From positions 1 to 64,000 of the forward strand of contig JANYKT010000073.1 in assembly GCA_025358085.1 (NCBI GenBank): DNA of 64,000 bases. The letters are read 5' to 3'. This document shows, piece after piece, positions 1 to 64,000 of the stretch; within the stretch, counting starts at the first letter, position 1, and each line of letters begins with the position of its first letter. Both the position numbers and the translations under genes were made by a program. Under the pieces are notes generated by a model. That model ran no database searches, was not told where the DNA came from, and worked only from the letters and a program-made list of their open reading frames with translations. The DNA comes from Deltaproteobacteria bacterium (GTDB lineage Bacteria; Myxococcota; Myxococcia; Myxococcales; 40CM-4-68-19).

Positions 1-201
1 CCGCGAAGTCGCCTGCGGCCGCCACACCGCGCGGTCGCGTTCCCCGCGGGCGACGGTGAGCTGCCGCAGCAACTCATTCGCGGTGGGTTCGCCTTCGCGC
101 AGCGCGCGCGCAGCCTGGATGCGCGCGCGTGGGTCGTCGGCCTCCTGGGCCGCGGCGCGCAACGAGAGCAAGGTCACCGCGATCAGCACGAGTCTGTTCA
201 A
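1..201 (-). CDS. Secreted protein, N-terminal fragment
   Basis: Only the first 67 codons lie in the window; the frame runs off the left edge. The start is a TTG at 199-201, chosen because an AGGAG ribosome site lies five bases upstream (207-211) and because the first residues form a short signal peptide (LVLIAVTLLSL followed by an Ala-rich AAAQ cleavage region). The mature part is charged and rich in Ala, Arg and Glu (RIQAARALREGEP). No family can be named from so short a piece. It follows the aldehyde dehydrogenase gene on the same strand after a 44-base gap, so it may be the distal gene of that operon. Confidence 0.55.
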   Translation of the reverse strand, partial: MNRLVLIAVTLLSLRAAAQEADDPRARIQAARALREGEPTANELLRQLTVARGERDRAVWRPQATSR

Positions 202-245
202 GCAAGCTCCTGTCCATTCACGGGACCCGCGAGCGGAGGCGGCGC

Positions 246-1610
246 TCACGCGATCCAGAGAGTCTTGGCGTTGGTAAATTCGCGGATGCCTTCGCCCGAC
301 AGCTCGCGGCCGTACCCGCTGGACTTGACGCCGCCAAACGGCAGGCGCGGGTCGGACTTGACCATGCCATTGATGAAGACTTGGCCAGCGTCGAGCTCGT
401 TGCAGAGCCGCTCCTGCTCCTGCTCGTCGCGCGTGAAGGCCGCCGAGCCAAGCCCGAACGGTGTGTCGTTGGCCAGCTCGATCGCGTGGTCCAGATCGCG
501 CGCGCGCACCAGGGTCGCCACGGGACCGAAGATCTCCTCGCGCCAGGCGGTCACGTCTCCGGGCGTGAGCGCGAGCACGGTGGGCGCGTAAAAGAAGCCG
601 CGCCGGTCGAGCTTGTGCCCGCCAGTGAGCGCCTTCGCTCCCTGCGAAAGGCTGCGCTTCACCTGGTCGTCTACGTCGTCGAGACCCTGCTTCGACGCGA
701 CCGGGCCCAGCTCAGTCTGGTCGTCCGCGGGGTCGCCGACTCTCAGCGCTGCCATCTTCGCCACAAACGCCTCTTCAAACCTTTCCGCGATGCGTTCGTG
801 GACGATGAACCGCTTGGCCGCGATGCAGCTCTGTCCGGCGTTCTGCACGCGCGCCTTTACCGCGGTGTCGACCGCTTTCTCGAGATCTGCGCTCGGCATC
901 ACCACGAAGGGGTCGCTCCCGCCCAGCTCCAGCACGACCTTCTTCAGGTGCTCGCCCGCGGCCTGCGCGAGGCTCCTGCCCGCACCCTCGCTCCCGGTCA
1001 GCGTGCCCGCCTTCACGCGCGGGTCGCCGATGATCTGCGCCACGCGCTTGCTTTCGATGAGCAGCGTCTGGAAGCAGCCATCAGGCAGGCCCGCCTGGAG
1101 AAAGATGGACTCAATGGCGAGCGCGGTCTGCGGAACGTTCGATGCATGCTTGAGCAGGCCGACGTTGCCCGCCATCAGAGCGGGCGCGGCGAAGCGGAAG
1201 ACCTGCCAGAAGGGAAAGTTCCACGGCATCACCGCCAGCACCGGCCCGAGCGGCTGGTGGCGCACCAGCGAGCGCGCAGCGTCGGTGGCGATGCTCCTGT
1301 CGGCGAGGTGCTCCTGCGCGTGGTCGGCGTAATAGCGGCACGCACTGGCGCACTTTTCAACCTCGCCGATTCCGGCCTTGTGCAGCTTGCCCATCTCGAG
1401 CGTCATGAGCTTTGACAGCTCTTCCTTGCGCTGGTCGAGCACGTCGGCGGCCTTGTGGAGCAGCGCGGCGCGCTCGGCAAAGCTGCGCTTGCGCCAGTCG
1501 CGGAAAACCTTGTCGGCCTTCGCCAGCCGAACCTCCACCTGGGCTGCCGTCTGCGCGTCGAAGGTCCGGACTATTTCGCCAGTGTAAGGATTCGTACTCG
1601 CGATATTCAT
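246..1610 (-). CDS. sad: NAD(P)-dependent aldehyde dehydrogenase, Sad/YneI type
   Basis: This 454-residue protein oxidises an aldehyde to the acid and is most like the Sad/YneI succinate-semialdehyde dehydrogenases, which feed 4-aminobutyrate carbon into the TCA cycle. The catalytic cysteine is in NAGQSCIAAKRF, the general-base glutamate in LELGGSDPFVV, and the cofactor-binding MPWNFPFWQV and LTGSEGAG segments are present. FGGVKSSGYGREL near the C-terminus is typical of the superfamily. Length matches Sad (about 455-460). Its ATG overlaps the stop of the upstream HAD phosphatase gene (ATGA), so the two are probably translated together. The exact substrate is inferred from family likeness, not proven. 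Confidence 0.93.
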   Translation of the reverse strand: MNIASTNPYTGEIVRTFDAQTAAQVEVRLAKADKVFRDWRKRSFAERAALLHKAADVLDQRKEELSKLMTLEMGKLHKAGIGEVEKCASACRYYADHAQEHLADRSIATDAARSLVRHQPLGPVLAVMPWNFPFWQVFRFAAPALMAGNVGLLKHASNVPQTALAIESIFLQAGLPDGCFQTLLIESKRVAQIIGDPRVKAGTLTGSEGAGRSLAQAAGEHLKKVVLELGGSDPFVVMPSADLEKAVDTAVKARVQNAGQSCIAAKRFIVHERIAERFEEAFVAKMAALRVGDPADDQTELGPVASKQGLDDVDDQVKRSLSQGAKALTGGHKLDRRGFFYAPTVLALTPGDVTAWREEIFGPVATLVRARDLDHAIELANDTPFGLGSAAFTRDEQEQERLCNELDAGQVFINGMVKSDPRLPFGGVKSSGYGRELSGEGIREFTNAKTLWIA

Positions 1611-2281
1611 GGTCCCTCGAGGTTAGCGAGGTCTAGCAGGATTCGCATTACCTCCGCGAAGGAGCGGGCGATCCAGGTCGGACCGGCCGAGCGCAAGGTT
1701 GCCTCCTCCATCGCACCATAGGTCACGCTGATGCAGCGAACGCCGGCCCCGCGTGCCATCCATAGATCATGCGTGGTGTCGCCGACCACGACCGCGTCGT
1801 CCGGCTTGAGGCCCAGCTCGCCAAGGACCAGCAGCGCGAGATCGGGCGCGGGCTTGGGACGAAGGACGCGGTCATATCCGGCGACCACTTCCATATAGGG
1901 GCGCAGGCCTGCCATGTCGACGTTGGTGTCGGCACCCGACTGGGCTTTACCGGTCGCGACGGCCTGGCGCACGCCGCGTGCCTGGAGCGCCTGCACGCCC
2001 TCAATCACGCCGGGAAAGACGAGCATCTGGATCTGCGGATTGACGACCGCACGCCAGCGCACGCGATATCGCTCGACCGCTTCGGCGACGAGTGCGTGGT
2101 CGGGAGGCAGGTCGAGCAGCTCACCGAGGGCCACCGGGAGCGGCAACCCGATTCCGGCGCGGATGGCTTCCGCATCAATGTTGGCGCGCCCCAGCTCGCG
2201 CAGCACCTGCGCCGCGGTCTCCACGATGACGCGCGGAGTGTCGATGAGCGTGCCGTCCAGGTCCCAGATGACTGCTTTCAT
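1607..2281 (-). CDS. HAD-superfamily phosphatase (phosphoglycolate phosphatase-like)
   Basis: A 224-residue HAD hydrolase. All four HAD motifs are visible: DLDGTLIDT at the N-terminus with the nucleophilic and acid/base aspartates, ATGK (motif II threonine region), KPAPD (motif III lysine), and VGDTTHD (motif IV acidic pair). The cap between motifs I and II is helical, as in the Gph/PpaX group, so phosphoglycolate or pyrophosphate-type substrates are possible; the sequence does not settle which. It is the first gene of a two-gene unit with the aldehyde dehydrogenase, overlapping it by four bases. The 168 bases upstream contain a 16-bp tandem repeat. Confidence 0.88.
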   Translation of the reverse strand: MKAVIWDLDGTLIDTPRVIVETAAQVLRELGRANIDAEAIRAGIGLPLPVALGELLDLPPDHALVAEAVERYRVRWRAVVNPQIQMLVFPGVIEGVQALQARGVRQAVATGKAQSGADTNVDMAGLRPYMEVVAGYDRVLRPKPAPDLALLVLGELGLKPDDAVVVGDTTHDLWMARGAGVRCISVTYGAMEEATLRSAGPTWIARSFAEVMRILLDLANLEGP

Positions 2282-2342
2282 CGGCGTATCTTATCAGCGC
2301 ATTCCCGCGGCGCCTGCTGCGCGCGGTCCGGCGCACGCTCTC

Positions 2343-2406
2343 CCGGCTCTGCTACTACCCGGCTCTGCTACTACCCGGCTCTTCTACTACCCGGCTCTGC
2401 TGCTAC
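2343..2406. repeat. Four tandem copies of a 16-bp unit
   Basis: Four head-to-tail copies of CCGGCTCTGCTACTAC occupy 2343-2358, 2359-2374, 2375-2390 and 2391-2406. The first two are identical and the last two carry one substitution each. The tract lies in the divergent spacer between the HAD phosphatase gene and the flavin monooxygenase gene. Its length is not a multiple of three per unit and it is not in an assigned gene. Confidence 0.95.
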
Positions 2407-2449
2407 CCCGGCGTGCGCACCGGAGTTGGCGCGCCGTTATCTATGGCGC

Positions 2450-3415
2450 ATGAAATTGAGCGTTCTCGATCAAGCGCCCATCTCCGAGGGCTTCAGCCCG
2501 GGAGATGCCCTGCGGAACAGCGTCGACCTTTCGCGCCGGTGCGATGCGCTCGGCTATCACCGCTATTGGGTGGCCGAACACCACGGGACGCCGGCGCTGG
2601 CCTGCACCAGCCCCGAGGCGCTCATTGGCCCGATTGCCGCGTTGACCTCGCGCATCCGCGTCGGCAGCGGCGGCGTGATGTTGCCGCATTACTCGCCATT
2701 CAAGGTCGCAGAGACGTTCTGTCTATTGAGCAGCTTGTATCCGGGGCGGATCGATCTGGGCCTGGGCCGCGCTTCCGGCACCGACCCGCGCACCTCGCTT
2801 GCGCTGCAGCGCGACCGCACGGAGCAGGCTCCTGATGATTTCCCGCAGCAACTCGCCGAGCTGCTTGCCTATCTATCCTGTTCAATTCCCGCGCAGCATC
2901 CCTTTGCGCGGCAGGGCGAGGTGATTGCGCAGCTCTTGAAGCCTGAGCCCTGGCTTCTGGGCAGCTCTCCGCAGAGCGCGATCTGGGCCGCACAGCTGGG
3001 CCTGCCCTACGCCTTTGCTGATTTCATCAATCCCGAGGGCGCGGCCTATGCGGAGATGTATCGCGAGCAATTCAAACCATCGGCAACGCTCCTGGTACCG
3101 CGCGTGATCGTCGCGGCCTGGGCGCTCGCGGCCGACACTGATGCTGAGGCGGAGCGACTTGCATCCTCCAGCCGGATGCTCTTTCAGCTCTTCCGCGCGG
3201 GCCGGCTGATTCCAGTGCCGCCGGTCGCGCGCGCTCTCGAGTTCCTGGCCGCAAATCCGACCGGTCCTTCCCGACGCTCCTTCGTCGGCTCGCCGGGAAA
3301 AGTGCGCGCCGGCCTGGAATCCCTCGCCGCTGAATACGGCGCCGAAGAAATCATGGTCGTCACCATCACTCACGATCACGCAGCGCGCTGCCGCTCCTAC
3401 GAACTCCTCGCCTAA
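2450..3415 (+). CDS. LLM-class flavin-dependent oxidoreductase (YhbW-like)
   Basis: A 321-residue member of the bacterial luciferase-like monooxygenase superfamily, which uses reduced FMN or F420 in a TIM barrel. It resembles the YhbW group: LDQAPISEG at the start, YHRYWVAEHHG, VGSGGVMLPHYSP, YPGRIDLGLGRASG and WLLGSSPQSA follow in order. The reading frame is open further upstream, but similarity begins exactly at the ATG at 2450, directly after the 16-bp repeat tract. The stop TAA (3413-3415) forms the outer end of a 24-bp inverted repeat. The gene is convergent with dnaE2. Natural substrate unknown. Confidence 0.88.
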   Translation: MKLSVLDQAPISEGFSPGDALRNSVDLSRRCDALGYHRYWVAEHHGTPALACTSPEALIGPIAALTSRIRVGSGGVMLPHYSPFKVAETFCLLSSLYPGRIDLGLGRASGTDPRTSLALQRDRTEQAPDDFPQQLAELLAYLSCSIPAQHPFARQGEVIAQLLKPEPWLLGSSPQSAIWAAQLGLPYAFADFINPEGAAYAEMYREQFKPSATLLVPRVIVAAWALAADTDAEAERLASSSRMLFQLFRAGRLIPVPPVARALEFLAANPTGPSRRSFVGSPGKVRAGLESLAAEYGAEEIMVVTITHDHAARCRSYELLA

Positions 3416-3491
3416 TATGGGGACACCATACTGATTTCCTGCCAACCGTCGCCTACTCGACGAAAAGAATCAGTATGGTGTCCCCATATTA
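3413..3491. repeat. Perfect 24-bp inverted repeat spanning two stop codons
   Basis: The left arm (3413-3436) and right arm (3468-3491) are perfect reverse complements beginning TAATATGGGGACACCATACT, separated by a 31-base loop. The TAA at 3413-3415 is the stop of the monooxygenase, and the complementary TAA at 3489-3491 is the stop of dnaE2. The structure could act as a bidirectional terminator, but there is no T tract, and the long identical arms look more like a palindromic mobile or REP-like element. Confidence 0.9.
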
Positions 3492-6400
3492 GTGGAAGTC
3501 GCGTGAGCGCAGCTCTTTGCCGAGAGCGTCGTGCATGGTCCAGAAGCGATCGGCCTTCAGGCTGGTGACGCCGTCATAATGCTCGAGGCGGCCTTCGACG
3601 ATGAGCAGCGCGGAGGCCAGCACCGTCGTGCGATTGGCTTCGAAGGTCTGCGGGTCGATGACGATATTAGCGATGCCGCTCTCGTCTTCCAGCGAGAGAA
3701 AGACGAACCCCTTGGCGGTGCCGGGCCGCTGCCGCACGATGCAGAGACCACCCGTGCGCACGCGGCGGCCCGCCGGTAATTTCGGCAATGCGCCGGCGGC
3801 ATGAACTCCGAGCTTCGTCAACCGGGCGCGCTCCAGCGCCACCGGGTGCGGGCCGACGGTGAGGCCGGTGCCGCGCAGATCCGCGGCGACGCGCTGGCGC
3901 AGATCCATCTCGGGCAATGGCGAAACCGCTTCCTCCCGCGGCTCCACGCGCGCGAACAATCCAGCGCCGCGGCGCGAGGCAGCCTCGGCTTGCCAGAGTG
4001 CCGCGCGACGGGTGGCGGGAGGCTCGCCCGGCCGCGCGGGGAGGCTGGCCAAGGCACCGATCTCCGCCAGGGCGGTGAGCTCGTCGCGCCGCAATCCCGC
4101 ACGGGCGGCGAAATCGGAGATGCTCGCGAACGCCCCGTCGGCGCGAGCGGCCACCACGCGCAGGCCCGCCTGCTCCCGCAGCCCGCGCACGTAGCGCAGG
4201 CCCATTCGAAGGCAAAGCTCCTCCTCGGGGCCAGCGCGCTCCAGCGTGCAGAGCCAGTCAGACCGCGCGGCGTCGACCGCCTTCACCCGCACCCCGCGGC
4301 GCTGCGCATCCTTGACCAGCGTCGCGGGGCTATAGAAACCCATCGGCCAGCAATTGAGCATCGCGGCATAGAACGCGAGCGGATGATGAACTTTAAGATA
4401 GGCGCTGGCATAGACGAGCAAGGCGAACGACGCCGCGTGGCTCTCGGGGAATCCATATAAGGCAAAGGCGGTGATACCGCGCACGATCTCGTCCTGCGCC
4501 GGCGCCGCGATTCCATTCGAGGTCATCCCCGCGCGCAGTCGGGATTCAATGACTTTCATTCGCTCCACCGAGCGCTTGCTGCCCATGGCGCGGCGCAGCT
4601 CGTCGGCTTCCCCGCCGGTAAAGTTACCCGCCACCATGGCAATTCGCATCAATTGCTCCTGAAACAGCGGGATACCAAGGGTTCGCTCCAGCACCGGCCA
4701 CAGCGCTGGATGCGGCACGGTGATCTTCTGCCGGCCCGCGCGCCGCTCCAGATAAGGATTGACCATCTGGCCGACGATCGGCCCTGGCCGGATGATCGCG
4801 ACCTCGACCACGATGTCGTAGAAGCAGGTGGGCCGCATGCGCGGGAGCGTAGCCATCTGCGCGCGCGACTCCACCTGGAACACGCCCACGGTATCGGCCT
4901 TCTGCAACAGGTCATAGACGCCGGGGTCGCCCGCGGGCAGCTGCGCGAGATCGACCTCGACGCCTTCGTGCGCGCGGATGAGCGGCAGCGCCTGCTCCAG
5001 CACCGACATCATTCCCAGACCGAGCAGATCCACTTTGATGATGCCCAAGTCGGCACAGTCGTCTTTGTCCCATTGCACGACCGTGCGGCCGGGCATCGAG
5101 GCGGGCTCGAGCGGGACAATCTCGTCGAGCCGGCCCTGCGCGATGATCATTCCGCCTGAGTGCTGGCCCAGGTGCCGCGGCAATCCAGCGATCTGCTGGC
5201 AGAGCTGCAGGTAGAGCGTGACCCGGCGGTCGTCGGTGCTCAGGCCCGCCTCTCGCGCGCGGTGCTCGAGCGTATCCAGGTCCGTGGTGAACTCGAAATG
5301 AGGCAATAGACCGGCGAGCCGCTCCAGCTCCTGCTGCGGGAGGCCCAGCACCTTGCCGATCTCGCGGGAGGCCGAGCGCGCGCGATAAGTAATCACGTTC
5401 GCCGTCATGGCCGCGCCGCGCGCGCCGAAGCGCTGATAGACGTGCTGAATCACCTTCTCGCGCTGGTCGCCACTCGGCAGATCGAGATCGATATCGGGCC
5501 ACGACTTTTGCCCGTTCATATCGCTGCGCTCTTCACTCAGGAAGCGCTCGAAGAGGAGACCCATGCCGACCGGATCCACCGCGGTAATGCCGAGCGAATA
5601 GCAGACCGCGCTGTTGGCAGCCGAGCCGCGGCCCTGCGCGAGGATCTTCTCCTCGGCGCAGAAGAGCACCAGGTCATGGACGATGAGGAAGTAGCCGGCG
5701 AGGCCGAGCTTGCCGATGAGCTGCAGCTCGCGCTCGATCTGCGCGATGGCTTTGGGCCAGCGCGGGGAGTGCATACCGCCGTAGCGGCGCTTCGCGCCCT
5801 CGACGGTGCGGTGCCACAGCTCGCCGTCGAGGGTGGTGGCGAACTGCAGGCGCGGCTCGGGGAATCGATAGTCGAGATCGCCGAGCGTATAGGCGCAGCG
5901 CTCAGCAATGAGCCTGGTATTGGCGATGGCGTCGGGGAGGTCGCGGAAGTCGTGCGCGAGCGCGCGCGGCGGACGGACGTGGCGTTCGGCGTTGCGGGAC
6001 AGCAGGCGGCCCGCGCCATCGAGCGTGACGCCTTCGCGGATGCAGGTGAGCGCGTCGTACAGCGGCTTGCCGCTGGCCGAGGCGTGGCGGATGCCGCCGC
6101 CAGCCACCAGGCGCACACCTCGCGCTTGAGCAGCGTCGATGCGGCGGCGGTTGTCGCGCTCCTCGCGCGGGTCGAGGTGGCGCTGCACCTCGGCGAAGAG
6201 CTGCCGCGTGCCGAGCGTTCCGGCGAGCGCCACCAGCTGCGCGGGCGTGCCGTTGCTGAGGGCGATGAGGCCCTGGCGCAGGTCGAACAGCTGCGCGGGG
6301 GTGACCTGGCAGCGGGTCTTTCCTTGCGCGGGGCCGTCGCGGTTCTCGCTGCCGTCGCGCTTCTCGCTGCCGTCGCGCTTCTTGCTGCTCCGTCCGCGCC

Positions 6401-7238
6401 TGGAATTTTCGCTGCTCTTCGCGGATCCAGCCTGCTCGCGGTCCTGGTGGCCGAGCGTCAGCAGACGGCAAAGGTTCCGATAGCCCTCGCGGTGTTCGCA
6501 CAGCAGCACGACAGAGCCCGCACCCACGACATCGATCTCGGCGCCGACGATGGGCCGAATCCCCGCGCGCTTCGCTGCCAGGTGGAAGCGCGGCGCGCCG
6601 TAAAGCCCGCCCACATCCGCGACGCCGAAAGTGGCGTGGCCCGCGCTGGCGGCGGCCGAGGCCAGATCTTCGGGCAGCGACGAGGCGCGCAGAAAAGAGA
6701 AAGCGCTGCGCGCATTGAGCTCGACATAGTCGCACGCAGCCGGTGCCAGGGGCCGCGCGCGCGCAGGCAGTTCGGACCGCGCTGGCCGCCGCAGGTCGCG
6801 CAGCGGAATCACCACTCCCTTGACGTGTCCGGGCGCCACTTCTCCGCTCGCCGGTCCCGCGTCTTGATTGCCGCGCCGGGCCGTATTGCTGCTCTTCGCC
6901 GCGGCCACCAGCGCGGGCTCGCGCTCCAGCGTTTTCGCATCCCGCGCGGCGCTCAGCTCCCGCGCCGCGGCCGGTGCAGGCTCGCGCTCCAGCGCCTTCG
7001 CATCCCGCGCGGCGCTCAGCTCTCGCGCGGAGAGGGGGCCCAGCCGAGGGCCGCTCTCGTCCTCCAGCCCGAACGGTGCGAGCGAGCGCTGCGGCGCAGG
7101 CGTCTGCACCAGATCGTCCTGGGCATAGGGGCCGAGACGCGCCGCAAGCGGCGTACCGATGGCATCCTCGATGAGGCATGAGTCGTGCGGCTTGCGTGGG
7201 TCGCTTCCCCCTCGATCGCGACGCGTCCGTCGGTTCAC
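3489..7238 (-). CDS. dnaE2: Error-prone DNA polymerase DnaE2
   Basis: This is the alpha-subunit-like translesion polymerase of the ImuA-ImuB-DnaE2 mutasome, used after DNA damage. The PHP domain starts about residue 170 (DYVELNARSAFSFLRASS), the catalytic aspartates are in PDIDLDLPSGD near residue 579, and a C-terminal OB fold lies about 1150-1226. The 1249 residues exceed the usual roughly 1030-1090. The excess is an N-terminal tail of about 165 residues with a duplicated 21-residue block, plus a small Lys/Arg/Asp/Gly/Ser/Glu repeat inside the PHP region. The GTG at 7238 is the furthest start; the true start may be downstream, though no good ribosome site decides it. The gene is separated from imuB by a transposase gene. 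Confidence 0.93.
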   Translation of the reverse strand: MNRRTRRDRGGSDPRKPHDSCLIEDAIGTPLAARLGPYAQDDLVQTPAPQRSLAPFGLEDESGPRLGPLSARELSAARDAKALEREPAPAAARELSAARDAKTLEREPALVAAAKSSNTARRGNQDAGPASGEVAPGHVKGVVIPLRDLRRPARSELPARARPLAPAACDYVELNARSAFSFLRASSLPEDLASAAASAGHATFGVADVGGLYGAPRFHLAAKRAGIRPIVGAEIDVVGAGSVVLLCEHREGYRNLCRLLTLGHQDREQAGSAKSSENSRRGRSSKKRDGSEKRDGSENRDGPAQGKTRCQVTPAQLFDLRQGLIALSNGTPAQLVALAGTLGTRQLFAEVQRHLDPREERDNRRRIDAAQARGVRLVAGGGIRHASASGKPLYDALTCIREGVTLDGAGRLLSRNAERHVRPPRALAHDFRDLPDAIANTRLIAERCAYTLGDLDYRFPEPRLQFATTLDGELWHRTVEGAKRRYGGMHSPRWPKAIAQIERELQLIGKLGLAGYFLIVHDLVLFCAEEKILAQGRGSAANSAVCYSLGITAVDPVGMGLLFERFLSEERSDMNGQKSWPDIDLDLPSGDQREKVIQHVYQRFGARGAAMTANVITYRARSASREIGKVLGLPQQELERLAGLLPHFEFTTDLDTLEHRAREAGLSTDDRRVTLYLQLCQQIAGLPRHLGQHSGGMIIAQGRLDEIVPLEPASMPGRTVVQWDKDDCADLGIIKVDLLGLGMMSVLEQALPLIRAHEGVEVDLAQLPAGDPGVYDLLQKADTVGVFQVESRAQMATLPRMRPTCFYDIVVEVAIIRPGPIVGQMVNPYLERRAGRQKITVPHPALWPVLERTLGIPLFQEQLMRIAMVAGNFTGGEADELRRAMGSKRSVERMKVIESRLRAGMTSNGIAAPAQDEIVRGITAFALYGFPESHAASFALLVYASAYLKVHHPLAFYAAMLNCWPMGFYSPATLVKDAQRRGVRVKAVDAARSDWLCTLERAGPEEELCLRMGLRYVRGLREQAGLRVVAARADGAFASISDFAARAGLRRDELTALAEIGALASLPARPGEPPATRRAALWQAEAASRRGAGLFARVEPREEAVSPLPEMDLRQRVAADLRGTGLTVGPHPVALERARLTKLGVHAAGALPKLPAGRRVRTGGLCIVRQRPGTAKGFVFLSLEDESGIANIVIDPQTFEANRTTVLASALLIVEGRLEHYDGVTSLKADRFWTMHDALGKELRSRDFH
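6903..7028 (-). repeat. Tandem 63-bp duplication in the DnaE2 N-terminal tail
   Basis: Residues 71-91 and 92-112 of the long DnaE2 reading frame are near-identical 21-residue blocks starting ARELSAARDAK and containing LEREPA. The block lies upstream of the PHP domain, in the part absent from ordinary DnaE2. A shorter 18-bp repeat (RDGSEK-type units) sits within the PHP region near 6340-6390. Confidence 0.85.
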
Positions 7239-7459
7239 GGGCGGCCCCCGCTGTCCGGCGCGGCAGCAGGCGCTCCTTCACCCGCGGTGCGGTGCGAGGC
7301 CCCGCGGTGGCGCTGCCGTCCCAGCCAGACGCTCCGCGTGGGCGACTTGCGGCGACCCAGCGATTCACTTCGCGAGCGCGCTCGGCTGGTCCCCCGGCGG
7401 CGTGGCAGCATCGAGGCTGAGCGGCTGGCTGTGGCAGGCTGTGGCGGCTGCATGCCGGC

Positions 7460-8071
7460 TCAACTCGACCCCAGCCAGCCGGTGCGAAGCAGCCAGGTCC
7501 TGGGCCCCAGAACCGGCGCGCCCGGCCCCGGCGAAGCGGCGAGGAACCGGACGGAGCTGAATGGATCAATGAAGGTCGAAGCGACCTGCTCGCCCCACGC
7601 CCGCGCATGGTGGGCAAAGTTGGTCAGCACGTAGCGCAGGGCCCGCGCCGCCTCGCGCGGCGTCTTCAGCACGTGCGCATGGTACCGGTCGCCGAAGACG
7701 CAGCCCTTGCGGCTCATCATCCGGTTGAGCGCCCGGGTGAGGCGCACCTGGAGCCCCTTCATCCCGCGCGCGAGCGACTCTTTTCCTTCGGTCTCGACGA
7801 GCAGGTGCAGGTGATTGCCCTGCACCGAGTAGTGGACGAGCCGGAAGCCGAACCGCTCGCGGCCAGCGAGGAAAGCGCTCTCCAGCACCCGCAGCGCGCG
7901 GTGGCTGCGCAGGTTCCAGCACCCCTTTGCGACTCGCACCGTGGCGTGGACCGGATGCCGCGAGGCGATCTCAGCGCGACGCAGGTGGGGCATGCCCGAG
8001 GCCTTGGAGCGCTTTCGGCCTGCGCCGGCGCGCTTTCCTCCCCAAGCGTGAAAGTCCAGCGCGGCTTGCAT
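7460..8071 (-). CDS. REP-associated-type Y1 transposase (IS200-like fold)
   Basis: A 203-residue single-strand transposase of the Y1/HUH group. It shows a basic N-terminus (KRAGAGRKR), the metal-binding pair in YSVQGNHLHLLVETE, and the downstream helix GLQVRLTRALNRMM with FGDRYHAHVLKTPREAARALRYVLTNF, where the catalytic tyrosine is expected. This arrangement is typical of domesticated REP-associated tyrosine transposases, which exist as single genes without insertion-sequence ends. It lies between imuB and dnaE2 on the same strand and so interrupts the mutasome cassette. No IS ends or target duplications were seen by eye. Confidence 0.82.
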   Translation of the reverse strand: MQAALDFHAWGGKRAGAGRKRSKASGMPHLRRAEIASRHPVHATVRVAKGCWNLRSHRALRVLESAFLAGRERFGFRLVHYSVQGNHLHLLVETEGKESLARGMKGLQVRLTRALNRMMSRKGCVFGDRYHAHVLKTPREAARALRYVLTNFAHHARAWGEQVASTFIDPFSSVRFLAASPGPGAPVLGPRTWLLRTGWLGSS

Positions 8072-8420
8072 TACTTGATTATAGCGTACATGTTGGACAA
8101 GTCAATCCAGCAACCCTGATCCAGCAAGATTCGTGACCAAGAGCCTGACAATTCGCCTTGCGCGGCAATGACGCATCCCACCCGCGAATCTCTGTTGCCC
8201 GGCCACCGGTAACTTCCGCAGCAACGCAGGAGTTTGAGCGCCCGACAGGCAAAGAAGGCCTTCGACGAAGTGAGCGCAGCCGCACTGGCCGGATGGACGG
8301 GCCGCGATGAGAGATTCGTTCGGCGGACGGCCGCGGTGAAAAATGCGCTCGGCCGCGGCCCTGGCCACCAGCCTTGGCGGGCTCGTCCAGGGCACGCTCG
8401 TCGCCTGCGTCGCTTCAGTC
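8072..8420. other. Spacer between imuB and the transposase, no convincing gene
   Basis: About 350 bases. The part next to the transposase (8072-8110) is AT-richer and probably holds its promoter. Frames crossing the rest are short, lack ribosome sites and do not resemble any family I know. Confidence 0.5.
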
Positions 8421-9953
8421 CTAGTCATAGACAGCCTCGATCCACCACGCGGAGCTGTGCAGCTCGCGCGAGGCGCGCAGCAACAGCCCGCCGGCGAGTT
8501 CCAGGTCGAACGAGTCGAGCGCGAGCGGCGCGTCCGTCCACCACTCGGCCATGGTGCGCCACGGTCCCGCGCTGGCGATCACGCGGCCGCCCAGCGCGCC
8601 CTCGCCGATGACCAGCAGCGGGTTGCCCGCCTCGTCGCAGCGCACTTCGGTCTCGCGCGGCGGGCGCAGCGCGCGCGCAGCCAGCGAGACCTGCGCCGCC
8701 TGTCGCTCGGGAAAGAGCGCGGCTGGCGGCGGCGCAAATCGCCCCACGGAAGCGGCGAACGGCGCCCAGCGATCGGGCGCCAGGGCCTGTCCCACGCGCC
8801 CCGGCCCCACCAGCGCCGAGAGCCGCGCCACCGCCGTTGTCAGCTGGGTGGGACTGGCCGAGCGGGCACCGAAGAGCGGCAGCTGCTCGAGCACCTCGCG
8901 CACCGGGAGCGCCGCGAGCCGCACCGCGCAGACGCCGCTCGCAGGCGGCGCGCCCTCGACGGTCAGGCGCAGGAGCTGCAGCAGCGACGAGACCTCGCGC
9001 GTGGGGCCGGCCAGGTCGAGCGCGCGTTCGTCCCACGATCCGTCCGAGAGGCGCAGCTGCAACGAGAGCTCGCGCGCCATCAGCCCCCGCGCCGACAGCC
9101 GCGCGCAGAGCCGGTCCAGGAGCGCCTTCCAGACGAAGAGCAGCGGCTCGAGCGTGCCTGCATCCCACTCGAGCTCCTCGCCTTCTTCGTAGCGCTCGGG
9201 TGCCCTGACCGGCGCAAGCGCAGCCGCGTCCTCGCCGCGCGCGAGCCGCAGGAGCCGCGCCGCTTCCGGCCCGAGCCGTGCGGCCAGCGGACCGGGCGGC
9301 AGCCGAGCCATGTCGCCCAGTGTCTGCAGGCCGAAGCGGTGCAGCGCCTGCAGCAGATCGCCGCCGATCTCGAGCGCGAGCAGCGGCAGCGAGGCGAGAA
9401 ACTCGCGCTGGTCCTCGGCCGCGACGACGCGGAAGGCGCCGCCGCCCACGCCGCTGCGCGTGGGTTCGAGCACCAGATCGCCCTCGGCTGCGCGTGCAGC
9501 CAGCCGTGCCGCCACCTTGCCAGAGGCCACCCCGACCGCGGCGCAAAGGCCGACGTGCTCGGCGGCAAGCACCAGCGCGCGCGCCACCGCCCGCTCGTCG
9601 CCGACCAGCGTTTCGAGGCCCGAGATGTCGAGATAGACGAGCCCCGGTTCGGCCTCTTCGAAGCGCGGCGAGAGCGACACCGCCGCCTCGACCGCGGCCT
9701 GCGCGGCGGCCCGCATGCGCTCGGGCGAAGCCTGGCGCGCGATCAGGCCAGGACAAAGCGCGCGCGCCTCGGTGAGTGTCTGCCCCGGCTCGACACCGAC
9801 GGCGACCGGCGTGGCGCCGAGCACGTGCGCGCGACCACCCAGATCGCTGCCAGCCTGCACCACCGCGAGCGGGACCCCGCACAGCTGTGGCTCGGCGCGC
9901 AGCGTGGCGAAGAGCGGCAGCTGCGGAACATGAAGGCAGGCGATGCGCGGCAT
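8421..9953 (-). CDS. imuB: ImuB, Y-family polymerase-like mutasome protein
   Basis: A 510-residue Y-family polymerase homologue that lacks catalytic competence in the family and serves as the hub linking ImuA, DnaE2 and the beta clamp. The start IACLHVPQLPLFATLR is characteristic, YLDISGLETLVGDE marks the palm region, and helix-hairpin-helix-like and little-finger regions follow (LLQALHRFGLQTLGDMARLPPG). The extreme C-terminus (SSAWWIEAVYD) matches the conserved ImuB tail. Its ATG is nine bases downstream of the repeat-derived ORF that separates it from imuA. Expected to be SOS induced from the imuA promoter if that ORF does not block transcription. Confidence 0.94.
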   Translation of the reverse strand: MPRIACLHVPQLPLFATLRAEPQLCGVPLAVVQAGSDLGGRAHVLGATPVAVGVEPGQTLTEARALCPGLIARQASPERMRAAAQAAVEAAVSLSPRFEEAEPGLVYLDISGLETLVGDERAVARALVLAAEHVGLCAAVGVASGKVAARLAARAAEGDLVLEPTRSGVGGGAFRVVAAEDQREFLASLPLLALEIGGDLLQALHRFGLQTLGDMARLPPGPLAARLGPEAARLLRLARGEDAAALAPVRAPERYEEGEELEWDAGTLEPLLFVWKALLDRLCARLSARGLMARELSLQLRLSDGSWDERALDLAGPTREVSSLLQLLRLTVEGAPPASGVCAVRLAALPVREVLEQLPLFGARSASPTQLTTAVARLSALVGPGRVGQALAPDRWAPFAASVGRFAPPPAALFPERQAAQVSLAARALRPPRETEVRCDEAGNPLLVIGEGALGGRVIASAGPWRTMAEWWTDAPLALDSFDLELAGGLLLRASRELHSSAWWIEAVYD

Positions 9954-9961
9954 GGGTGGCT

Positions 9962-10606
9962 TCAGCTCACGACGGGCGCCGACACTGCGGTGACTTGATT
10001 GCTCGCTACGGCTGGTATCAACTCGACGGCTGGTATCAACTCGATAGCTGATATCAAATCGATAGCTGGCGTAAACTCAATAGCTAAAATGAATTTACCG
10101 AAAGTAATCAGCGCATCTGTTTTGAACTCAGCATCTGCTTTGAACTCAATCGTTGCGGCAAAACCGATCACCACTGCGGACTCAACAGCTCTACCTGAAT
10201 CAGCGGCCAGCCTTGACTCACCGCCTGTCCTGGCCCCAGGAATCGTCGTGAACTTGATCGCGGACGTGACCCCGCATTCAATCATCCCCCCAGGCTCAAC
10301 AGCGGCCAGGGACGCAACGGTTGCCATGAAATCGGCAGCGGCCTTCGACGCAGGCTCCGTCTTGCCGTCAATCCCTGGTGCAAACGCAAACCCAATCGCT
10401 ACCGCGAAATCGACAGCTGAATTCAAAGCAGTGGCTGTCCTGCATCCGGCAGTGATTCTGGACGACTCACTCTCCGTCCTGGACTGATTCATTGCTGCGA
10501 ATTCAAACACCACCGCGCGCCCGGCAGCCGCCCGGGACTCAGTGTTTGTCCCGGACCCAGCGCCGGGGCGGGCCGACGAACTCTGCAAGAACCGGCGGCG
10601 CGGCAT
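9962..10606 (-). CDS. Repeat-derived hypothetical ORF between imuA and imuB
   Basis: An open frame of 214 codons begins with ATG two bases after the imuA stop and ends eight bases before imuB, so it fits the operon perfectly. The deduced protein begins MPRRRFLQSS and is otherwise low complexity; its C-terminal part repeats six-residue units such as VELIPA and IELISA. The DNA is visibly AT-richer than its neighbours and contains decayed 18-bp repeats, a repeat unit that keeps several frames open, including a 162-codon frame on the opposite strand. Thus it may be a real small mutasome-linked protein or only an expanded repeat tract. No family recognised. Confidence 0.35.
   Translation of the reverse strand: MPRRRFLQSSSARPGAGSGTNTESRAAAGRAVVFEFAAMNQSRTESESSRITAGCRTATALNSAVDFAVAIGFAFAPGIDGKTEPASKAAADFMATVASLAAVEPGGMIECGVTSAIKFTTIPGARTGGESRLAADSGRAVESAVVIGFAATIEFKADAEFKTDALITFGKFILAIEFTPAIDLISAIELIPAVELIPAVASNQVTAVSAPVVS
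10011..10148. repeat. Degenerate 18-bp tandem repeat tract
   Basis: Four consecutive 18-bp units starting GCTGGTATCAACTCGA cover 10011-10082, with increasing divergence, followed by a partial fifth. A second pair of 18-bp units beginning GCATCTG and ending TTGAACTCA covers 10113-10148. The two sets are not in the same phase. Confidence 0.85.
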
Positions 10607-10608
10607 GG

Positions 10609-11367
10609 TCACGCGACCGGCAAAGAGAGCGCGATGGGTCCCGATGGCGCCAGGCGCTTGTGGCGCGCCACCGCGCCCACCGCTGAACCGCCGCGCAGGA
10701 AACGGCCCGGCGCGCCCGGCCGGCCTTCCCACAGCGCAGGGCCGCGCTCGAGCTCGACGGTAGCCAGGGCGAACGCTCCCGCCTGCGACTCGCGCACCAG
10801 CACCAGGAGCACGCCGCCGTGCTTCTCGGCCCTGCGCGCAAGCCGCGCCCAGGGCGACCCTCCGGGCGTGGAGTTCTGCCTGCGCGCCTCGAAGCGAACC
10901 AGCCGCACCTGGCCCACCTGCCCCGGCGGAGCCTTGCGCTTTGCGAAAGCGATCTCGCCCAGGTCCACCGCCACCAGCGCGAAGCGCGCCTCGAGCGCGA
11001 TCTCGGCGGCCCGCAGCGCCTGCAGCGGATCGCGCGGGCGCACCCAGAGCAGGCGCCGCAGATCGATGCCGGCATGCGCGGGGTCGAAGGAGTCGGCCGG
11101 ATCGATCAGGGCGCACAGCTCGCCCGAGCGAGTCGCCGAGCCCAGCGCCGCGCGCAGGAGCGCCGTCCCCCCCGCGCCCGCGGGAGCGACCAGTTCGTGC
11201 AGGTGGCCGCGCACCAGCCCCCCTCCGAGCGCTGTGTCGAGCGCCGCGACCCCGGTGGGCAAGAGCAGCGCCGGTGCGGGCAACAGCGCCCGGCGGACCT
11301 GCCCCGTGCGCAACAATTCCTCGAGCGCCTGCGGGTCTTTTTCGAAGCGGCGAAGGGGGAGCGGCAC
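10609..11367 (-). CDS. imuA: ImuA, RecA-like mutasome protein
   Basis: A 252-residue RecA/SulA-like protein that works with ImuB and DnaE2 in damage-induced mutagenesis. LPTGVAALDTALGGGLVRG is the typical ImuA entry into the RecA fold. The P-loop region (APAGAGGTALL) lacks the usual GKT lysine, consistent with a non-ATPase role. FALVAVDLGEIAF corresponds to the Walker B strand. It starts at a GTG (11367) with no clear ribosome site. The LexA-type box ends 13 bases upstream of it, so the transcript may be leaderless or nearly so. First gene of the mutasome unit. Confidence 0.88.
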   Translation of the reverse strand: MPLPLRRFEKDPQALEELLRTGQVRRALLPAPALLLPTGVAALDTALGGGLVRGHLHELVAPAGAGGTALLRAALGSATRSGELCALIDPADSFDPAHAGIDLRRLLWVRPRDPLQALRAAEIALEARFALVAVDLGEIAFAKRKAPPGQVGQVRLVRFEARRQNSTPGGSPWARLARRAEKHGGVLLVLVRESQAGAFALATVELERGPALWEGRPGAPGRFLRGGSAVGAVARHKRLAPSGPIALSLPVA

Positions 11368-11380
11368 GGGAGCAATCTAG

Positions 11381-11397
11381 CTAAACATGCGTTCAGG
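11381..11397. promoter_or_regulatory. LexA box of the myxobacterial type
   Basis: CTAAACATGCGTTCAGG fits, position by position, the Myxococcus xanthus LexA consensus CTRHAMRYBYGTTCAGS as I recall it. It lies 14-30 bases upstream of the imuA GTG, where repressor binding would block transcription. SOS control of imuA-imuB-dnaE2 is established in other bacteria; here it is inferred from the site. Confidence 0.8.
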
Positions 11398-11758
11398 TGC
11401 AAGCCTTACGGAAATGAGCCCGCCCGCGCCCAGTGCGGCCCGGATCCATTCAAGAGATCGGCAGGGCATTCTACCAGCGGGGTCTGACACCGCCTGCCCG
11501 CTGCCACTTTCACAGCACATTCCTGGCCGCTTGAATCACCGGGATTATCGAATATATCGATACGGTTGACAGCGCTTGGGGCCTTCCCTGCTCGCGGCGT
11601 TACCGCCACCTCCACCAGAGGTGCGCGGCTGCTAGTGCACTGCGCTCCCGCAGCCCCCATCGAGGACTCAGGCGAGGTGCCCCCCCCGCATCGTAGCGAC
11701 GCCTGACAGCCCATGAGAAGGCCTCGTGGGCTGCTTCACGTCCTCAGGGACCTTCTTG
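11398..11758. other. Intergenic region without a recognisable gene
   Basis: About 360 bases between the imuA promoter and the end of the secreted-protein gene. Apart from a hairpin at 11707-11733, no coding frame, RNA gene or repeat could be supported. Confidence 0.55.
11707..11733 (-). terminator. Hairpin downstream of the secreted-protein gene
   Basis: An 11-base stem (CAGCCCATGAG against CTCGTGGGCTG, one G-T-type mismatch) with a five-base loop follows the stop of the minus-strand gene by about 25 bases. There is no T run, so termination is only probable. Confidence 0.45.
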
Positions 11759-12931
11759 CTATTTGCAGTAAACTGCGGGTGCCTTGAGGGAACTCGGATC
11801 CGGGAACGTGTACCAGCCTCCGAACGCGCTCGAGGGCAGGTCGGTGAACCACTGCCAGAGCACGAGCTGCTGCAGATGGTAGGTGACCCCGGCAATCGTT
11901 ACGAGGACCGTCGGAAAGTCTGGGAAGGTGGGGCCGTTGCCCTGTGGATCGCCAACCTCGAGCATGTTGTTTCCCGAGCAGCCGCTCTGTGCGTCGCTCG
12001 CCGGCGGGTAGCTCCACGTGGGGACCACGTTGTTGACGAACGGGTCGTTCATCCACTCGAGGAGCTCGTGATTGAACGTGCTGACGTCGGCGAACAGCGG
12101 ATCCACTTGCGTCGGGTCGAGCCAGCTCGTGTACGCGTACGTTTGAAGTGCGGTAGTGACTCCCTGGCCCGGAATCGCGAACGCCGAGTGGTATCCAAGC
12201 GCCTGGGCGGTAACATCGCCGGTGACGAAAACAGGGAGCTCGTCGGGACCGATGTCGATAAACTGCAGAATCGTGCGGATCTGCGAGTCCATGAAATCGA
12301 TCAGCACGTCGCCGGTCCAATAGGTGCCGAGTTGGGCGAGGGCGGTACCGGTCTGGGGCGTGACCTCGATGTCGATGGTCCGCGTTACCACCGGACCGGC
12401 CATCCGCACATGCCACGAATGATCGTCGCCCATCTGGTTCCAGAAGGCCGCCCGCTGCATCTGGTCGCCAAACTGGCCAAACCCGTTGGGGTATTGGGCC
12501 TCCTCATAGAGCGGCGAACCGACGATGTTTTTGACCGCGGGAGCGGGATCGAACGAGTGATTGACGTCCTGGTTTGGTCCGAAGCCGACGAAGTTCATCC
12601 GTAGCGGAATGATCACCGAGCGAAATTGCGACGAGCGCCCAGTGGCGGGGGGATGGCCCACCATGGTGAATGGATAGGTCGCGCCATTGACCGAGAAGGA
12701 AGAACTGAAGTGCGGAAACGACGCGCCGCGCTTTTCATCACGGTCGGTTTCGGCCTTGTCCACGCCTCCGCGCACCTTGTACCCAAGAGCTCGCAGATGC
12801 CGCGAGAGCTCGGCGCGGCTCGCGAACTGCTGAACGGCCTGGGTCGTCTGTCCGCGAGTGTCTGTGGCAGCTGCGGCCACCAACGGCAGGAGGAGAGCGG
12901 TGAGCAGGGGAAACGCGCGTTGAATCAACAT
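11759..12931 (-). CDS. Secreted protein with an HExxEW motif, putative metallopeptidase
   Basis: A 390-residue protein with a clear signal peptide (FPLLTALLLPLVAAAA). The ATG at 12931 was chosen over an upstream open frame because of the signal peptide and a GAGG site five bases before it. Near residue 300 it has FNHELLEWMNDPF, an HExxE arrangement reminiscent of metal-binding helices; related secreted proteins of unknown function carry a similar HE..EWMDDP segment. The rest is rich in Gly, Asn and aromatic residues, like an extracellular beta-rich protein. It diverges from the 3-hydroxybutyrate oligomer hydrolase gene across a 227-base spacer. Peptidase activity is inference only. Confidence 0.72.
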   Translation of the reverse strand: MLIQRAFPLLTALLLPLVAAAATDTRGQTTQAVQQFASRAELSRHLRALGYKVRGGVDKAETDRDEKRGASFPHFSSSFSVNGATYPFTMVGHPPATGRSSQFRSVIIPLRMNFVGFGPNQDVNHSFDPAPAVKNIVGSPLYEEAQYPNGFGQFGDQMQRAAFWNQMGDDHSWHVRMAGPVVTRTIDIEVTPQTGTALAQLGTYWTGDVLIDFMDSQIRTILQFIDIGPDELPVFVTGDVTAQALGYHSAFAIPGQGVTTALQTYAYTSWLDPTQVDPLFADVSTFNHELLEWMNDPFVNNVVPTWSYPPASDAQSGCSGNNMLEVGDPQGNGPTFPDFPTVLVTIAGVTYHLQQLVLWQWFTDLPSSAFGGWYTFPDPSSLKAPAVYCK

Positions 12932-13158
12932 GGGACCTCGAATTGGCGAGTGGACGAGGACCCGTCCACTCAGTCGCATACTTCCCTCCAATCGGCTCTC
13001 CGTCAATCCCGCGAGGGCACCTGTTCTTCGAGGCCAGATCGCGTGCAAGCACCGTTGAAGCACAAGCAGCCGTCGGAGGGCGGGATGTTCAGCCAGTTGT
13101 TGTTGATCAGCCCCGAATTGGCTAGGTTGCCGCGCTCCCCACCCCCGAGGTTCCAGAA

Positions 13159-15294
13159 ATGAAGGCACGCCTCTGTCTCGCCATCGCTCTCGCCGCCGCC
13201 GCCTGCAGCAAGGGCGAAGACATCAACAAGCAGCCCACCTTTATTTCCGGACCGATGGTCACCAAGACCTACGACGGAACCACCAACGACCTGCTCACCG
13301 GCGGCCTCGGCAAGACCGAGCTCGGCAAAGCTGCCCACGTCTTCACTTACGCCGACCCGCTCAATCCCACCGCCGCCGAGCTGCGCAGCAGGGTCATCTT
13401 CGTAAACTACCGCGCGCTGGTCGACTCCTCCGCCAACGGCGGCTACGGCACCTTCTGGGGCCCGAACGTCGACAAGGACGGAAACGTCACCACTAGTGAG
13501 GGCTTGATCGCAGGCGACGAGACCCTCGCCTTCGCCGACGACGGCACCGGCAAGTTGAACGTCAGCATGATGGTCCAGGTCCCCCAGAGCTTCGACAAGA
13601 ACAACCCGTGCATCGTCACCGGCACCTCCTCGGGCTCGCGCGGCGTTTACGGTGCCATCGCTACTGCCGGCGAGTGGGGCCTCAAGCACGGCTGCGCCGT
13701 CGCGTATACCGACAAGGGCAGCGGCAACGGCGCGCACGACCTCGCGAACAACACCATCAACATCATTACCGGCGAGCGTCAGGACGCGGCGGCGGCGGGC
13801 AAGAACTCCATCTTCACCGCAACGCTCACGGACGCCGATCGCGCGACGTTCAACACCAACTTCCCTAATCGCTTTGCTTTCAAGCACGCGCACTCGCAGC
13901 AGAACCCCGAGAAGGACTGGGGCACCAACACGCTGCAGGCCGTGCAGCTCGCGTACTTCGTGATCAATGAGAAGTACGGGACCCTGGCGAGCGACGGAAA
14001 GCGGCACCTCAACACCTTCACGCCGAAGAACACCATCGTCATCGCCTCCAGCGTGTCGAACGGCGCCGGCGCCGCGCTGGCAGCAGGCGAGCAGGACACG
14101 ACCGGCCTCATCGGCGGCATCGTCGCCGGGGAACCGCAGGCGCAGATCGCGCCCAATGCAGCCATCATCAAGCGCGGCGCCACTGCGGTGGCGTCGAGCG
14201 GGAAGTCGCTCTTCGACTACGGCACCATTGCGAATCTCTACCAGCCGTGCGCGGCGCTCGCGCCCGGCCAATACAAGTTCGCGATCTATTCGGGGGCCCT
14301 GCAAACGAATTTGCAGAATCGCTGCGACGGGCTGAGCAAGAAGGGTCTGCTCACCGCCGCCGCCCAAACGCAGCCGGACCAAGCCAATGAAGCCCTCGCG
14401 AAGCTCGTCGCGGCCGGATGGGACCCCGACTCGGCGCCGCTGCAGGGGTCGCATTACCTCGCCCCCGCCACGCTCCAGGTCGCGCTCACGTACGCGAACG
14501 CGTACGGCAAGTTCAGCGTCGCCGACAACCTTTGCAACTACAGCTTCGCGGCCCCCACCGGGCTGAACAGTTCCCCCGGCCCGCTCGCGGCCACGCCCTT
14601 GGGCGCCAACGCAGAGGCGCAGATCTTCGCCAACGGCAACGGCATCCCCGACACCGCCGGCATCACCATCATGTCGAACAAGGGCGCGACCAACGGCGGC
14701 GCCATCCGCTACACGCTTGCGACCTCGCCGAGCACCTCGCTGACCGACTACGACCTCGACGGCGCGCTCTGCCTGCGATCGCTCGCGACCGGCAAGGACG
14801 TGACCGGCGCAGCTCTCACCGGGGATCTATTGGCGCAGTCGCAGCGGGTCCAGGCGGGCATCGCGGCGGTCCAGCGCAGCGGCAACCTCCACGGCAAGCC
14901 GACCATCCTCGTGCAGGGCCGCTCGGACACGCTGGTGCCCATCAATCACGCCTCGCGCGCCTATTACGCGGCCAACAAGGTCATCGAGGGCGCGAGCAGC
15001 CAGGTCTCGCTCTTCGAGGTGCAGCACGCGCAGCACTTCGACGCCTTCCTGCCCGTTGCTGACTACGCTGCGAACCTGGTGCCGCTGCACCGCTACTTCG
15101 TGCAAAGCATGGACTTGATGTATGCGCACCTGAAGTCCAATGCAGCGCTGCCGCCGAGCCAGGTGGTGCGCACCACGCCGCGCGGGAGCGGCTCGGTGCC
15201 ACTCGACCAGTCGATGATTCCGCCCATCGCGGCTACGCCTGCCGCCGCCGACCAGATCATCTTCTCGGGTTCCACCGTCACCATTCCCGATTAG
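13159..15294 (+). CDS. D-(-)-3-hydroxybutyrate oligomer hydrolase, lipoprotein
   Basis: A 711-residue member of the 3HB-oligomer hydrolase family, which cleaves short oligomers released from polyhydroxybutyrate into monomers. The family-typical segments TGTSSGSRGVYGAIATAGEW and HGCAVAYTDKGSGNGAHDL are present. SSVSNGAG is the likely nucleophile region, and a C-terminal LVQGRSDTLVPINHASRAYY with HAQHFDAF fits the alpha/beta-hydrolase acid and histidine. The N-terminus is a lipoprotein signal (LAIALAAAACSK), so the enzyme is probably membrane anchored. ATG at 13159, with a GAGG eight bases upstream. Length agrees with the family. Confidence 0.9.
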   Translation: MKARLCLAIALAAAACSKGEDINKQPTFISGPMVTKTYDGTTNDLLTGGLGKTELGKAAHVFTYADPLNPTAAELRSRVIFVNYRALVDSSANGGYGTFWGPNVDKDGNVTTSEGLIAGDETLAFADDGTGKLNVSMMVQVPQSFDKNNPCIVTGTSSGSRGVYGAIATAGEWGLKHGCAVAYTDKGSGNGAHDLANNTINIITGERQDAAAAGKNSIFTATLTDADRATFNTNFPNRFAFKHAHSQQNPEKDWGTNTLQAVQLAYFVINEKYGTLASDGKRHLNTFTPKNTIVIASSVSNGAGAALAAGEQDTTGLIGGIVAGEPQAQIAPNAAIIKRGATAVASSGKSLFDYGTIANLYQPCAALAPGQYKFAIYSGALQTNLQNRCDGLSKKGLLTAAAQTQPDQANEALAKLVAAGWDPDSAPLQGSHYLAPATLQVALTYANAYGKFSVADNLCNYSFAAPTGLNSSPGPLAATPLGANAEAQIFANGNGIPDTAGITIMSNKGATNGGAIRYTLATSPSTSLTDYDLDGALCLRSLATGKDVTGAALTGDLLAQSQRVQAGIAAVQRSGNLHGKPTILVQGRSDTLVPINHASRAYYAANKVIEGASSQVSLFEVQHAQHFDAFLPVADYAANLVPLHRYFVQSMDLMYAHLKSNAALPPSQVVRTTPRGSGSVPLDQSMIPPIAATPAAADQIIFSGSTVTIPD

Positions 15295-15406
15295 AGCTGG
15301 CAGGCTCCGCGGAGTTCGTGCTCAGGGTCGGACGCCGACCCGGCGGATGACCGATGCGCGCCGTTTTCGCTTGTCTGCGAGCGGCGCGTTCGGTGAGGCT
15401 GCGCGT

Positions 15407-16093
15407 GTGAACTTCGCAGGCTTCCCCGAGACCGGCGTTTCCTTCTTCAAAGAGCTCGCCGGGCACAACGACCAGGAGTGGTTCGAGGCACACCGCAAAG
15501 TCTGGGACGAGGAGATCGTCCCTTCGATGCTGGCCTGGCTCGGCGAGCTTTCGCGGAACCTGCAGGACGTCATTCCGGGCCTGCAGTTCGTGCCGCGCAT
15601 CGGCGGGTCGCTCTATCGCCTCAACCGCGACTTGCGGTTCAGCAAGGACAAACGGCCGTACAGGAACTCGACTGCGGCGCTGCTCTGGGACCCGGTGGCG
15701 GGGAAGAACGACAGCCCCGGCTTCTATTTCAGCGTCGCTCCCGACGAGGTCGTCTTCGGCGGCGGCATGTGGATGTTCGAGGAGGCGCGCCTCGACCGGT
15801 ATCGCAAGCGGCTGCAGAACGAGGCGGCCACGGCGCGCCTCGACGCTGCGCTCGACGAAGCGACCAGGGCGGGCCTCAAGATCGACGCGCAGGAGAAGCT
15901 GACCAAGCCACCGCGCGGCTTCTCGTCGGAGCACCCGCGCGCGGAGCTTTCGAAGCTCAAGGGCCTGACCGTCACGAGTACGCTTTTGCCCGGCCAGTGG
16001 CTCTTCACGCGCGAGGCGCTGGAGAAGTCCGAGGCCGCCGCGCGCGCCTATGCGCCGCTGCACGCGTGGCTGCGCGATGAGCTCTGCCGCTAG
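15407..16093 (+). CDS. DUF2461 family protein
   Basis: A 228-residue protein of the widespread DUF2461/TIGR02453 family, whose function is unknown. Family marks are FAGFPETGVSFFKEL at the N-terminus, NDQEWFEAHR, RLNRDLRFSKDKRPYRNS and GFYFSVAPDEVVFGGGMW. I place the start at the GTG at 15407 because the family begins with this segment and GGTGAGG precedes it; a longer frame to 15347 is open but unlike the family. It ends next to the DUF4337 gene on the opposite strand. Confidence 0.88.
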   Translation: MNFAGFPETGVSFFKELAGHNDQEWFEAHRKVWDEEIVPSMLAWLGELSRNLQDVIPGLQFVPRIGGSLYRLNRDLRFSKDKRPYRNSTAALLWDPVAGKNDSPGFYFSVAPDEVVFGGGMWMFEEARLDRYRKRLQNEAATARLDAALDEATRAGLKIDAQEKLTKPPRGFSSEHPRAELSKLKGLTVTSTLLPGQWLFTREALEKSEAAARAYAPLHAWLRDELCR

Positions 16094-16666
16094 CTACTTC
16101 CAGAGCAGGTAGCCGTCGAGCACGACCACGAGTCCCAAGAGCCCGCAGGCGATGGCGAGAAACCACAGCTCTTTGCGCTTGGCGCTCGCGGCGATGGTCG
16201 AAAGCACCACTCCCGCCTGCAGGATGATGAACGCGAGCTGGAAGCGGTCGCCCTGCTTCTGGTGCTTGTCCTTGTCCGCCACCATGGCGTCCGCGGTGAC
16301 CTTGGCGGCGGCAAGCTCGGTCTCGTATTTCCTGACCATCCCGCGATCGCTCTCCTCGAGCTTCGCCAGCTCGGGCGCGGCCTCGGGGCGCGTCTTGCTC
16401 AAGGCCTGGAGCATCTCGATCTGGCTGTTGACCAGGTGCCGCTTGATCGACTTGGCTTGATAGAAGCTCCACTGATCGCTCGCCTCGGCCTGCGCCAGGA
16501 TGGTGCGCGAAAACTGGTTCGCGTATTGCCCCGATGAGACCGCGGCGACGATGGCGAGCACGGCAGTGGTCCGCGGCACATGGTCGAGCCAATGGCGCCG
16601 TGAGGACGCCTCGCCGAAAGAGGAATGGGGGGCGTCGGCAGGGGCCTTCTCCGTCTCGGTAGACAT
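16094..16666 (-). CDS. DUF4337-type membrane protein
   Basis: A 190-residue inner-membrane protein with one N-terminal transmembrane helix (TTAVLAIVAAVSSG), the family-defining ASDQWSFYQAKSIKRHL segment, a long charged helical, coiled-coil-like middle, and two C-terminal transmembrane helices. This matches DUF4337 proteins, which have no known role. It is convergent with the DUF2461 gene, and its ATG faces the kinase gene about 60 bases away, so the two share a divergent promoter region. Confidence 0.85.
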   Translation of the reverse strand: MSTETEKAPADAPHSSFGEASSRRHWLDHVPRTTAVLAIVAAVSSGQYANQFSRTILAQAEASDQWSFYQAKSIKRHLVNSQIEMLQALSKTRPEAAPELAKLEESDRGMVRKYETELAAAKVTADAMVADKDKHQKQGDRFQLAFIILQAGVVLSTIAASAKRKELWFLAIACGLLGLVVVLDGYLLWK

Positions 16667-16729
16667 GCCCGCACCCTAGCAAAATCCTTGTTTTTGCGAG
16701 CGTGCACCGTGTGCTACCGTCATCGCTCC

Positions 16730-18454
16730 GTGCATCCTTCTTTCGGTCGGTACGAACTCCTCAAGCGCCTTGCTGGCGGCGGCATGGGCGAGGTCTACCT
16801 CGCACGCCAGCGCGGCCTCGACGGGTTCCAGAAGCTGCTGGTGATCAAGACCCTCCTCCCGCACCTCTGCGAGGACGAAGAGTTCATCACCATGTTCAAG
16901 GACGAGGCGCGCGTCACCGCGCAGCTCATCCACCCCAATATCTGCCAGGTGTTCGAGTTCGATCAGGTCGGCGACACCTATTACATGGCCATGGAGTACC
17001 TGCGCGGCGAGGACGTGCGCCGCCTCTGGAAAGCATGCGAGCTGAACGGCACGCCGCTGCCGTTGCCGCTCATCTGCCGCGTCATCGCCGATTGCGCCGC
17101 CGGCCTCGACTTCGCGCACTCGCTGCGCAACTCGGTGGGCGAGCCGTACAACATCGTCCACCGCGACATCTCGCCCCAGAACATTCTCGTCACCTTCGAG
17201 GGCGGGGTGAAGGTGATTGATTTCGGCGTCGCCAAGGCGGCAGGCCGGGCGCAGCACACGCGGACCGGCGCGCTCAAGGGCAAGTACAGCTACATGAGCC
17301 CGGAGCAGGTGGCGGGGCTGGACATCGACAACCGCTCCGACATCTTCGCGCTCGGCATCGTGCTGCACGAGCTCTTGACGGGCCGCCGGCTGTTCAAGTC
17401 CGAGAGTGACGTGCAGACGCTGGCGCGCGTCCGCGAGGCGCATGTCCCGCCGCCGTCGCTGCTGAATCCGCAGCTGCCGCCGGGGCTGGACGAAATCGTC
17501 CTCAAGGCGCTGGCCAAGAATCCCGACCAACGCTACCGGACCGCGCAGGAGTTCCGTCTGGCGCTGGAGAATTGGCTCATCCAGGGCCGCATGAGCGCGT
17601 CGTCGGCGCACCTGGCGGAGTTCCTCAAGGTGCTTTACAGCGAGCGCCTGGAGAAGGAAGCGCGGCTGGGGCCGCTGATGGGCGACCCGGGGCTGTCTGC
17701 GTCGGACCCCTCTCCAACTCCTTCTGGGCCCTTGAAGACCCCGACGAAGAGCCCGTCGGCGAAGAGCACCGAGTTGCAAGGTCCGGTCCCGGATCCGACC
17801 GTCAACCAGCGCGGCGGCGATCTCTCGACCGTCCGCACCCAGAGCGGCGCTGCGCCATTCAAGGACAAGAGCAGCGTCCGTGGCGTGGTGGCCCTGGCGG
17901 CGGTGCTCATCCTGGCCGCCGGCTTCTTCGTGCTGCGGGCGCCCTCCACGCGCGCTCCGGCACCGCAGCTCGCGGCCGTCGAGCCGAAGCCCGCCGAACT
18001 GACGGTGGTCACCGAGCCCGAGTCGGCCACGCTCACCATCGACGGCGCGCCCTCGCCCAAGCGCCTCACGCGCCGGCCCGGCCCCGCGCGCATCGAAATC
18101 TTCGCCGACGGCTACACTTCGCAGGTCGTCAACGAGAGCCTCGGCGCGGGCCCGGCGACGCGCACCTATACGCTCCAGCGCGCGGCCCCGCAGGCGTACA
18201 CGGTGACGGTGCTGATCGAGCCCGCCGGCACCGAGATCTACGAAGGCTCGCGACTGATCGGCAAATCTCCCAAAGTGTGGACCGGCGCGCTGCGCGGCGA
18301 GCATGAGTTGAACTTCCAGGCCGCCGGCTACCACGAGGCCAGCGGCAAGGTGGTGGTCTCCGAAGCCGGCGAGGAGTTCAACTTCAAGCCGTTGAAGAAG
18401 ATCGAGCAGAGGGCCAGGTCAACTCCGGATCTGGGCATCAAGGCGGAACGGTAA
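16730..18454 (+). CDS. Serine/threonine protein kinase with PEGA tail
   Basis: A 574-residue Hanks-type kinase of the membrane-anchored kind abundant in Myxococcota. The kinase domain (about residues 5-280) has the glycine loop LAGGGMGEVYLA, catalytic HRDISPQN, VIDFGVAKA and MSPEQV. A Ser/Pro/Thr-rich linker follows. One transmembrane helix (VVALAAVLILAAGFFVL) near residue 390 is followed by an extracytoplasmic part with PEGA-type repeats (VTEPESATLTIDG; EPAGTEIYEG). The GTG at 16730 was chosen because kinase homology begins six residues later; the longer frame is unlike the family. The next gene starts three bases after the stop and also carries PEGA repeats. Confidence 0.92.
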   Translation: MHPSFGRYELLKRLAGGGMGEVYLARQRGLDGFQKLLVIKTLLPHLCEDEEFITMFKDEARVTAQLIHPNICQVFEFDQVGDTYYMAMEYLRGEDVRRLWKACELNGTPLPLPLICRVIADCAAGLDFAHSLRNSVGEPYNIVHRDISPQNILVTFEGGVKVIDFGVAKAAGRAQHTRTGALKGKYSYMSPEQVAGLDIDNRSDIFALGIVLHELLTGRRLFKSESDVQTLARVREAHVPPPSLLNPQLPPGLDEIVLKALAKNPDQRYRTAQEFRLALENWLIQGRMSASSAHLAEFLKVLYSERLEKEARLGPLMGDPGLSASDPSPTPSGPLKTPTKSPSAKSTELQGPVPDPTVNQRGGDLSTVRTQSGAAPFKDKSSVRGVVALAAVLILAAGFFVLRAPSTRAPAPQLAAVEPKPAELTVVTEPESATLTIDGAPSPKRLTRRPGPARIEIFADGYTSQVVNESLGAGPATRTYTLQRAAPQAYTVTVLIEPAGTEIYEGSRLIGKSPKVWTGALRGEHELNFQAAGYHEASGKVVVSEAGEEFNFKPLKKIEQRARSTPDLGIKAER

Positions 18455-18457
18455 GCC

Positions 18458-21382
18458 GTGCGGCTCGCCATCGCGGTGCTGTCCCTCCTGGCGTTCGCCG
18501 CGCGAGCCGATTCCATCGCCGACGAAGCCGACTTTCGCTTCCATCGCGGCGCGACGCTCTACCGGCAGGGCAACGTCGAGGAGGCGCTGGGCGAGTTCCT
18601 CGCCTCCAATCGCCTGGTCCACAACCGCAACGTCGTCTACAACATCGCGCGCAGCTTCGAGCAGTTGGCGCGCTTCAACGAGGCGTACCGCTTCTACACG
18701 GAGCTGCTCGGCGAAGACCTCCCGGAGACCGAGCGCAAGGAGATCAGCGCGGGACTCAAGCGCCTCTCGCCCCAGCTGGCTTTGCTGCGCGTCGAGACCA
18801 CTCCGCCGGGCGCGACCGTCTACGTCGACCGCCGCGATCTGGGCGGCCGCGGCCAGACACCGGTCACGCTGGCGCTGCCGGCGGGCGGCGTCTTCGTACT
18901 GGTGGACCTCGCCGGCTACAAGCCCGCGCAGACCACCACCGCCCTGCAGGTCGGCAAGACCATCACCGTGCGGCCGCCGCTCGAGCGCATTTATGGCGGC
19001 ATCGTGGTCACCGGCGATCCGCGAAGTTTCGAGCTGCACCTCGATGGCGCGCGCGAGCCGCTGCTGACCGGCAACGGCACGGCCAGGGTGGTTCCGGGGC
19101 GGCACGCGCTCACCGTCGAGGCAGAGGGCTACGCAGGGCAACAGGTCATCATCCAGGTGCAGCAGGGCGAGATGGCGCCGGTGCGATTCGCGCTGGCCCC
19201 GGTGCCGCCGCCGTCGGGCGCGCTCATCGTCAGGTCCAATCTCGACGGCGCGCTGGTGCGCGTCGATGGCCGCGAGGCCGGCTTCACTCCCAGCGTCATC
19301 GACAACATCCCCGCCGGCCGGCACCAGGTAGAGGTCCTCAGCGAAGGCCGCGAGAAGGTGGTGCAGCAGATCGAAATCTTGCAGAACGAGCGCAGCTTCA
19401 TGGACGCGCGGCTGCGCTACACGCTGCCGCGCGTGGTCGCCGCGGAGAAGGAGCTGACCCGCGCGCAGGACGCGCCTGCCTCCATCAGCGTCATCAGCGC
19501 CGAGGAGATTCGCGGCTTCGGCTACACCACGCTCGCCGAGGCGCTGCGCTCGGTGCGCGGCCTCTACACCAGCGACGACCGCGACTACCAGACGATCGGC
19601 GTGCGCGGCTTCAGCTCGCCCGGCACCTACAACGCGCGCGTGCTGGTGCTCTCGGACGGCCACGTCACCAACGAGGCGAGCCTCGGCCAGGGATATGTCG
19701 GCCATGACTTCTCGCCCGACCTCGCGGATGTGGAGCGCATCGAGATCGTGCGCGGGCCGGGCTCGGTGCTGTACGGCAGCGCCGCATTCCTGGCGGTCGT
19801 CAACGTGGTGCACCGCGCGCCGCTTTTGGGCACGCACGGGTCGGCCGGGGGGCAGATCGGCACGCTCGGCGAAAACGAAGGCCACGCCGCCTTTTCCGTC
19901 GCCAACGAGACTTTCTCGCTCTGGCTCTCGGGCAGCGGCATTGACGCCATCGGCGAGACGGTCTTCGTGCGCCCCGGAGATGCGACGCAGCTCGCGCAGC
20001 GGCTCGACACCGAGCGAGCCGGCCACGTCGACGTGCGCGCGCGGCTCGGTGATCTGACGGTCTCGGCGTCTTTGAACCAGCGGCGCAAGGCGTTGCCGAC
20101 CGGTGCCTTCGATACCGTCTTTGGCGCGCCCGGCACCGCCACGCGCGATCAGCGCGGCTTCGTCGAGGCGAACTTCAATCACGCCTTCGCTTCGGGGCTG
20201 GGCATTGACCTGCGAGCGTCCTACGACAACCAGCGTTACATCGGCCGCTGGCAATACAACGGCCGCTCGCCGGGGGAGCTGGGCAACGACACCAGCACCG
20301 AGGACTGGGGCGACGCCGAGCTGCGCCTCAGGCTGCCCGCGCTCGCCGGACATCGCGTCTTCTTCGGTGGCGAGGTGCAGGATCGCTTCCGCGTCTCGCT
20401 GACTTCCTATGTGCCGCCCGATACCGCGGGCGCGGGCCAGAACATCTGGAGCAACCTGCCCGGCAATCCCGGCCTCGCGCCTGACAGCGGCCTGGTCTTC
20501 AGCGGCTACGCGGGCGACGACTGGCGCATCACGCGCCGCATCCAGCTGGACGCGGCTGTGCGCGTGGACAAGTACTTCGACAACTTTCCGGCCGGCTCCG
20601 CCGAGACAAACCTGCAGCCCATCGCGAACCCGCGCCTCGCGCTCATCCTGCAGCCTTATGACGACGGGACCACCAAGCTGTTGTTCGGCACCGCCTTCCG
20701 TTACCCGGGCTTCTACGAGCGCTACTTCAACGACGGCGGCGTGTCGCAGGCCATCGCCGTCCGGCTGCAGCCCGAGCGCATCACGACTTTTGAACTCGAG
20801 CACACGCACCAGTTCACCGACGAGGTCCAGCTCATCGTCGCCGCCAACTACAGCTTGATGAAGAACCTCATCAGCGTGGTCGATGCCGGAGGCGCCAGCC
20901 AGTACCAGAACGCGGCGACGCCCACGCACGGCGCCGGCGCCGAAGCCGAGCTGCGCTGGCAGGGCGGGCCCGGCATGCTCTTCGCCGCCTGGTACGCGCT
21001 CGGTGTCGTGCGGCAGGACGCGCCCGGAGCGCCGCTCCTCTCCGGCCCTTCGCTTCCCAATTCGCCGCTGCACACCGCGGGCCTGCGCGCGCTTTATCCC
21101 GTCGTGCAACAGGCGCTCTCGATCTCGACCGAGGCGATTTACGGCAGCGCGCGCAATACGCTGCCGGACGCTGCCTCGGGCGCCATCGCGCAAGTGGGCG
21201 AAACGGTGCTCTGGAACCTGGGGCTCTCGGGCGAGACCTCGCGGCTGCGTTACGGCGCGTTCATCTACGACGTGCTGGATCAAAAACCTTCGCTGCCGGG
21301 CGGTCCCGACATTCCATTCCCGAACCACTCGGTTCCGCAGACGGGGCGCATGCTCCGCCTGCAACTCTCGGCGGCGTTCTAA
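18458..21382 (+). CDS. TPR-PEGA-TonB-dependent receptor fusion
   Basis: A 974-residue outer-membrane receptor with an unusual front end. After a signal peptide (AIAVLSLLAFAARA) come TPR-like helices (FRFHRGATLYRQGNVEEALGE). Then, at about residues 105-315, come several PEGA-like modules (VETTPPGATVYVDRRDLGG; SNLDGALVRVDGREAG). The plug domain starts about residue 335 (DAPASISVISAEEIRGFGY) with VERIEIVRGPGSVLYGS, and the rest is a beta-barrel ending in the C-terminal Phe of QLSAAF. The substrate is not evident. It is almost certainly cotranscribed with the PEGA-tailed kinase, three bases upstream. Confidence 0.88.
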   Translation: MRLAIAVLSLLAFAARADSIADEADFRFHRGATLYRQGNVEEALGEFLASNRLVHNRNVVYNIARSFEQLARFNEAYRFYTELLGEDLPETERKEISAGLKRLSPQLALLRVETTPPGATVYVDRRDLGGRGQTPVTLALPAGGVFVLVDLAGYKPAQTTTALQVGKTITVRPPLERIYGGIVVTGDPRSFELHLDGAREPLLTGNGTARVVPGRHALTVEAEGYAGQQVIIQVQQGEMAPVRFALAPVPPPSGALIVRSNLDGALVRVDGREAGFTPSVIDNIPAGRHQVEVLSEGREKVVQQIEILQNERSFMDARLRYTLPRVVAAEKELTRAQDAPASISVISAEEIRGFGYTTLAEALRSVRGLYTSDDRDYQTIGVRGFSSPGTYNARVLVLSDGHVTNEASLGQGYVGHDFSPDLADVERIEIVRGPGSVLYGSAAFLAVVNVVHRAPLLGTHGSAGGQIGTLGENEGHAAFSVANETFSLWLSGSGIDAIGETVFVRPGDATQLAQRLDTERAGHVDVRARLGDLTVSASLNQRRKALPTGAFDTVFGAPGTATRDQRGFVEANFNHAFASGLGIDLRASYDNQRYIGRWQYNGRSPGELGNDTSTEDWGDAELRLRLPALAGHRVFFGGEVQDRFRVSLTSYVPPDTAGAGQNIWSNLPGNPGLAPDSGLVFSGYAGDDWRITRRIQLDAAVRVDKYFDNFPAGSAETNLQPIANPRLALILQPYDDGTTKLLFGTAFRYPGFYERYFNDGGVSQAIAVRLQPERITTFELEHTHQFTDEVQLIVAANYSLMKNLISVVDAGGASQYQNAATPTHGAGAEAELRWQGGPGMLFAAWYALGVVRQDAPGAPLLSGPSLPNSPLHTAGLRALYPVVQQALSISTEAIYGSARNTLPDAASGAIAQVGETVLWNLGLSGETSRLRYGAFIYDVLDQKPSLPGGPDIPFPNHSVPQTGRMLRLQLSAAF

Positions 21383-21407
21383 TCGCGATTGGCGCTACAC
21401 TACGGCG

Positions 21408-22001
21408 GTGACGACGCGGACCTCGCCCCACGACAAGACGATCGCCGACTGGCTCGCCGAACCAGAGGAACGCCGGCTGGAACTGATCGACGGCGATCTG
21501 ATCGAGAAGGCGGCCCCCGACCTTCTCCACTCAGCCGGTCAGTTCGGGCTCGTTGGCATCCTCAGGCCCGCCTTCCACCGGCGCGGAGGCGGCGGCTTTC
21601 CAGGCGGCTGGTGGATCCATGGCGAGGTCGACATCGTCCTGAACGAGAACGGCTATCGACCTGATCTTCTGGGCTGGCGACGCGACCGTGTTCCGGTGCT
21701 GCCGACAGAGCGGCCGGTCACTCTCCGGCCCGATTGGATCTGCGAAGTCCTTTCGCAGTCGAACGCGCCCAACGACAAGATCCGCAAGCTGCGCCGCTAT
21801 CACCAGGCGGGCGTACCGCACTACTGGATCATTGACCCAATCAGCGCCACGCTGAATGTCTATCGGCTCGAGGCGCCAGGGTATCTGAATATCCTGACCG
21901 CCGAGCGGCACGAGCGCGTGCGCGCGGAGCCCTTCGAGGCACTCGAGTTCCGCGTCGGCCTGCTCTTCGGCGATGACCCGGACGACCCTCCCGCGGCTTA
22001 G
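21408..22001 (+). CDS. Uma2 family (DUF820) PD-(D/E)XK nuclease-like protein
   Basis: A 197-residue protein of the Uma2 family, a restriction-endonuclease-like fold common in cyanobacteria and myxobacteria. Recognisable parts are ERRLELIDGDLIEKAAP, the acidic VDIVLNENGYRPDLLGWRRDR segment, ICEVLSQSNAPNDKIRKLRRY (the E...K part of the nuclease core) and YHQAGVPHYWIIDP. The frame is open far upstream within the receptor gene, so the start was set at the GTG at 21408, close before homology begins. Its biological role is unknown in the family as a whole. Confidence 0.85.
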   Translation: MTTRTSPHDKTIADWLAEPEERRLELIDGDLIEKAAPDLLHSAGQFGLVGILRPAFHRRGGGGFPGGWWIHGEVDIVLNENGYRPDLLGWRRDRVPVLPTERPVTLRPDWICEVLSQSNAPNDKIRKLRRYHQAGVPHYWIIDPISATLNVYRLEAPGYLNILTAERHERVRAEPFEALEFRVGLLFGDDPDDPPAA

Positions 22002-22121
22002 GCAGAGCTACCTTGACCGTCCGCGGCGCTGCGGAAGCTTGCTCGCGCTTCGCAGGCGCGGCATCAAACCTTTGCGAAACCTTCATGTTCCTGCGTCCGC
22101 TCGGCGACTAGGCTCGACTGC

Positions 22122-22577
22122 ATGAATGGAATCGTTACGATAGGTCCGGATGCCGGGCACCAACGGCCGGTCGTAGCGCTGGTGGCTCACGATGGCCGCA
22201 AGGAAGAGATGGCCCAGTGGGCCGCCTTCAACCGGGACACGCTCCAGCGGTGCACGGTCTACGCGACGCGCACCACCGGCAAGACCGTGGCCTCGCAGTT
22301 GCCGAGTGCAAAGATCCATTTGCTTCTCTCCGGTCCTCTGGGCGGCGATGCGCAGCTGGGCTCCCTCATCGCCGAGGGCCGCATCGACGTGGTCTTCTTT
22401 TTCTGGGACCCGCTGACGACCCAGCCGCACGACGTCGACGTGAAAGCGCTGTTGCGGCTGGCCGTGCTCCACGACGTGCCCATCGCCTGCAACCGCAGCT
22501 CGGCCGATTACCTGATCTCGTCGCCGCTCTTTTCGGTGCCCGAGCAGTACCGAGGCGACCGCAAGCGCGCCCTCTAG
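22122..22577 (+). CDS. mgsA: Methylglyoxal synthase
   Basis: A 151-residue cytoplasmic enzyme that converts dihydroxyacetone phosphate to methylglyoxal and phosphate, a bypass of lower glycolysis when sugar phosphates build up. VALVAHDGRKEEM, the phosphate-binding ATRTTGKT, SGPLGGDAQLG (catalytic aspartate) and FFFWDPLTTQPHDVDVKALLRLA are all present, and the length is typical. It stands alone, 120 bases after the Uma2 gene. Confidence 0.96.
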   Translation: MNGIVTIGPDAGHQRPVVALVAHDGRKEEMAQWAAFNRDTLQRCTVYATRTTGKTVASQLPSAKIHLLLSGPLGGDAQLGSLIAEGRIDVVFFFWDPLTTQPHDVDVKALLRLAVLHDVPIACNRSSADYLISSPLFSVPEQYRGDRKRAL

Positions 22578-22917
22578 CCCCCAATGCCGGTCCGTCAGCA
22601 GCGCCCTTTCCCTCTGCAAGGAACGCCGCCCTAGAGACCGTGGGCTTGCACCCCGCGCGAGCTTTGGCGACGGGACACGTTGCCGGCCTACCCCTACCGG
22701 GGGCGAAACAGTCAGCGCAGCCTGAAGGAGAGGCGGCTGGTCTTTTCTCGTTCGTTGCCCAGATGAAAGACCTCTTGAATTGAGTGCATTGCCCTCAAGG
22801 CCGGGCAGGCAAGAAGCAACTCCTTGACAGTCCTCCGGAGTGCACTATTTTGCGCGCGCTTTCCCAGAAGCGTGCGACAGGTGCGCTGTTGAACGGGACC
22901 GCCGGGGGTTGACGACG
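22578..22917. other. Intergenic region upstream of the ABC exporter operon
   Basis: About 340 bases. The last third contains a good promoter (22824-22851). The rest shows no coding frame or RNA family that I recognise. Confidence 0.5.
22824..22851 (+). promoter_or_regulatory. Sigma-70-like promoter of the ABC operon
   Basis: TTGACA (22824-22829) and TATTTT (22846-22851) with a 16-base spacer, 67 bases before the ATG of the ATPase gene. Confidence 0.55.
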
Positions 22918-23664
22918 ATGATTGAAGTTTCGCATCTGGTGAAGAGCTATCGCGATCTGAAGGCGGTCCAGGACATCAGCTTCACCGTCCAGAAGGGCGA
23001 GATCTTCGGGTTCCTCGGACCGAACGGCGCCGGCAAGACCACCACCATGCGCATCTTGACCGGGGTGATGCCGCCGACGAGCGGCACCGCCCGCGTGGCC
23101 GGTTTTGACGTCTTTGAACAGCCCATGGAAGTGAAGCGGCGCATCGGTTACCTGCCCGAGACGCCGCCGCTCTATCCGGACATGACGGTGCGCGCGTACC
23201 TGCGCTTCGTTGCCGAGATCAAGGGTCTCGCGGGTCCGGCCCGCACGCGCGACGTCGAGCGCGTCGCCGCGCAGACCAATTGCACGGCTTATATCGAGCG
23301 CGTGATTGGCAATCTGTCCAAGGGACAGCGGCAGCGCGTCGGCATTGCGCAGGCGCTGCTCGGAGACCCCGAGGTGCTGATACTCGACGAGCCCACCTCC
23401 GGCCTCGACCCGGCGCAGCAGCGGGAAGTGCGCGACCTGATCAAGGGTCTTGCCGGCAAACACACCATCATTCTTTCAACTCATATCCTTCCGGAAGTGC
23501 AGGCCACCTGCCAGAAGGTGCTGATCATCTCCTCGGGCCGCATCGTCGCGAATGACACGCTCGAGGGCCTGCAGCGCGCCCACGCGGGCGCCGTCACCGC
23601 CGACGGCCAGCCCGGCCCCGCCCCTTCGCTCGAGGAGATCTTCCTCAAGCTCACCTCCGCTTAA
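22918..23664 (+). CDS. ABC transporter ATPase (GldA-like)
   Basis: A 248-residue ATP-binding subunit of an ABC-2 type exporter. Walker A is GPNGAGKTT, the signature is LSKGQRQRVGIAQAL, Walker B is LILDEPTSGLDP, and the switch histidine follows in LSTHILPEV. The ATG at 22918 starts a protein of the usual length; an upstream in-frame extension lacks homology. It heads an operon with a permease, a GldG-like auxiliary protein and a DUF4340 protein. This set resembles the GldAFG gliding-motility-associated exporters of Bacteroidetes and is also common in myxobacteria. The transported substrate is unknown. Confidence 0.92.
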   Translation: MIEVSHLVKSYRDLKAVQDISFTVQKGEIFGFLGPNGAGKTTTMRILTGVMPPTSGTARVAGFDVFEQPMEVKRRIGYLPETPPLYPDMTVRAYLRFVAEIKGLAGPARTRDVERVAAQTNCTAYIERVIGNLSKGQRQRVGIAQALLGDPEVLILDEPTSGLDPAQQREVRDLIKGLAGKHTIILSTHILPEVQATCQKVLIISSGRIVANDTLEGLQRAHAGAVTADGQPGPAPSLEEIFLKLTSA

Positions 23665-23682
23665 GGCTTGAAGAGACCACTT

Positions 23683-24468
23683 ATGGGCAATGCAATCGCT
23701 ATCGCCAAGAAGGAGCTGAACATCTACTTCGCGACCCCCATCGCGTACGTGATGTTCATGCTCTTCGTCGTCATCGGATCCTATTTCTTTCTCCGCCTGC
23801 TGGGCGCCTATGAACTTGCGTCGCTGCAATACATGCGCTTCAACGCGCCTGAGATGGCGAACCGGCTCAACTTCCAGGACTCCATCTTCCGCAACCTCTT
23901 CGGCAACCTGGGCGTGATCCTGATCTTCATCGTTCCCTTCCTCACCATGCGGCTGATTGCCGAGGAGAAACGGCAGAAGACGATCGAGCTGCTCTATACG
24001 ACGCCGATTACCTCGGGCTCGATCGTGTGGGGCAAGTACCTCGCCGCGCTGGTCATCCTCTTCTGCACGCTTCTGCTGACCATCACTTATCCGGTGCTGA
24101 TTCAAATCGTCGCCAGGGATCAGAATGGAGTCGAGTGGCGCTCGGTGCTTCTGGGCTATGCCGGCCTCTTCCTGATGGGCGCGGCTTATATGGCGCTCGG
24201 GCTCTTCATCAGCGCGTGCACCGAGTCGCAGGTGGTGGCTGCACTGATTACCTTCGTGCTGCTGCTGATGACCTGGATCATCGGCTGGTCAGCGCAGGAA
24301 GCGGAGGGCTGGGTGCGCGAACTCGTCACCTACCTCGCGACCGTCAGTCATCTCGACAGCTTCAGCCGCGGCACCCTGGAATTGAAAGACGTCGTCTACT
24401 TCCTCAGCATCATCACGCTCGGACTGTTCGCGACTCACCGCGCGGTTGAAGCGCATCGCTGGAGCTAG
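23683..24468 (+). CDS. ABC-2 type permease (GldF-like)
   Basis: A 261-residue membrane protein with about six transmembrane segments (YVMFMLFVVIGSYFFL; LGVILIFIVPFLTMRLIAEE; LVILFCTLLLTITYPVL; GLFLMGAAYMALGLFIS; ALITFVLLLMTWIIGW; a C-terminal one). The cytoplasmic EEKRQKTIELLYTTPI is characteristic of ABC-2 permeases. I prefer the ATG at 23683 to the TTG at 23668, because AAGG lies too close to the TTG. It follows the ATPase gene by 18 bases and is its membrane partner. Confidence 0.9.
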   Translation: MGNAIAIAKKELNIYFATPIAYVMFMLFVVIGSYFFLRLLGAYELASLQYMRFNAPEMANRLNFQDSIFRNLFGNLGVILIFIVPFLTMRLIAEEKRQKTIELLYTTPITSGSIVWGKYLAALVILFCTLLLTITYPVLIQIVARDQNGVEWRSVLLGYAGLFLMGAAYMALGLFISACTESQVVAALITFVLLLMTWIIGWSAQEAEGWVRELVTYLATVSHLDSFSRGTLELKDVVYFLSIITLGLFATHRAVEAHRWS

Positions 24469-24485
24469 GGAGCTTGAAAGAGCCA

Positions 24486-26021
24486 ATGCAAATGACCACC
24501 AAGCAAATGGGCCAGGCGGCCGGTCTCTTCGGCGCCGTCGCCCTCTTCAGCGCACTCTTCTCCTGGTTCTTGATTACCGGCCGCTTCACCGATCCTTATG
24601 TCCTCGTGCAGGCCATGCTGGGCCTCGCGGGCGTGGCCTTCTGGCTGTTGACGAACCGGCATGACCTGTCCGATCAGGTCCTCGGCCGCGGCACCTTTTA
24701 CGGAACGGTCAGCGCCATCTCGGGACTGGTGCTGGTGGCCGCGCTGGTCGCCGTCAATTACATCGCGGTGAAGAAGCCGAAGAGCTGGGACCTGACCAAG
24801 GACAAGATCTTTACGCTCTCGGATCAAACGACCAGCGCATTGCGCGGCCTCAAGGACGAGGTCAAGGTGCGAGCCTTTTACGCGCCGGCCGATCCCGAAT
24901 ACTCCGAGCTCGATCAGCGGCTCAAGCAATACAAGGCCCAGACCGACAAGCTGGTCGTTGAGATGCTCGACCCAGCCAAGCACCTGGCCGAGGTGAAGGC
25001 GCTCAACATCAGCCAGACCGGGCCGCGCGTGATCGTCACCAGCGGCTCGAAGGAAGCGCGCGCCAAGGAGAGCACCGAAGAGGCGCTCACCAACGCCATC
25101 GCCGAGGTGACCCGCGGCGCGACCAAGAAGGTCTATTTCACCCGCGGGCACGGTGAGCATTCGTTAACCGATGCGACCGAACGCGGCATGAAGATCTTTG
25201 TCGATCAATTGAAATCGGAAGGGTTCCAGACCGACGAGATCACGCTGGCCGAGCACAAGGAGGTCCCCAAGGACGCGCAGGCAATCGTGGTCGCGGGACC
25301 GGTGGCCATGCTCAGCGCGGGCGAGGCAGACCTGCTGCAACAGTGGGTCGACAAGGGGGGCAAGGCAATCATCCTGGTGGATCCCACCGTCACCAGCGGC
25401 CTGGAAAAAGCTCTCGCCTCCTGGGGCATCAAGCTGGGCGCGGACGAGGTGATTGATCCCGACGCGCAGAATCCCGAGTACGCCATCGCGCAGCAGTACG
25501 CCGAGCACCCGATTACGACGCCGCGCAGCTCGGCGTTTCAGCTGGCGACCATCTTTCCGCTGGCGCGCTCGGTCTCGAAGACCGCCACGCCCCCCGCCGG
25601 CTGGAACGACGTCGTGCTGGCCCACACGGGCCCTCGCGCCTGGGGCGAGACCTCCGCCATCACCGACGGCCAGGTGAAGTTCGACGAAGGGCAGGACCTC
25701 AAGGGCCCGGTACCGCTCGCGGTCGCGGCCTCGCACGGCAGCGGCGAAGCCGAGTCGCGCGTGGTGGTGGTGGGCAACTCGGCCTTCGTCTCGAACGGTT
25801 TCTTCCGGCTCTCGGGCAACAAGGACTTTGCCCTGAATGCGCTGTCGTGGGTCGCGCATGAGGAGGCGAAGATCTCCATCCGGCCCAAGGCGCGGCAGTC
25901 GAACCACCTCTTCCTCTCGGCCGAGCAGAAACACACCATGACGTTGTTCGCCTTCGATCTGCTGCCCTTCTCTCTTTTGTTCGCGGGACTGCTGGTGTGG
26001 CAGACGCGGAAGAGCCGCTGA
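24486..26021 (+). CDS. GldG-like ABC auxiliary protein
   Basis: A protein of about 511 residues: two N-terminal transmembrane helices, one more near residue 85 (SGLVLVAALVAVNYIAV), then a large extracytoplasmic domain and a final C-terminal helix (LLPFSLLFAGLLVW). The domain begins with the family pattern SWDLTKDKIFTLSDQT and contains VYFTRGHGEHSL and AIVVAGPVAML. These are marks of the ABC-type auxiliary (GldG) family. Starts at TTG 24474 and ATG 24486 or 24492 are all possible; 24486 was chosen for its position after AAAGAG. It sits between the permease and DUF4340 genes. Confidence 0.87.
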   Translation: MQMTTKQMGQAAGLFGAVALFSALFSWFLITGRFTDPYVLVQAMLGLAGVAFWLLTNRHDLSDQVLGRGTFYGTVSAISGLVLVAALVAVNYIAVKKPKSWDLTKDKIFTLSDQTTSALRGLKDEVKVRAFYAPADPEYSELDQRLKQYKAQTDKLVVEMLDPAKHLAEVKALNISQTGPRVIVTSGSKEARAKESTEEALTNAIAEVTRGATKKVYFTRGHGEHSLTDATERGMKIFVDQLKSEGFQTDEITLAEHKEVPKDAQAIVVAGPVAMLSAGEADLLQQWVDKGGKAIILVDPTVTSGLEKALASWGIKLGADEVIDPDAQNPEYAIAQQYAEHPITTPRSSAFQLATIFPLARSVSKTATPPAGWNDVVLAHTGPRAWGETSAITDGQVKFDEGQDLKGPVPLAVAASHGSGEAESRVVVVGNSAFVSNGFFRLSGNKDFALNALSWVAHEEAKISIRPKARQSNHLFLSAEQKHTMTLFAFDLLPFSLLFAGLLVWQTRKSR

Positions 26022-26031
26022 GGCTTTGGCA

Positions 26032-27468
26032 ATGAAGCAGACGACGAAGTCGCTCCTGACGGTGCTGGCTCTGGTGGCCCTGGCCGGAGTCATCGGCACG
26101 GCCGCGCTGTGGGCCGGGCGCGATGAAGAAAAGAAAGCCGCGCAGAAGGAGAAGACCGAGAAGATCTTCGACTTCGGCAAGGCGAAGGTGAGGTCGCTGC
26201 GGGTCGAGAAGGCAGGGAAGCTCGTCGCGGCGCTGGCGCGAAAAGACGCCACTGCCGGATGGGACATCACCGAGCCTGTCAAAGCGGAGGGCGACGACAC
26301 GGCGGTCAACGCGCTGATCGATGCGCTCGGGGCGCTGAGGCAAAAGCAGGATCTGGGCGAGGAAAAGGACGGCAAGGCGTACGGGCTGGACGCGCCTGTG
26401 GCCACGGTGAGCGTCAAGACCGAGGACGGCAAGGAGTCGCGACTGGACATCGGCGCGGACAATCCGTTCGACAACACGGTCTATGTCCGCAAGGGCGCGG
26501 AGACGACCATCCGCATGATCGACGCCTCGGCGAAGACGCCCTTCGTCAAAGAGCTGTTCGAGCTGCGGGACAAGAGCGTCCTGCACCTCGATTCGGCAGC
26601 GGAGATCCGGCGCATCGAAGTGACCGGGACCCCCGTGCCGTACACGCTCTCGAAGGATGGAGCCACGTGGAAGCTGCTCTCGCCCGCGGGCGCCGCCGAC
26701 CCTGCCACGGCCGACCGCATCGCGAACGCGCTCAAGGGGCTGAAGGCCACGGCCATCGCGGCCGAGACGGCGCCGGTGCTCGCAGCTTTCGGGCTCGCGC
26801 CGGCGAAGGTGACGGTCAAGCTGGGTGTCTCGCAGGGTGGAAAAGATCTCGCGCGCACGCTGCTCCTCGGCGAAGTGCGCGCGGCGGTGACCGCGAAGAC
26901 GTACGCGCAGCGCGACGACAGCACGGCGATCTTCGAGGTGGACGGGCAGATCCTGAAGGACCTGGCGAAGGATCTGTTCGAGCTGCAGGACAAGCAGCTC
27001 ACGCACGCCTCGCGCGAGGACGTGCGCAAGATCGTGCTGGAGACGCCGGGCACGCCTGCCATCGAGATCGCGCGCAGCAAGCCGGTGCTGCCCGATGGAG
27101 GCATGGCCGAGGAAGAGTTCAGTCTGCTCGCTCCCGGGAAGGGGCCGGCGAAGAAGTCGAAGATCTCGAGTGCGCTCTACGCCATCACGGGATTGCGCGC
27201 GGCGCTGTTGGGGCCGAAGGATCTGGTGAAGCAGGGTCTCGAAAAGCCCCGCACGGTCACGTTGCTGGGAGACGGCGACAAGGTCCTTTCGCGGATGCGG
27301 GTCGGCGGCGAGACGCCAGAGCATCGCCGCTGGGTGCTGGCCGACGGGATGGACCGCGTGGCCGAAGTCGAGAAGGGCGCCGTGGACGAGCTGCCGTGGA
27401 AGCTCGAAGACGTGCTCGAGACGCCAGCCGCCGCGCAAGTGGACGGCGGCGTGGACGCTGGCCACTGA
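26032..27468 (+). CDS. DUF4340 domain protein
   Basis: A 478-residue protein anchored by one N-terminal transmembrane helix (LLTVLALVALAGVIGTAAL), with a repetitive extracytoplasmic DUF4340 domain (VRSLRVEKAGK; WDITEPVKAEGDDTAVNALIDAL; YGLDAPVATVSVKTEDG). DUF4340 proteins regularly accompany GldG-type exporters, as here, and probably assemble with them in the periplasm. The ATG at 26032 has TGAGG about eight bases upstream; the TTG at 26026 is less likely. Last gene of the exporter operon. Confidence 0.87.
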   Translation: MKQTTKSLLTVLALVALAGVIGTAALWAGRDEEKKAAQKEKTEKIFDFGKAKVRSLRVEKAGKLVAALARKDATAGWDITEPVKAEGDDTAVNALIDALGALRQKQDLGEEKDGKAYGLDAPVATVSVKTEDGKESRLDIGADNPFDNTVYVRKGAETTIRMIDASAKTPFVKELFELRDKSVLHLDSAAEIRRIEVTGTPVPYTLSKDGATWKLLSPAGAADPATADRIANALKGLKATAIAAETAPVLAAFGLAPAKVTVKLGVSQGGKDLARTLLLGEVRAAVTAKTYAQRDDSTAIFEVDGQILKDLAKDLFELQDKQLTHASREDVRKIVLETPGTPAIEIARSKPVLPDGGMAEEEFSLLAPGKGPAKKSKISSALYAITGLRAALLGPKDLVKQGLEKPRTVTLLGDGDKVLSRMRVGGETPEHRRWVLADGMDRVAEVEKGAVDELPWKLEDVLETPAAAQVDGGVDAGH

Positions 27469-27534
27469 CGGCGAAAGCCTTGCAACAGCGAAGGTAGTCG
27501 AGTAATCACACCGGTCCTTTCTCAGGAGCATCCC

Positions 27535-27780
27535 ATGGCCCGCGTCACAGTCGAAGACTGCCTTCCTCTCGTGGACAACCGCTTCGCGCTGGTGCTGCTC
27601 GCCACCAAGCGGGCGCGACAGCTGATGGCAGGCGCCCGGCCGCTGATCGAGGCCAAGGACAAGCCGCCGGTCCTGGCGCTCCGTGAAGTGGCTACCGGCA
27701 AGGTGCGCTTCGATCGCTCGGTGCGCGCTGCGCTCAACGGCGACTTCAACGGCGAGAAGCTCCCGCCGAACAAGAAGTAG
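27535..27780 (+). CDS. rpoZ: RNA polymerase omega subunit
   Basis: An 81-residue omega subunit, which helps assemble the beta-prime subunit into RNA polymerase. [20 protein letters not shown] and [11 protein letters not shown] are diagnostic. CAGGAG lies six bases before the ATG. It follows the exporter operon by 66 bases and may be partly read from it. Confidence 0.93.
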
Positions 27781-27801
27781 ACCCGCTCAATCGCACCGGC
27801 G

Positions 27802-28017
27802 CTAGTCGCAGACGCAGCCGAGACCGGTCAGGTCGCGCGGCTGGCCTGCGCGCTCTTGTACATGACAGGTCGGACCTTGCGCCGCGCAGATCTTCGCGGC
27901 GCGGGCGCGGCGTTCCAACTGCCGCGCGGTGGTCGCCCGGCCCTGCGGACGCAGCTTTGAGGCCGCCCCGAATGCACCGACCGTCAGCAGGATCCCCAGC
28001 AGCAAAAGCAGCCTCAT
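27802..28017 (-). CDS. Small secreted cysteine-containing protein
   Basis: A 71-residue frame starting with ATG at 28017 (or TTG at 28020), with a convincing signal peptide (RLLLLLGILLTVGAFGAAS) and a short basic mature part. The mature part has four cysteines, two of them in a terminal GCVCD. Nothing about its function can be said. It lies convergent to rpoZ and downstream of the two-gene unit that follows on the minus strand. Confidence 0.5.
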   Translation of the reverse strand: MRLLLLLGILLTVGAFGAASKLRPQGRATTARQLERRARAAKICAAQGPTCHVQERAGQPRDLTGLGCVCD

Positions 28018-28033
28018 CAAGCATTGACCCAGG

Positions 28034-28693
28034 TCAGGCAGCCCAGGCCACCTGGCCCTGGGCGAGCGCCGACAGCTTCTCGCCGCCGGACAAACGGTAG
28101 AGCCTGCGCACCTCGCGCAGGAGGCCCTCGAGACGCCCCGCGACGACGTATCGCGCCTCGAGCGCGCGGGCGCAAGCCGAGGCCAGTGCGCTCGCGAGCC
28201 GGTAGCGGTCGCGCTCCGGCGCGCTCAGGCCTTCCCTGAGCACGGTGCGCTGGAAGAGCCTCCGGCGCAGCTCGGGCGAGGCCTTGCGGCGCCCCGTGGC
28301 CCAGAGCTGCAGCAGCACGGTCAGGTACTTGTCCAGCTCGCCCTGCGCCTCCAGCTCCAGCTGCGAGACCGAGCCGTTCTGCCCGGCGCGGTGCGCCAGA
28401 TAGAGAAAATGCGAGACGCCTTCAGCCGCGGTGCAGAAGCCCGCCAGCCGCGCGTGAGTCCACGGCGCACCGGCCGCGACGCCCAGCTGCGCGAGCACGC
28501 TCTCGTCGAGGAAGAGCGCGACGTGCAGCTCTTCCCCGTCCTCGAGCACCAGCAGCGCTTCGTCTGGGCTGGCATGCGGGGCCAGCTGCGCCCGCACCGC
28601 CTCGCCGACGAGGAAGTCCGCGACCGGCGCGGCCGAGACACCGTTGATGGACATCAGCAGGCGCTGCAGCTCCAGCAGCGCCGGCACGCTCAT
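28034..28693 (-). CDS. Conserved hypothetical protein, coupled to its upstream neighbour
   Basis: A 219-residue soluble, Leu/Ala/Arg-rich protein without a signal peptide. LLVLEDGEELHVALFLDE and AAEGVSHFLYLAHRAGQNG suggest an alpha/beta N-terminal half, and the C-terminal half is entirely helical (LRRRLFQRTVLREGLSAPERDRY). I do not recognise the family. Its ATG overlaps the stop of the preceding gene, so the two products are probably made together. Both end close to the groES promoter region but run away from it. Confidence 0.68.
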   Translation of the reverse strand: MSVPALLELQRLLMSINGVSAAPVADFLVGEAVRAQLAPHASPDEALLVLEDGEELHVALFLDESVLAQLGVAAGAPWTHARLAGFCTAAEGVSHFLYLAHRAGQNGSVSQLELEAQGELDKYLTVLLQLWATGRRKASPELRRRLFQRTVLREGLSAPERDRYRLASALASACARALEARYVVAGRLEGLLREVRRLYRLSGGEKLSALAQGQVAWAA

Positions 28694-29298
28694 TGGAGGA
28701 ACCCGCCGCCGCGAATTTTGGTAGCGAGGACCCCCTGCGCACCGAGCAGGTTCTGGACTCGCACGCTGCCGGTCTTGAGGAACCGCTCGTAGAGCCGGAC
28801 GAGGCCGGTGTTCGTCGAGACCATGGTGCGCTCGCTGACCTCATTGAGCAGGTCGACCAGCAGCGCAAATTTTTCCGAGAGTTCGCCCCACAGCGAGCGC
28901 TCGCGAGACAAGCCGCCGAGTGCGTCGTAAGCTCGGCCGCCCATGGCGATGTAGTAATCGACGTCGACCAGGTTGGAGCGGCGCGCGAGCGAGTCCGGGA
29001 AGAATCCGCTCACGATGAGTGAGGTGTCGCCCAGGCGCCGGAGCAGCTTGACTCGCGCGGGCCCCTGCTCCTCCAGCGCCTCCTTGAGAAGGAACGCGAG
29101 CGGCTTCTGCTGCCAGCTGCCGTCGTCCGTCTGGACGTAGAGGGCCTCGGAACTCAGGTAGTCGTAGAGCAGGTTCACCAGGTACAGCTCGGTGAAGGGC
29201 TGGACCGCGGCCCGCTGGTTTGCGATGGCTGCGCCGAGGAGGTCCCGGAAGAAACCCCTCAGGTCTTGCGGAGACAGGATCGGCTTCCCGTCGGACAA
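28690..29298 (-). CDS. Conserved hypothetical protein, first gene of a two-gene unit
   Basis: A 202-residue helical protein ([68 protein letters not shown]). The frame is open further, to 29451, but that part lies in the groES promoter region and looks non-coding. The TTG at 29298 has GGAGG four bases upstream and gives [13 protein letters not shown], the best start. Divergent from groES with about 165 bases between. No known domain recognised. Confidence 0.65.
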
Positions 29299-29368
29299 AC
29301 GCACCTCCAGCTGCTGATCATGGGGCCTTGTTGGGCTCGCGGCAAGGCGGCCAATATTTGCGTGCCCC

Positions 29369-29396
29369 TTGACACTCCGCCGCAGGCGGTTACATT
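29369..29396 (+). promoter_or_regulatory. groESL promoter
   Basis: TTGACA (29369-29374) and TACATT (29391-29396) separated by 16 bases. The CIRCE operator starts nine bases after the -10 box, that is at the expected transcription start. Confidence 0.6.
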
Positions 29397-29405
29397 GCCG
29401 CCGCT

Positions 29406-29432
29406 TTGGCACTCCCCAGTGCCGAGTGCCAA
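29406..29432. promoter_or_regulatory. CIRCE operator (HrcA site)
   Basis: TTGGCACTC, nine bases, GAGTGCCAA: a perfect 9-bp inverted repeat. It differs from the CIRCE consensus TTAGCACTC-N9-GAGTGCTAA only by one symmetrical change. HrcA repression of groESL through CIRCE is established in many bacteria. Confidence 0.93.
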
Positions 29433-29465
29433 GTTCCCATCGCCACAACAATCAGGAGAAACGTC

Positions 29466-31383
<1,918 letters not shown>

Positions 31384-31413
31384 TTAAGAAGCACCGCACT
31401 CTGCTGAAAGCGG

Positions 31414-31441
31414 GGCCCGCTTCCCTTACGGGGAGCGGGCC
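31414..31441 (+). terminator. Terminator hairpin after groEL
   Basis: A 12-base stem (GGCCCGCTTCCC with GGGGAGCGGGCC, one mismatch) and a four-base loop lie 30 bases after the groEL stop, followed by only a weak T stretch. Confidence 0.75.
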
Positions 31442-31519
31442 TTCGCGCTTGCAGGCGTAAACAGCGTCCCGCGCGCTCTAACTCGCGCGGCGCGGTTGGG
31501 ATCATCCTGTCGATAACGA

Positions 31520-31940
31520 TTGCGATCGCGCCGCTCGTTTCGACAATCTCTGGTTATTGAATATGGGAGTGCTCGCGGGCGCGGCCCGCCGCGGCCATCG
31601 GCACCGCGATCTCAGTGGCGAGCGAGCACGACCCTGCTCCGCGCAGTCACGTCCCTGGGGCTCGCATCTGTTGCGGCGCTCACGCGATTCGAGGCACAAG
31701 CGGCCATCATTGCAACGAGCTTCATCCTGCTCTTCCTCGGGCGCTCCATCGCCTGGCGCCCCCGCAGGAATCGTGCTGCTCGCCGGGGCTGCGCTGACGA
31801 TCGGAGGCCTGGGCGGTCGAGAAGCCGGCTGCTGCAGTCGCGACCGACGCCCAGGTTACGGCTTCTACACCTTCTACGACGGCCTGCCGTTCATGCTCTG
31901 GCCCGACGTCCCAAACTTCGGCACCGACGGCGACGAGTAG
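31520..31940 (+). pseudogene. Frameshifted small membrane protein gene
   Basis: Two overlapping frames together read as one protein. The frame beginning at 31520 gives a hydrophobic stretch (TSLGLASVAALTRF; AIIATSFILLFLGRSIAW). After 31757 the frame one base later continues with AGIVLLAGAALTIGGLGG and ends YTFYDGLPFMLWPDVPNF. The switch coincides with a run of five C at 31759-31763, so a single extra C would explain it. It may be a pseudogene or a sequence error. No family recognised. It overlaps the 3' part of the SIR2-like frame on the other strand. Confidence 0.45.
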
Positions 31941-32276
31941 GGTTGCTATGACAATGACCGCTTGGGAGCGTCCGGTAGCTGCCCAGCGCAAGACCTGGAT
32001 GTAATAGTTGTCGGGTCCTGGCGTGAACTTCGCGAAGGACTGGGCCATCTCTCGTAGCAAACCCGAGACTTCACCGGGACGGGCCTGATAGAAGGCCAGC
32101 ATACCTTCTTCGAAATTCCTTCTAAAGAGGGCCGCCATCGCAGGTTCGATCGAGGAAGCCGTGCGCCCTTGAGCCTGAAGAGCGTCAAACAGACGCCCAG
32201 CCAACGGCGGTGGCTCAGGTGAGCAGTCGGGGTTCCCAAAGCTGGCACCCGCGCCGAAGACTAGAACGGTGCTCAA
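31722..32276 (-). CDS. SIR2-like protein, probably truncated
   Basis: The first about 105 residues (TVLVFGAGASFGNPDCSPEP, PPLAGRLFDALQ, NYYIQVLRWA) match the entry of a SIR2-like NAD-binding fold, as found in several defence and NAD-depleting proteins. The catalytic part is missing. From about 31950 the frame continues to 31722 only as an antisense of the membrane-protein pseudogene, so the real remnant is probably 31950-32276. It starts with TTG 25 bases downstream of the attC recombination point and thus occupies the position of the next cassette. Loss of the C-terminal part suggests a dead gene. Confidence 0.5.
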   Translation of the reverse strand: MSTVLVFGAGASFGNPDCSPEPPPLAGRLFDALQAQGRTASSIEPAMAALFRRNFEEGMLAFYQARPGEVSGLLREMAQSFAKFTPGPDNYYIQVLRWAATGRSQAVIVIATLLVAVGAEVWDVGPEHERQAVVEGVEAVTWASVATAAAGFSTAQASDRQRSPGEQHDSCGGARRWSARGRAG

Positions 32277-32300
32277 TCGTGCTGAGTGATGGTTGTCGCT

Positions 32301-32357
32301 ACCTAACGCTTGAGTTGAGCGGCGGCGTAGCCGTCCGCCTCGAACGATTTGTTAGCC
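32301..32357 (-). other. Integron attC recombination site
   Basis: Read on the minus strand, the site begins GGCTAAC (32357-32351) and ends GTTAGGT (32307-32301), the RYYYAAC and GTTRRRY core sites. Between them lie imperfectly complementary arms, ATCGTTCGAGGCGG and CCGCCGCTCAACTCAAGC. The outer arm CTCAAGCGTTAG matches well-known cassettes such as aadA. The stop codon TAA of the protease gene lies in the first core site, as is usual for cassettes. No integrase gene and no second attC were found in the window. Confidence 0.85.
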
Positions 32358-33187
32358 GCCTTTCTTTTGCGACTCTGACGCAATGACGCCATCTATCCAC
32401 TCGGCGTAATGCGAGATACGTGAATTAGAGAATCCCTGCCCACAAATCCCTGCCACAAACTTGGCGTGACCCTTCGGCCAGTGTTTCCAATCAGAGAGAC
32501 CCGCGAGTCTCCATTCATTGTCCGCGTGGATGAGAAGCGGTCCACCGCTATCGCCGTCGCCCAACACACCCTCAAGAGGCAAAGCCTTGGTGCCGCAGTC
32601 GAAGCGGTATTCCAGCCACTGTCCGTGCGCGCGAATGATTCGGTTGTAAGCACGCCGCAGCTTGCCCCGGTGTGGAGAGTTTTGGTATTGGCCAACTTTG
32701 CCGTTGCCGGTGGCACCCTTCCCGATTATTTGCGCGACCTTTCCTCCTTCATCCGACTCTCTGTATGAGGCACCGGCTTGACGTTCTCGATGGGCTCCGC
32801 CAGTTCAATGAGTGCGATATCGTGCATGGAAGCCATCTTTGATTTCAAGGCCGGCCAATTCTTCAGTGTTGGATCCTCAGCCGCCTTTTTGAAACTGGCG
32901 TACTCATTCTTAAAGCCCGGATACAGGAACACATGCCCCACATCTCGCCATTTCCCGTTTATCCGCACCTGACTGAGCATATAGCCCTGTGTCGCGTGTG
33001 CAGCAGTCACCACCCAACGTGGTGCGATCAGCGCCCCTTGTCCTTCACCGGGCAGATCCACCAGCGCTGGGAACACACTATCTTGAACTAGATACTTGGA
33101 ATCCGAGACACCAGGTCGGATAACAATCGCGAGGGCTATCGTTGGAATTATGAGCAGAGCAAGCGGTGACCAAGATACGTATTTCAA
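32352..33187 (-). pseudogene. Trypsin-like serine protease in an integron cassette, frameshifted
   Basis: Two frames together give one chymotrypsin-fold protease of about 278 residues. The first (33187 to about 32770) has a signal anchor (PLALLIIPTIALAIVI), the histidine in VTAAHATQG and the aspartate in MHDIALIELAEPI. The second carries LEYRFDCGTKALPLEG and the serine in LGDGDSGGPLL, ending QKKGG. They join near 32766-32775 (VKPVP then YRESDEGGK), where one base is missing. All three catalytic residues survive, so the damage is recent or a sequence error. Start TTG at 33187 with GGAG four bases upstream. The stop is inside the attC core. Confidence 0.72.
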
Positions 33188-33232
33188 AGCTACTCCATCG
33201 TATTGGGTAGGATCTGAGGAATCCCCTCATTT

Positions 33233-33676
33233 TTAGAGGATTCCAAATGCATCGCGACACATGCGCTGCTCGGCGACCATTTCTCCGAAGCGGGTTGCGA
33301 GGGCCACAGACTCGTTTTCCTTCATGTTGGGTATCAACATGTAATACTCCTGACCCTGACGGAAGAGTGAGTGAGTGCGCTGGCGCCGACGCGTGATGTA
33401 CCAGAACAAGCCCGCGAGCGCCGCGACGACGACCGGCACGGGATAAAGCACGGCGGGGCCGTGGCCGGCAGCGCGCAGGCCGACGATCCACCAGACGGTC
33501 GCGAAGAAGGCCATGATCCGCCGCAGGAGCTGATCGATCTCCTCGTCCAAGGGCGCTCGAAGCGCGACGAGAGTCGTGGCAGGGCGGGGCGCAGCCGCCG
33601 TCGCGCGCCGAATTGGTCGGCGCGGTGGACGAGGCGACCAGCGGCGGCGCGCTGACCACGCCCTTGGTGCATTCAT
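33233..33676 (-). CDS. Hypothetical two-helix membrane protein
   Basis: A frame of up to 147 residues. The first 40 residues are Arg/Pro/Ala-rich and may be untranslated; the convincing part begins about APLDEEIDQLLRRIMAFF. It has two transmembrane helices (FFATVWWIVGLRAAG and VLYPVPVVVAALAGLFWYI) and a hydrophilic tail with EYYMLIPNMKENESVALATR. The stop codon sits in the loop of a hairpin (33218-33244) that may terminate transcription. It lies upstream of the protease gene on the same strand. No family recognised; start uncertain. Confidence 0.45.
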   Translation of the reverse strand: MNAPRAWSARRRWSPRPPRRPIRRATAAAPRPATTLVALRAPLDEEIDQLLRRIMAFFATVWWIVGLRAAGHGPAVLYPVPVVVAALAGLFWYITRRRQRTHSLFRQGQEYYMLIPNMKENESVALATRFGEMVAEQRMCRDAFGIL

Positions 33677-33756
33677 TGGCCGCGATGGGGATTGGGTTGA
33701 TTGAGTGTCACTCTATGGCGGCGCGGGGTTGAGTCGAAGGGCCAGCGCCTCTGCGC

Positions 33757-35277
33757 TCATGGCGCGTAGACACCGGAGGCGGCGGCAGGGCTGCCCGCGC
33801 GCGTGTGGAAGTCCCCCATCGCCGCGCTGACGAATTGCGGGTCGCCGTCGGTGAACGAACTGGAGACCGCGAATGCCTGCGCGTCGGTCCAGGGCGGGTT
33901 GTCGCGGCCGACGCGGAGTTGGCTGGCGCCGTTGCCGACGAAGATCGAAGCGGTTACCGTCGCCTTCGAGAAGTTGCCGCCGATGAGGATGCCGTCGCCG
34001 TGCGCGTCCTGCGACGGATCGATGCCCCTGGCCGCACGGTTCGCTGCGCAATCGTGCCCGGTCACCGTCGAGTGGTCGATGGTGACGATGCTGCCGGTCT
34101 TCTGCGTCGGGTCAGCCTCGTCAGTGGAGTCGACGCAGATGCCGCTGCCGCCCCTGCCGGTGCAGGCGTTGGCGTAGATGAGCTCGTGATCGATCTTGAT
34201 GATCGCGCCGTTGTCGAGGAACTCGCCCGACCCCACGTCGGGCGCCGAGTTGCCGGTGACCACGTTGAAGGCGAGGTGCGCGGTCGACTGGTGCGTGTGG
34301 TTGCTGCCCTGGACGTCGCCGTCGATGTAGATGCCGCCGCCGTAGCCGTAGCCCAGGCTCACGCCGATGTCGTTCTTGATGATGAGGTTGCCGATGATCT
34401 CGACCGCGAGGGCCTGCGAGGTGATGCCGCCGCCATGGTCGGCCTTGCCGTGGTTGCGGCGCACGATGTTGCCGCGGAGGATGGCGCTGGTATAGCTCCC
34501 CGCGACGTCGATGCCTGCTCCGACGCCGGAGGTGTTGTTCTCGATCAGGTTGTTGGCGATGGTCGCCGATGCGCCCGCGCTCCCGTCGGAAAGGAAGATG
34601 CCGCCGCCGCGGGTGTCGCGCTCGGAGCCGGCGACAACAGCGCCCAGGTTGTCGTGGATGTGGCAGTTGGAGACCGTCGGCGTGCCGCGCGCGATCAGCA
34701 CGCCCACGCCGAGCATGCCGCCGCCGCCGGTGATGCTGAAGCCGTCGACGACGGTGGCTCCGCCGTCGGTGATCTGCACGACCGACCGCGCGCCCGAGCC
34801 CTTGAGGATGGTCTCGGTCGCCGACAGGCTCCGGGTGGCGAAGGTTGCGTCGAAGCCTCCGAGCAGCGTAACCACTTTGGCGATCGTGAGATCGCCCACG
34901 AAGGTGCCGGCGGCGACCTGGATGACGCCGCCGGTGGGCGCCGCGTCGATGGCGGCCTGGATCGCCTCGCCCGCCTTGACGCACGCGACGTTGCCGCCGC
35001 ACGCCTGCCCCGGCCCGTTCCCAGCCTCGGCAGGCCCAAAGACGCCAAGTATTACGGGGCCGGCATCGGGTCCGCCGGCGTCGGGTCCGCCGGCGTCGAG
35101 TCCGCCGGCGTCGAGTCCGCCGGCATCGAGTCCGCCGGCGTCGGGCTTCGACACCGATGGAGATCCTCCTCCGCAGCTCGCCAAGGCCACCGCAGACACC
35201 GCCCCCACGATCGTGCGCAGCCATCGGTGGATGTCGAGGGCGTATGAGTTCGCAAGAAGTTTCGGCGCGTTTGCCAT
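33757..35277 (-). CDS. Right-handed beta-helix lipoprotein
   Basis: A 506-residue lipoprotein. The lipobox is VALASC, followed by a linker of repeated DAGGL/DAGGP units (15-bp DNA repeats), then a parallel beta-helix domain. Typical rungs are AAIDAAPTGGVIQVAAGTF, GFSITGGGGMLG, GGIFLSDGSA, IENNTSGVGAGIDVAG and GGGIYIDGDVQG. Such domains occur in secreted pectate-lyase-like and surface proteins of myxobacteria. I start at the ATG at 35277, which has GGAG nine bases upstream; an ATG at 35292 is also possible. It follows the heparinase-like gene on the same strand, so the two may act on the same polysaccharide. Confidence 0.78.
   Translation of the reverse strand: MANAPKLLANSYALDIHRWLRTIVGAVSAVALASCGGGSPSVSKPDAGGLDAGGLDAGGLDAGGPDAGGPDAGPVILGVFGPAEAGNGPGQACGGNVACVKAGEAIQAAIDAAPTGGVIQVAAGTFVGDLTIAKVVTLLGGFDATFATRSLSATETILKGSGARSVVQITDGGATVVDGFSITGGGGMLGVGVLIARGTPTVSNCHIHDNLGAVVAGSERDTRGGGIFLSDGSAGASATIANNLIENNTSGVGAGIDVAGSYTSAILRGNIVRRNHGKADHGGGITSQALAVEIIGNLIIKNDIGVSLGYGYGGGIYIDGDVQGSNHTHQSTAHLAFNVVTGNSAPDVGSGEFLDNGAIIKIDHELIYANACTGRGGSGICVDSTDEADPTQKTGSIVTIDHSTVTGHDCAANRAARGIDPSQDAHGDGILIGGNFSKATVTASIFVGNGASQLRVGRDNPPWTDAQAFAVSSSFTDGDPQFVSAAMGDFHTRAGSPAAASGVYAP
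35059..35148 (-). repeat. Six 15-bp repeats encoding the DAGG linker
   Basis: Six units of the form GCCGGCRTCGRGTCC, each coding five residues of the linker between lipobox and beta-helix. Confidence 0.9.
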
Positions 35278-35405
35278 CGAATGTGACTCCATAGGAGGGG
35301 CGTCCAAGTAACAGCACGACACGCGTGAAAGGCTCTCCGAGCTCGAGCAAACCCTTCGCGCCCTCGAGCAGGTCCAGGTCACACCGCCGTTGGCGAAGGG
35401 CTTGT

Positions 35406-37913
35406 TCAAGGGCACGGCCCGACGCTCACATCGCCGTTGGCGAAGGTCACGCACTGCTGATTGCTCAGGCGGGCGACGCCGCCGGTATATCCCGCGAGCC
35501 CCACGCCGGTATCGGAGAGCACGGTCACCGCCTCGACGGACCCGGTGGAAGCCGGGAATCTGAAAGCCATCTGCTTGCCGACGACGGTGCCCTGCTGGTC
35601 GACGTCGTTGGTGAACGCGGGGGCGACGGCCAGCGAGCTGAAGCTGCTGATGTGGAGCGCGCCAAGCTGGATCTGACCAGGGGCGCCGTTCACCGGCTCG
35701 TCGGTGGGGCCGAGATGGAAGCGCGAGACCAGGGTGTCAGCCGCGTGTCGGCGGCGGGAAAGGTCGCGGATCACCAGCACGCCTGGACGCACGTGCACCA
35801 CCTCGCGGATCAGATAATCCAGCGGCGTGGCGGGGGAAAAGATGCCTTCGTCGAACCGATCGGCGGCGAATGACGACTCGAAGCGCATGCCGATGGCGCT
35901 GTAGCCGACGCCCTCCTTGACGAACAGGACCTGGTTGTTGCGGTCGTTGGCCTGCACTTGATCATTGGCTTGAAAGGTGGAGAACGCCGGAGTCACATCC
36001 TCCCCGTTGAATGCCGTACCGCGATAGGTAGACGAGCAGAGAAGGCAAGTTCCGCCGTGATAGAACCGCACGTCTCCGTTGGCGTAGCCGAAATGATCGA
36101 ACGTGTAGTGCATGTTCTCCGTCGCGACCTGATAGGCTGCGGGGTCGACGAGCGAAGACTTGGAAAAAAAGCGCCCTGTCCCTGGATTGAAATACGACAG
36201 CGGTAGTATCGAAACATCTGGATTCCTCGTACTATCGCCGAATAGCATTTCGTAGGCGGTCTGCCCCGAAGAGGCGTCGAAGAAGTCGTTGTTGAGGTTG
36301 GCCTGAAGGAGGTTGAACAGGCCCGAGGCGAACGCGCCGTCGCTGGTGGTGGAGCTGAGGATGGCCAGGAGCGACGGGGAGGTCTTATGCGGCGAGATGC
36401 CGGAGAAGCCGCCGAAGGGCAACATCTCGGCCCCGTCAGAGGTGATCTGGTAGCGATAGTTTCGCGCCAGCGGCTGGACGAAGTCGTAGGCGGCGCTCCA
36501 GTCCTCACCGACGTCCTTGAGCGCGGTGGCGACGAACAGGTGCGCAGTGAGCGCGGCCGGTCCGTAGTTACCGCCTTCCGGCCAGTCTCCTCCGCACGCG
36601 CGCTGGTTCGCCACCGGCAGCTCGCTGACGAGCTTGCTCCGCAACAGGGTCAGCAGCCGATCGGCGGCATCGTTCTCGCCGGCGGTGCCGATGCCGGTAA
36701 ACATCAGGGCCTGCAGATACGGAGAATAGTAATTATTGAGCGGCCGGCTGCGAGAATAGGCGCCCGGGTCATTCGTGTACCAATCGACCCAGGTGGTCGC
36801 AACCTTGACGATCAAGGCCCGCTCGTCCGCGGTGAGCACCTCGTGGATCCAATCGAAGGCCAGCATCATCCGCAAGTGGCCTTCTCGGATGTCGTAGCCG
36901 GTGTCGCGGGAGAATTTGGTCACCGCATCGGCGCCGTTGTAGTCGTTGGCGATCTTGACCGCCAGCGCGCGCGCAGCGTCCGCGCAGTGCTTGCCCCGGG
37001 CCACCAGCGCCGGATCGCTCGCTCGCTTATTGAGCTGGTAGCAAAGCCCCAAAGCAGGGAGGTATCCGGCAGGATCGTAGATTGCACTGGCGAATGCCGC
37101 GCTGTTGGGATCCGGATAGAGGGTCAGCGCTTGAAGGAAACGGTCCAGCGCCATGTTGAATCGCACCGCCATCGCGTCGTTGGCCGCGAGCTTGGCGGCG
37201 GCGTTGGCCAGCCGCGAAGCGGTGAGCAGCACGCGCGGGTGCGGCAGCGATGCCAGTGTGGCGGTGGGTGTGGCCGCAGGCGCTCCGACGAGGATCAAGC
37301 CGGCGATGCGGTAGATCACGACCTCCTTGTAGCCGGCGTCGTAGCCGCGGATCTCGAGCGTGCCCGGGCCGGGCACCATCCCGTCGAGCGAGTACAACGG
37401 CGCGTTGAAGGGGATCATCGACGGGCCAAAGCTGTGAGCCTCCTCCTCGAGCTCTGCCGAGGCGGTGCCGAAGACCGGCACGAGCGGCAGCCGCTGCCCG
37501 TTCCAGTAGCCCTCGATGGCGCGCACGTTCGAGCTCCGCGGAATGGCCACCGCCGGGCTCACCCGGCCGACGAGGTGCGGGCACTGCCGGCTCGGCGCGG
37601 CCACGTTCAAGGCCGGCGTGAGCTGCGCCTCCGCCGGATCCAACACGTCCGAGAACGGCGCCAGCAGCGTCGGCGTGTCGCTCGAGGTCGTGAGCGTCAC
37701 CGTAGACGTCGTGCTCTGCGTGATCACGCCGCCGTCGCCGGGCAGGACGATCCCCGCCAGCCCTCCACCACCAGCGTCGCCTCCACCACCAGCGTCGCCT
37801 CCTCCGCCAGCACCGCCGCCAGCGCCACCTCCGTGACAAGCAACGACCGCGAGGATTGCGAAGATAGCTGCGAAGGAGAGATGATTCCGACTGAAACGAC
37901 CTTGGAATTTCAT
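35406..37913 (-). CDS. Heparinase II/III-like surface lipoprotein
   Basis: An 835-residue protein with a lipoprotein signal (FAAIFAILAVVAC) and a Gly-rich linker with DAGGGG repeats. An alpha/alpha-toroid region follows (HPRVLLTASRLANAAAKLAA; FDWIHEVLTADERALIVKVA; CGGDWPEGGNYGPAALTAHL). Next is a beta-sandwich (YGYANGDVRF-like and VVHVRPGVLVIRDLSRRRH). This two-part layout matches heparinase II/III or alginate-lyase-type polysaccharide lyases. The WPEGGNYG segment resembles the active-site region of such enzymes. The ATG at 37913 has GGAGG about four bases upstream. The polysaccharide substrate is unknown. Confidence 0.75.
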   Translation of the reverse strand: MKFQGRFSRNHLSFAAIFAILAVVACHGGGAGGGAGGGGDAGGGGDAGGGGLAGIVLPGDGGVITQSTTSTVTLTTSSDTPTLLAPFSDVLDPAEAQLTPALNVAAPSRQCPHLVGRVSPAVAIPRSSNVRAIEGYWNGQRLPLVPVFGTASAELEEEAHSFGPSMIPFNAPLYSLDGMVPGPGTLEIRGYDAGYKEVVIYRIAGLILVGAPAATPTATLASLPHPRVLLTASRLANAAAKLAANDAMAVRFNMALDRFLQALTLYPDPNSAAFASAIYDPAGYLPALGLCYQLNKRASDPALVARGKHCADAARALAVKIANDYNGADAVTKFSRDTGYDIREGHLRMMLAFDWIHEVLTADERALIVKVATTWVDWYTNDPGAYSRSRPLNNYYSPYLQALMFTGIGTAGENDAADRLLTLLRSKLVSELPVANQRACGGDWPEGGNYGPAALTAHLFVATALKDVGEDWSAAYDFVQPLARNYRYQITSDGAEMLPFGGFSGISPHKTSPSLLAILSSTTSDGAFASGLFNLLQANLNNDFFDASSGQTAYEMLFGDSTRNPDVSILPLSYFNPGTGRFFSKSSLVDPAAYQVATENMHYTFDHFGYANGDVRFYHGGTCLLCSSTYRGTAFNGEDVTPAFSTFQANDQVQANDRNNQVLFVKEGVGYSAIGMRFESSFAADRFDEGIFSPATPLDYLIREVVHVRPGVLVIRDLSRRRHAADTLVSRFHLGPTDEPVNGAPGQIQLGALHISSFSSLAVAPAFTNDVDQQGTVVGKQMAFRFPASTGSVEAVTVLSDTGVGLAGYTGGVARLSNQQCVTFANGDVSVGPCP

Positions 37914-38109
37914 CGACCCTCCGCGTAGACGCGCGGCTGGATCCGACACTCTGTGCGTTTCATCGGTGTATCTCCATGGAAAGCTTGTCGGGCTCGAAGC
38001 GAGCGCAGGAAGGCGATCAGATCTGCCCGTCTGCCTCTCCTTCCTTAAAGCGCAAGGCGCAGGAAATTTGGCTCACGGCCGGCAGCGCTTGCGGCGCAGG
38101 GCCGGGGCG

Positions 38110-38340
38110 CGCGGACCTCGACCAGCGGTAGCGATGCACGATGCGTGCGTAGAAGAACCGGCCGACGAAGTCGTACGCGGTCGGATCCGAGTCGGGGAGG
38201 TTCGAGGCGTAGACGAGGGGCCGGCGGGCGGTTGCAGAGGTTGTTCACGCCGGCGAAGAACGTCGTCGTGCCCAAGGTCGAAGGCAGTGCGTGGCCCGCC
38301 TGGAGGTCCCCGGTGTTCGAAGCGGAGACCCATGCGCGGC
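38110..38340 (-). pseudogene. C-terminal remnant of a TonB-dependent receptor
   Basis: Read on the minus strand, one frame gives LPSTLGTTTFFAGVNNLCN. After a shift at the CCCC run near 38210, the next frame gives LVYASNLPDSDPTAYDFVGR and FFYARIVHRYRW. Together this is the typical end of a TonB receptor barrel. No plug or earlier barrel is present upstream. The surrounding 37914-38451 shows no other coding signal, so this is a decayed fragment. Confidence 0.6.
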
Positions 38341-38451
38341 GCTGCGTTAGCACGCCGGCGCATGGGTTCTGCTACCTGGTCGAGTGCAGCCGAGCCAGGG
38401 GCGAGGCGACAGAACGCCGCCTATCAGACACAAAATTGCGGCTTGAACTTC

Positions 38452-38937
38452 CTATTGCCCTCGCAGCCCCGGATTCGATTCCACGATATGCCTCGCCGAG
38501 GAGATGGCGACCGGGTCGCTATCGGAGCCAATGAATCGCCAGCCATACTCGCGATTCCCGATCAATGGATAGACGCAGTTGGCGCCGGTACCGATGTCGA
38601 GCGCGCGGACCGCGACTCCGCGCGGGATCACGCCCTGATTGGACGACGCCAGGAGATCGGCGAGGCAATGCAGGTAGCCGGCCCTCCCCGGAATGGAGGG
38701 ACACAAGTACCCCGGAGGAATGGTTTAGCTCGCGATACCGTAGCAATGCTTCAGCAAGGCCGTATTCAGCGCCATCACCGCTGCCGGCTCGGCGAAACCG
38801 ATCGAATCGTTGCCAAAGGCGTTGACGGCGACAAATGGCGCCAGCCCGGGGCTGGTCGCGGTAAGCGCCTCGAAATCGAGACCGCGGCGATGACGATTGC
38901 GCGGGTGCAGGCTCTCCTGCCCTTTGAGAGATTCAAT
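38452..38937 (-). pseudogene. rlmF: rlmF remnant (23S rRNA m6A1618 methyltransferase)
   Basis: The N-terminal half of RlmF is readable in one frame: LHPRNRHRRGLDFEAL, FAEPAAVMALNTALLKHCYG, then an in-frame TAA (38725-38727), then [20 protein letters not shown] and the SAM-binding [45 protein letters not shown]. The TAA replaces what is normally a tryptophan region. A second stop follows at 38452, and the catalytic NPPF segment is lost. The original start cannot be located. Its 5' end overlaps the secreted-protein gene by a few bases. Confidence 0.85.
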
Positions 38938-39385
38938 CGAGAGTGGGAACGATCCCCAGAAACGCACCGTCCTTCTTCTTCGAGGATGGCCGCGCGAGTC
39001 GCCCCGCCCTGGCAAGGAGCCTCGCCCTCCCGGCGTCGGAGAGTTTTCCCATCAGGATGACGTATTCGTTCGAGCTGGTGCAGAGGACCGCCAGGGGGCA
39101 ACCCGCGGCTCGCAGCTCGTCGATGCGCTGCACCTCGGCCTCGCCGATCGCAGTGCCGGGCTCATCGCCCAGCGCCCAGAGCTCCACTCCGGCGCCGGGG
39201 CTGGGCCGGTCGCACTTGTTGACCCATATCTGGATGACCGGCGAGGCGAGGTGGACCGAGCAGGCGGGGATCGCCTCGGGAAAGCGGGCTCGGATCTGCC
39301 TCTTGCTTAGCTGCGGAATCGGCGCAATCCGAACCGGCGCCGCCGCAAGCGTGAAGAGGCCGATGGCAAGAGCGAGGCCTCTCAC
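38933..39385 (-). CDS. Small secreted protein, coupled to the carboxypeptidase
   Basis: A 150-residue protein with a signal peptide (RGLALAIGLFTLAAAPVRIA). The mature part has three cysteines (PACSVHL, NKCDRPSP, GCPLAVLC) and ends with a Lys-rich SSKKKDG. The GTG at 39385 overlaps the stop of the carboxypeptidase gene (GTGA), so it is translationally coupled and last in a four-gene minus-strand unit. A periplasmic partner or immunity-type function for the peptidase would fit the layout but is speculation. No family recognised. Confidence 0.6.
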   Translation of the reverse strand: MRGLALAIGLFTLAAAPVRIAPIPQLSKRQIRARFPEAIPACSVHLASPVIQIWVNKCDRPSPGAGVELWALGDEPGTAIGEAEVQRIDELRAAGCPLAVLCTSSNEYVILMGKLSDAGRARLLARAGRLARPSSKKKDGAFLGIVPTLD

Positions 39386-40575
39386 GGGACGACTTTGAAT
39401 CGGTCGAAGTCCGCAGTGGTGGGTGCAGCGTTCTTGCAATGCTTCACCAGCGCGAGCGACGTCGCCAGGACAGACTTGAAGACAGGACGGATGATCAACT
39501 CACCGGGAGCGAAGCCTGGCGAGCCGGCGTATTCCATCGGCGGCAACTCGATGGTGAAGGCCAGCGTCTGTCCCGGGGGCTTGGTCAGCGAATAAGCGAA
39601 GTCGTCGGTCGCCCCTGGCATCAACGCGAAACCGGTGGGAAACCTGGCCGGATAAAGCGTGGCGTAGAACCGGGCGCTTTGCATACGGGTATAGGTATCG
39701 GGGGTGCCGGGGCGCGTGGTTGGATTCTTCGCGGCCTGCGAGTCGAGCAGCGCCTTGGCCAGGACCGCGAAGGTATCGAACCGGGCCGGTGACGGCGCCG
39801 CGGTATCGCCGGGCGCGGGAAGAAACCAGCAGCCGAAAGAATGGTGGTCTACGACGAGCTGGTATTTTTCGGCGGTCATCAGATCCTGCAGCGCCTTGGT
39901 TTCGAAGGCGATGCTCTTGCCCGCGTTCATGTCGCTCTTGAGCAGGTCGCTCCAGACTCCGTTCGGTCCCGCGGCGATCACCGAGGCTCGATTCGGCGTA
40001 GCGAAATTGCGATTGAGATCAATTGACTCGGGCGCGCCTGCCTGCACGCCCAGATCCCCTATCAGGCTGGGGCTGCTGGAGAAGCGCGGGTCACCGGAGG
40101 GGCTGTTTTTTCGCCACAGCCGGGAGGTGGTCACCGAGTATTCGTGACCATCCGGATTGAGCATCGGGACAAAATCGATATGAAAGTTGTCGAGCAAATC
40201 TTGCGCGATTCTCTCCGCGTCGCTGGCTGGAGCGGCCGCGGGATAGTGGTCAACGAGCCACTCCGCGATGAGATAGGTATAGGAAACTCCGAGCCACTCG
40301 CGCGCATGGACTCCGCCGATGAAGAGCGCCTTGGGCCTGACGGTCTTGGAGTTCTTACCCAGGCGCAAATGCAAGATGTCGCGCCCGCCGCGCCCGGTTG
40401 GCGTCGTACCCAACACCTTCAGACTGGCGCGGCCACCCGCCCTTGCCACCAGGTCGGCCAGATCTTTTTTCAGGCTGTAGAAGGTCAGGTCGGGCGAGCC
40501 CGGTTGTGAGCGCTTGAAGGTGTCCTTGCGAACGCCGGCCTTGTTGTAGCAATGAAAATGATCGTCGTGCGCCAT
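39382..40575 (-). CDS. M14-family zinc carboxypeptidase
   Basis: A 397-residue metallocarboxypeptidase. Zinc ligands are in GGVHAREWLG (His, Glu) and VVDHHSFG (His). The substrate-binding DFVPMLNPDGHEYS and DLNRNF are present, and the catalytic glutamate is in AFTIELPP. Unusually for the family, there is no signal peptide: the protein begins MAHDDHFHCYNKAG. It lies between a small acidic protein and a secreted protein, downstream of an OmpA/peptidoglycan-binding protein. Peptide or peptidoglycan stem peptide could be the substrate. How a signal-less enzyme reaches such a target is an open question. Confidence 0.88.
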   Translation of the reverse strand: MAHDDHFHCYNKAGVRKDTFKRSQPGSPDLTFYSLKKDLADLVARAGGRASLKVLGTTPTGRGGRDILHLRLGKNSKTVRPKALFIGGVHAREWLGVSYTYLIAEWLVDHYPAAAPASDAERIAQDLLDNFHIDFVPMLNPDGHEYSVTTSRLWRKNSPSGDPRFSSSPSLIGDLGVQAGAPESIDLNRNFATPNRASVIAAGPNGVWSDLLKSDMNAGKSIAFETKALQDLMTAEKYQLVVDHHSFGCWFLPAPGDTAAPSPARFDTFAVLAKALLDSQAAKNPTTRPGTPDTYTRMQSARFYATLYPARFPTGFALMPGATDDFAYSLTKPPGQTLAFTIELPPMEYAGSPGFAPGELIIRPVFKSVLATSLALVKHCKNAAPTTADFDRFKVVP

Positions 40576-40578
40576 GGG

Positions 40579-40926
40579 TCAAGCCGCCCCGCCGCCGCCA
40601 CTCTTTACGCTCGCTACCAACAAATCATCTTTAGCCCGAGCGAGCCGCTCGTCGATATAGGCGACGCGCTCGCTGTCGCTCAAGTCGGTTGTATTGACGA
40701 TATAGTCATTCGAATTCGCGTCGATGACGAAGACCTCCGCACCGGCCTTGCGCAGCGTGGGAATATCGGTTGGATCGACCTGCGCAATGATGAGGCCGTC
40801 CTTGTAGTTTGCGTGGCTATCGACCGCGAAAAGCGCGCTCTTGAGCGCCGGGTCCGCGGGCGGCGCGTCGGGAAATTTGATCAGCACCAAGGCGGAGGTT
40901 CCCAGAGCGATGAGGTCATTTGGCAT
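40579..40926 (-). CDS. Hypothetical small protein in the carboxypeptidase unit
   Basis: A 115-residue soluble protein (LIALGTSALVLIKFPD; VDPTDIPTLRKAGAEVFVID; SERVAYIDERLARAKDDLL) with an alternating alpha/beta pattern and a Gly-rich end. No signal peptide and no family recognised. The stop is three bases before the carboxypeptidase ATG, so it belongs to the same unit and may be a chaperone, adaptor or inhibitor of the enzyme. Confidence 0.62.
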   Translation of the reverse strand: MPNDLIALGTSALVLIKFPDAPPADPALKSALFAVDSHANYKDGLIIAQVDPTDIPTLRKAGAEVFVIDANSNDYIVNTTDLSDSERVAYIDERLARAKDDLLVASVKSGGGGAA

Positions 40927-40944
40927 GTCTCTCTCCTGGTGATT

Positions 40945-42303
40945 TCAGGCGACGGCGGTGCCGGTCTCGCCGGCCGCCCCGCCCGCTCCGCCGCCGTTGA
41001 CAGCCACCACCTGCTGGCCCGGGTGAGCGGGATCCTCGGCCAGCGACAAGCCATCAACGAGGCGCAGTTTTGCCGAGCCCTCCACGCCCTCGATGCGGTA
41101 GTTCCCGCCGGCGTCGGTGGTGCCACCCTTTTTGCTGCCGTCGGGAAGCTCGACGATGAGCGGAACGCCGGCCGCCGGGGTGCCGTCGCGGTAGGTGATC
41201 TTGCCCTTGAGGACGCTGCCCGCCTTGGGCGGCGGATTGTCTCCGCCAACGGGAATCGGCCCCTTCACTTCTTTTTTCCAGGCCTCGTAGACGGTACAGC
41301 CTGGATGCGTCCCGTTGCGGCAGTCCGCCGGCAAAGGCTTGATGGGCGCGGTGTCGAAGGCGAACACATCCACACGACGATTCTGCGCATTCGCGGACTG
41401 CGTGTTGACCTCGAGGTGGCGCTTGCCACAGGCAAGTGTTTGAATCGACGTTCCGGCTTCGACCCTGGTTCCCTCAGCCGCCATATATTCGTTGATGAGA
41501 GCAGCTCGGGTCTGGTTGTCGGGCTTGCCGTTGGCGGTAAGGCCCTGGTTGTTTTGCAGCTTGCGCAGGCTGTCGTCAGTCTGGCGCCCGGCTATCCCGT
41601 CGATGGGTCCCGCGAAGTAGGGAGTGCCCCCGAACGGCAAGGCCGAGAGCATGATTTGATCCTCGCGCACGCCCCATTGGTGGGATTTCTGCGGATGCGC
41701 ATAGAATCGCATCCAGGCGCCGGCATCAGCTTTCAGGAAAGCGGCGCAAGCCTGGGCTCGATCGTCCGAGAGCATCAGGTTGGATTCGGCAGACCCGACC
41801 GCGTCGGTGTGGCCGACGATCAAGAGCGGCCTCGACGGATCCTGCCTTGAGTAAGCGGCGATGCCGCGGAAGATGGGCAACGAGGGCGGAAGCGGCAGCG
41901 CCTTGGCCGTCTCGAAATGGGCGGCGTCGAAGCTGGCGCGGACGGAAGGCGTGACGTCCGGATTGGGCGGCGCCTCGGTCCTGGTCTCCGCATCGACGAT
42001 AAGGACAAACGAACGGCCAGTCTGGAGGCGAACTCCTGCCCGCAGCTGGGCTTTGGTGACAGCCCTCCTTACGCTCTTGTCGTCGGCCGGGCTCTTTGAC
42101 ACGTTGTCGGGAACTGAAGAGCATTTGGCGTTGAACTGCAAGGGCTCACTGTGCCGCCCGGCGAACCGGGCAGGTTGCGCGCCCGTGGCCGCCCGGGGAA
42201 AGTCGACTTCGCGGAAGAAGCCGGGAAAGAACGACGCGCGCAGGTCGTCGAACGCGTCTTTCACGGCTTCGAAGGCATGAATGATGCGCTCGCCAAACAT
42301 CAT
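40945..42303 (-). CDS. OmpA-like protein with inserted peptidoglycan-binding domain
   Basis: A 452-residue protein. An OmpA-type domain is split: LLIVGHTDAVGSAESNLMLSDDRA begins it at about residue 160, and the terminal LEVNTQSANAQNRRVDVF closes it near 320. Between them is a PG_binding_1-like helical domain (PIDGIAGRQTDDSLRKLQNN). The C-terminus has a carboxypeptidase-regulatory-like beta-sandwich (LKGKITYRDGTPAAGVPLIV) ending in a Gly/Ala tail. There is no signal peptide. Similar signal-less OmpA/PG-binding proteins are found near contractile injection systems. First gene of the unit with the M14 peptidase; the ATG has AGGAA four bases upstream. Confidence 0.78.
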   Translation of the reverse strand: MMFGERIIHAFEAVKDAFDDLRASFFPGFFREVDFPRAATGAQPARFAGRHSEPLQFNAKCSSVPDNVSKSPADDKSVRRAVTKAQLRAGVRLQTGRSFVLIVDAETRTEAPPNPDVTPSVRASFDAAHFETAKALPLPPSLPIFRGIAAYSRQDPSRPLLIVGHTDAVGSAESNLMLSDDRAQACAAFLKADAGAWMRFYAHPQKSHQWGVREDQIMLSALPFGGTPYFAGPIDGIAGRQTDDSLRKLQNNQGLTANGKPDNQTRAALINEYMAAEGTRVEAGTSIQTLACGKRHLEVNTQSANAQNRRVDVFAFDTAPIKPLPADCRNGTHPGCTVYEAWKKEVKGPIPVGGDNPPPKAGSVLKGKITYRDGTPAAGVPLIVELPDGSKKGGTTDAGGNYRIEGVEGSAKLRLVDGLSLAEDPAHPGQQVVAVNGGGAGGAAGETGTAVA

Positions 42304-42478
42304 TTGTTCCTGCGGCGCTGACTTCCGCGCCGCTCCCTGGAAGGGATAGGGCCGGACCTTGTGCTGGATGGAGGCGGAGCCCGCTCGTCACGCGCGCGGT
42401 CCGGCGCTCGCCGCCTGCACGTGCCCCGTCCAGTGCTCAGCGTCGACTCTCACAAATGGACTCGAGAGGAGCAACGAA

Positions 42479-43684
42479 ATGAAAGCAATCGTCTACAAGG
42501 GACCGAACAAGGTAGCTGTCGAACAGGTCGAAGATGCTCGGGTAGAAAGCGCGACCGACGTCCTCGTCCGCACCACGACCGCGGGAATCTGCGGCAGCGA
42601 TCTGCATATGTACGAAGGCCGCACTGCCGCCAAGCCGGGCATGGTGATGGGCCACGAGAACATGGGCGTCATCGAGGAAGTCGGCAGCTCGGTGCAGCAG
42701 CTTTCAAAGGGCGATCGCGTGGTGCTGCCGTTCAACATCTCCTGCGGTACGTGCTTCAACTGCACGCGCGGGTTCACGAACGCATGCCTGGTCGTCAATC
42801 CCGAAGGCGTGTCCGGAGGCTACGGCTATGTCGGGATGGGCCCCTACCGGGGTGGACAGGCCGAGCTACTGCGGGTGCCGTATGGCGACGTGAATTGCCT
42901 CAAGCTTCCCGGCGAGCCGGGCGATGCTTTCGAGGACGACTTCCTGCTCCTCTCCGATATCTTCCCGACCGGCTATCACGCAGCCATTCTCGCGGGAGTC
43001 GACGTCGGCACGACTGTCGCCATCTTCGGCGCGGGCCCGGTCGGCTTGCTGGCCGCCTACAGCTCGATCCTCCGAGGTGCCGCCGAGGTTTACGTGGTGG
43101 ACGCGGTGCCGGACCGGCTCGAGAAGGCGAAGCAAATCGGCGCCACCCCCATCGACTTCCGGAAGGGCAACCCGGTCGAGCAGATCAAGAGCATCCGGCT
43201 GTCCAATCCGCTCATCCGCGGCGCGATGCGAAAGGGCGAGGAAAAGATGGCCGGCGTGATGAGCGGCATCGACGCCATCGGCTACCAGGCCAAGGACTTC
43301 GGCGATCCGTCGCGGGAGATGTCGACCTCGGTGACCGACGCTCTCGCGGACCTGATCAATCCGACCGGTACCCTGGGGGTGGTTGGCGTCTTCCTGCCGC
43401 AGGATCCGGGCGGCGCCAACGAGGCGGGGAAGCGCGGCGCGTACACGATGCCTTGGGGCAAGATGTGGGAAAAGGGAATCAAGCTCGGCATGGGGCAAAC
43501 GCCCGTGAAGCAGTACGACGCATTCCTGCGAAATCTCATCATCGCCGGCCGCGCGAAGCCGAGCTTCATCGTCTCGAAGCACATCCAGCTGCAGGAGGCT
43601 CCGGACGCGTACCAGCGATTCGACCGTCGCGAACCGGGCTATTCGAAAGTGCTGATCAGGCCGGGCGCCGCAGCGGCGCACTGA
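42479..43684 (+). CDS. fdhA: Zinc-dependent (glutathione-independent) formaldehyde dehydrogenase
   Basis: A 401-residue zinc MDR dehydrogenase. It carries the catalytic zinc ligands of GICGSDLHMYEGR and GHENMG, the four structural-zinc cysteines of CGTCFNCTRGFTNAC, and the Rossmann glycines of FGAGPVGLLAAY. Similarity is greatest to glutathione-independent formaldehyde dehydrogenase of the Pseudomonas type (YGYVGMGPYRGGQAELLRVP; SDIFPTGYHAA; GMGQTPVKQYDAFL). It oxidises formaldehyde or other aldehydes with tightly bound NAD. The ATG at 42479 has GAGGAG seven bases upstream. Confidence 0.9.
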   Translation: MKAIVYKGPNKVAVEQVEDARVESATDVLVRTTTAGICGSDLHMYEGRTAAKPGMVMGHENMGVIEEVGSSVQQLSKGDRVVLPFNISCGTCFNCTRGFTNACLVVNPEGVSGGYGYVGMGPYRGGQAELLRVPYGDVNCLKLPGEPGDAFEDDFLLLSDIFPTGYHAAILAGVDVGTTVAIFGAGPVGLLAAYSSILRGAAEVYVVDAVPDRLEKAKQIGATPIDFRKGNPVEQIKSIRLSNPLIRGAMRKGEEKMAGVMSGIDAIGYQAKDFGDPSREMSTSVTDALADLINPTGTLGVVGVFLPQDPGGANEAGKRGAYTMPWGKMWEKGIKLGMGQTPVKQYDAFLRNLIIAGRAKPSFIVSKHIQLQEAPDAYQRFDRREPGYSKVLIRPGAAAAH

Positions 43685-43695
43685 GCTCCGGATCT

Positions 43696-44130
43696 TCAGC
43701 CGAGCAGCGCGGCGAGCTGCGCCGGATCCTGGGTTGGGAGCTGGCAGGCGCCGCGCACGCAGACGTAGGCGATCGCAACGCCCGAAACAGCGGGGCGGTC
43801 GCGCGCGAGCGGCGTCGCAGGTTCTGCTCTTTCCTCGTGGCGGAGCAGCACCTGGGACGACGGCACCCGGCGGGCGCGCGCCGCGTAGAGCTGCGGCCGC
43901 ACGCGCAGCGGTTCGCGTTCCTCTGCCGTCGGCACGTGAGCGACCGCGAGCACGTTCTTGCCGCCTTCGAGGTTTCCCTGCTCCGTGACGCCGAAGAGCT
44001 GCGCAGTGCGCGCGCCGTCGTCGGGACCCAGGACCGCGGCAAGCCCGGAGGGCATCAAGACGAAGAACGTCCCCTCCTCCGGCCGCTTCCGCGTGCCGTT
44101 TCGCTGAGGGTCGGACGGGCGGCCGTGGTC
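43696..44130 (-). pseudogene. Remnant of a YyaL/DUF255 thioredoxin-domain protein
   Basis: EGTFFVLMPSGLAAVLGPDDGA followed by LFGVTEQGNLEGGKNVL matches the middle of DUF255 (YyaL/spermatogenesis-associated protein 20-like) proteins. LYAARARRVP then jumps directly to VLLRHEERAEPATPLARD and the extreme C-terminus AYVCVRGACQLPTQDPAQL. The whole six-hairpin glycosidase-like domain between them is missing, and no thioredoxin domain is left upstream. It is thus an internally deleted pseudogene; the remaining frame is open by chance. Confidence 0.6.
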
Positions 44131-44247
44131 TTGAGAACTCCGCGCCGGGGACGGTGAACTTTCCTGCGCCGTCCCTGCCGACCGCGAAGAGCATTTCGTC
44201 GTCCTGCAGGAAGAACGCACTCGAAAGACGCTTGGGCTCGCGCCCGA

Positions 44248-44751
44248 TCAGAGTGGTCGACGGGCCGCAATCTGACGCGCGAGCTCGTGAAGGACCGGCA
44301 ACGCAGCGCGATCCTTGGGGCGGTTCGCTGCGGTCTTGGAGCGAATGATGTCGTCCAGGGAAGCGGTTGGCGCGACCACTCCCCCAAGTTCAAACTGCTC
44401 TTGATGTTGAACCAGTTCGGCGTAACCCGCGGTGCCTGAGGGCTGGAACGTCAGGTCCAGATCCCCAGCGTCCGTTTCGAGATTGAGCAACTCGACACCG
44501 GCCAGGAACTTTTCGTCGCAGGCGAAAGGCAGTCCGCGCTCAACCCCTTCAGTCCGAATTCGTGCCTTCAACTCGTTGAGCGCGAGGGCCAACTGTCGCA
44601 GGTTCTCGACCTCGCGCGCGGGACAGACGTCCGTATCACCGGTACGCAGCGGCGATCCATGAAGGGCGGCCCCGACGCCGCCAACCAGAACGTAGCGAAC
44701 ACCATGGCGATTGAGAACCTCCACCACGACGTCGGGCCGGAAGCCGGGCAT
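44248..44751 (-). CDS. Nucleotidyltransferase-fold protein
   Basis: A 167-residue minimal nucleotidyltransferase-like protein. VRYVLVGGVGAALHGSPLRTG supplies the Gly motif and DTDVCPA the paired aspartates; LDLTFQPSGTAGY supplies the third acidic residue. Such proteins are frequently encoded with a short partner, as here (44757-44942, five bases upstream), in what look like toxin-antitoxin pairs. Which partner would be toxic is not known from sequence. Confidence 0.78.
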   Translation of the reverse strand: MPGFRPDVVVEVLNRHGVRYVLVGGVGAALHGSPLRTGDTDVCPAREVENLRQLALALNELKARIRTEGVERGLPFACDEKFLAGVELLNLETDAGDLDLTFQPSGTAGYAELVQHQEQFELGGVVAPTASLDDIIRSKTAANRPKDRAALPVLHELARQIAARRPL

Positions 44752-44756
44752 GAAAT

Positions 44757-44942
44757 CTAGCCGACGCGGCGGGCGCGGCCGGCAAGATCCTCGAAGGCCA
44801 GAATGTCCATGAGATACCGCAGACGCTCGGCGGGCGAGAGACGCAACCGCGCTGCAACCTGGCTACGTTCGTCGGCGGACAGGGCGCTGTCCTGGGTTCC
44901 CCCCGATGACTCTTGCCCCCGCTTGACCTCAGGTTCCGACAT
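44757..44942 (-). CDS. Small partner of the nucleotidyltransferase (antitoxin-like)
   Basis: A 61-residue protein, hydrophilic at the N-terminus, with the C-terminal helix LSPAERLRYLMDILAFEDLA often seen in short genes that precede nucleotidyltransferase genes. It ends five bases before the next ATG. The pairing suggests a two-component toxin-antitoxin-like module; the assignment rests on layout and weak likeness. Confidence 0.6.
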   Translation of the reverse strand: MSEPEVKRGQESSGGTQDSALSADERSQVAARLRLSPAERLRYLMDILAFEDLAGRARRVG

Positions 44943-45019
44943 AAATTGAGTCTACGTCAAAACGCCCAAATGGAAATCGATGAGCCTTCCCTCCGCCGCC
45001 GCCGAGCCTGAGAAGAAAG

Positions 45020-45348
45020 CCATGGCCAAGAAGTAGAAGCACATCGCAGACCTTCGAGTCGAAGACCTGGCCCGGGAGCGCGACGCGCGCGAGCCCGGCT
45101 TCAAGGCGCAGGTCAGTGCTCGCGTCGAGCAGCTCGCGATCGCCCACCAACTCGCCCTGCGCGAGAGGCGCAAGCTCACCCAGGGCGAGTTGGCCGTGCG
45201 CGCCGGCTCCGGACAGCCGGCCATCGCTCGCATTGAGGCCGGCAAGCCGGTCGCCATGGTGGCCGAGAAGGCGAAACACAAGGACGAAGCCGGCCCGGGC
45301 GGCGGCGGCGCGGGCGCCCTCTACCTGGCGCAGCTCATCGAGGCGTAA
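45020..45348 (+). pseudogene. XRE-type HTH remnant fused to a groEL tail fragment
   Basis: The frame reads MAKK, a TAG stop at 45034-45036, then KHIADLRVEDLARERDA, GFKAQVSARVEQLAIAHQLA and a Cro/C1-type helix-turn-helix (LRERRKLTQGELAVRAGSGQ, PAIARIEAG). After EAGK the expected end of an antitoxin HTH is replaced by [19 protein letters not shown], the C-terminus of GroEL, and then ALYLAQLIEA. The DNA 45253-45310 matches groEL 31306-31363 at 56 of 58 bases. Without the TAG it would resemble a RelB/HigA-like antitoxin. There is no start codon in frame after the TAG. Confidence 0.7.
45253..45310 (+). repeat. Copy of the groEL 3' end
   Basis: Fifty-eight bases identical to groEL 31306-31363 except at 45276 and 45277. 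They are in the same reading frame as in groEL. Confidence 0.93.
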
Positions 45349-45399
45349 CCCGCGTCGGCGGCGATGAACTGATTTCCGGGGGACTGGCTGCGCTGCAGC

Positions 45400-46349
45400 A
45401 GCCTTCGGCGCCGCGCCGGCCGCCGCTGCCCGGCGCAACTCTGTGGGGACCATGTCCGCCACCAGCCGCACCCGGGGGACATCCAGCGCCGACTTCGGGC
45501 AGACGAGGTGGAGCGCGCCGCGCTGGAATTTGCCGAGGTCCACCTCGAGGGGCACCAGCGTAGAGGCGCGCTGCAAGCGGTGCGCGACCCGCGGCAGCAC
45601 CATCGCGCCCAGGCCCGCCTCGCGGCGGCGAGGTTAACGAGGAAGTGGTCCGAAGTGAAGGCCGGCACGAACCCCGGTCGCTGGGCGCGTAGCTGGGGGT
45701 TGGGCGGGAGATCCTCCCACGGCGCAGCCCAGGCGATCCAGGGCAGCGCGTCTAGCCGCAGCGGCCCGCGCGGCAGCCGCGCCCGCAGCGCTCGCGAGAC
45801 GAAGACGGCGTTCTCGAAGTGGAAGGTTTCCAGCAGCGCAAGCTCGGATGATTCGGCGCGCTGTCCGCGCTCGCCGCCCGCCTGCTCGCGCGGTGGAGGC
45901 TGGACGCGAAGAGCCAAGTCGGCCTCGCCGCGCGGGAGATCGAGGTACTCCATCGACGAGATTGGCTCCAGCCGCAGTCCGCGGTGTCGCTCGCCGAGGA
46001 AGGCTGCGAAGGGCGCGAGAAAGTCAAAGGCGATGAAGGGCGGCGCGGTGAAGCGCACCAGGCCGGTCACCGCGCGGTCGGTGGAGGCGGCGGCGCGGCC
46101 CACCTCGCCCGCCCACTCGGCCATGCGCCGGGCCGGGTCCGGCAGCCGCTCTCCGCGACAGTGAGCGCCGCGCCCGCGACGCTGCGCCGGAAGAGCTTCT
46201 CGCCCAGCGCGTGCTCGAGCAGCGCCAGCCGCCGCGTCACGGTGGGCTGTCCCCAGCGCAGCCGCCGCGCCGCTCACGCTCCCCGCCTCGGCGACGGCGA
46301 GGAAGAGCCGCACGTGCTCCAGCTGATATCCATATCTGGATGACTTCAT
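45400..46349 (-). pseudogene. LysR-family regulator with three frameshifts
   Basis: Read on the minus strand, the protein is a LysR regulator. QLEHVRLFLAVAEAGSVSGA is the HTH start. After a shift near 46265, RWGQPTVTRRLALLEHALGE and KLFRRSVAGAALT follow. After a second near 46153, GERLPDPARRMAEW, FTAPPFIAFDFLAPFAAFLG and the effector domain follow. After a third near 45627, GAMVLPRVAHRLQRASTLVP ends the protein. No stop is found where a LysR should end. The ATG at 46349 has AGAAGAG upstream and is 64 bases from the divergent metallo-hydrolase gene, which it probably once controlled. Confidence 0.8.
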
Positions 46350-46413
46350 GCCATCTCTTCTGTTTTCCATCCATCCACGGATGGGTACATCTGGGGCATC
46401 CCGGAGGTTGCCC

Positions 46414-47406
46414 ATGACACGGATTGCCCCTCATTCTCTCGCCGGTTCGCTCGCGATGCTTTACGTCCTCACCCTCGCCACCGGCTGCGCGTTGACCAGC
46501 CACGATCGGCGGCGGGCCGAGCTCGGCGTCGCGCGGCCCTCCAGCGCGCTCTTGGCCGTCATCGACCAGCCCGGCCCGGTGGAGCTGACCACGGTGGTCG
46601 CCGCCGACTGGGCGGTGGAGCGGTCGGGGCTGATCAACCTCGATCACCCGCGGGCGAAGGCGGCCGGCCTGCAGGACGGCGACGAGCCCATCCAGGTCTA
46701 CTTCCACGTGCTCCGCCACCCGCAGCGGGGCCTCTTCGCCGTCGATGCCGGCCTCGAGCGGGCGCTGGGCGATCACCCGGACCAGTCGCACATCTCCGGG
46801 ATGGTGCGGTCGAAAATGAACCTCGAGAAACTGCACCTCAGGACTCCGCTGGCCGACTGGCTTTCGTCCCACCCCGCGGAGCCGCTGCGCGGCGTCTTCC
46901 TGACGCACCTGCACCTCGACCACAGCGGCGGGCTCGTCGACCTGCCCGCGGGCACGCAGCTCTACGTCGGGCCGGGCGAGGGCGCCGAGCGCGCCTTGCT
47001 GAACCTATTCGTGCAGAGCTCGACCGATCGCGCGCTCGAGGGAAAGGCGCCCCTGGAGGAGCTGCCCTTCTTGCCCGACGCGGACGGCCGATTTGAAGGC
47101 GTGGTCGACGTGTTCGGCGACGGCTCGGTCTGGGCGCTGCTCGTCCCGGGCCACACCCAGGGCAGCATCGCCTTGGTGGTGCGCACCCGGCAGGGCCCAG
47201 TGCTGCTCACCGGCGACGCCTGCCACACGCGCTGGGGCTGGGAGCACGACGTCGAGCCCGGCTCCTTCTCGTCCGACCGACCGCGCAGCGCCGAAAGCCT
47301 CGCCCGGCTACGGAGGCTCGCCGCCGAGCACCCCGCGCTGGAGGTGCGGCTCGGCCACCAACGTTTGCCGGTGGTCAAGGGCGCGCGAACCGCAGCCGGG
47401 AGATAG
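46414..47406 (+). CDS. Metallo-beta-lactamase-fold lipoprotein
   Basis: A 330-residue zinc hydrolase with a lipoprotein signal (LAMLYVLTLATGC). The core motif is FLTHLHLDHSGG; later metal ligands are in VPGHTQGSIAL and LTGDACHT, with GHQRLP at the end. The pattern resembles lactonase-like members of the fold, but the substrate cannot be named. The ATG at 46414 is preceded by GGAGG at six bases; the frame is open to 46348 but the lipoprotein signal starts here. Divergent from the broken LysR gene. Confidence 0.87.
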   Translation: MTRIAPHSLAGSLAMLYVLTLATGCALTSHDRRRAELGVARPSSALLAVIDQPGPVELTTVVAADWAVERSGLINLDHPRAKAAGLQDGDEPIQVYFHVLRHPQRGLFAVDAGLERALGDHPDQSHISGMVRSKMNLEKLHLRTPLADWLSSHPAEPLRGVFLTHLHLDHSGGLVDLPAGTQLYVGPGEGAERALLNLFVQSSTDRALEGKAPLEELPFLPDADGRFEGVVDVFGDGSVWALLVPGHTQGSIALVVRTRQGPVLLTGDACHTRWGWEHDVEPGSFSSDRPRSAESLARLRRLAAEHPALEVRLGHQRLPVVKGARTAAGR

Positions 47407-47578
47407 CGCGGCCAGGCGGCATTCAGGTCACCGGAGGAACTGGCCATCTCTGCCGAAGGGTCGTCGAGAATCTGCGAAACACGCTCCCCCTGAAAGGGAG
47501 ATCTCCCAGCGGGCGCCCGGCAATTGAACTGACCCTCTGCTCGCGCCGCTCCGTGCCAGACTGTCATACACTCGCGCC

Positions 47579-48421
47579 ATGGATCTCAGGCTCGCGGGCA
47601 AGTCTGCGCTGCTGATCGGGGCTGGGCGCGGCATCGGCGGTGCGGCGGCGCTGGCGCTCGCGCGCGAGGGCTGCAACGTCGCCGTGGTGGCGCGCACGCG
47701 GGACGTCGTCGAGGAGCGAGCCGCGCAGTGCCGCAAGGCCGGGGCGCCGAAGAGCCTGGGAATCGCTGCCAACGCCACGGACCCATTGCAACTCGAGAGC
47801 GCGGTGGAACGGGCGGCCGAAGCGCTGGGCGGCCTCGACATCTTGATCACGCTCGTGGGTGGCAGCTCGCCGGGCGGCACCGCCGACGCCGACTGGGGCG
47901 CGGCCTGGGAGCAAAACTTCTGGCCGGCCGTGCGCGCCAGCCGCTTCGCGCTGCCGTTGCTCACGCACAGCGCCGCCCGCCGCGGCTTTGCTTCCTCCAT
48001 GCCGGCGACCGAGTTCAGCACCACCACTCCCGCGCCGGTGGCGGTCCGGCGGGAGCCGAGCGTCATCCTGCATGTGGCCAGCATCTGGGGTCGCGAAGGT
48101 GGCGGGTCGCTCTCGTACAACGCAGCCAAGTCGGCGCTCATCTCCCTCGCCCACGAGCAGGCACGCGAGCTTGCCCCTCGCGGTGTTCGCGTGCTCAGCC
48201 TTGCGCCGGGCAGCATCCTTCACCCTGGCGGCTCCTGGGAGAGGCGGCTGCAGAGGGACCCCGCGGTCACCAACGCTTTCGTGCAGCGCGAGATCCCCTT
48301 TGGCCGTTTCGGCACCGCCGAGGAAGCGGGCGACGTCATCGCCTTCCTGGTCAGCCCCCGCGCCTCCTGGATCGCAGGCGCCTGCGTCGTCGTTGACGGC
48401 GGCCAGTCGCGCAGTTTCTGA
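47579..48421 (+). CDS. Short-chain dehydrogenase/reductase
   Basis: A 280-residue classical SDR using NAD(P). The cofactor motif is IGAGRGIGGAAA. The catalytic Tyr and Lys are in LSYNAAKSA, with the serine in VASIWG just before, and the C-terminus IAGACVVVDGGQS is usual. A loop of about 25 residues (GFASSMPATEFSTTTPAPVA) is inserted before the catalytic serine strand, making the protein longer than the typical 250. Glutaredoxin follows after 14 bases. Substrate unknown. Confidence 0.9.
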   Translation: MDLRLAGKSALLIGAGRGIGGAAALALAREGCNVAVVARTRDVVEERAAQCRKAGAPKSLGIAANATDPLQLESAVERAAEALGGLDILITLVGGSSPGGTADADWGAAWEQNFWPAVRASRFALPLLTHSAARRGFASSMPATEFSTTTPAPVAVRREPSVILHVASIWGREGGGSLSYNAAKSALISLAHEQARELAPRGVRVLSLAPGSILHPGGSWERRLQRDPAVTNAFVQREIPFGRFGTAEEAGDVIAFLVSPRASWIAGACVVVDGGQSRSF

Positions 48422-48435
48422 TTATAAGTAGCGGT

Positions 48436-48687
48436 ATGAAACCCGTGACCATCTATACGACGCCCTATTGCCCCTTCTGCGCGCGCGCCAAGAAGCTTTT
48501 GACCCAGAAGAAGATCGCTTACAAAGAAATCGACGTCTCGACCGACGACGCCGCGCGCGACCAGCTGGCGCAGCGCACCGGCCAGCAGACGGTCCCGCAG
48601 ATTTATATCGGCGACACGCACGTCGGCGGGTCCGACGACCTTTACGCGTTGGAGCAGAAGGGAGAGCTGGACGCGCTGCTCCAATAA
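48436..48687 (+). CDS. grxC: Glutaredoxin (GrxC type)
   Basis: An 83-residue dithiol glutaredoxin that reduces disulfides with glutathione. The active site is YTTPYCPFCARAKKLL; TVPQIYIGDTHVGGSDDLYAL supplies the cis-proline and glutathione-binding segment. Length is typical. Close behind the SDR gene. Confidence 0.95.
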   Translation: MKPVTIYTTPYCPFCARAKKLLTQKKIAYKEIDVSTDDAARDQLAQRTGQQTVPQIYIGDTHVGGSDDLYALEQKGELDALLQ

Positions 48688-48698
48688 AGCTTGGCGGC

Positions 48699-49112
48699 TC
48701 AGTGAACGAAGAGGTGGGCCGCGATGGCGTTGCAGGCGGAGATCACCGCGCGCGGCGCGACCACCGCGGGCGCCGACGCGACACCGAACAGCAGCAGGAG
48801 CAGCAACAGCCGCTTGCGCCGGGAGCCCGGCAACCCGTCGAGCAGCAGCAACGGCGCGGCGCAAACCGTGGCCCCGACCAGGCACGCAAGCGCGGGCGGA
48901 AGTCCGTTCGCGAAAAAACCTGACGCCACCACGCAGACGGCAGAGACGTGAAAGAGGTCGCGCCCGTTGCCGGCGAACCAGCGCCCCCGATATTTCTCTG
49001 CCAGGGTGCGCGACATCTCCAGCAGCGCGCTCGCGGTCAGGATTGCGCTGACCGAGAGAAGCGGCCCCAGCGGCGCTTCGAGAATCGGACTGTAGCTCCC
49101 GAGCGGCTCCAT
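48699..49112 (-). CDS. Small membrane protein
   Basis: A 137-residue protein with three or four hydrophobic segments (GPLLSVSAILTASALLE; VSAVCVVASGFFANG; LACLVGATVCAAPLLLLDG; RLLLLLLLFGVASAP). The frame is open upstream to 49385, but that part overlaps the lipoprotein gene on the other strand; the ATG at 49112 gives a credible protein. Convergent with glutaredoxin. No family recognised. Confidence 0.62.
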   Translation of the reverse strand: MEPLGSYSPILEAPLGPLLSVSAILTASALLEMSRTLAEKYRGRWFAGNGRDLFHVSAVCVVASGFFANGLPPALACLVGATVCAAPLLLLDGLPGSRRKRLLLLLLLFGVASAPAVVAPRAVISACNAIAAHLFVH

Positions 49113-49155
49113 CAGCGGTTGCGAGATAGCACGGCCTTCCGCACAATGCGCGTCC

Positions 49156-49707
49156 GTGCGAACCCTGCTCGTCCTGCTCACTTCCTGCGCGCTCTTCACT
49201 TCCTGCATCGAGCGCCCCTTCGACGCGCCCGTCGCTGCGCCCTCGCGCGCCACCGTCGATCGCGCCGCGCTGCCGGGCGTGCTCATTTCGGCCCCGCCCG
49301 CCGACGCCATTCCGGTCGAGGCGGTCTTCGGCAACGCGGCCGAGCTGGTCGCGTACCGGCTGGAGCCAAAAGCGCTGCTCCCCAACCAGAAGGCGCGGCT
49401 GACCTTCTACTGGCGCTGCCGGGCGCCGCTCGAAGCGTGGCACATCTTCGTCCATCTCGACGAGGCCGAAGGCGGCCGCATCCACGCCGAGCACGACCCC
49501 GCCTCTGGCCGCTTCCCCACCGACGCGTGGAAGCCGGGCGACCTGATCGCCGACACCATCACCTTCGAGGCGCACCTGAATCCGTTGCTGCTCTACGTGG
49601 GACTGTTCTCGCAGGGCGAGACGCGGCTCACGCTGAGTGCGCCCGGTCGCGGCCGCGATGACGGGAACAGCCGGCTCTTCGTCGCTGCGCTGCCGATCGC
49701 GCGCTGA
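49156..49707 (+). CDS. Lipoprotein of unknown function
   Basis: A 183-residue lipoprotein (signal LVLLTSCALFTSC). The mature protein is a predicted beta-sandwich: AAELVAYRLEPKALLPNQKA, RLTFYWRCRAPLEAWHIFVH and PTDAWKPGDLIADTITFEAH resemble the domain found beside some membrane glycosyltransferases. The GTG at 49156 lacks a clear ribosome site. Its stop overlaps the next ATG (TGATG), so it is coupled to the HupE-like gene. Confidence 0.7.
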   Translation: MRTLLVLLTSCALFTSCIERPFDAPVAAPSRATVDRAALPGVLISAPPADAIPVEAVFGNAAELVAYRLEPKALLPNQKARLTFYWRCRAPLEAWHIFVHLDEAEGGRIHAEHDPASGRFPTDAWKPGDLIADTITFEAHLNPLLLYVGLFSQGETRLTLSAPGRGRDDGNSRLFVAALPIAR

Positions 49708-50801
49708 TGCGCAAGCTCGCGCTCCTGCTCCTGCTCGCGCCCGCGGCGGCGCTGGCTCACGCCACCAGCATCTCGTACAGCGAACTTTCGGTGGACGGCA
49801 GCACGGTGCACGGCGAATTGCGCTTCTCGCTCCCGGATCTGCAGACGCAGGGGCCGATCGATCCGGCGCGGCTGGACCCCGCGGTGCTGCGCCCGCTGGT
49901 GCTCGACCCCTTCGTCATTTCGCAGGACGGCAAGCCCTGCCTGCTCTCGCCGTCGATCGCGGCGCGCCTGGACGGGTCCGACGGCGTCACGCTGCTGGCG
50001 TCGTGGGCCTGCCCCGCGCCAGTGCGGACGTTCGCGGTCCGCGTGGGCTTCCTCGATTCGTTCCCGCTCGGCCACACCCACTTGTCGCGCGTGGTGCTGG
50101 GTCCGGGCGAGGTGGCGCAGCGGGTGGCGCAGGCGGACTCGCCCAGCTTCGAAGTGACTGCGAACGGCGGCGCCTCGTCTTCCGGCGGCGTGCGGTTTCT
50201 GCTCCTCGGGATCGAGCACAGCGCGTTCGGCCCGGAACACCTCGCGTTCCTGCTGGCGCTGCTCATCCTTGGCAGTGCCCTCGGCGAGCGACAGGCGCGC
50301 CCGCTCGCGAACAGCGAGTGGGGCTCCCTGCGCGAGCGAGCGGCGGCGACTTTTTTCGCTTTCGCCGAGCCGTTGCGGGTCATCACCGCCTTCACCGTCG
50401 CGCACTCGATCGCGGTGCTGCTCGCCGCGCTGGGCCCGATCGCGCTGCCGTCCCGCGCGCTTGACGTCCTGCTCGCCTTGCTGGTCGCGGTCGCTGGCGC
50501 CGAGAACCTCTGGGCGCTGCGCCGGGGCCCGCGCAGCCTCATCGCACTCCAGCGCCGCTGGGTCCTGGCCTCTGCGCTGGGCGCGGTGCACGGCCTGGGC
50601 TTCGCGGGGCTGCTGCCGCGCGCGGTGCTCGCCCTGGGCATGCTTCCCTTCAGCGTCGGGCTCGAAGCCGGTCAGCTGGGGATGGTCGCGGCCGCCTGGC
50701 CACTGCGCGGATGGCTCCGCAGACACCCGCTCGTCGCCCGCGCAGGCTCGGCAGCAACGGTCGTGATCGCGCTGCTCTGGCTCGCCGCCCGGCTGCGGTA
50801 A
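49707..50801 (+). CDS. HupE/UreJ-like membrane protein
   Basis: A 364-residue protein with a signal peptide (LALLLLLAPAAALAHA), a periplasmic beta domain of about 150 residues and a C-terminal half with about six transmembrane helices. GIEHSAFGPEHLAFLLALLI and FTVAHSIAVLLAAL carry the conserved histidines of the HupE/UreJ_2 family, which is linked to nickel or other metal handling. GAVHGLGFAGLLP is another hallmark. Coupled to the lipoprotein gene upstream. Metal specificity is not shown. Confidence 0.82.
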   Translation: MRKLALLLLLAPAAALAHATSISYSELSVDGSTVHGELRFSLPDLQTQGPIDPARLDPAVLRPLVLDPFVISQDGKPCLLSPSIAARLDGSDGVTLLASWACPAPVRTFAVRVGFLDSFPLGHTHLSRVVLGPGEVAQRVAQADSPSFEVTANGGASSSGGVRFLLLGIEHSAFGPEHLAFLLALLILGSALGERQARPLANSEWGSLRERAAATFFAFAEPLRVITAFTVAHSIAVLLAALGPIALPSRALDVLLALLVAVAGAENLWALRRGPRSLIALQRRWVLASALGAVHGLGFAGLLPRAVLALGMLPFSVGLEAGQLGMVAAAWPLRGWLRRHPLVARAGSAATVVIALLWLAARLR

Positions 50802-50907
50802 AGGCTGTGGGTCCGTACCCGGCGCTGTGAGCCCCTGCTGTCGGCGAGTCTGGCGTCAGACCCAGGTCATCAATTGCCGCATTGATTGCCCATTGAACTG
50901 CGCGGGC

Positions 50908-51905
50908 TCAAGCAGTGGGGCGCCAACTCTGCAAGATTCGCATGTAATTCGCGCGGGAGAAGGCGTTCGGGTCGGGGCAGTGCGAGAGGCTCATGCTGCC
51001 AATCATCTGCTGCACCGACTCGTATTCATGCTCCTGCATCCAGCGCTCCATCTGCGCTCGTATGGTGCGCAGGTATTTAGGGCCGTGCTTGAGCAGCGCC
51101 GAGACCACCTGCACGGCGCTCGCGCCCGCCATGAGGGACTTGATGGCATCGATTCCGGAATGCACGCCGCCCGAGACGGCGAGCGGAATTTTAAGTCCGG
51201 GCTTGACGATGGCGAGCCAGCGCAGCCGCAACAACAGCTCGGACGGATCGGAGAGGTGCAGAATCGGCGCGGCCTCCAGGCTCTCCGCGCTGATATCTGG
51301 CTGGTAGAAGCGATTGAACAGCACCAGACCGTCGGCGCCCGACGCTTCGAGCTCGCGAGCAAAGTGTGGCAGCGCGGAAAAGAACGGCGACAACTTCACG
51401 GCAATGGGGATCTTTACAGCTTGCTTGACCGCGCGCACGACGTCCAGAGTGCGCCGCTCCACCATCCCGCTTCCTTCCGTGGGATCGGTGGCCAGGTAAT
51501 AGACGTTCAGCTCCAGCGCGGCCGCGCCCGCTTCCTCGACCTGTTTGGCGTAATCGAGCCAGCCCCGGGTGGTAATGCCGTTCAATGATCCAATCACCGG
51601 CACATTGACCGCATCGGAAAGGCGGCGGAGCTGGTCCAGATACTCGTCAGGTCCGAGCGAGAACTCGCTCGCCCTGGGAAAGTACGAGGTCGCTTCGGCG
51701 GAGGCCTCGGCGTGCGACTCGATCGAATAGATGGTGCCCGTCATCTCGCGCGTAATCTGCTCCTCGAAGAGCGAGTGTAGAATGATCGCCGACGCGCCGG
51801 AATCCTCGAGGATGCGCGCGACGTCGAGATTGTCGGCGAGCGGCGAGGCTCCGGGCATCAGCGGCGAGTCCAGCTTGATGCCCAGATAGCTTGTCTTGAA
51901 ATCCA

Positions 51906-51906
<1 letters not shown>
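50908..51906 (-). CDS. Dihydroorotate dehydrogenase-like flavoprotein
   Basis: A 332-residue TIM-barrel FMN protein of the dihydroorotate dehydrogenase-like group that accompanies pyruvate:ferredoxin oxidoreductase. Visible parts are LDSPLMPGASPLADN, VPVIGSLNGITTRGW, IPIAVKLSPFF, ADGLVLFNRFY and the FMN-phosphate segment IPLAVSGGVHSG. Its ATG overlaps the nifJ stop by one base, so they form an operon. It probably is not the pyrimidine-pathway enzyme; the real substrate of the group is not known to me. Confidence 0.87.
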
Positions 51907-55472
<3,566 letters not shown>

Positions 55473-55744
55473 GGGCTATCTCCTGTCGCGAGGATGACCG
55501 GCCGCTTCGGTGCAGGAACCGGTCCACCGCAAAAGACCGGCGCAGCGGCGCAAATGAGCATCAATGAGCCGCAGCATCTGCGCGGCCGGTGCATGATTTG
55601 CGCGAAGCGGTGTGACCTGCTGCCGCGCGGCAGAACGTGCCATTCCCGCGGCGTGGGCTCGCGGTGAAAGACCGCGTGTTTCCAGTTGCCGCCGAAATTG
55701 CATAGGCGGTCTGGCGTCCCCCGCAAGCGGATTGGAACCGCAGC

Positions 55745-57343
55745 ATGATTTCACCTTTGATTGGAGGCCCTTCGCGGCCGCTCCCGGCGCAGACTTTGCG
55801 AGGGGCTCTGGCGGCGCGCGGAAACGACGAGCGTCCCTGGCTTTCATTCCAGCGGGGGACCTCTTCTCCGGAGCAGCTGACCTTCGCCGCCGCGGACTTG
55901 CTGGCGCGGCGCTGGGCCCGGGTGCTCCGGCACGCGGGCGTCGGACCGGGCGACCGGGTCGCCCTTCTCCTGCCCAACGGCCCGGACTTCATCGGCGCTT
56001 TCTTCGGCGCGCAAGAGCTGGGTGCGACGCCCGTGCCGCTGCCCTGGCCAGTGGTGGCGATGGGGCCGCTCGTGCTGCCGGCCGGGTCCGCGGCAATCCT
56101 CTCGCTTTCGGCTGTGCGGGTCCTGATCGCCGCCGGGAAGCTCGAAAATTGTCCCGTTCCCGTGCTCACCCCGGACGCAGTCGAGCCCGCGCGGGCCGGG
56201 CCTTTTGAGGCGCTGGTGGACTCGCGCGCTCCCGCTTTCATCCAGTTCACCTCGGGGAGCACCGGCCGGCCGCGGGGCGTGGTGATCTCGCAACGCGCCG
56301 CCGTGCACAGCGCCTGGGCGATGACGCAGGCGCTGGGGCTCACGCGCCAGGACGTCGGCGTTTCCTGGCTGCCCTTCTTCCACGACATGGGCCTCGTCGG
56401 CGTGGTTCTCGCGTCGCTGCTCGGCGGCTTCCCCGTGCACCTACTCACGCCGGGAGAATTTCTCCTCCGCCCGCGGCGCTGGCTCGAGCTTCTTGCAGCG
56501 ACGCGCGCCACCATCACCGTCGCACCCAATTTTGCTTTCGATCTTGCGCTTCGCCGCGCCCGGCCTGTCTTTCCCGAGATCGACCTATCCGGCCTGCGCT
56601 TCGCGCTCAACGGATCGGAGCCGGTCTTACGCACCACCCTGACCAGCTTCGAAGCGGCGGGCGCCGAGTCGGGACTGCGGCGCGGGACCCTGCTCCCCGT
56701 CTATGGCCTCGCCGAGAACGGGCTCGGGGTCGCATTCCAGTCCGAGGGCGCGAAAGACCTCGACGTCACCATCGACGGGCGGCAAGTCCCCTCGGTGGGA
56801 GTGCCGCTGCCCGGCATGGAAATCGCAGTCCGCAAGCCCGATGGCGCCCTGGAAAGCGAGGGCGCGGAAGGCGAGGTGACCGTGCGCGGGCCGGCACTGA
56901 TGGATGGCTATTGCGCAGATCCGGAGGCCACCGCGCAGGCGTTGCGCGACGGCTGGCTGTGGACGGGGGACCGGGGCCTGGTCCTGAACGGACGCCTGCA
57001 CCTGACGGGACGCGAGAAGGAGCTCATCATCAAGGCAGGCCGCAAGTTCCACCCGGCCGACATCGAGCAGGTGGTGGCGACGCTGGTGGACGCCCCGCCC
57101 AATGGCGTCGCCGCTTTCTCCGTGCTGCGCGAGGCTGCTGGCGGAGAAGAGCTGGTGGTGGTGGTGGAGCTGCGCCGCCGGCCGGAAGGGGACGTGGTTT
57201 CGCGCATCCGCGGCCGCCTCTCGGAGGTGCTCGGCGTGATGGCCGACCGCATCGAGCTGGTGGGTGCTGGCGCCCTGCCGCGCACCACCAGTGGAAAGCT
57301 GCGGCGCAAAGAATGCATCGCCCGCTTCGGGGGGCGCGCCTGA
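55745..57343 (+). CDS. Fatty acyl-AMP ligase-type adenylating enzyme
   Basis: A 532-residue ANL-superfamily enzyme that adenylates a carboxylic acid and, given the downstream ACP, probably loads it on a carrier. The order of motifs fits fatty acyl-AMP ligases: FTSGSTGRPRGV near residue 168, SWLPFFHDMGLVG, YGLAENGLGVAF near 319, LWTGDRG near 405, LTGREKELIIKAGRKFHP, and TTSGKLRRKE near 514. No carrier domain is fused. The ATG has no strong ribosome site. First gene of a compact six-gene operon; the next gene overlaps its stop. The acid it activates is unknown. Confidence 0.88.
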   Translation: MISPLIGGPSRPLPAQTLRGALAARGNDERPWLSFQRGTSSPEQLTFAAADLLARRWARVLRHAGVGPGDRVALLLPNGPDFIGAFFGAQELGATPVPLPWPVVAMGPLVLPAGSAAILSLSAVRVLIAAGKLENCPVPVLTPDAVEPARAGPFEALVDSRAPAFIQFTSGSTGRPRGVVISQRAAVHSAWAMTQALGLTRQDVGVSWLPFFHDMGLVGVVLASLLGGFPVHLLTPGEFLLRPRRWLELLAATRATITVAPNFAFDLALRRARPVFPEIDLSGLRFALNGSEPVLRTTLTSFEAAGAESGLRRGTLLPVYGLAENGLGVAFQSEGAKDLDVTIDGRQVPSVGVPLPGMEIAVRKPDGALESEGAEGEVTVRGPALMDGYCADPEATAQALRDGWLWTGDRGLVLNGRLHLTGREKELIIKAGRKFHPADIEQVVATLVDAPPNGVAAFSVLREAAGGEELVVVVELRRRPEGDVVSRIRGRLSEVLGVMADRIELVGAGALPRTTSGKLRRKECIARFGGRA

Positions 57344-58338
57344 GGCCGCTCATCCTCGGCGCCGCCGGTTTCCTCGGCTTGAACCTGGTGGACGAGTTCG
57401 CAGCCCAGGGGATCGCGCCCCGCTGCGGGCGCCGGGTCCGCACCAACGTGCTCGAGCTGCGGCGCCGCAAGGTGACCATGGTCCAGGCCGAGCTGGACTC
57501 GCCGGAACAACTTGCCGAAGCGTGCGCGGGCGTCGACATCGTCTTCCATCTCGCCGGTCATTATCCGCGACTTTCGCTCGACTTGCCGGGCGCGCTCGAG
57601 ATGGGCCTGCGCCAGCTCGAACACGTGCTCGACGCGGCCGCCCGCGCAGGCGTGCGGCGTCTGATCTACGTCTCGAGCAGCGCCACCGCGGCTCCGCGCG
57701 ATTCGGGAAGTCCCTCGACGGAGGCGGACGTGTTCGATCGGGTGCCGGCCTTTGGCACCTACCACGCGCTGAAGTGGCACATGGAGGCGCGAGCGCTGCG
57801 CGAGGAGCGCCTGGAAGTGGTGGTCGCTTGTCCGGCCGCGTGTCTCGGACCGTGGGACTTGCGCGTGGGCACTTCGGCGCTGCTGGTGGGGACCGCGCGC
57901 GGCTTGCAGATCCCGCACCCGGACGGAGTGGTGAGCTGGGTCGATGCGCGCGATCTAGCGCTGGGGCTCTTGCGGCTGGCGCTTCATCCCGCGCCCCCGC
58001 GGCGCGTGCTGTTCTCGGCCGGAAGCCTGCGCCTGCAACCGCTCCTCGAAGATCTCGCGCGCCGCTACGGCGTGCCCGCCCCGGCGTGGCCCCTGAGCCC
58101 GGCCGAGGCGCTGGCCTTCTGCGACGCCGAAGAGTTTCGCGCGGCCCGCTACGGCGGCAGGCCCGCACTCGCCCGCGAGCTTGCCGACCTGATCATCCAC
58201 GGCGTGCCGCTCGACGCCGCCCTGGCCCGGGGCGCGCTCGGTATCACCTTCCGGCCGCTCTCCCAGACCCTCGACGCCTTCGACGATTGGGCGCGCCGGG
58301 TCCGCATCCTTCCTTCGTCGAAGCCTCTGGAGGCTTAA
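57340..58338 (+). CDS. NAD-dependent epimerase/dehydratase-type reductase
   Basis: A 332-residue extended SDR. It begins RPLILGAAGFLGLNLVDEF (Rossmann glycines), with IVFHLAGHYPR, YVSSSATAAP, the active-site TYHALKWHMEA (Tyr and Lys) and VSWVDARDLALGLL. No ATG, GTG or TTG lies near the fold's beginning. The CTG at 57340, which overlaps the ligase stop (CTGA) and follows a G-rich stretch, is the most likely start. The enzyme probably reduces or epimerises a keto or hydroxy acyl group within the pathway. Confidence 0.82.
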   Translation: MRPLILGAAGFLGLNLVDEFAAQGIAPRCGRRVRTNVLELRRRKVTMVQAELDSPEQLAEACAGVDIVFHLAGHYPRLSLDLPGALEMGLRQLEHVLDAAARAGVRRLIYVSSSATAAPRDSGSPSTEADVFDRVPAFGTYHALKWHMEARALREERLEVVVACPAACLGPWDLRVGTSALLVGTARGLQIPHPDGVVSWVDARDLALGLLRLALHPAPPRRVLFSAGSLRLQPLLEDLARRYGVPAPAWPLSPAEALAFCDAEEFRAARYGGRPALARELADLIIHGVPLDAALARGALGITFRPLSQTLDAFDDWARRVRILPSSKPLEA

Positions 58339-58343
58339 CGCCC

Positions 58344-58607
58344 ATGCGCCCCGATCCCACCGCCACCGTCGACGACCGCGTCCTCTACATCATCTCCCAG
58401 CTCGTCCCTGTGCAGCCCAGCCAGATCCGCGCCGAGCAGCGCCTGCGGGAAGACCTCGGGATGGACTCGGTGGGCTCGATGGAGCTGCTCTCGATGCTCG
58501 CCGAGGAGCTCGATCTCGACATCGGGGTCGAAGACATCACCGAGGTGCACACCGTCGGCGCCACCATCGCGCTGGCCAAGACTTTCCTCGCCAGGAAGGC
58601 AGGTTAA
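58344..58607 (+). CDS. Acyl carrier protein
   Basis: An 87-residue free-standing carrier. Ser42 in LGMDSVGSMELLSML is the phosphopantetheine site; acidic helices follow (EELDLDIGVEDI). It starts six bases after the epimerase gene. It is not the fatty-acid-synthesis ACP context (no fab genes), so it is presumably dedicated to this operon. Confidence 0.92.
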   Translation: MRPDPTATVDDRVLYIISQLVPVQPSQIRAEQRLREDLGMDSVGSMELLSMLAEELDLDIGVEDITEVHTVGATIALAKTFLARKAG

Positions 58608-58612
58608 GCCTC

Positions 58613-60214
58613 TTGTTGCCGCGCGCTGACGACGAAGTCTCAGGCCCGATCATCAGCCAGGTGCGCCGCTTTGCCGCCCGCGCCATCGACGCGCGCGCGA
58701 TCGATCGGGACGCGGCCATCCCGCGCGAAGTGCTCTCGGGCCTCGCTGAGCTGGGCTTGTTTGGACTCACGCTGCCCGAGGCGTTCGGGGGCTCGGGCTG
58801 CTCGCTCGCCACGGCCTGCGGCGTGATCGCGGAGCTGGCGCGCTTCGATCGGTCCGTGGCCGTCACCCTCGGCCTTCACCTCGGACTCGGCACGCGGGGT
58901 CTCACCGCCTTCGGGACCCGGGCGCAACACGAGCGCTATCTGCCCGGACTCGCGAGCGGGGCCTGCCTCGCCGCCTTCGCCGCCACCGAGTCCGGCGCCG
59001 GCAGCGACCTGTCCACCCTGCAGACGAACGCCAGCGACGTAGGCGCTGGCTTGCGGGTCAACGGCGAGAAGATCTACGTCACCAATGGCGGACTCGCGGG
59101 TCTCTACACCATCGCCGTCGCCACGCCAGGCCTGGGCGGGAGCGCGCGCGGCCAGAGCCTGCTGCTGATCGAGCGCGGCGATCCGGGCCTGCAGGTTGCG
59201 CCCGAGGAGCACAAGCTCGGCCTGCGCGGCTCGTCGACCACGGGGCTCGTTTTCGACTCGATGCTTCTGCCCCACGAGCGCGTGCTGGGCGAGGCTTCCG
59301 GCGGCGCGCGTGAGCTCGGCATCATCCTCTCCTGGGGCCGCACGCTCATGTCAGCGGGCTGCTGCGGAGCCGCGCGGGCCGCCCTGGAAAAGGTCGCATC
59401 GCACCTGTCCACCCGGCGCCAGTTCGGGCGGCCGCTCGCGGCGCTGGAGGTGGTGCGCGAGCAGGTCGCCCTGCTCACGGCGCGGGTTTTTGCCATGGAG
59501 GCACTGGTGGACGAGGTCTCGCGCGAGAGCGAAAAAGCGCTGCTGGTGCGCTCGCTCGCGGCCAAGGTCTTCAGCAGCGAGGGCGCCTGGGCCATCGTGG
59601 ACGGCGCCATCCAGCTGCACGGCGGGCTCGGCTTTATCGAGGACACCGGGCTCGCGCTGCTGCTGCGCGACGTGCGGGTCACGCGCATCTTCGAGGGAGC
59701 GAACGACGTGCTGCTCGCCCATCTGGGCGCGAGCGAGCTGTTGCAGACTTCGCCGCCGCCCCGCGCAGCGCTCTCCGAGGCCACCGCGAGCGCGGCGCTT
59801 GCGAGTGCGGCGGCAGCGCTTGCGAGTGCGTCCCCGGAAGCCCTTGCGAGTCCGTCCGCGGCAGCGCTTGCGAGTGCGTCCCCGGAAGCCCTTGCGAGTG
59901 CGGCGGCGGGAGCCGAGGCGCTCGCGCAGCAAGTGGACGCACTGCAAAAGTCGCTGCAGGCACGCTTCCGCATCGGTGTCTTCCGCCAGCCGCGCTGGCT
60001 GCACCGGCTGGGCGCGGCCTGCGTGTGGCGCGAGGCCATCGACGCGGCGCTGCGCCGGGCGCGCGCGTCCGGCCGCGCCGACGAAGTGGCCCAGGTCTCC
60101 TTGCTCACCCAAGCCGCGCGGGCCGCGGTGAGCACGCTGTCGGCCGAGCCGCCTCCCCGCGAACTTTACGACCTGTGCCTGCGGGAAAGTCTCCCGCGAC
60201 CCGAGGGCCGCTGA
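58613..60214 (+). CDS. Acyl-CoA (or acyl-ACP) dehydrogenase with repeat linker
   Basis: A 533-residue flavin dehydrogenase introducing an alpha-beta double bond. LGLFGLTLPEAFGGSG, AAFAATESGAGSDLS (flavin binding), GEKIYVTNGGLAG, RQFGRPLAALEVVREQVA, IQLHGGLGFIEDTG and the catalytic glutamate in RIFEGANDVLLAHLG are all there. From about residue 385 to 445 a linker of repeated ALASASPEALAS-like units precedes a C-terminal helical domain; usual members are about 380 residues, though larger ones exist. TTG start six bases after the ACP gene. Its stop overlaps the next ATG by one base. The carrier-bound chain is the likely substrate. Confidence 0.9.
   Translation: MLPRADDEVSGPIISQVRRFAARAIDARAIDRDAAIPREVLSGLAELGLFGLTLPEAFGGSGCSLATACGVIAELARFDRSVAVTLGLHLGLGTRGLTAFGTRAQHERYLPGLASGACLAAFAATESGAGSDLSTLQTNASDVGAGLRVNGEKIYVTNGGLAGLYTIAVATPGLGGSARGQSLLLIERGDPGLQVAPEEHKLGLRGSSTTGLVFDSMLLPHERVLGEASGGARELGIILSWGRTLMSAGCCGAARAALEKVASHLSTRRQFGRPLAALEVVREQVALLTARVFAMEALVDEVSRESEKALLVRSLAAKVFSSEGAWAIVDGAIQLHGGLGFIEDTGLALLLRDVRVTRIFEGANDVLLAHLGASELLQTSPPPRAALSEATASAALASAAAALASASPEALASPSAAALASASPEALASAAAGAEALAQQVDALQKSLQARFRIGVFRQPRWLHRLGAACVWREAIDAALRRARASGRADEVAQVSLLTQAARAAVSTLSAEPPPRELYDLCLRESLPRPEGR
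59790..59910 (+). repeat. Tandem repeat coding an Ala/Ser linker
   Basis: Repeated GCGCTTGCGAGTGCG and CCGGAAGCCCTTGCGAGT elements encode about six ALAS(A/P)-type units within the acyl-CoA dehydrogenase. Confidence 0.85.
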
Positions 60215-61503
60215 TGAAAGTCCTCTTCGTCTATCCGCGCTTCCAGCGCCACTCGCAGGCGCACCCGGAGCTGCTCGACTACGTGCCGATGAACGAATAC
60301 CTGGGCTCCCCCTCGCTCGGCTTTGCCTGCCTGGCGGCGCTGACCCCCGCGCACTGGGAGGTCGAGTTCCGCGACGACCGGCTCGCGCCCGCGGACACGC
60401 CCACCGACGCCGACCTGGTGGCCTTCTCGTTCTTCACCGCCGCGGCCGCTCGCGCCTTCGCGCTCGGGGACTACTTCCGCGCGCAGGGCAAGCGCACCGT
60501 GGCCGGCGGCATCTTTCCCACCGCCATGCCGGACGAGACGCAGCCGCACTTCGACAGCGTGGTGCAAGGCGAAGGCGAGGGCGTCTGGCAGCAAGTCCTT
60601 TGCGATGCGGAGACGGGGCAGCTCCAGTCGCGCTACGAGGCTACGGCCTGCGCGCTCGCCGCATTGCCGCTGCCCAAAGTGTCGCTCTACGTCGACCGCG
60701 AGGGCCCCGGCTTCGCTCCTGACGACTACCCGGTGCAGCTTTCCCGCGGCTGTCCGCTCTCGTGCCACTCCTGCATCCTGCCTCTCTCGATGAGCAAGAC
60801 ACTGCGCGAGTTCCCGCTCGCCCACGTCGTTGGCCAGCTCGATCAGCTCGCGAAGAGCGGCAAGCGGGCCTGCCTCACCGAGGACACGTCTTGGCTACCC
60901 GGCAAGGGAAACCGGCTGCTCTCGTCGCTCTTCGATCACCTCATCGCGAACGGCCAGCAGGCGCGCGTCAGCTACGTGGGCATCTCGATGCCGATGATCC
61001 TGGCGACGCCGCTTTCGCTCCTGCTCAAGGCGCGGCTGGCAGGCGTCGACATGTTCTATCTGGTCGGCGGCTTCGACCCCGTCACGCAGCGAGCGTTCAC
61101 CGGAGAGGATCCGCGGGCACTCGCGCGCGCGCACGCCGCCATCGCCAAGTGCCGCGAGGCCGGCATCGAGCCCTACACCTCATTCCTCTACGGCCAGGAC
61201 CAGGACGACGAAGGCACCGTGGACCGGATGCTCGAGTTCGCGGCGACCTCTGGAATCAAGAAGGCGGAGTTCGCCATCTTCACGCCGTATCCGGCCACGC
61301 CATCGTGGAAGCGCCTCGTCGCCGAGGACCGGATCCTCACCCGCGACTGGGGTCTCTACAACGACGCCAACTGCGTCTATCGCCCCGCGCAGCTCGATCC
61401 CGCGCAGGTCACGCAAGGCTACCTGCGCCTGTGGCGCGAGTTCTATGCGGACAAGCGGCACTTCCTCGCCGCGAGCTCGCAGGAGCGCACCATCCAGTTT
61501 TGA
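60214..61503 (+). CDS. B12-binding-domain radical SAM enzyme
   Basis: A 429-residue radical SAM protein of the cobalamin-binding type. The N-terminal about 130 residues have the Rossmann-like order MKVLFVYPRFQRHS, SPSLGFACLAAL, VAFSFFTAAAARAF and VAGGIFPTAMPDE. The [4Fe-4S] motif is SRGCPLSCHSC near residue 180 (CxxxCxxC). Then come LTEDTSWLPGKGN, FYLVGGFDPVTQRAF and FAIFTPYPATPSWKRL. The ATG overlaps the dehydrogenase stop; a longer open frame has no homology. Enzymes of this class methylate or rearrange unactivated carbons; here it may modify the acyl chain. Confidence 0.88.
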   Translation: MKVLFVYPRFQRHSQAHPELLDYVPMNEYLGSPSLGFACLAALTPAHWEVEFRDDRLAPADTPTDADLVAFSFFTAAAARAFALGDYFRAQGKRTVAGGIFPTAMPDETQPHFDSVVQGEGEGVWQQVLCDAETGQLQSRYEATACALAALPLPKVSLYVDREGPGFAPDDYPVQLSRGCPLSCHSCILPLSMSKTLREFPLAHVVGQLDQLAKSGKRACLTEDTSWLPGKGNRLLSSLFDHLIANGQQARVSYVGISMPMILATPLSLLLKARLAGVDMFYLVGGFDPVTQRAFTGEDPRALARAHAAIAKCREAGIEPYTSFLYGQDQDDEGTVDRMLEFAATSGIKKAEFAIFTPYPATPSWKRLVAEDRILTRDWGLYNDANCVYRPAQLDPAQVTQGYLRLWREFYADKRHFLAASSQERTIQF

Positions 61504-61531
61504 AGCGAATTGAAATTCAAAGGAGCAACCC

Positions 61532-62800
61532 ATGCTTTCACCGAACCGAACCCTCGATCACCGCCAGCTCTACCGCCTCCCGTGGACCGACGCGGACAAC
61601 GTGCTCTCCTGGCTCGAGCCGACCGCGAAGTGCAACCTGGCCTGCGAGGGCTGCTACCGGGAAAACCTGGACGAGCACAAGACGCTCGCCGAGGTTCGCG
61701 CCGATCTCGATGTCTTCAACGCCCACCGCACCTTCGACAGCGTCTCGATCGCGGGCGGCGAGCCGCTCCTGCACCCGGAGATCCTCAGCATCGTACGGAT
61801 GATTGCGAAGGACGGGCACAAGCCGGTCATCAACACCAACGGCCTCGCGCTCACCGAGCCGCTCTTGCGACAGCTCAAGGAAGCGGGCCTCGTGGGGTTG
61901 ACTTTCCACATCGATTCCAAGCAGGGGCGGCCGGGCTGGAAGGAGAAGAACGAGCTCGAGCTCAATGAGCTGCGCCTCGAGCTGGCGCGGATGGTGCGCC
62001 GGGTGGGCGGCCTCTCGTGCGCCTTCAATGCCACGGTCTACGAGGACACGCTGCAGTACGTGCCCTCGCTGGTGCAGTTCGCGCAGGACCACATCGACCT
62101 GATCGACGTGATGGTCTTCATCCTCTATCGCGCGGCCGTCAACGACGGCGAGTTCGACTTCTACCGCGAGGGCCGGAAGGTCAGCATGGCTCCGCTCGTG
62201 TACAGCGTGGATAAAGTCGAGCAGCGCCTCGACCTCAACGCGCGCGAGGTGGTGGGCAAGATCCGCGAGCGCTTCCCGGACTTCAACCCGAGCGCCTTCC
62301 TGGGCGGCACCGAGCAGGCCGACTCGTTCAAGTGGCTCCTCACCGGGCGGTTCGGCTTCCCCGCGCGCGATGGCGTCCCTTCGAAAATTCTCGGCTACGT
62401 GGGCCCGAAGTTCATGGAGTACGTACAGACTGTCCACCACGCAGTGACCGGCCGCTACCTCGCCTATGCACCCAAGGGCTCCATGGAGGCCGGCCGCTCC
62501 GCGCTGGCGCTCGGCCTGATCGAACCGGGCGTGCGGGCCACCGCGAAGAACTACTTTGCGAACCTGCTGCGCAGTCCACTCGACCTCTTCCGGCCGCTCC
62601 ACTACCAGTCGGTCATGGTGATCCAGCCCGTCGATGTGCTGGCCGATGGCCGCCAGGATATGTGCGACGGCTGCCCCGACGTGACCGTCCACGACGGCAA
62701 GCTGGTGTGGAGCTGCCGGCTCGAGGAATACCGGAAGCACGGCGGGCTGGTGCAGTGCCTGCCCAAGGGCTGCGCCGTGCCGCGGGTAGTGCGCAGCTAG
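61532..62800 (+). CDS. Radical SAM enzyme with Cys-rich C-terminus
   Basis: A 422-residue radical SAM protein. The cluster motif AKCNLACEGCYREN (CxxxCxxC) is at residues 34-41, GGEPLLHPE binds SAM, and VINTNGLAL and LTFHIDSKQGRPG follow. The C-terminus has further cysteines (MCDGCPDVTVHDGK, WSCRLEEY, CLPKGC), which may bind an auxiliary cluster. The ATG has AGGAG six bases upstream. The gene is 28 bases behind the B12-type enzyme. No exact family recognised; it probably acts in the same pathway on the carrier-bound product. Confidence 0.88.
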   Translation: MLSPNRTLDHRQLYRLPWTDADNVLSWLEPTAKCNLACEGCYRENLDEHKTLAEVRADLDVFNAHRTFDSVSIAGGEPLLHPEILSIVRMIAKDGHKPVINTNGLALTEPLLRQLKEAGLVGLTFHIDSKQGRPGWKEKNELELNELRLELARMVRRVGGLSCAFNATVYEDTLQYVPSLVQFAQDHIDLIDVMVFILYRAAVNDGEFDFYREGRKVSMAPLVYSVDKVEQRLDLNAREVVGKIRERFPDFNPSAFLGGTEQADSFKWLLTGRFGFPARDGVPSKILGYVGPKFMEYVQTVHHAVTGRYLAYAPKGSMEAGRSALALGLIEPGVRATAKNYFANLLRSPLDLFRPLHYQSVMVIQPVDVLADGRQDMCDGCPDVTVHDGKLVWSCRLEEYRKHGGLVQCLPKGCAVPRVVRS

Positions 62801-62873
62801 TTCAATCGCGCTTGATGAGAAAGTTCGCCCGCCTGATGTTCTTTGGTACCGGTCGTCAGGCTAAGCTTGCCGT

Positions 62874-63359
62874 ATGAGTCCCGCTGGCGAAGCTCCGCTC
62901 ATGGATGGGTCGCTCGCCAGCGCGTTGCTTGTCTGCGTCGGAAATATTTGTCGAAGTCCGATGGCCGCAGTGCTCCTTGCTCACCGGCTGGCGCAGGGCG
63001 CCCAGCCGCCGCTCATCGAGTCCGCGGGCATCGCCGCCCTCGCCGGGCAGCCGGCGGACCCGCTTGCTATCGAGCTGATGAAAGCGCGCTCTCTGGATCT
63101 GTCCAGTCATCGGGGGCGTCAACTGACAGCCTCAATGGCAGCCCGGTTTGACCTGATCCTGGTGATGGAAGAGCGGCACCAACGCGCCGTAGAAAAGATA
63201 TTTCCGCCGGCCCGCGGCCGGGTTCACCGCCTCGGCCGCTTCGGCAACTTCGACATTCCCGATCCCTACGGCCAACCTCGCGCCGCATTCGAGCAGTCTC
63301 TCGCCTTGATTGAGCGTGGCATTGAAGACTTCGTCCGCGCGTTCTGGAGCGCCAGGTGA
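62874..63359 (+). CDS. Low-molecular-weight protein-tyrosine phosphatase
   Basis: A 161-residue phosphatase of the Wzb/Etp type. The P-loop is LLVCVGNICRSPMAA, preceded by a short N-terminal extension. SSHRGRQLTASM and the general acid in FDIPDPYGQPRAAFEQ complete the active site. Often such enzymes act on tyrosine kinases of capsule export, but no such genes are nearby. It is 73 bases after the radical SAM gene and may have its own promoter. An alternative start at the second methionine (62901) would remove the extension. Confidence 0.92.
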   Translation: MSPAGEAPLMDGSLASALLVCVGNICRSPMAAVLLAHRLAQGAQPPLIESAGIAALAGQPADPLAIELMKARSLDLSSHRGRQLTASMAARFDLILVMEERHQRAVEKIFPPARGRVHRLGRFGNFDIPDPYGQPRAAFEQSLALIERGIEDFVRAFWSAR

Positions 63360-63746
63360 GCCGGGCAGCATGTAGTCGCGCGCGCCAACTCTGCTGCGAG
63401 ATGAGGAACAAACGGTCAGAGCCGCCCTGTAAGCCGGGAGCCTCAAGGGGTGAACGCGCCTGACACCGCGACGCGGTCAGGCGCAGTCAGCACGGGCGTT
63501 TCCGCTCTTGGATCGATTGCTGCAGCGACCGCCGCGCAGTCACTTTCCGGTGCAACTTGGGATCAAAACTGGATCCAGCACGGCGAGCTGCTGCCGGCGC
63601 CAACCCCCGACCTCTTCGCCCGGGCCGGCGCCATCGTCGCGACGCGCGCAGCTCGCGGCGGCGCAACCGACGCGGACCTTGCCGCGATCATTGCCCGCTC
63701 CGGCGCCCAGGCGGCGCAGGTCGGCGTTCAAGGGGCTCCCTCTGCG
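63360..63746. other. Region without a convincing gene
   Basis: About 390 bases. A plus-strand frame (63450-63782) is open for 110 codons but resembles nothing, has no ribosome site and runs into the ATPase gene on the other strand. Confidence 0.45.
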
Positions 63747-64000
63747 TCAGCCGAGCAGCGTGGACAGCGGCACGGCCCATAGCTTGTCGCCAAGCCTCAC
63801 GGCCTGCTCGCCGTTGTAGGCCAGAACGGCCGCCCGGCACCGCGGCGTGCGCTCCAGGAACGCGCGGAGACCAGCGAGGTCGCGCTCCGTCCAGCGGGAC
63901 GCGGCCTTGACCTCGATGGCCAGGCAGTCCCGGCCGCTCTCGACGACGAAGTCGACCTCATGCCGGCCCTGGATGTTCCAGAAGCCGAGGCGGGCGCCGG
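63747..64000 (-). CDS. C-terminus of a DUF4143-type AAA ATPase
   Basis: The last 84 codons of a protein that continues beyond the right edge. GARLGFWNIQGRHEVDFVVE, followed by CLAIEVKAASRWTERDLAGL and AAVLAYNGEQAVRLGDKLWA, is the typical PD-(D/E)XK-like DUF4143 end of AAA_14 ATPases. The Asp in VDFVVE and Glu/Lys in IEVK are the nuclease-like residues. The N-terminal ATPase domain is outside the window, and so are its start and regulation. Confidence 0.75.
   Translation of the reverse strand, partial: GARLGFWNIQGRHEVDFVVESGRDCLAIEVKAASRWTERDLAGLRAFLERTPRCRAAVLAYNGEQAVRLGDKLWAVPLSTLLG

Follow-up and report, generated by a model that had tools for sequence, protein, structure and literature searches.

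Six genes on one strand

The window is the whole stretch of DNA analyzed here, 64,000 nucleotides from a Deltaproteobacteria bacterium (contig JANYKT010000073.1). Six genes lie on its plus strand at 55745–62800, each assignment being backed by both Pfam and NCBIfam. The first encodes an AasR-like acyl-AMP ligase of the FAAL type (55745..57343; AMP-binding, 6.5e-64). It is followed by an extended SDR that resembles HpnA, 3beta-HSD and CCR and is the counterpart of "epi" in ceramide loci (57313..58338; Epimerase, 6.8e-18). (The SDR gene starts either at ATG 57313, which gives a 31-base overlap with the FAAL gene, or at CTG 57340.) Next come a dedicated ACP (58344..58607; PP-binding, 1.4e-10), whose phosphopantetheine serine, Ser42, is encoded at 58467–58469, and an acyl-CoA dehydrogenase-type flavoenzyme (ACAD; 58613..60214, TTG start) that is VLCAD-like, including its C-terminal region. 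The last two genes encode a B12-type radical SAM enzyme (B12rS; 60214..61503; B12-binding, 8.5e-9), with its CxxxCxxC codons at 60751–60774, and a second, Tes-like radical SAM enzyme (rS2; 61532..62800; Radical_SAM, 1.2e-14), with radical SAM cysteines encoded at 61631–61654 and the cysteines of a C-terminal CDGCP...SC region at 62663–62716. From the end of the SDR gene onward the spacings are 5, 5, -1 and 28 bases, the B12rS and ACAD genes overlapping by one base and rS2 starting 28 bases past B12rS. The initial annotation had described six genes packed with overlaps or gaps of at most 28 bases, and the gene calls, Pfam and NCBIfam bear this out.

Within the ACAD gene, a 24/48-base tandem repeat on the same strand (59798..59914, found with TRF) codes for an Ala/Ser-rich insert. 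The insert lies outside the conserved enzyme, and the gene of the nearest relative (L065) is shorter, 501 vs. 533 amino acids. A promoter and terminator scan gave nothing exceeding shuffles. Two nearby genes were considered as further members and rejected: neither the LMW-phosphatase gene at 62874–63359 nor the neighboring PFOR gene recurs beside other cassettes.

The conserved cassette and the second radical SAM enzyme

B12rS is encoded at 66 loci, essentially all in metagenome-assembled genomes (MAGs) and nearly all in Myxococcota/"Deltaproteobacteria", none with an isolate name. All four partners of B12rS are on the same strand in 25 of the 34 loci with sufficiently long flanks. Gene order is retained down to about 50% amino-acid identity across dozens of MAGs, so the gene set is not a product of chance. 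The gene-neighborhood comparison that the initial annotation had suggested as a check thus finds the cassette kept together in relatives. The conserved unit is a five-gene cassette (FAAL, SDR, ACP, ACAD and B12rS) with a facultative rS2; what had been put forward as a six-gene set stands for the five, with no fixed sixth member. Key residues are kept in every row of the alignments: D41–S42 of the ACP (51/51), E361 of the ACAD (52/52), Y140/K144 of the SDR (38/38, with GxxGxxG and YxxxK present), C180/C184/C187 of B12rS (55/55), and both C34/C38/C41 and C378/C381/C395 of rS2 (18/18). These motifs support the view that the cassette enzymes are competent for activity.

Is rS2 then an unrelated neighbor, the functional unit being the five-gene cassette only? 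This would be compatible with a sphingolipid reading of the core. The gene lies directly downstream of the cassette in the window and in six other loci, and one gene away in another, but within 1.5 kb downstream in just 7 of the 62 loci with room. It also stands alone in many genomes, and ten genomes of the order have rS2 without the cassette. On the other hand, adjacency recurs on several branches, requiring at least five changes on the tree, and in G105 (L177) rS2 is found divergently oriented at the opposite end of the cassette. It is present in 12 of 16 cassette genomes vs. 22 of 145 overall (p = 8e-9 by genome and 0.0016 by genus), a strong co-occurrence, if one confounded by descent. Given the co-occurrence and the recurrent adjacency, a mere neighbor is quite unlikely.

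The second radical SAM gene of the initial annotation is confirmed as such, but it is no generic member of that class, its nearest solved relative being the lipid-coupling archaeal tetraether synthase Tes (MJ0619, 7TOL). This holds both by profile (7TOL, 6.5e-14) and by fold (7TOL/7TOM on top, E 1e-10, TM 0.50, for a model with a pLDDT of only 64). The likeness is confined to the common radical SAM core, leaving the CDGCP...SC region unaligned. Against the curated Tes model NF045702, rS2 scores 56.9 bits over residues 23–194 only, far from the cut-off of 450 bits, and it was rejected as Tes proper. The hopanoid pathway was likewise set aside, since the matches of the SDR, rS2 and B12rS to Hpn models all score far below cut-off. 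Several rS2 homologues adjoin mtnP, mtnA, class II aldolase and apt genes, which are absent from the window operon; genes of this kind, according to PMC6079011, recycle 5'-deoxyadenosine, and they are to be expected beside a high-turnover radical SAM enzyme.

The Tes likeness suggests a cassette for glycerolipids, in which B12rS would methyl-branch the ACP-bound chain and rS2 would couple or cross-link chains to give branched or membrane-spanning lipids. The co-occurrence of rS2 with the cassette and the recycling-type genes beside several rS2 genes are consistent with this, and Myxococcota are among the suggested producers of Black Sea brGDGTs (PMC11868695). However, many cassettes have no rS2, the cassette includes no ether-bond-forming gene, the Tes match is low-scoring and restricted to the core, and the Spt and bCerS genes of the sister branch (see below) would be left unexplained. 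The glycerolipid reading is therefore unlikely.

The B12-type radical SAM enzyme and the dehydrogenase

B12rS has an N-terminal B12-binding Rossmann domain and a CxxxCxxC barrel, as seen from Pfam matches above cut-off and a high-confidence AlphaFold model (pLDDT 93.6), and is accordingly a cobalamin-type radical SAM enzyme. By family profile MgmA is its best match, followed by AprD4, CysS and TokK; the best folds include AprD4, at the top, and MgmA, TsrM, CysS, OxsB and TokK. It shares fold and CxxxCxxC cluster with MgmA, CysS, TokK and AprD4, but at 12–19% identity to these solved enzymes in the fold alignments it forms a family of its own. MgmA is a C-methylase, whereas AprD4 is a dehydratase and not a methylase; since the latter is among the nearest relatives, use of cobalamin by B12rS is putative. 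To judge by the titles of the CysS structures, these contain pantetheinylated or carrier-type substrates.

The ACAD has the catalytic glutamate (Glu361, codon 59693–59695) and the three ACAD domains that define its family. Its best match in the PDB is human VLCAD, a long-chain enzyme (residues 13–486, 4e-68).

In the mycobactin genes mbtL-mbtM-mbtN, too, an ACP, a FAAL and an ACAD work on a fatty chain bound to the ACP. The cassette could by this analogy make a specialized-metabolite starter, a methylated, unsaturated acyl-ACP to prime a PKS or an NRPS whose genes lie elsewhere. The MbtM model gives the FAAL 257 bits, CysS offers a B12 methylase solved with carrier-type substrates, and six other cassettes have KAS II genes in their vicinity. 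In one locus from Bryobacterales (L126), B12rS is immediately 5' of a gene for a PKS-fused alpha-oxoamine synthase (PKS-AOS), the AOS of which is 52% identical to that of the PKS-AOS in the window's genome. But the ACAD belongs to another subfamily, far closer to VLCAD (234 bits) than to MbtN (48 bits), the SDR and two radical SAM enzymes are additional, and beside the cassettes no NRPS was noticed and no modular PKS except in L126. A set kept over such deep divergence also looks more like lipid than secondary metabolism, and a starter-unit role is unlikely. The earlier statement that there are no PKS, NRPS or fab genes is correct for the window; its PKS and fab parts fail in relatives, where KAS, AOS or PKS genes are nearby.

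CloN3-N6 combine an amino-acid ligase, a PCP, an ACAD and a B12 methylase, and the cassette shares these four enzyme classes. A module of this type, working on prolyl- or pyrrolyl-S-PCP, might also explain the RedW match of the ACAD (181 bits). However, the ligase is of the FAAL type and not an L-prolyl-PCP ligase, its best PDB matches being FAALs, the ACAD best matches VLCAD and AcrC, and the gene context is one of lipids. With ligase and ACAD of the wrong type, the CloN/RedW pyrrole module was rejected as highly improbable.

The ceramide locus and a proposed pathway

The closest known system is the bacterial ceramide locus, aasR-epi-acpR-spt with bCerS/yghO (ECD_02850-02854 in E. coli BL21(DE3); CC_1162-1165/1154 in Caulobacter). 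The order FAAL-SDR-ACP is that of aasR-epi-acpR, the trio preceding spt in BL21(DE3), and the FAAL and SDR share nearest families with their counterparts there. The best NCBIfam model of the FAAL is PRK09192, at 316 bits, below the cut-off of 600; BL21 AasR tops the same model at 870 bits, and the two proteins are 31% identical (5e-70). For the SDR the best model is HpnA (121 bits, far under cut-off), which is also the sole model matched by BL21 epi. The SDR and ACP are more distant, their identities to epi (25%) and AcpR (29%) representing weak and non-specific similarity. Of the "epimerase/reductase" originally annotated, an HpnA/3beta-HSD-like reductase survives, with no specific evidence of a sugar epimerase. 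AasR uses AcpR and not CoA as its acyl acceptor, and the resulting acyl-AcpR supplies SPT (PMC9386255). Unlike the ceramide locus, the window operon has no spt and carries in addition the ACAD, B12rS and rS2. Nevertheless, the matching trio places it in a lipid or sphingolipid-like context and not in an orphan pathway. PMC searches found no published cluster with this gene set, no paper joining FAAL, ACAD, ACP, radical SAM and cobalamin, and nothing relevant on SPT with radical SAM. The claim that no described pathway has exactly this set thus holds as far as PMC goes, but the first three genes have a precedent.

Relatives supply some of what the window operon lacks. Four loci of a sister branch (L113, L114, L117 and L119) are arranged as FAAL-ACP-B12rS-ACAD-AOS (the FAAL start was not seen in L114). 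The AOS proteins are 33–37% identical to BL21 Spt, and an SPT model is the best NCBIfam match in the two that were tested. L113 and L119 also have a homologue (34–35%) of YghO/bCerS, the ceramide N-acyltransferase. On the B12rS tree, the AOS-adjacent rows cluster together. The KAS II genes near six other cassettes, the PKS-AOS beside B12rS in L126, the closeness of the ACAD to VLCAD and that of the B12rS profile to the C-methylase MgmA likewise favor the sphingolipid reading.

The initial annotation had read the gene content as activation of an acid on a carrier, desaturation, reduction and radical chemistry, and this remains its natural interpretation, the desaturation being a 2,3-dehydrogenation and the reduction an NAD(P)H-dependent step by the SDR. 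The scheme below is our inference for the substrate, the sequence of steps, the methylation, the hand-over and the end product. A long-chain fatty acid would be turned into its acyl-AMP by the FAAL and transferred to the dedicated ACP, the VLCAD-like ACAD would yield 2,3-enoyl-ACP, and B12rS would modify the chain while it is on the ACP, a methylation being the most likely change. Condensation of the finished acyl-ACP and an amino acid by an AOS would leave a ketone, which the SDR would reduce to give a sphingoid-like base. There is a probability of about one half that the operon handles a long acyl chain in this way, with loading on a carrier, 2,3-dehydrogenation, a radical modification that is probably a methylation, and condensation by an AOS into a sphingolipid-like lipid. 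If the amino acid is serine, 2,3-enoyl-ACP would give a base with the C4–C5 double bond of sphingosine, and no oxygen-dependent desaturase would be needed. In lineages that have it, rS2 would act on the lipid in one more radical reaction of the Tes type. The full version, an oxygen-independent route in uncultured Myxococcota to unsaturated and branched sphingoid lipids, with methyl branching by B12rS after dehydrogenation on the carrier and a Tes-like C–C step by rS2, is offered tentatively, as less likely than not.

The product is most likely an unusual, as yet undescribed sphingolipid-like membrane lipid. It has probably never been seen, since essentially all carriers found are MAGs. If the proposal is true, bacteria would have a route to Delta4-type and branched sphingoid bases that needs no oxygen-dependent desaturase, a Tes-like radical enzyme would be linked to a carrier-protein pathway, and the cassette would offer a possible origin for branched lipids of soils and waters that are so far unexplained.

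Which synthase would receive the chain? In the sister branch it would be the stand-alone Spt homologue. The window's cassette and most others of its clade have no adjacent AOS, Spt or bCerS gene, and the AOS genes in the window's genome are only a BioF-like one, beside a bioA-like gene, and the PKS-fused one, to which the finished acyl-ACP may possibly pass. PKS-AOS is found in 14 of 15 cassette genomes vs. 5–7 of 25 others, a count based on 40 chosen genomes and confounded by descent. It also occurs without the cassette in five members of the window's own family. (ElbD was set aside, its domain layout in PMC9131029 being without an AOS.) In five f4 genomes PKS-AOS is clustered with bCerS-like acyltransferase genes; this cluster has its own AMP-ligase-like gene and therefore may not need the cassette. 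A bCerS-type homologue, 42% identical to the L113 protein, is encoded in the genome at G000:C88, and genes of this type are likewise present where the cassette is missing.

The operon and its enzymes

The six closely packed genes proposed in the initial annotation are present on the + strand at 55745-62800, each either overlapping the next or separated from it by no more than 28 bases, and Pfam and NCBIfam back each identity: a fatty acyl-AMP ligase (FAAL), an extended SDR, an ACP, an acyl-CoA dehydrogenase (ACAD), a B12-binding radical SAM protein (B12rS) and a second radical SAM protein (rS2). The window corresponds to contig C118 in a 5.4-Mb draft genome that is 98% complete. The SDR most likely starts at the ATG at 57313, within the FAAL gene, rather than at the alternative CTG at 57340, because its closest relative opens with almost identical residues. 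Sequence comparison finds the catalytic residues intact and kept across relatives. (A 24/48-base tandem repeat at 59798-59914 forms an Ala/Ser-rich stretch within the dehydrogenase gene, which is shorter in the closest relative.) Divergent from the operon, at 50908-55472, lie pyruvate:ferredoxin oxidoreductase-like and dihydroorotate dehydrogenase-like genes, which could be a source of low-potential electrons; no such pair was seen adjoining other cassettes.

The nearest model for FAAL is PRK09192, at 316 bits under a cut-off of 600; AasR of E. coli BL21(DE3) scores 870 bits on the same model. ACAD is closest to human VLCAD, over 470 residues that include the C-terminal region. The B12rS profile best matches MgmA, followed by AprD4, CysS and TokK, and its AlphaFold model (pLDDT 93.6) is nearest in fold to AprD4, MgmA and TsrM; given these matches, the predicted reaction is likely a methylation. 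For rS2, the profile match to archaeal tetraether synthase (Tes, 7TOL) reaches 6.5e-14, with the runner-up weaker by about eight orders, and Tes also tops the fold search. A branched or membrane-spanning glycerolipid route is therefore worth weighing, as a minor possibility. However, the rS2 model is only fair (pLDDT 64) and the sequence match is restricted to the radical SAM core, so that rS2 is classed from its sequence as Tes-like, not as a Tes. Its conserved C-terminal CDGCP...SC motif probably binds a further cluster.

A conserved core with an optional partner

How far is the gene set kept together? Close B12rS orthologues (at least 51% identity) occur in 16 of the 145 genomes of the order, and in most of these FAAL, SDR, ACP and ACAD adjoin B12rS in unchanged order, with one rearranged. 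Across 85,000 species genomes, the scan recovered 66 B12rS loci, essentially all from MAGs and none with an isolate name; records that carry a name belong to Myxococcales and 'Deltaproteobacteria' MAGs, apart from one each from Oligoflexia and Bryobacterales and one from a bin labelled anammox. Where flanks sufficed (34 loci), the partners were ACAD (32), ACP (31), SDR (29) and FAAL (28), all four on the B12rS strand in 25. The expected conservation thus holds for a five-gene core, but rS2 is not universal. Neighbourhoods and the B12rS tree separate the window's branch (ACP-ACAD-B12rS) from a sister branch (ACP-B12rS-ACAD).

In the window, as in L081, L082, L084, L087, L089 and L093, the rS2 gene lies directly 3' of B12rS; in L068 a DAO-family FAD oxidoreductase gene intervenes, and in L177 rS2 is divergent, ahead of FAAL. 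This adjacency requires at least five changes on the B12rS tree, evidence in favour of a functional association that recurs. Furthermore, rS2 is present in 12 of the 16 cassette genomes versus 22 of 145 overall (Fisher p = 8e-9 by genome, 0.0016 by genus, statistics that ignore the species tree). That rS2 is an unrelated neighbour seems quite improbable. On the other hand, ten genomes of the order carry rS2 without the cassette, where it is often solitary or has a different B12-radical SAM gene or mtnP/mtnA/aldolase/apt as neighbours. Genes of the mtnP/mtnA/aldolase/apt type, which also adjoin rS2 in some cassette genomes, recycle 5'-deoxyadenosine, the by-product of radical SAM turnover (PMC6079011), and their proximity suggests that rS2 is a high-flux enzyme.

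Several smaller features accompany these genes. mtnP, mtnA, class II aldolase and/or apt, likely a 5'-deoxyadenosine salvage set, lie beside rS2 homologues in L023, L173, L176 and L179, and a distant further B12-radical SAM gene (25-31% to the window's) is near those of L022, L023, L172, L173 and L181. A DAO-type FAD oxidoreductase gene directly follows B12rS in one genus, g46 (L063, 1449-2546; also L052 and L054). Crp/Fnr-type regulators with Cys-rich N-termini, found near cassettes or rS2 genes (L069, L071, L072, L073; L172, L174, L176, L179, L181), may tie expression to oxygen.

Condensing enzymes and a proposed route

The window's FAAL-SDR-ACP order is that of aasR-epi-acpR in the BL21(DE3) ceramide locus (aasR-epi-acpR-spt), with nearest models in common for FAAL and SDR. 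There, AasR loads palmitate onto AcpR, not CoA, and SPT prefers acyl-AcpR (PMC9386255). Unlike that locus, the window operon lacks an alpha-oxoamine synthase (AOS). In the sister-branch loci L113, L114, L117 and L119, however, B12rS and ACAD lie between ACP and an Spt-like AOS (33-37% to BL21 Spt; for the two tested, the SPT model ranks first but under its cut-off), and L113 and L119 also hold a homologue of the ceramide N-acyltransferase YghO/bCerS. (A CaiB-type CoA-transferase gene lies upstream of the cassette in these four loci and L120.) A KAS II gene is near six other cassettes, and in L126 a PKS-fused AOS (PKS-AOS) immediately follows B12rS, its AOS 52% identical to that of the window genome's PKS-AOS. 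PKS-AOS, with domains KS-AT-KR-DH-AOS, is found in 14 of 15 cassette genomes versus 5-7 of 25 others. The cassette, or at minimum B12rS, is therefore found repeatedly next to enzymes catalysing the condensation of acyl thioesters with amino acids. A mycobactin-like starter unit of a specialised metabolite is an unlikely role, and a pyrrole module a scarcely credible one.

We put the probability of the following whole route at about one half. FAAL, by its family, would load a long acyl chain onto ACP, and ACAD, by family and motif, would form the 2,3-enoyl-ACP. B12rS would then alter the chain, probably by methylation as its nearest structures suggest, and the modified acyl-ACP would pass to an AOS, as context in relatives implies. 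The SDR, from its place as "epi", would reduce the 3-keto group, and in some lineages rS2 would act afterwards on the lipid. If so, the acyl C2=C3 bond would end up between C4 and C5 of the base, where sphingosine has its double bond. The chief weakness is the AOS missing from the window operon; that role would have to fall to the PKS-AOS encoded on contig C3 of the window's genome.

The FAAL-SDR-ACP trio and every enzyme class singly are already known. An acyl-ACP operon pairing the trio with a B12-radical SAM and a Tes-like enzyme was not found in the literature searched, which covered few subscription journals; within that scope, the earlier view that no described pathway has exactly this set is supported.

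Read by eye, the PKS-AOS neighbourhoods of five family f4 genomes contain acyltransferase genes resembling bCerS together with a separate AMP-ligase-like gene of their own, in what looks like a PKS-type long-chain-base cluster; we know of no description of such a cluster. PKS-AOS loci are L165 (8444-14419), L166 (9047-16525) and L191-L195, and in f4 the clustered genes encode acyltransferases of the GNAT type, an AMP-ligase-like protein of 630 aa and a methyltransferase resembling cyclopropane synthase.
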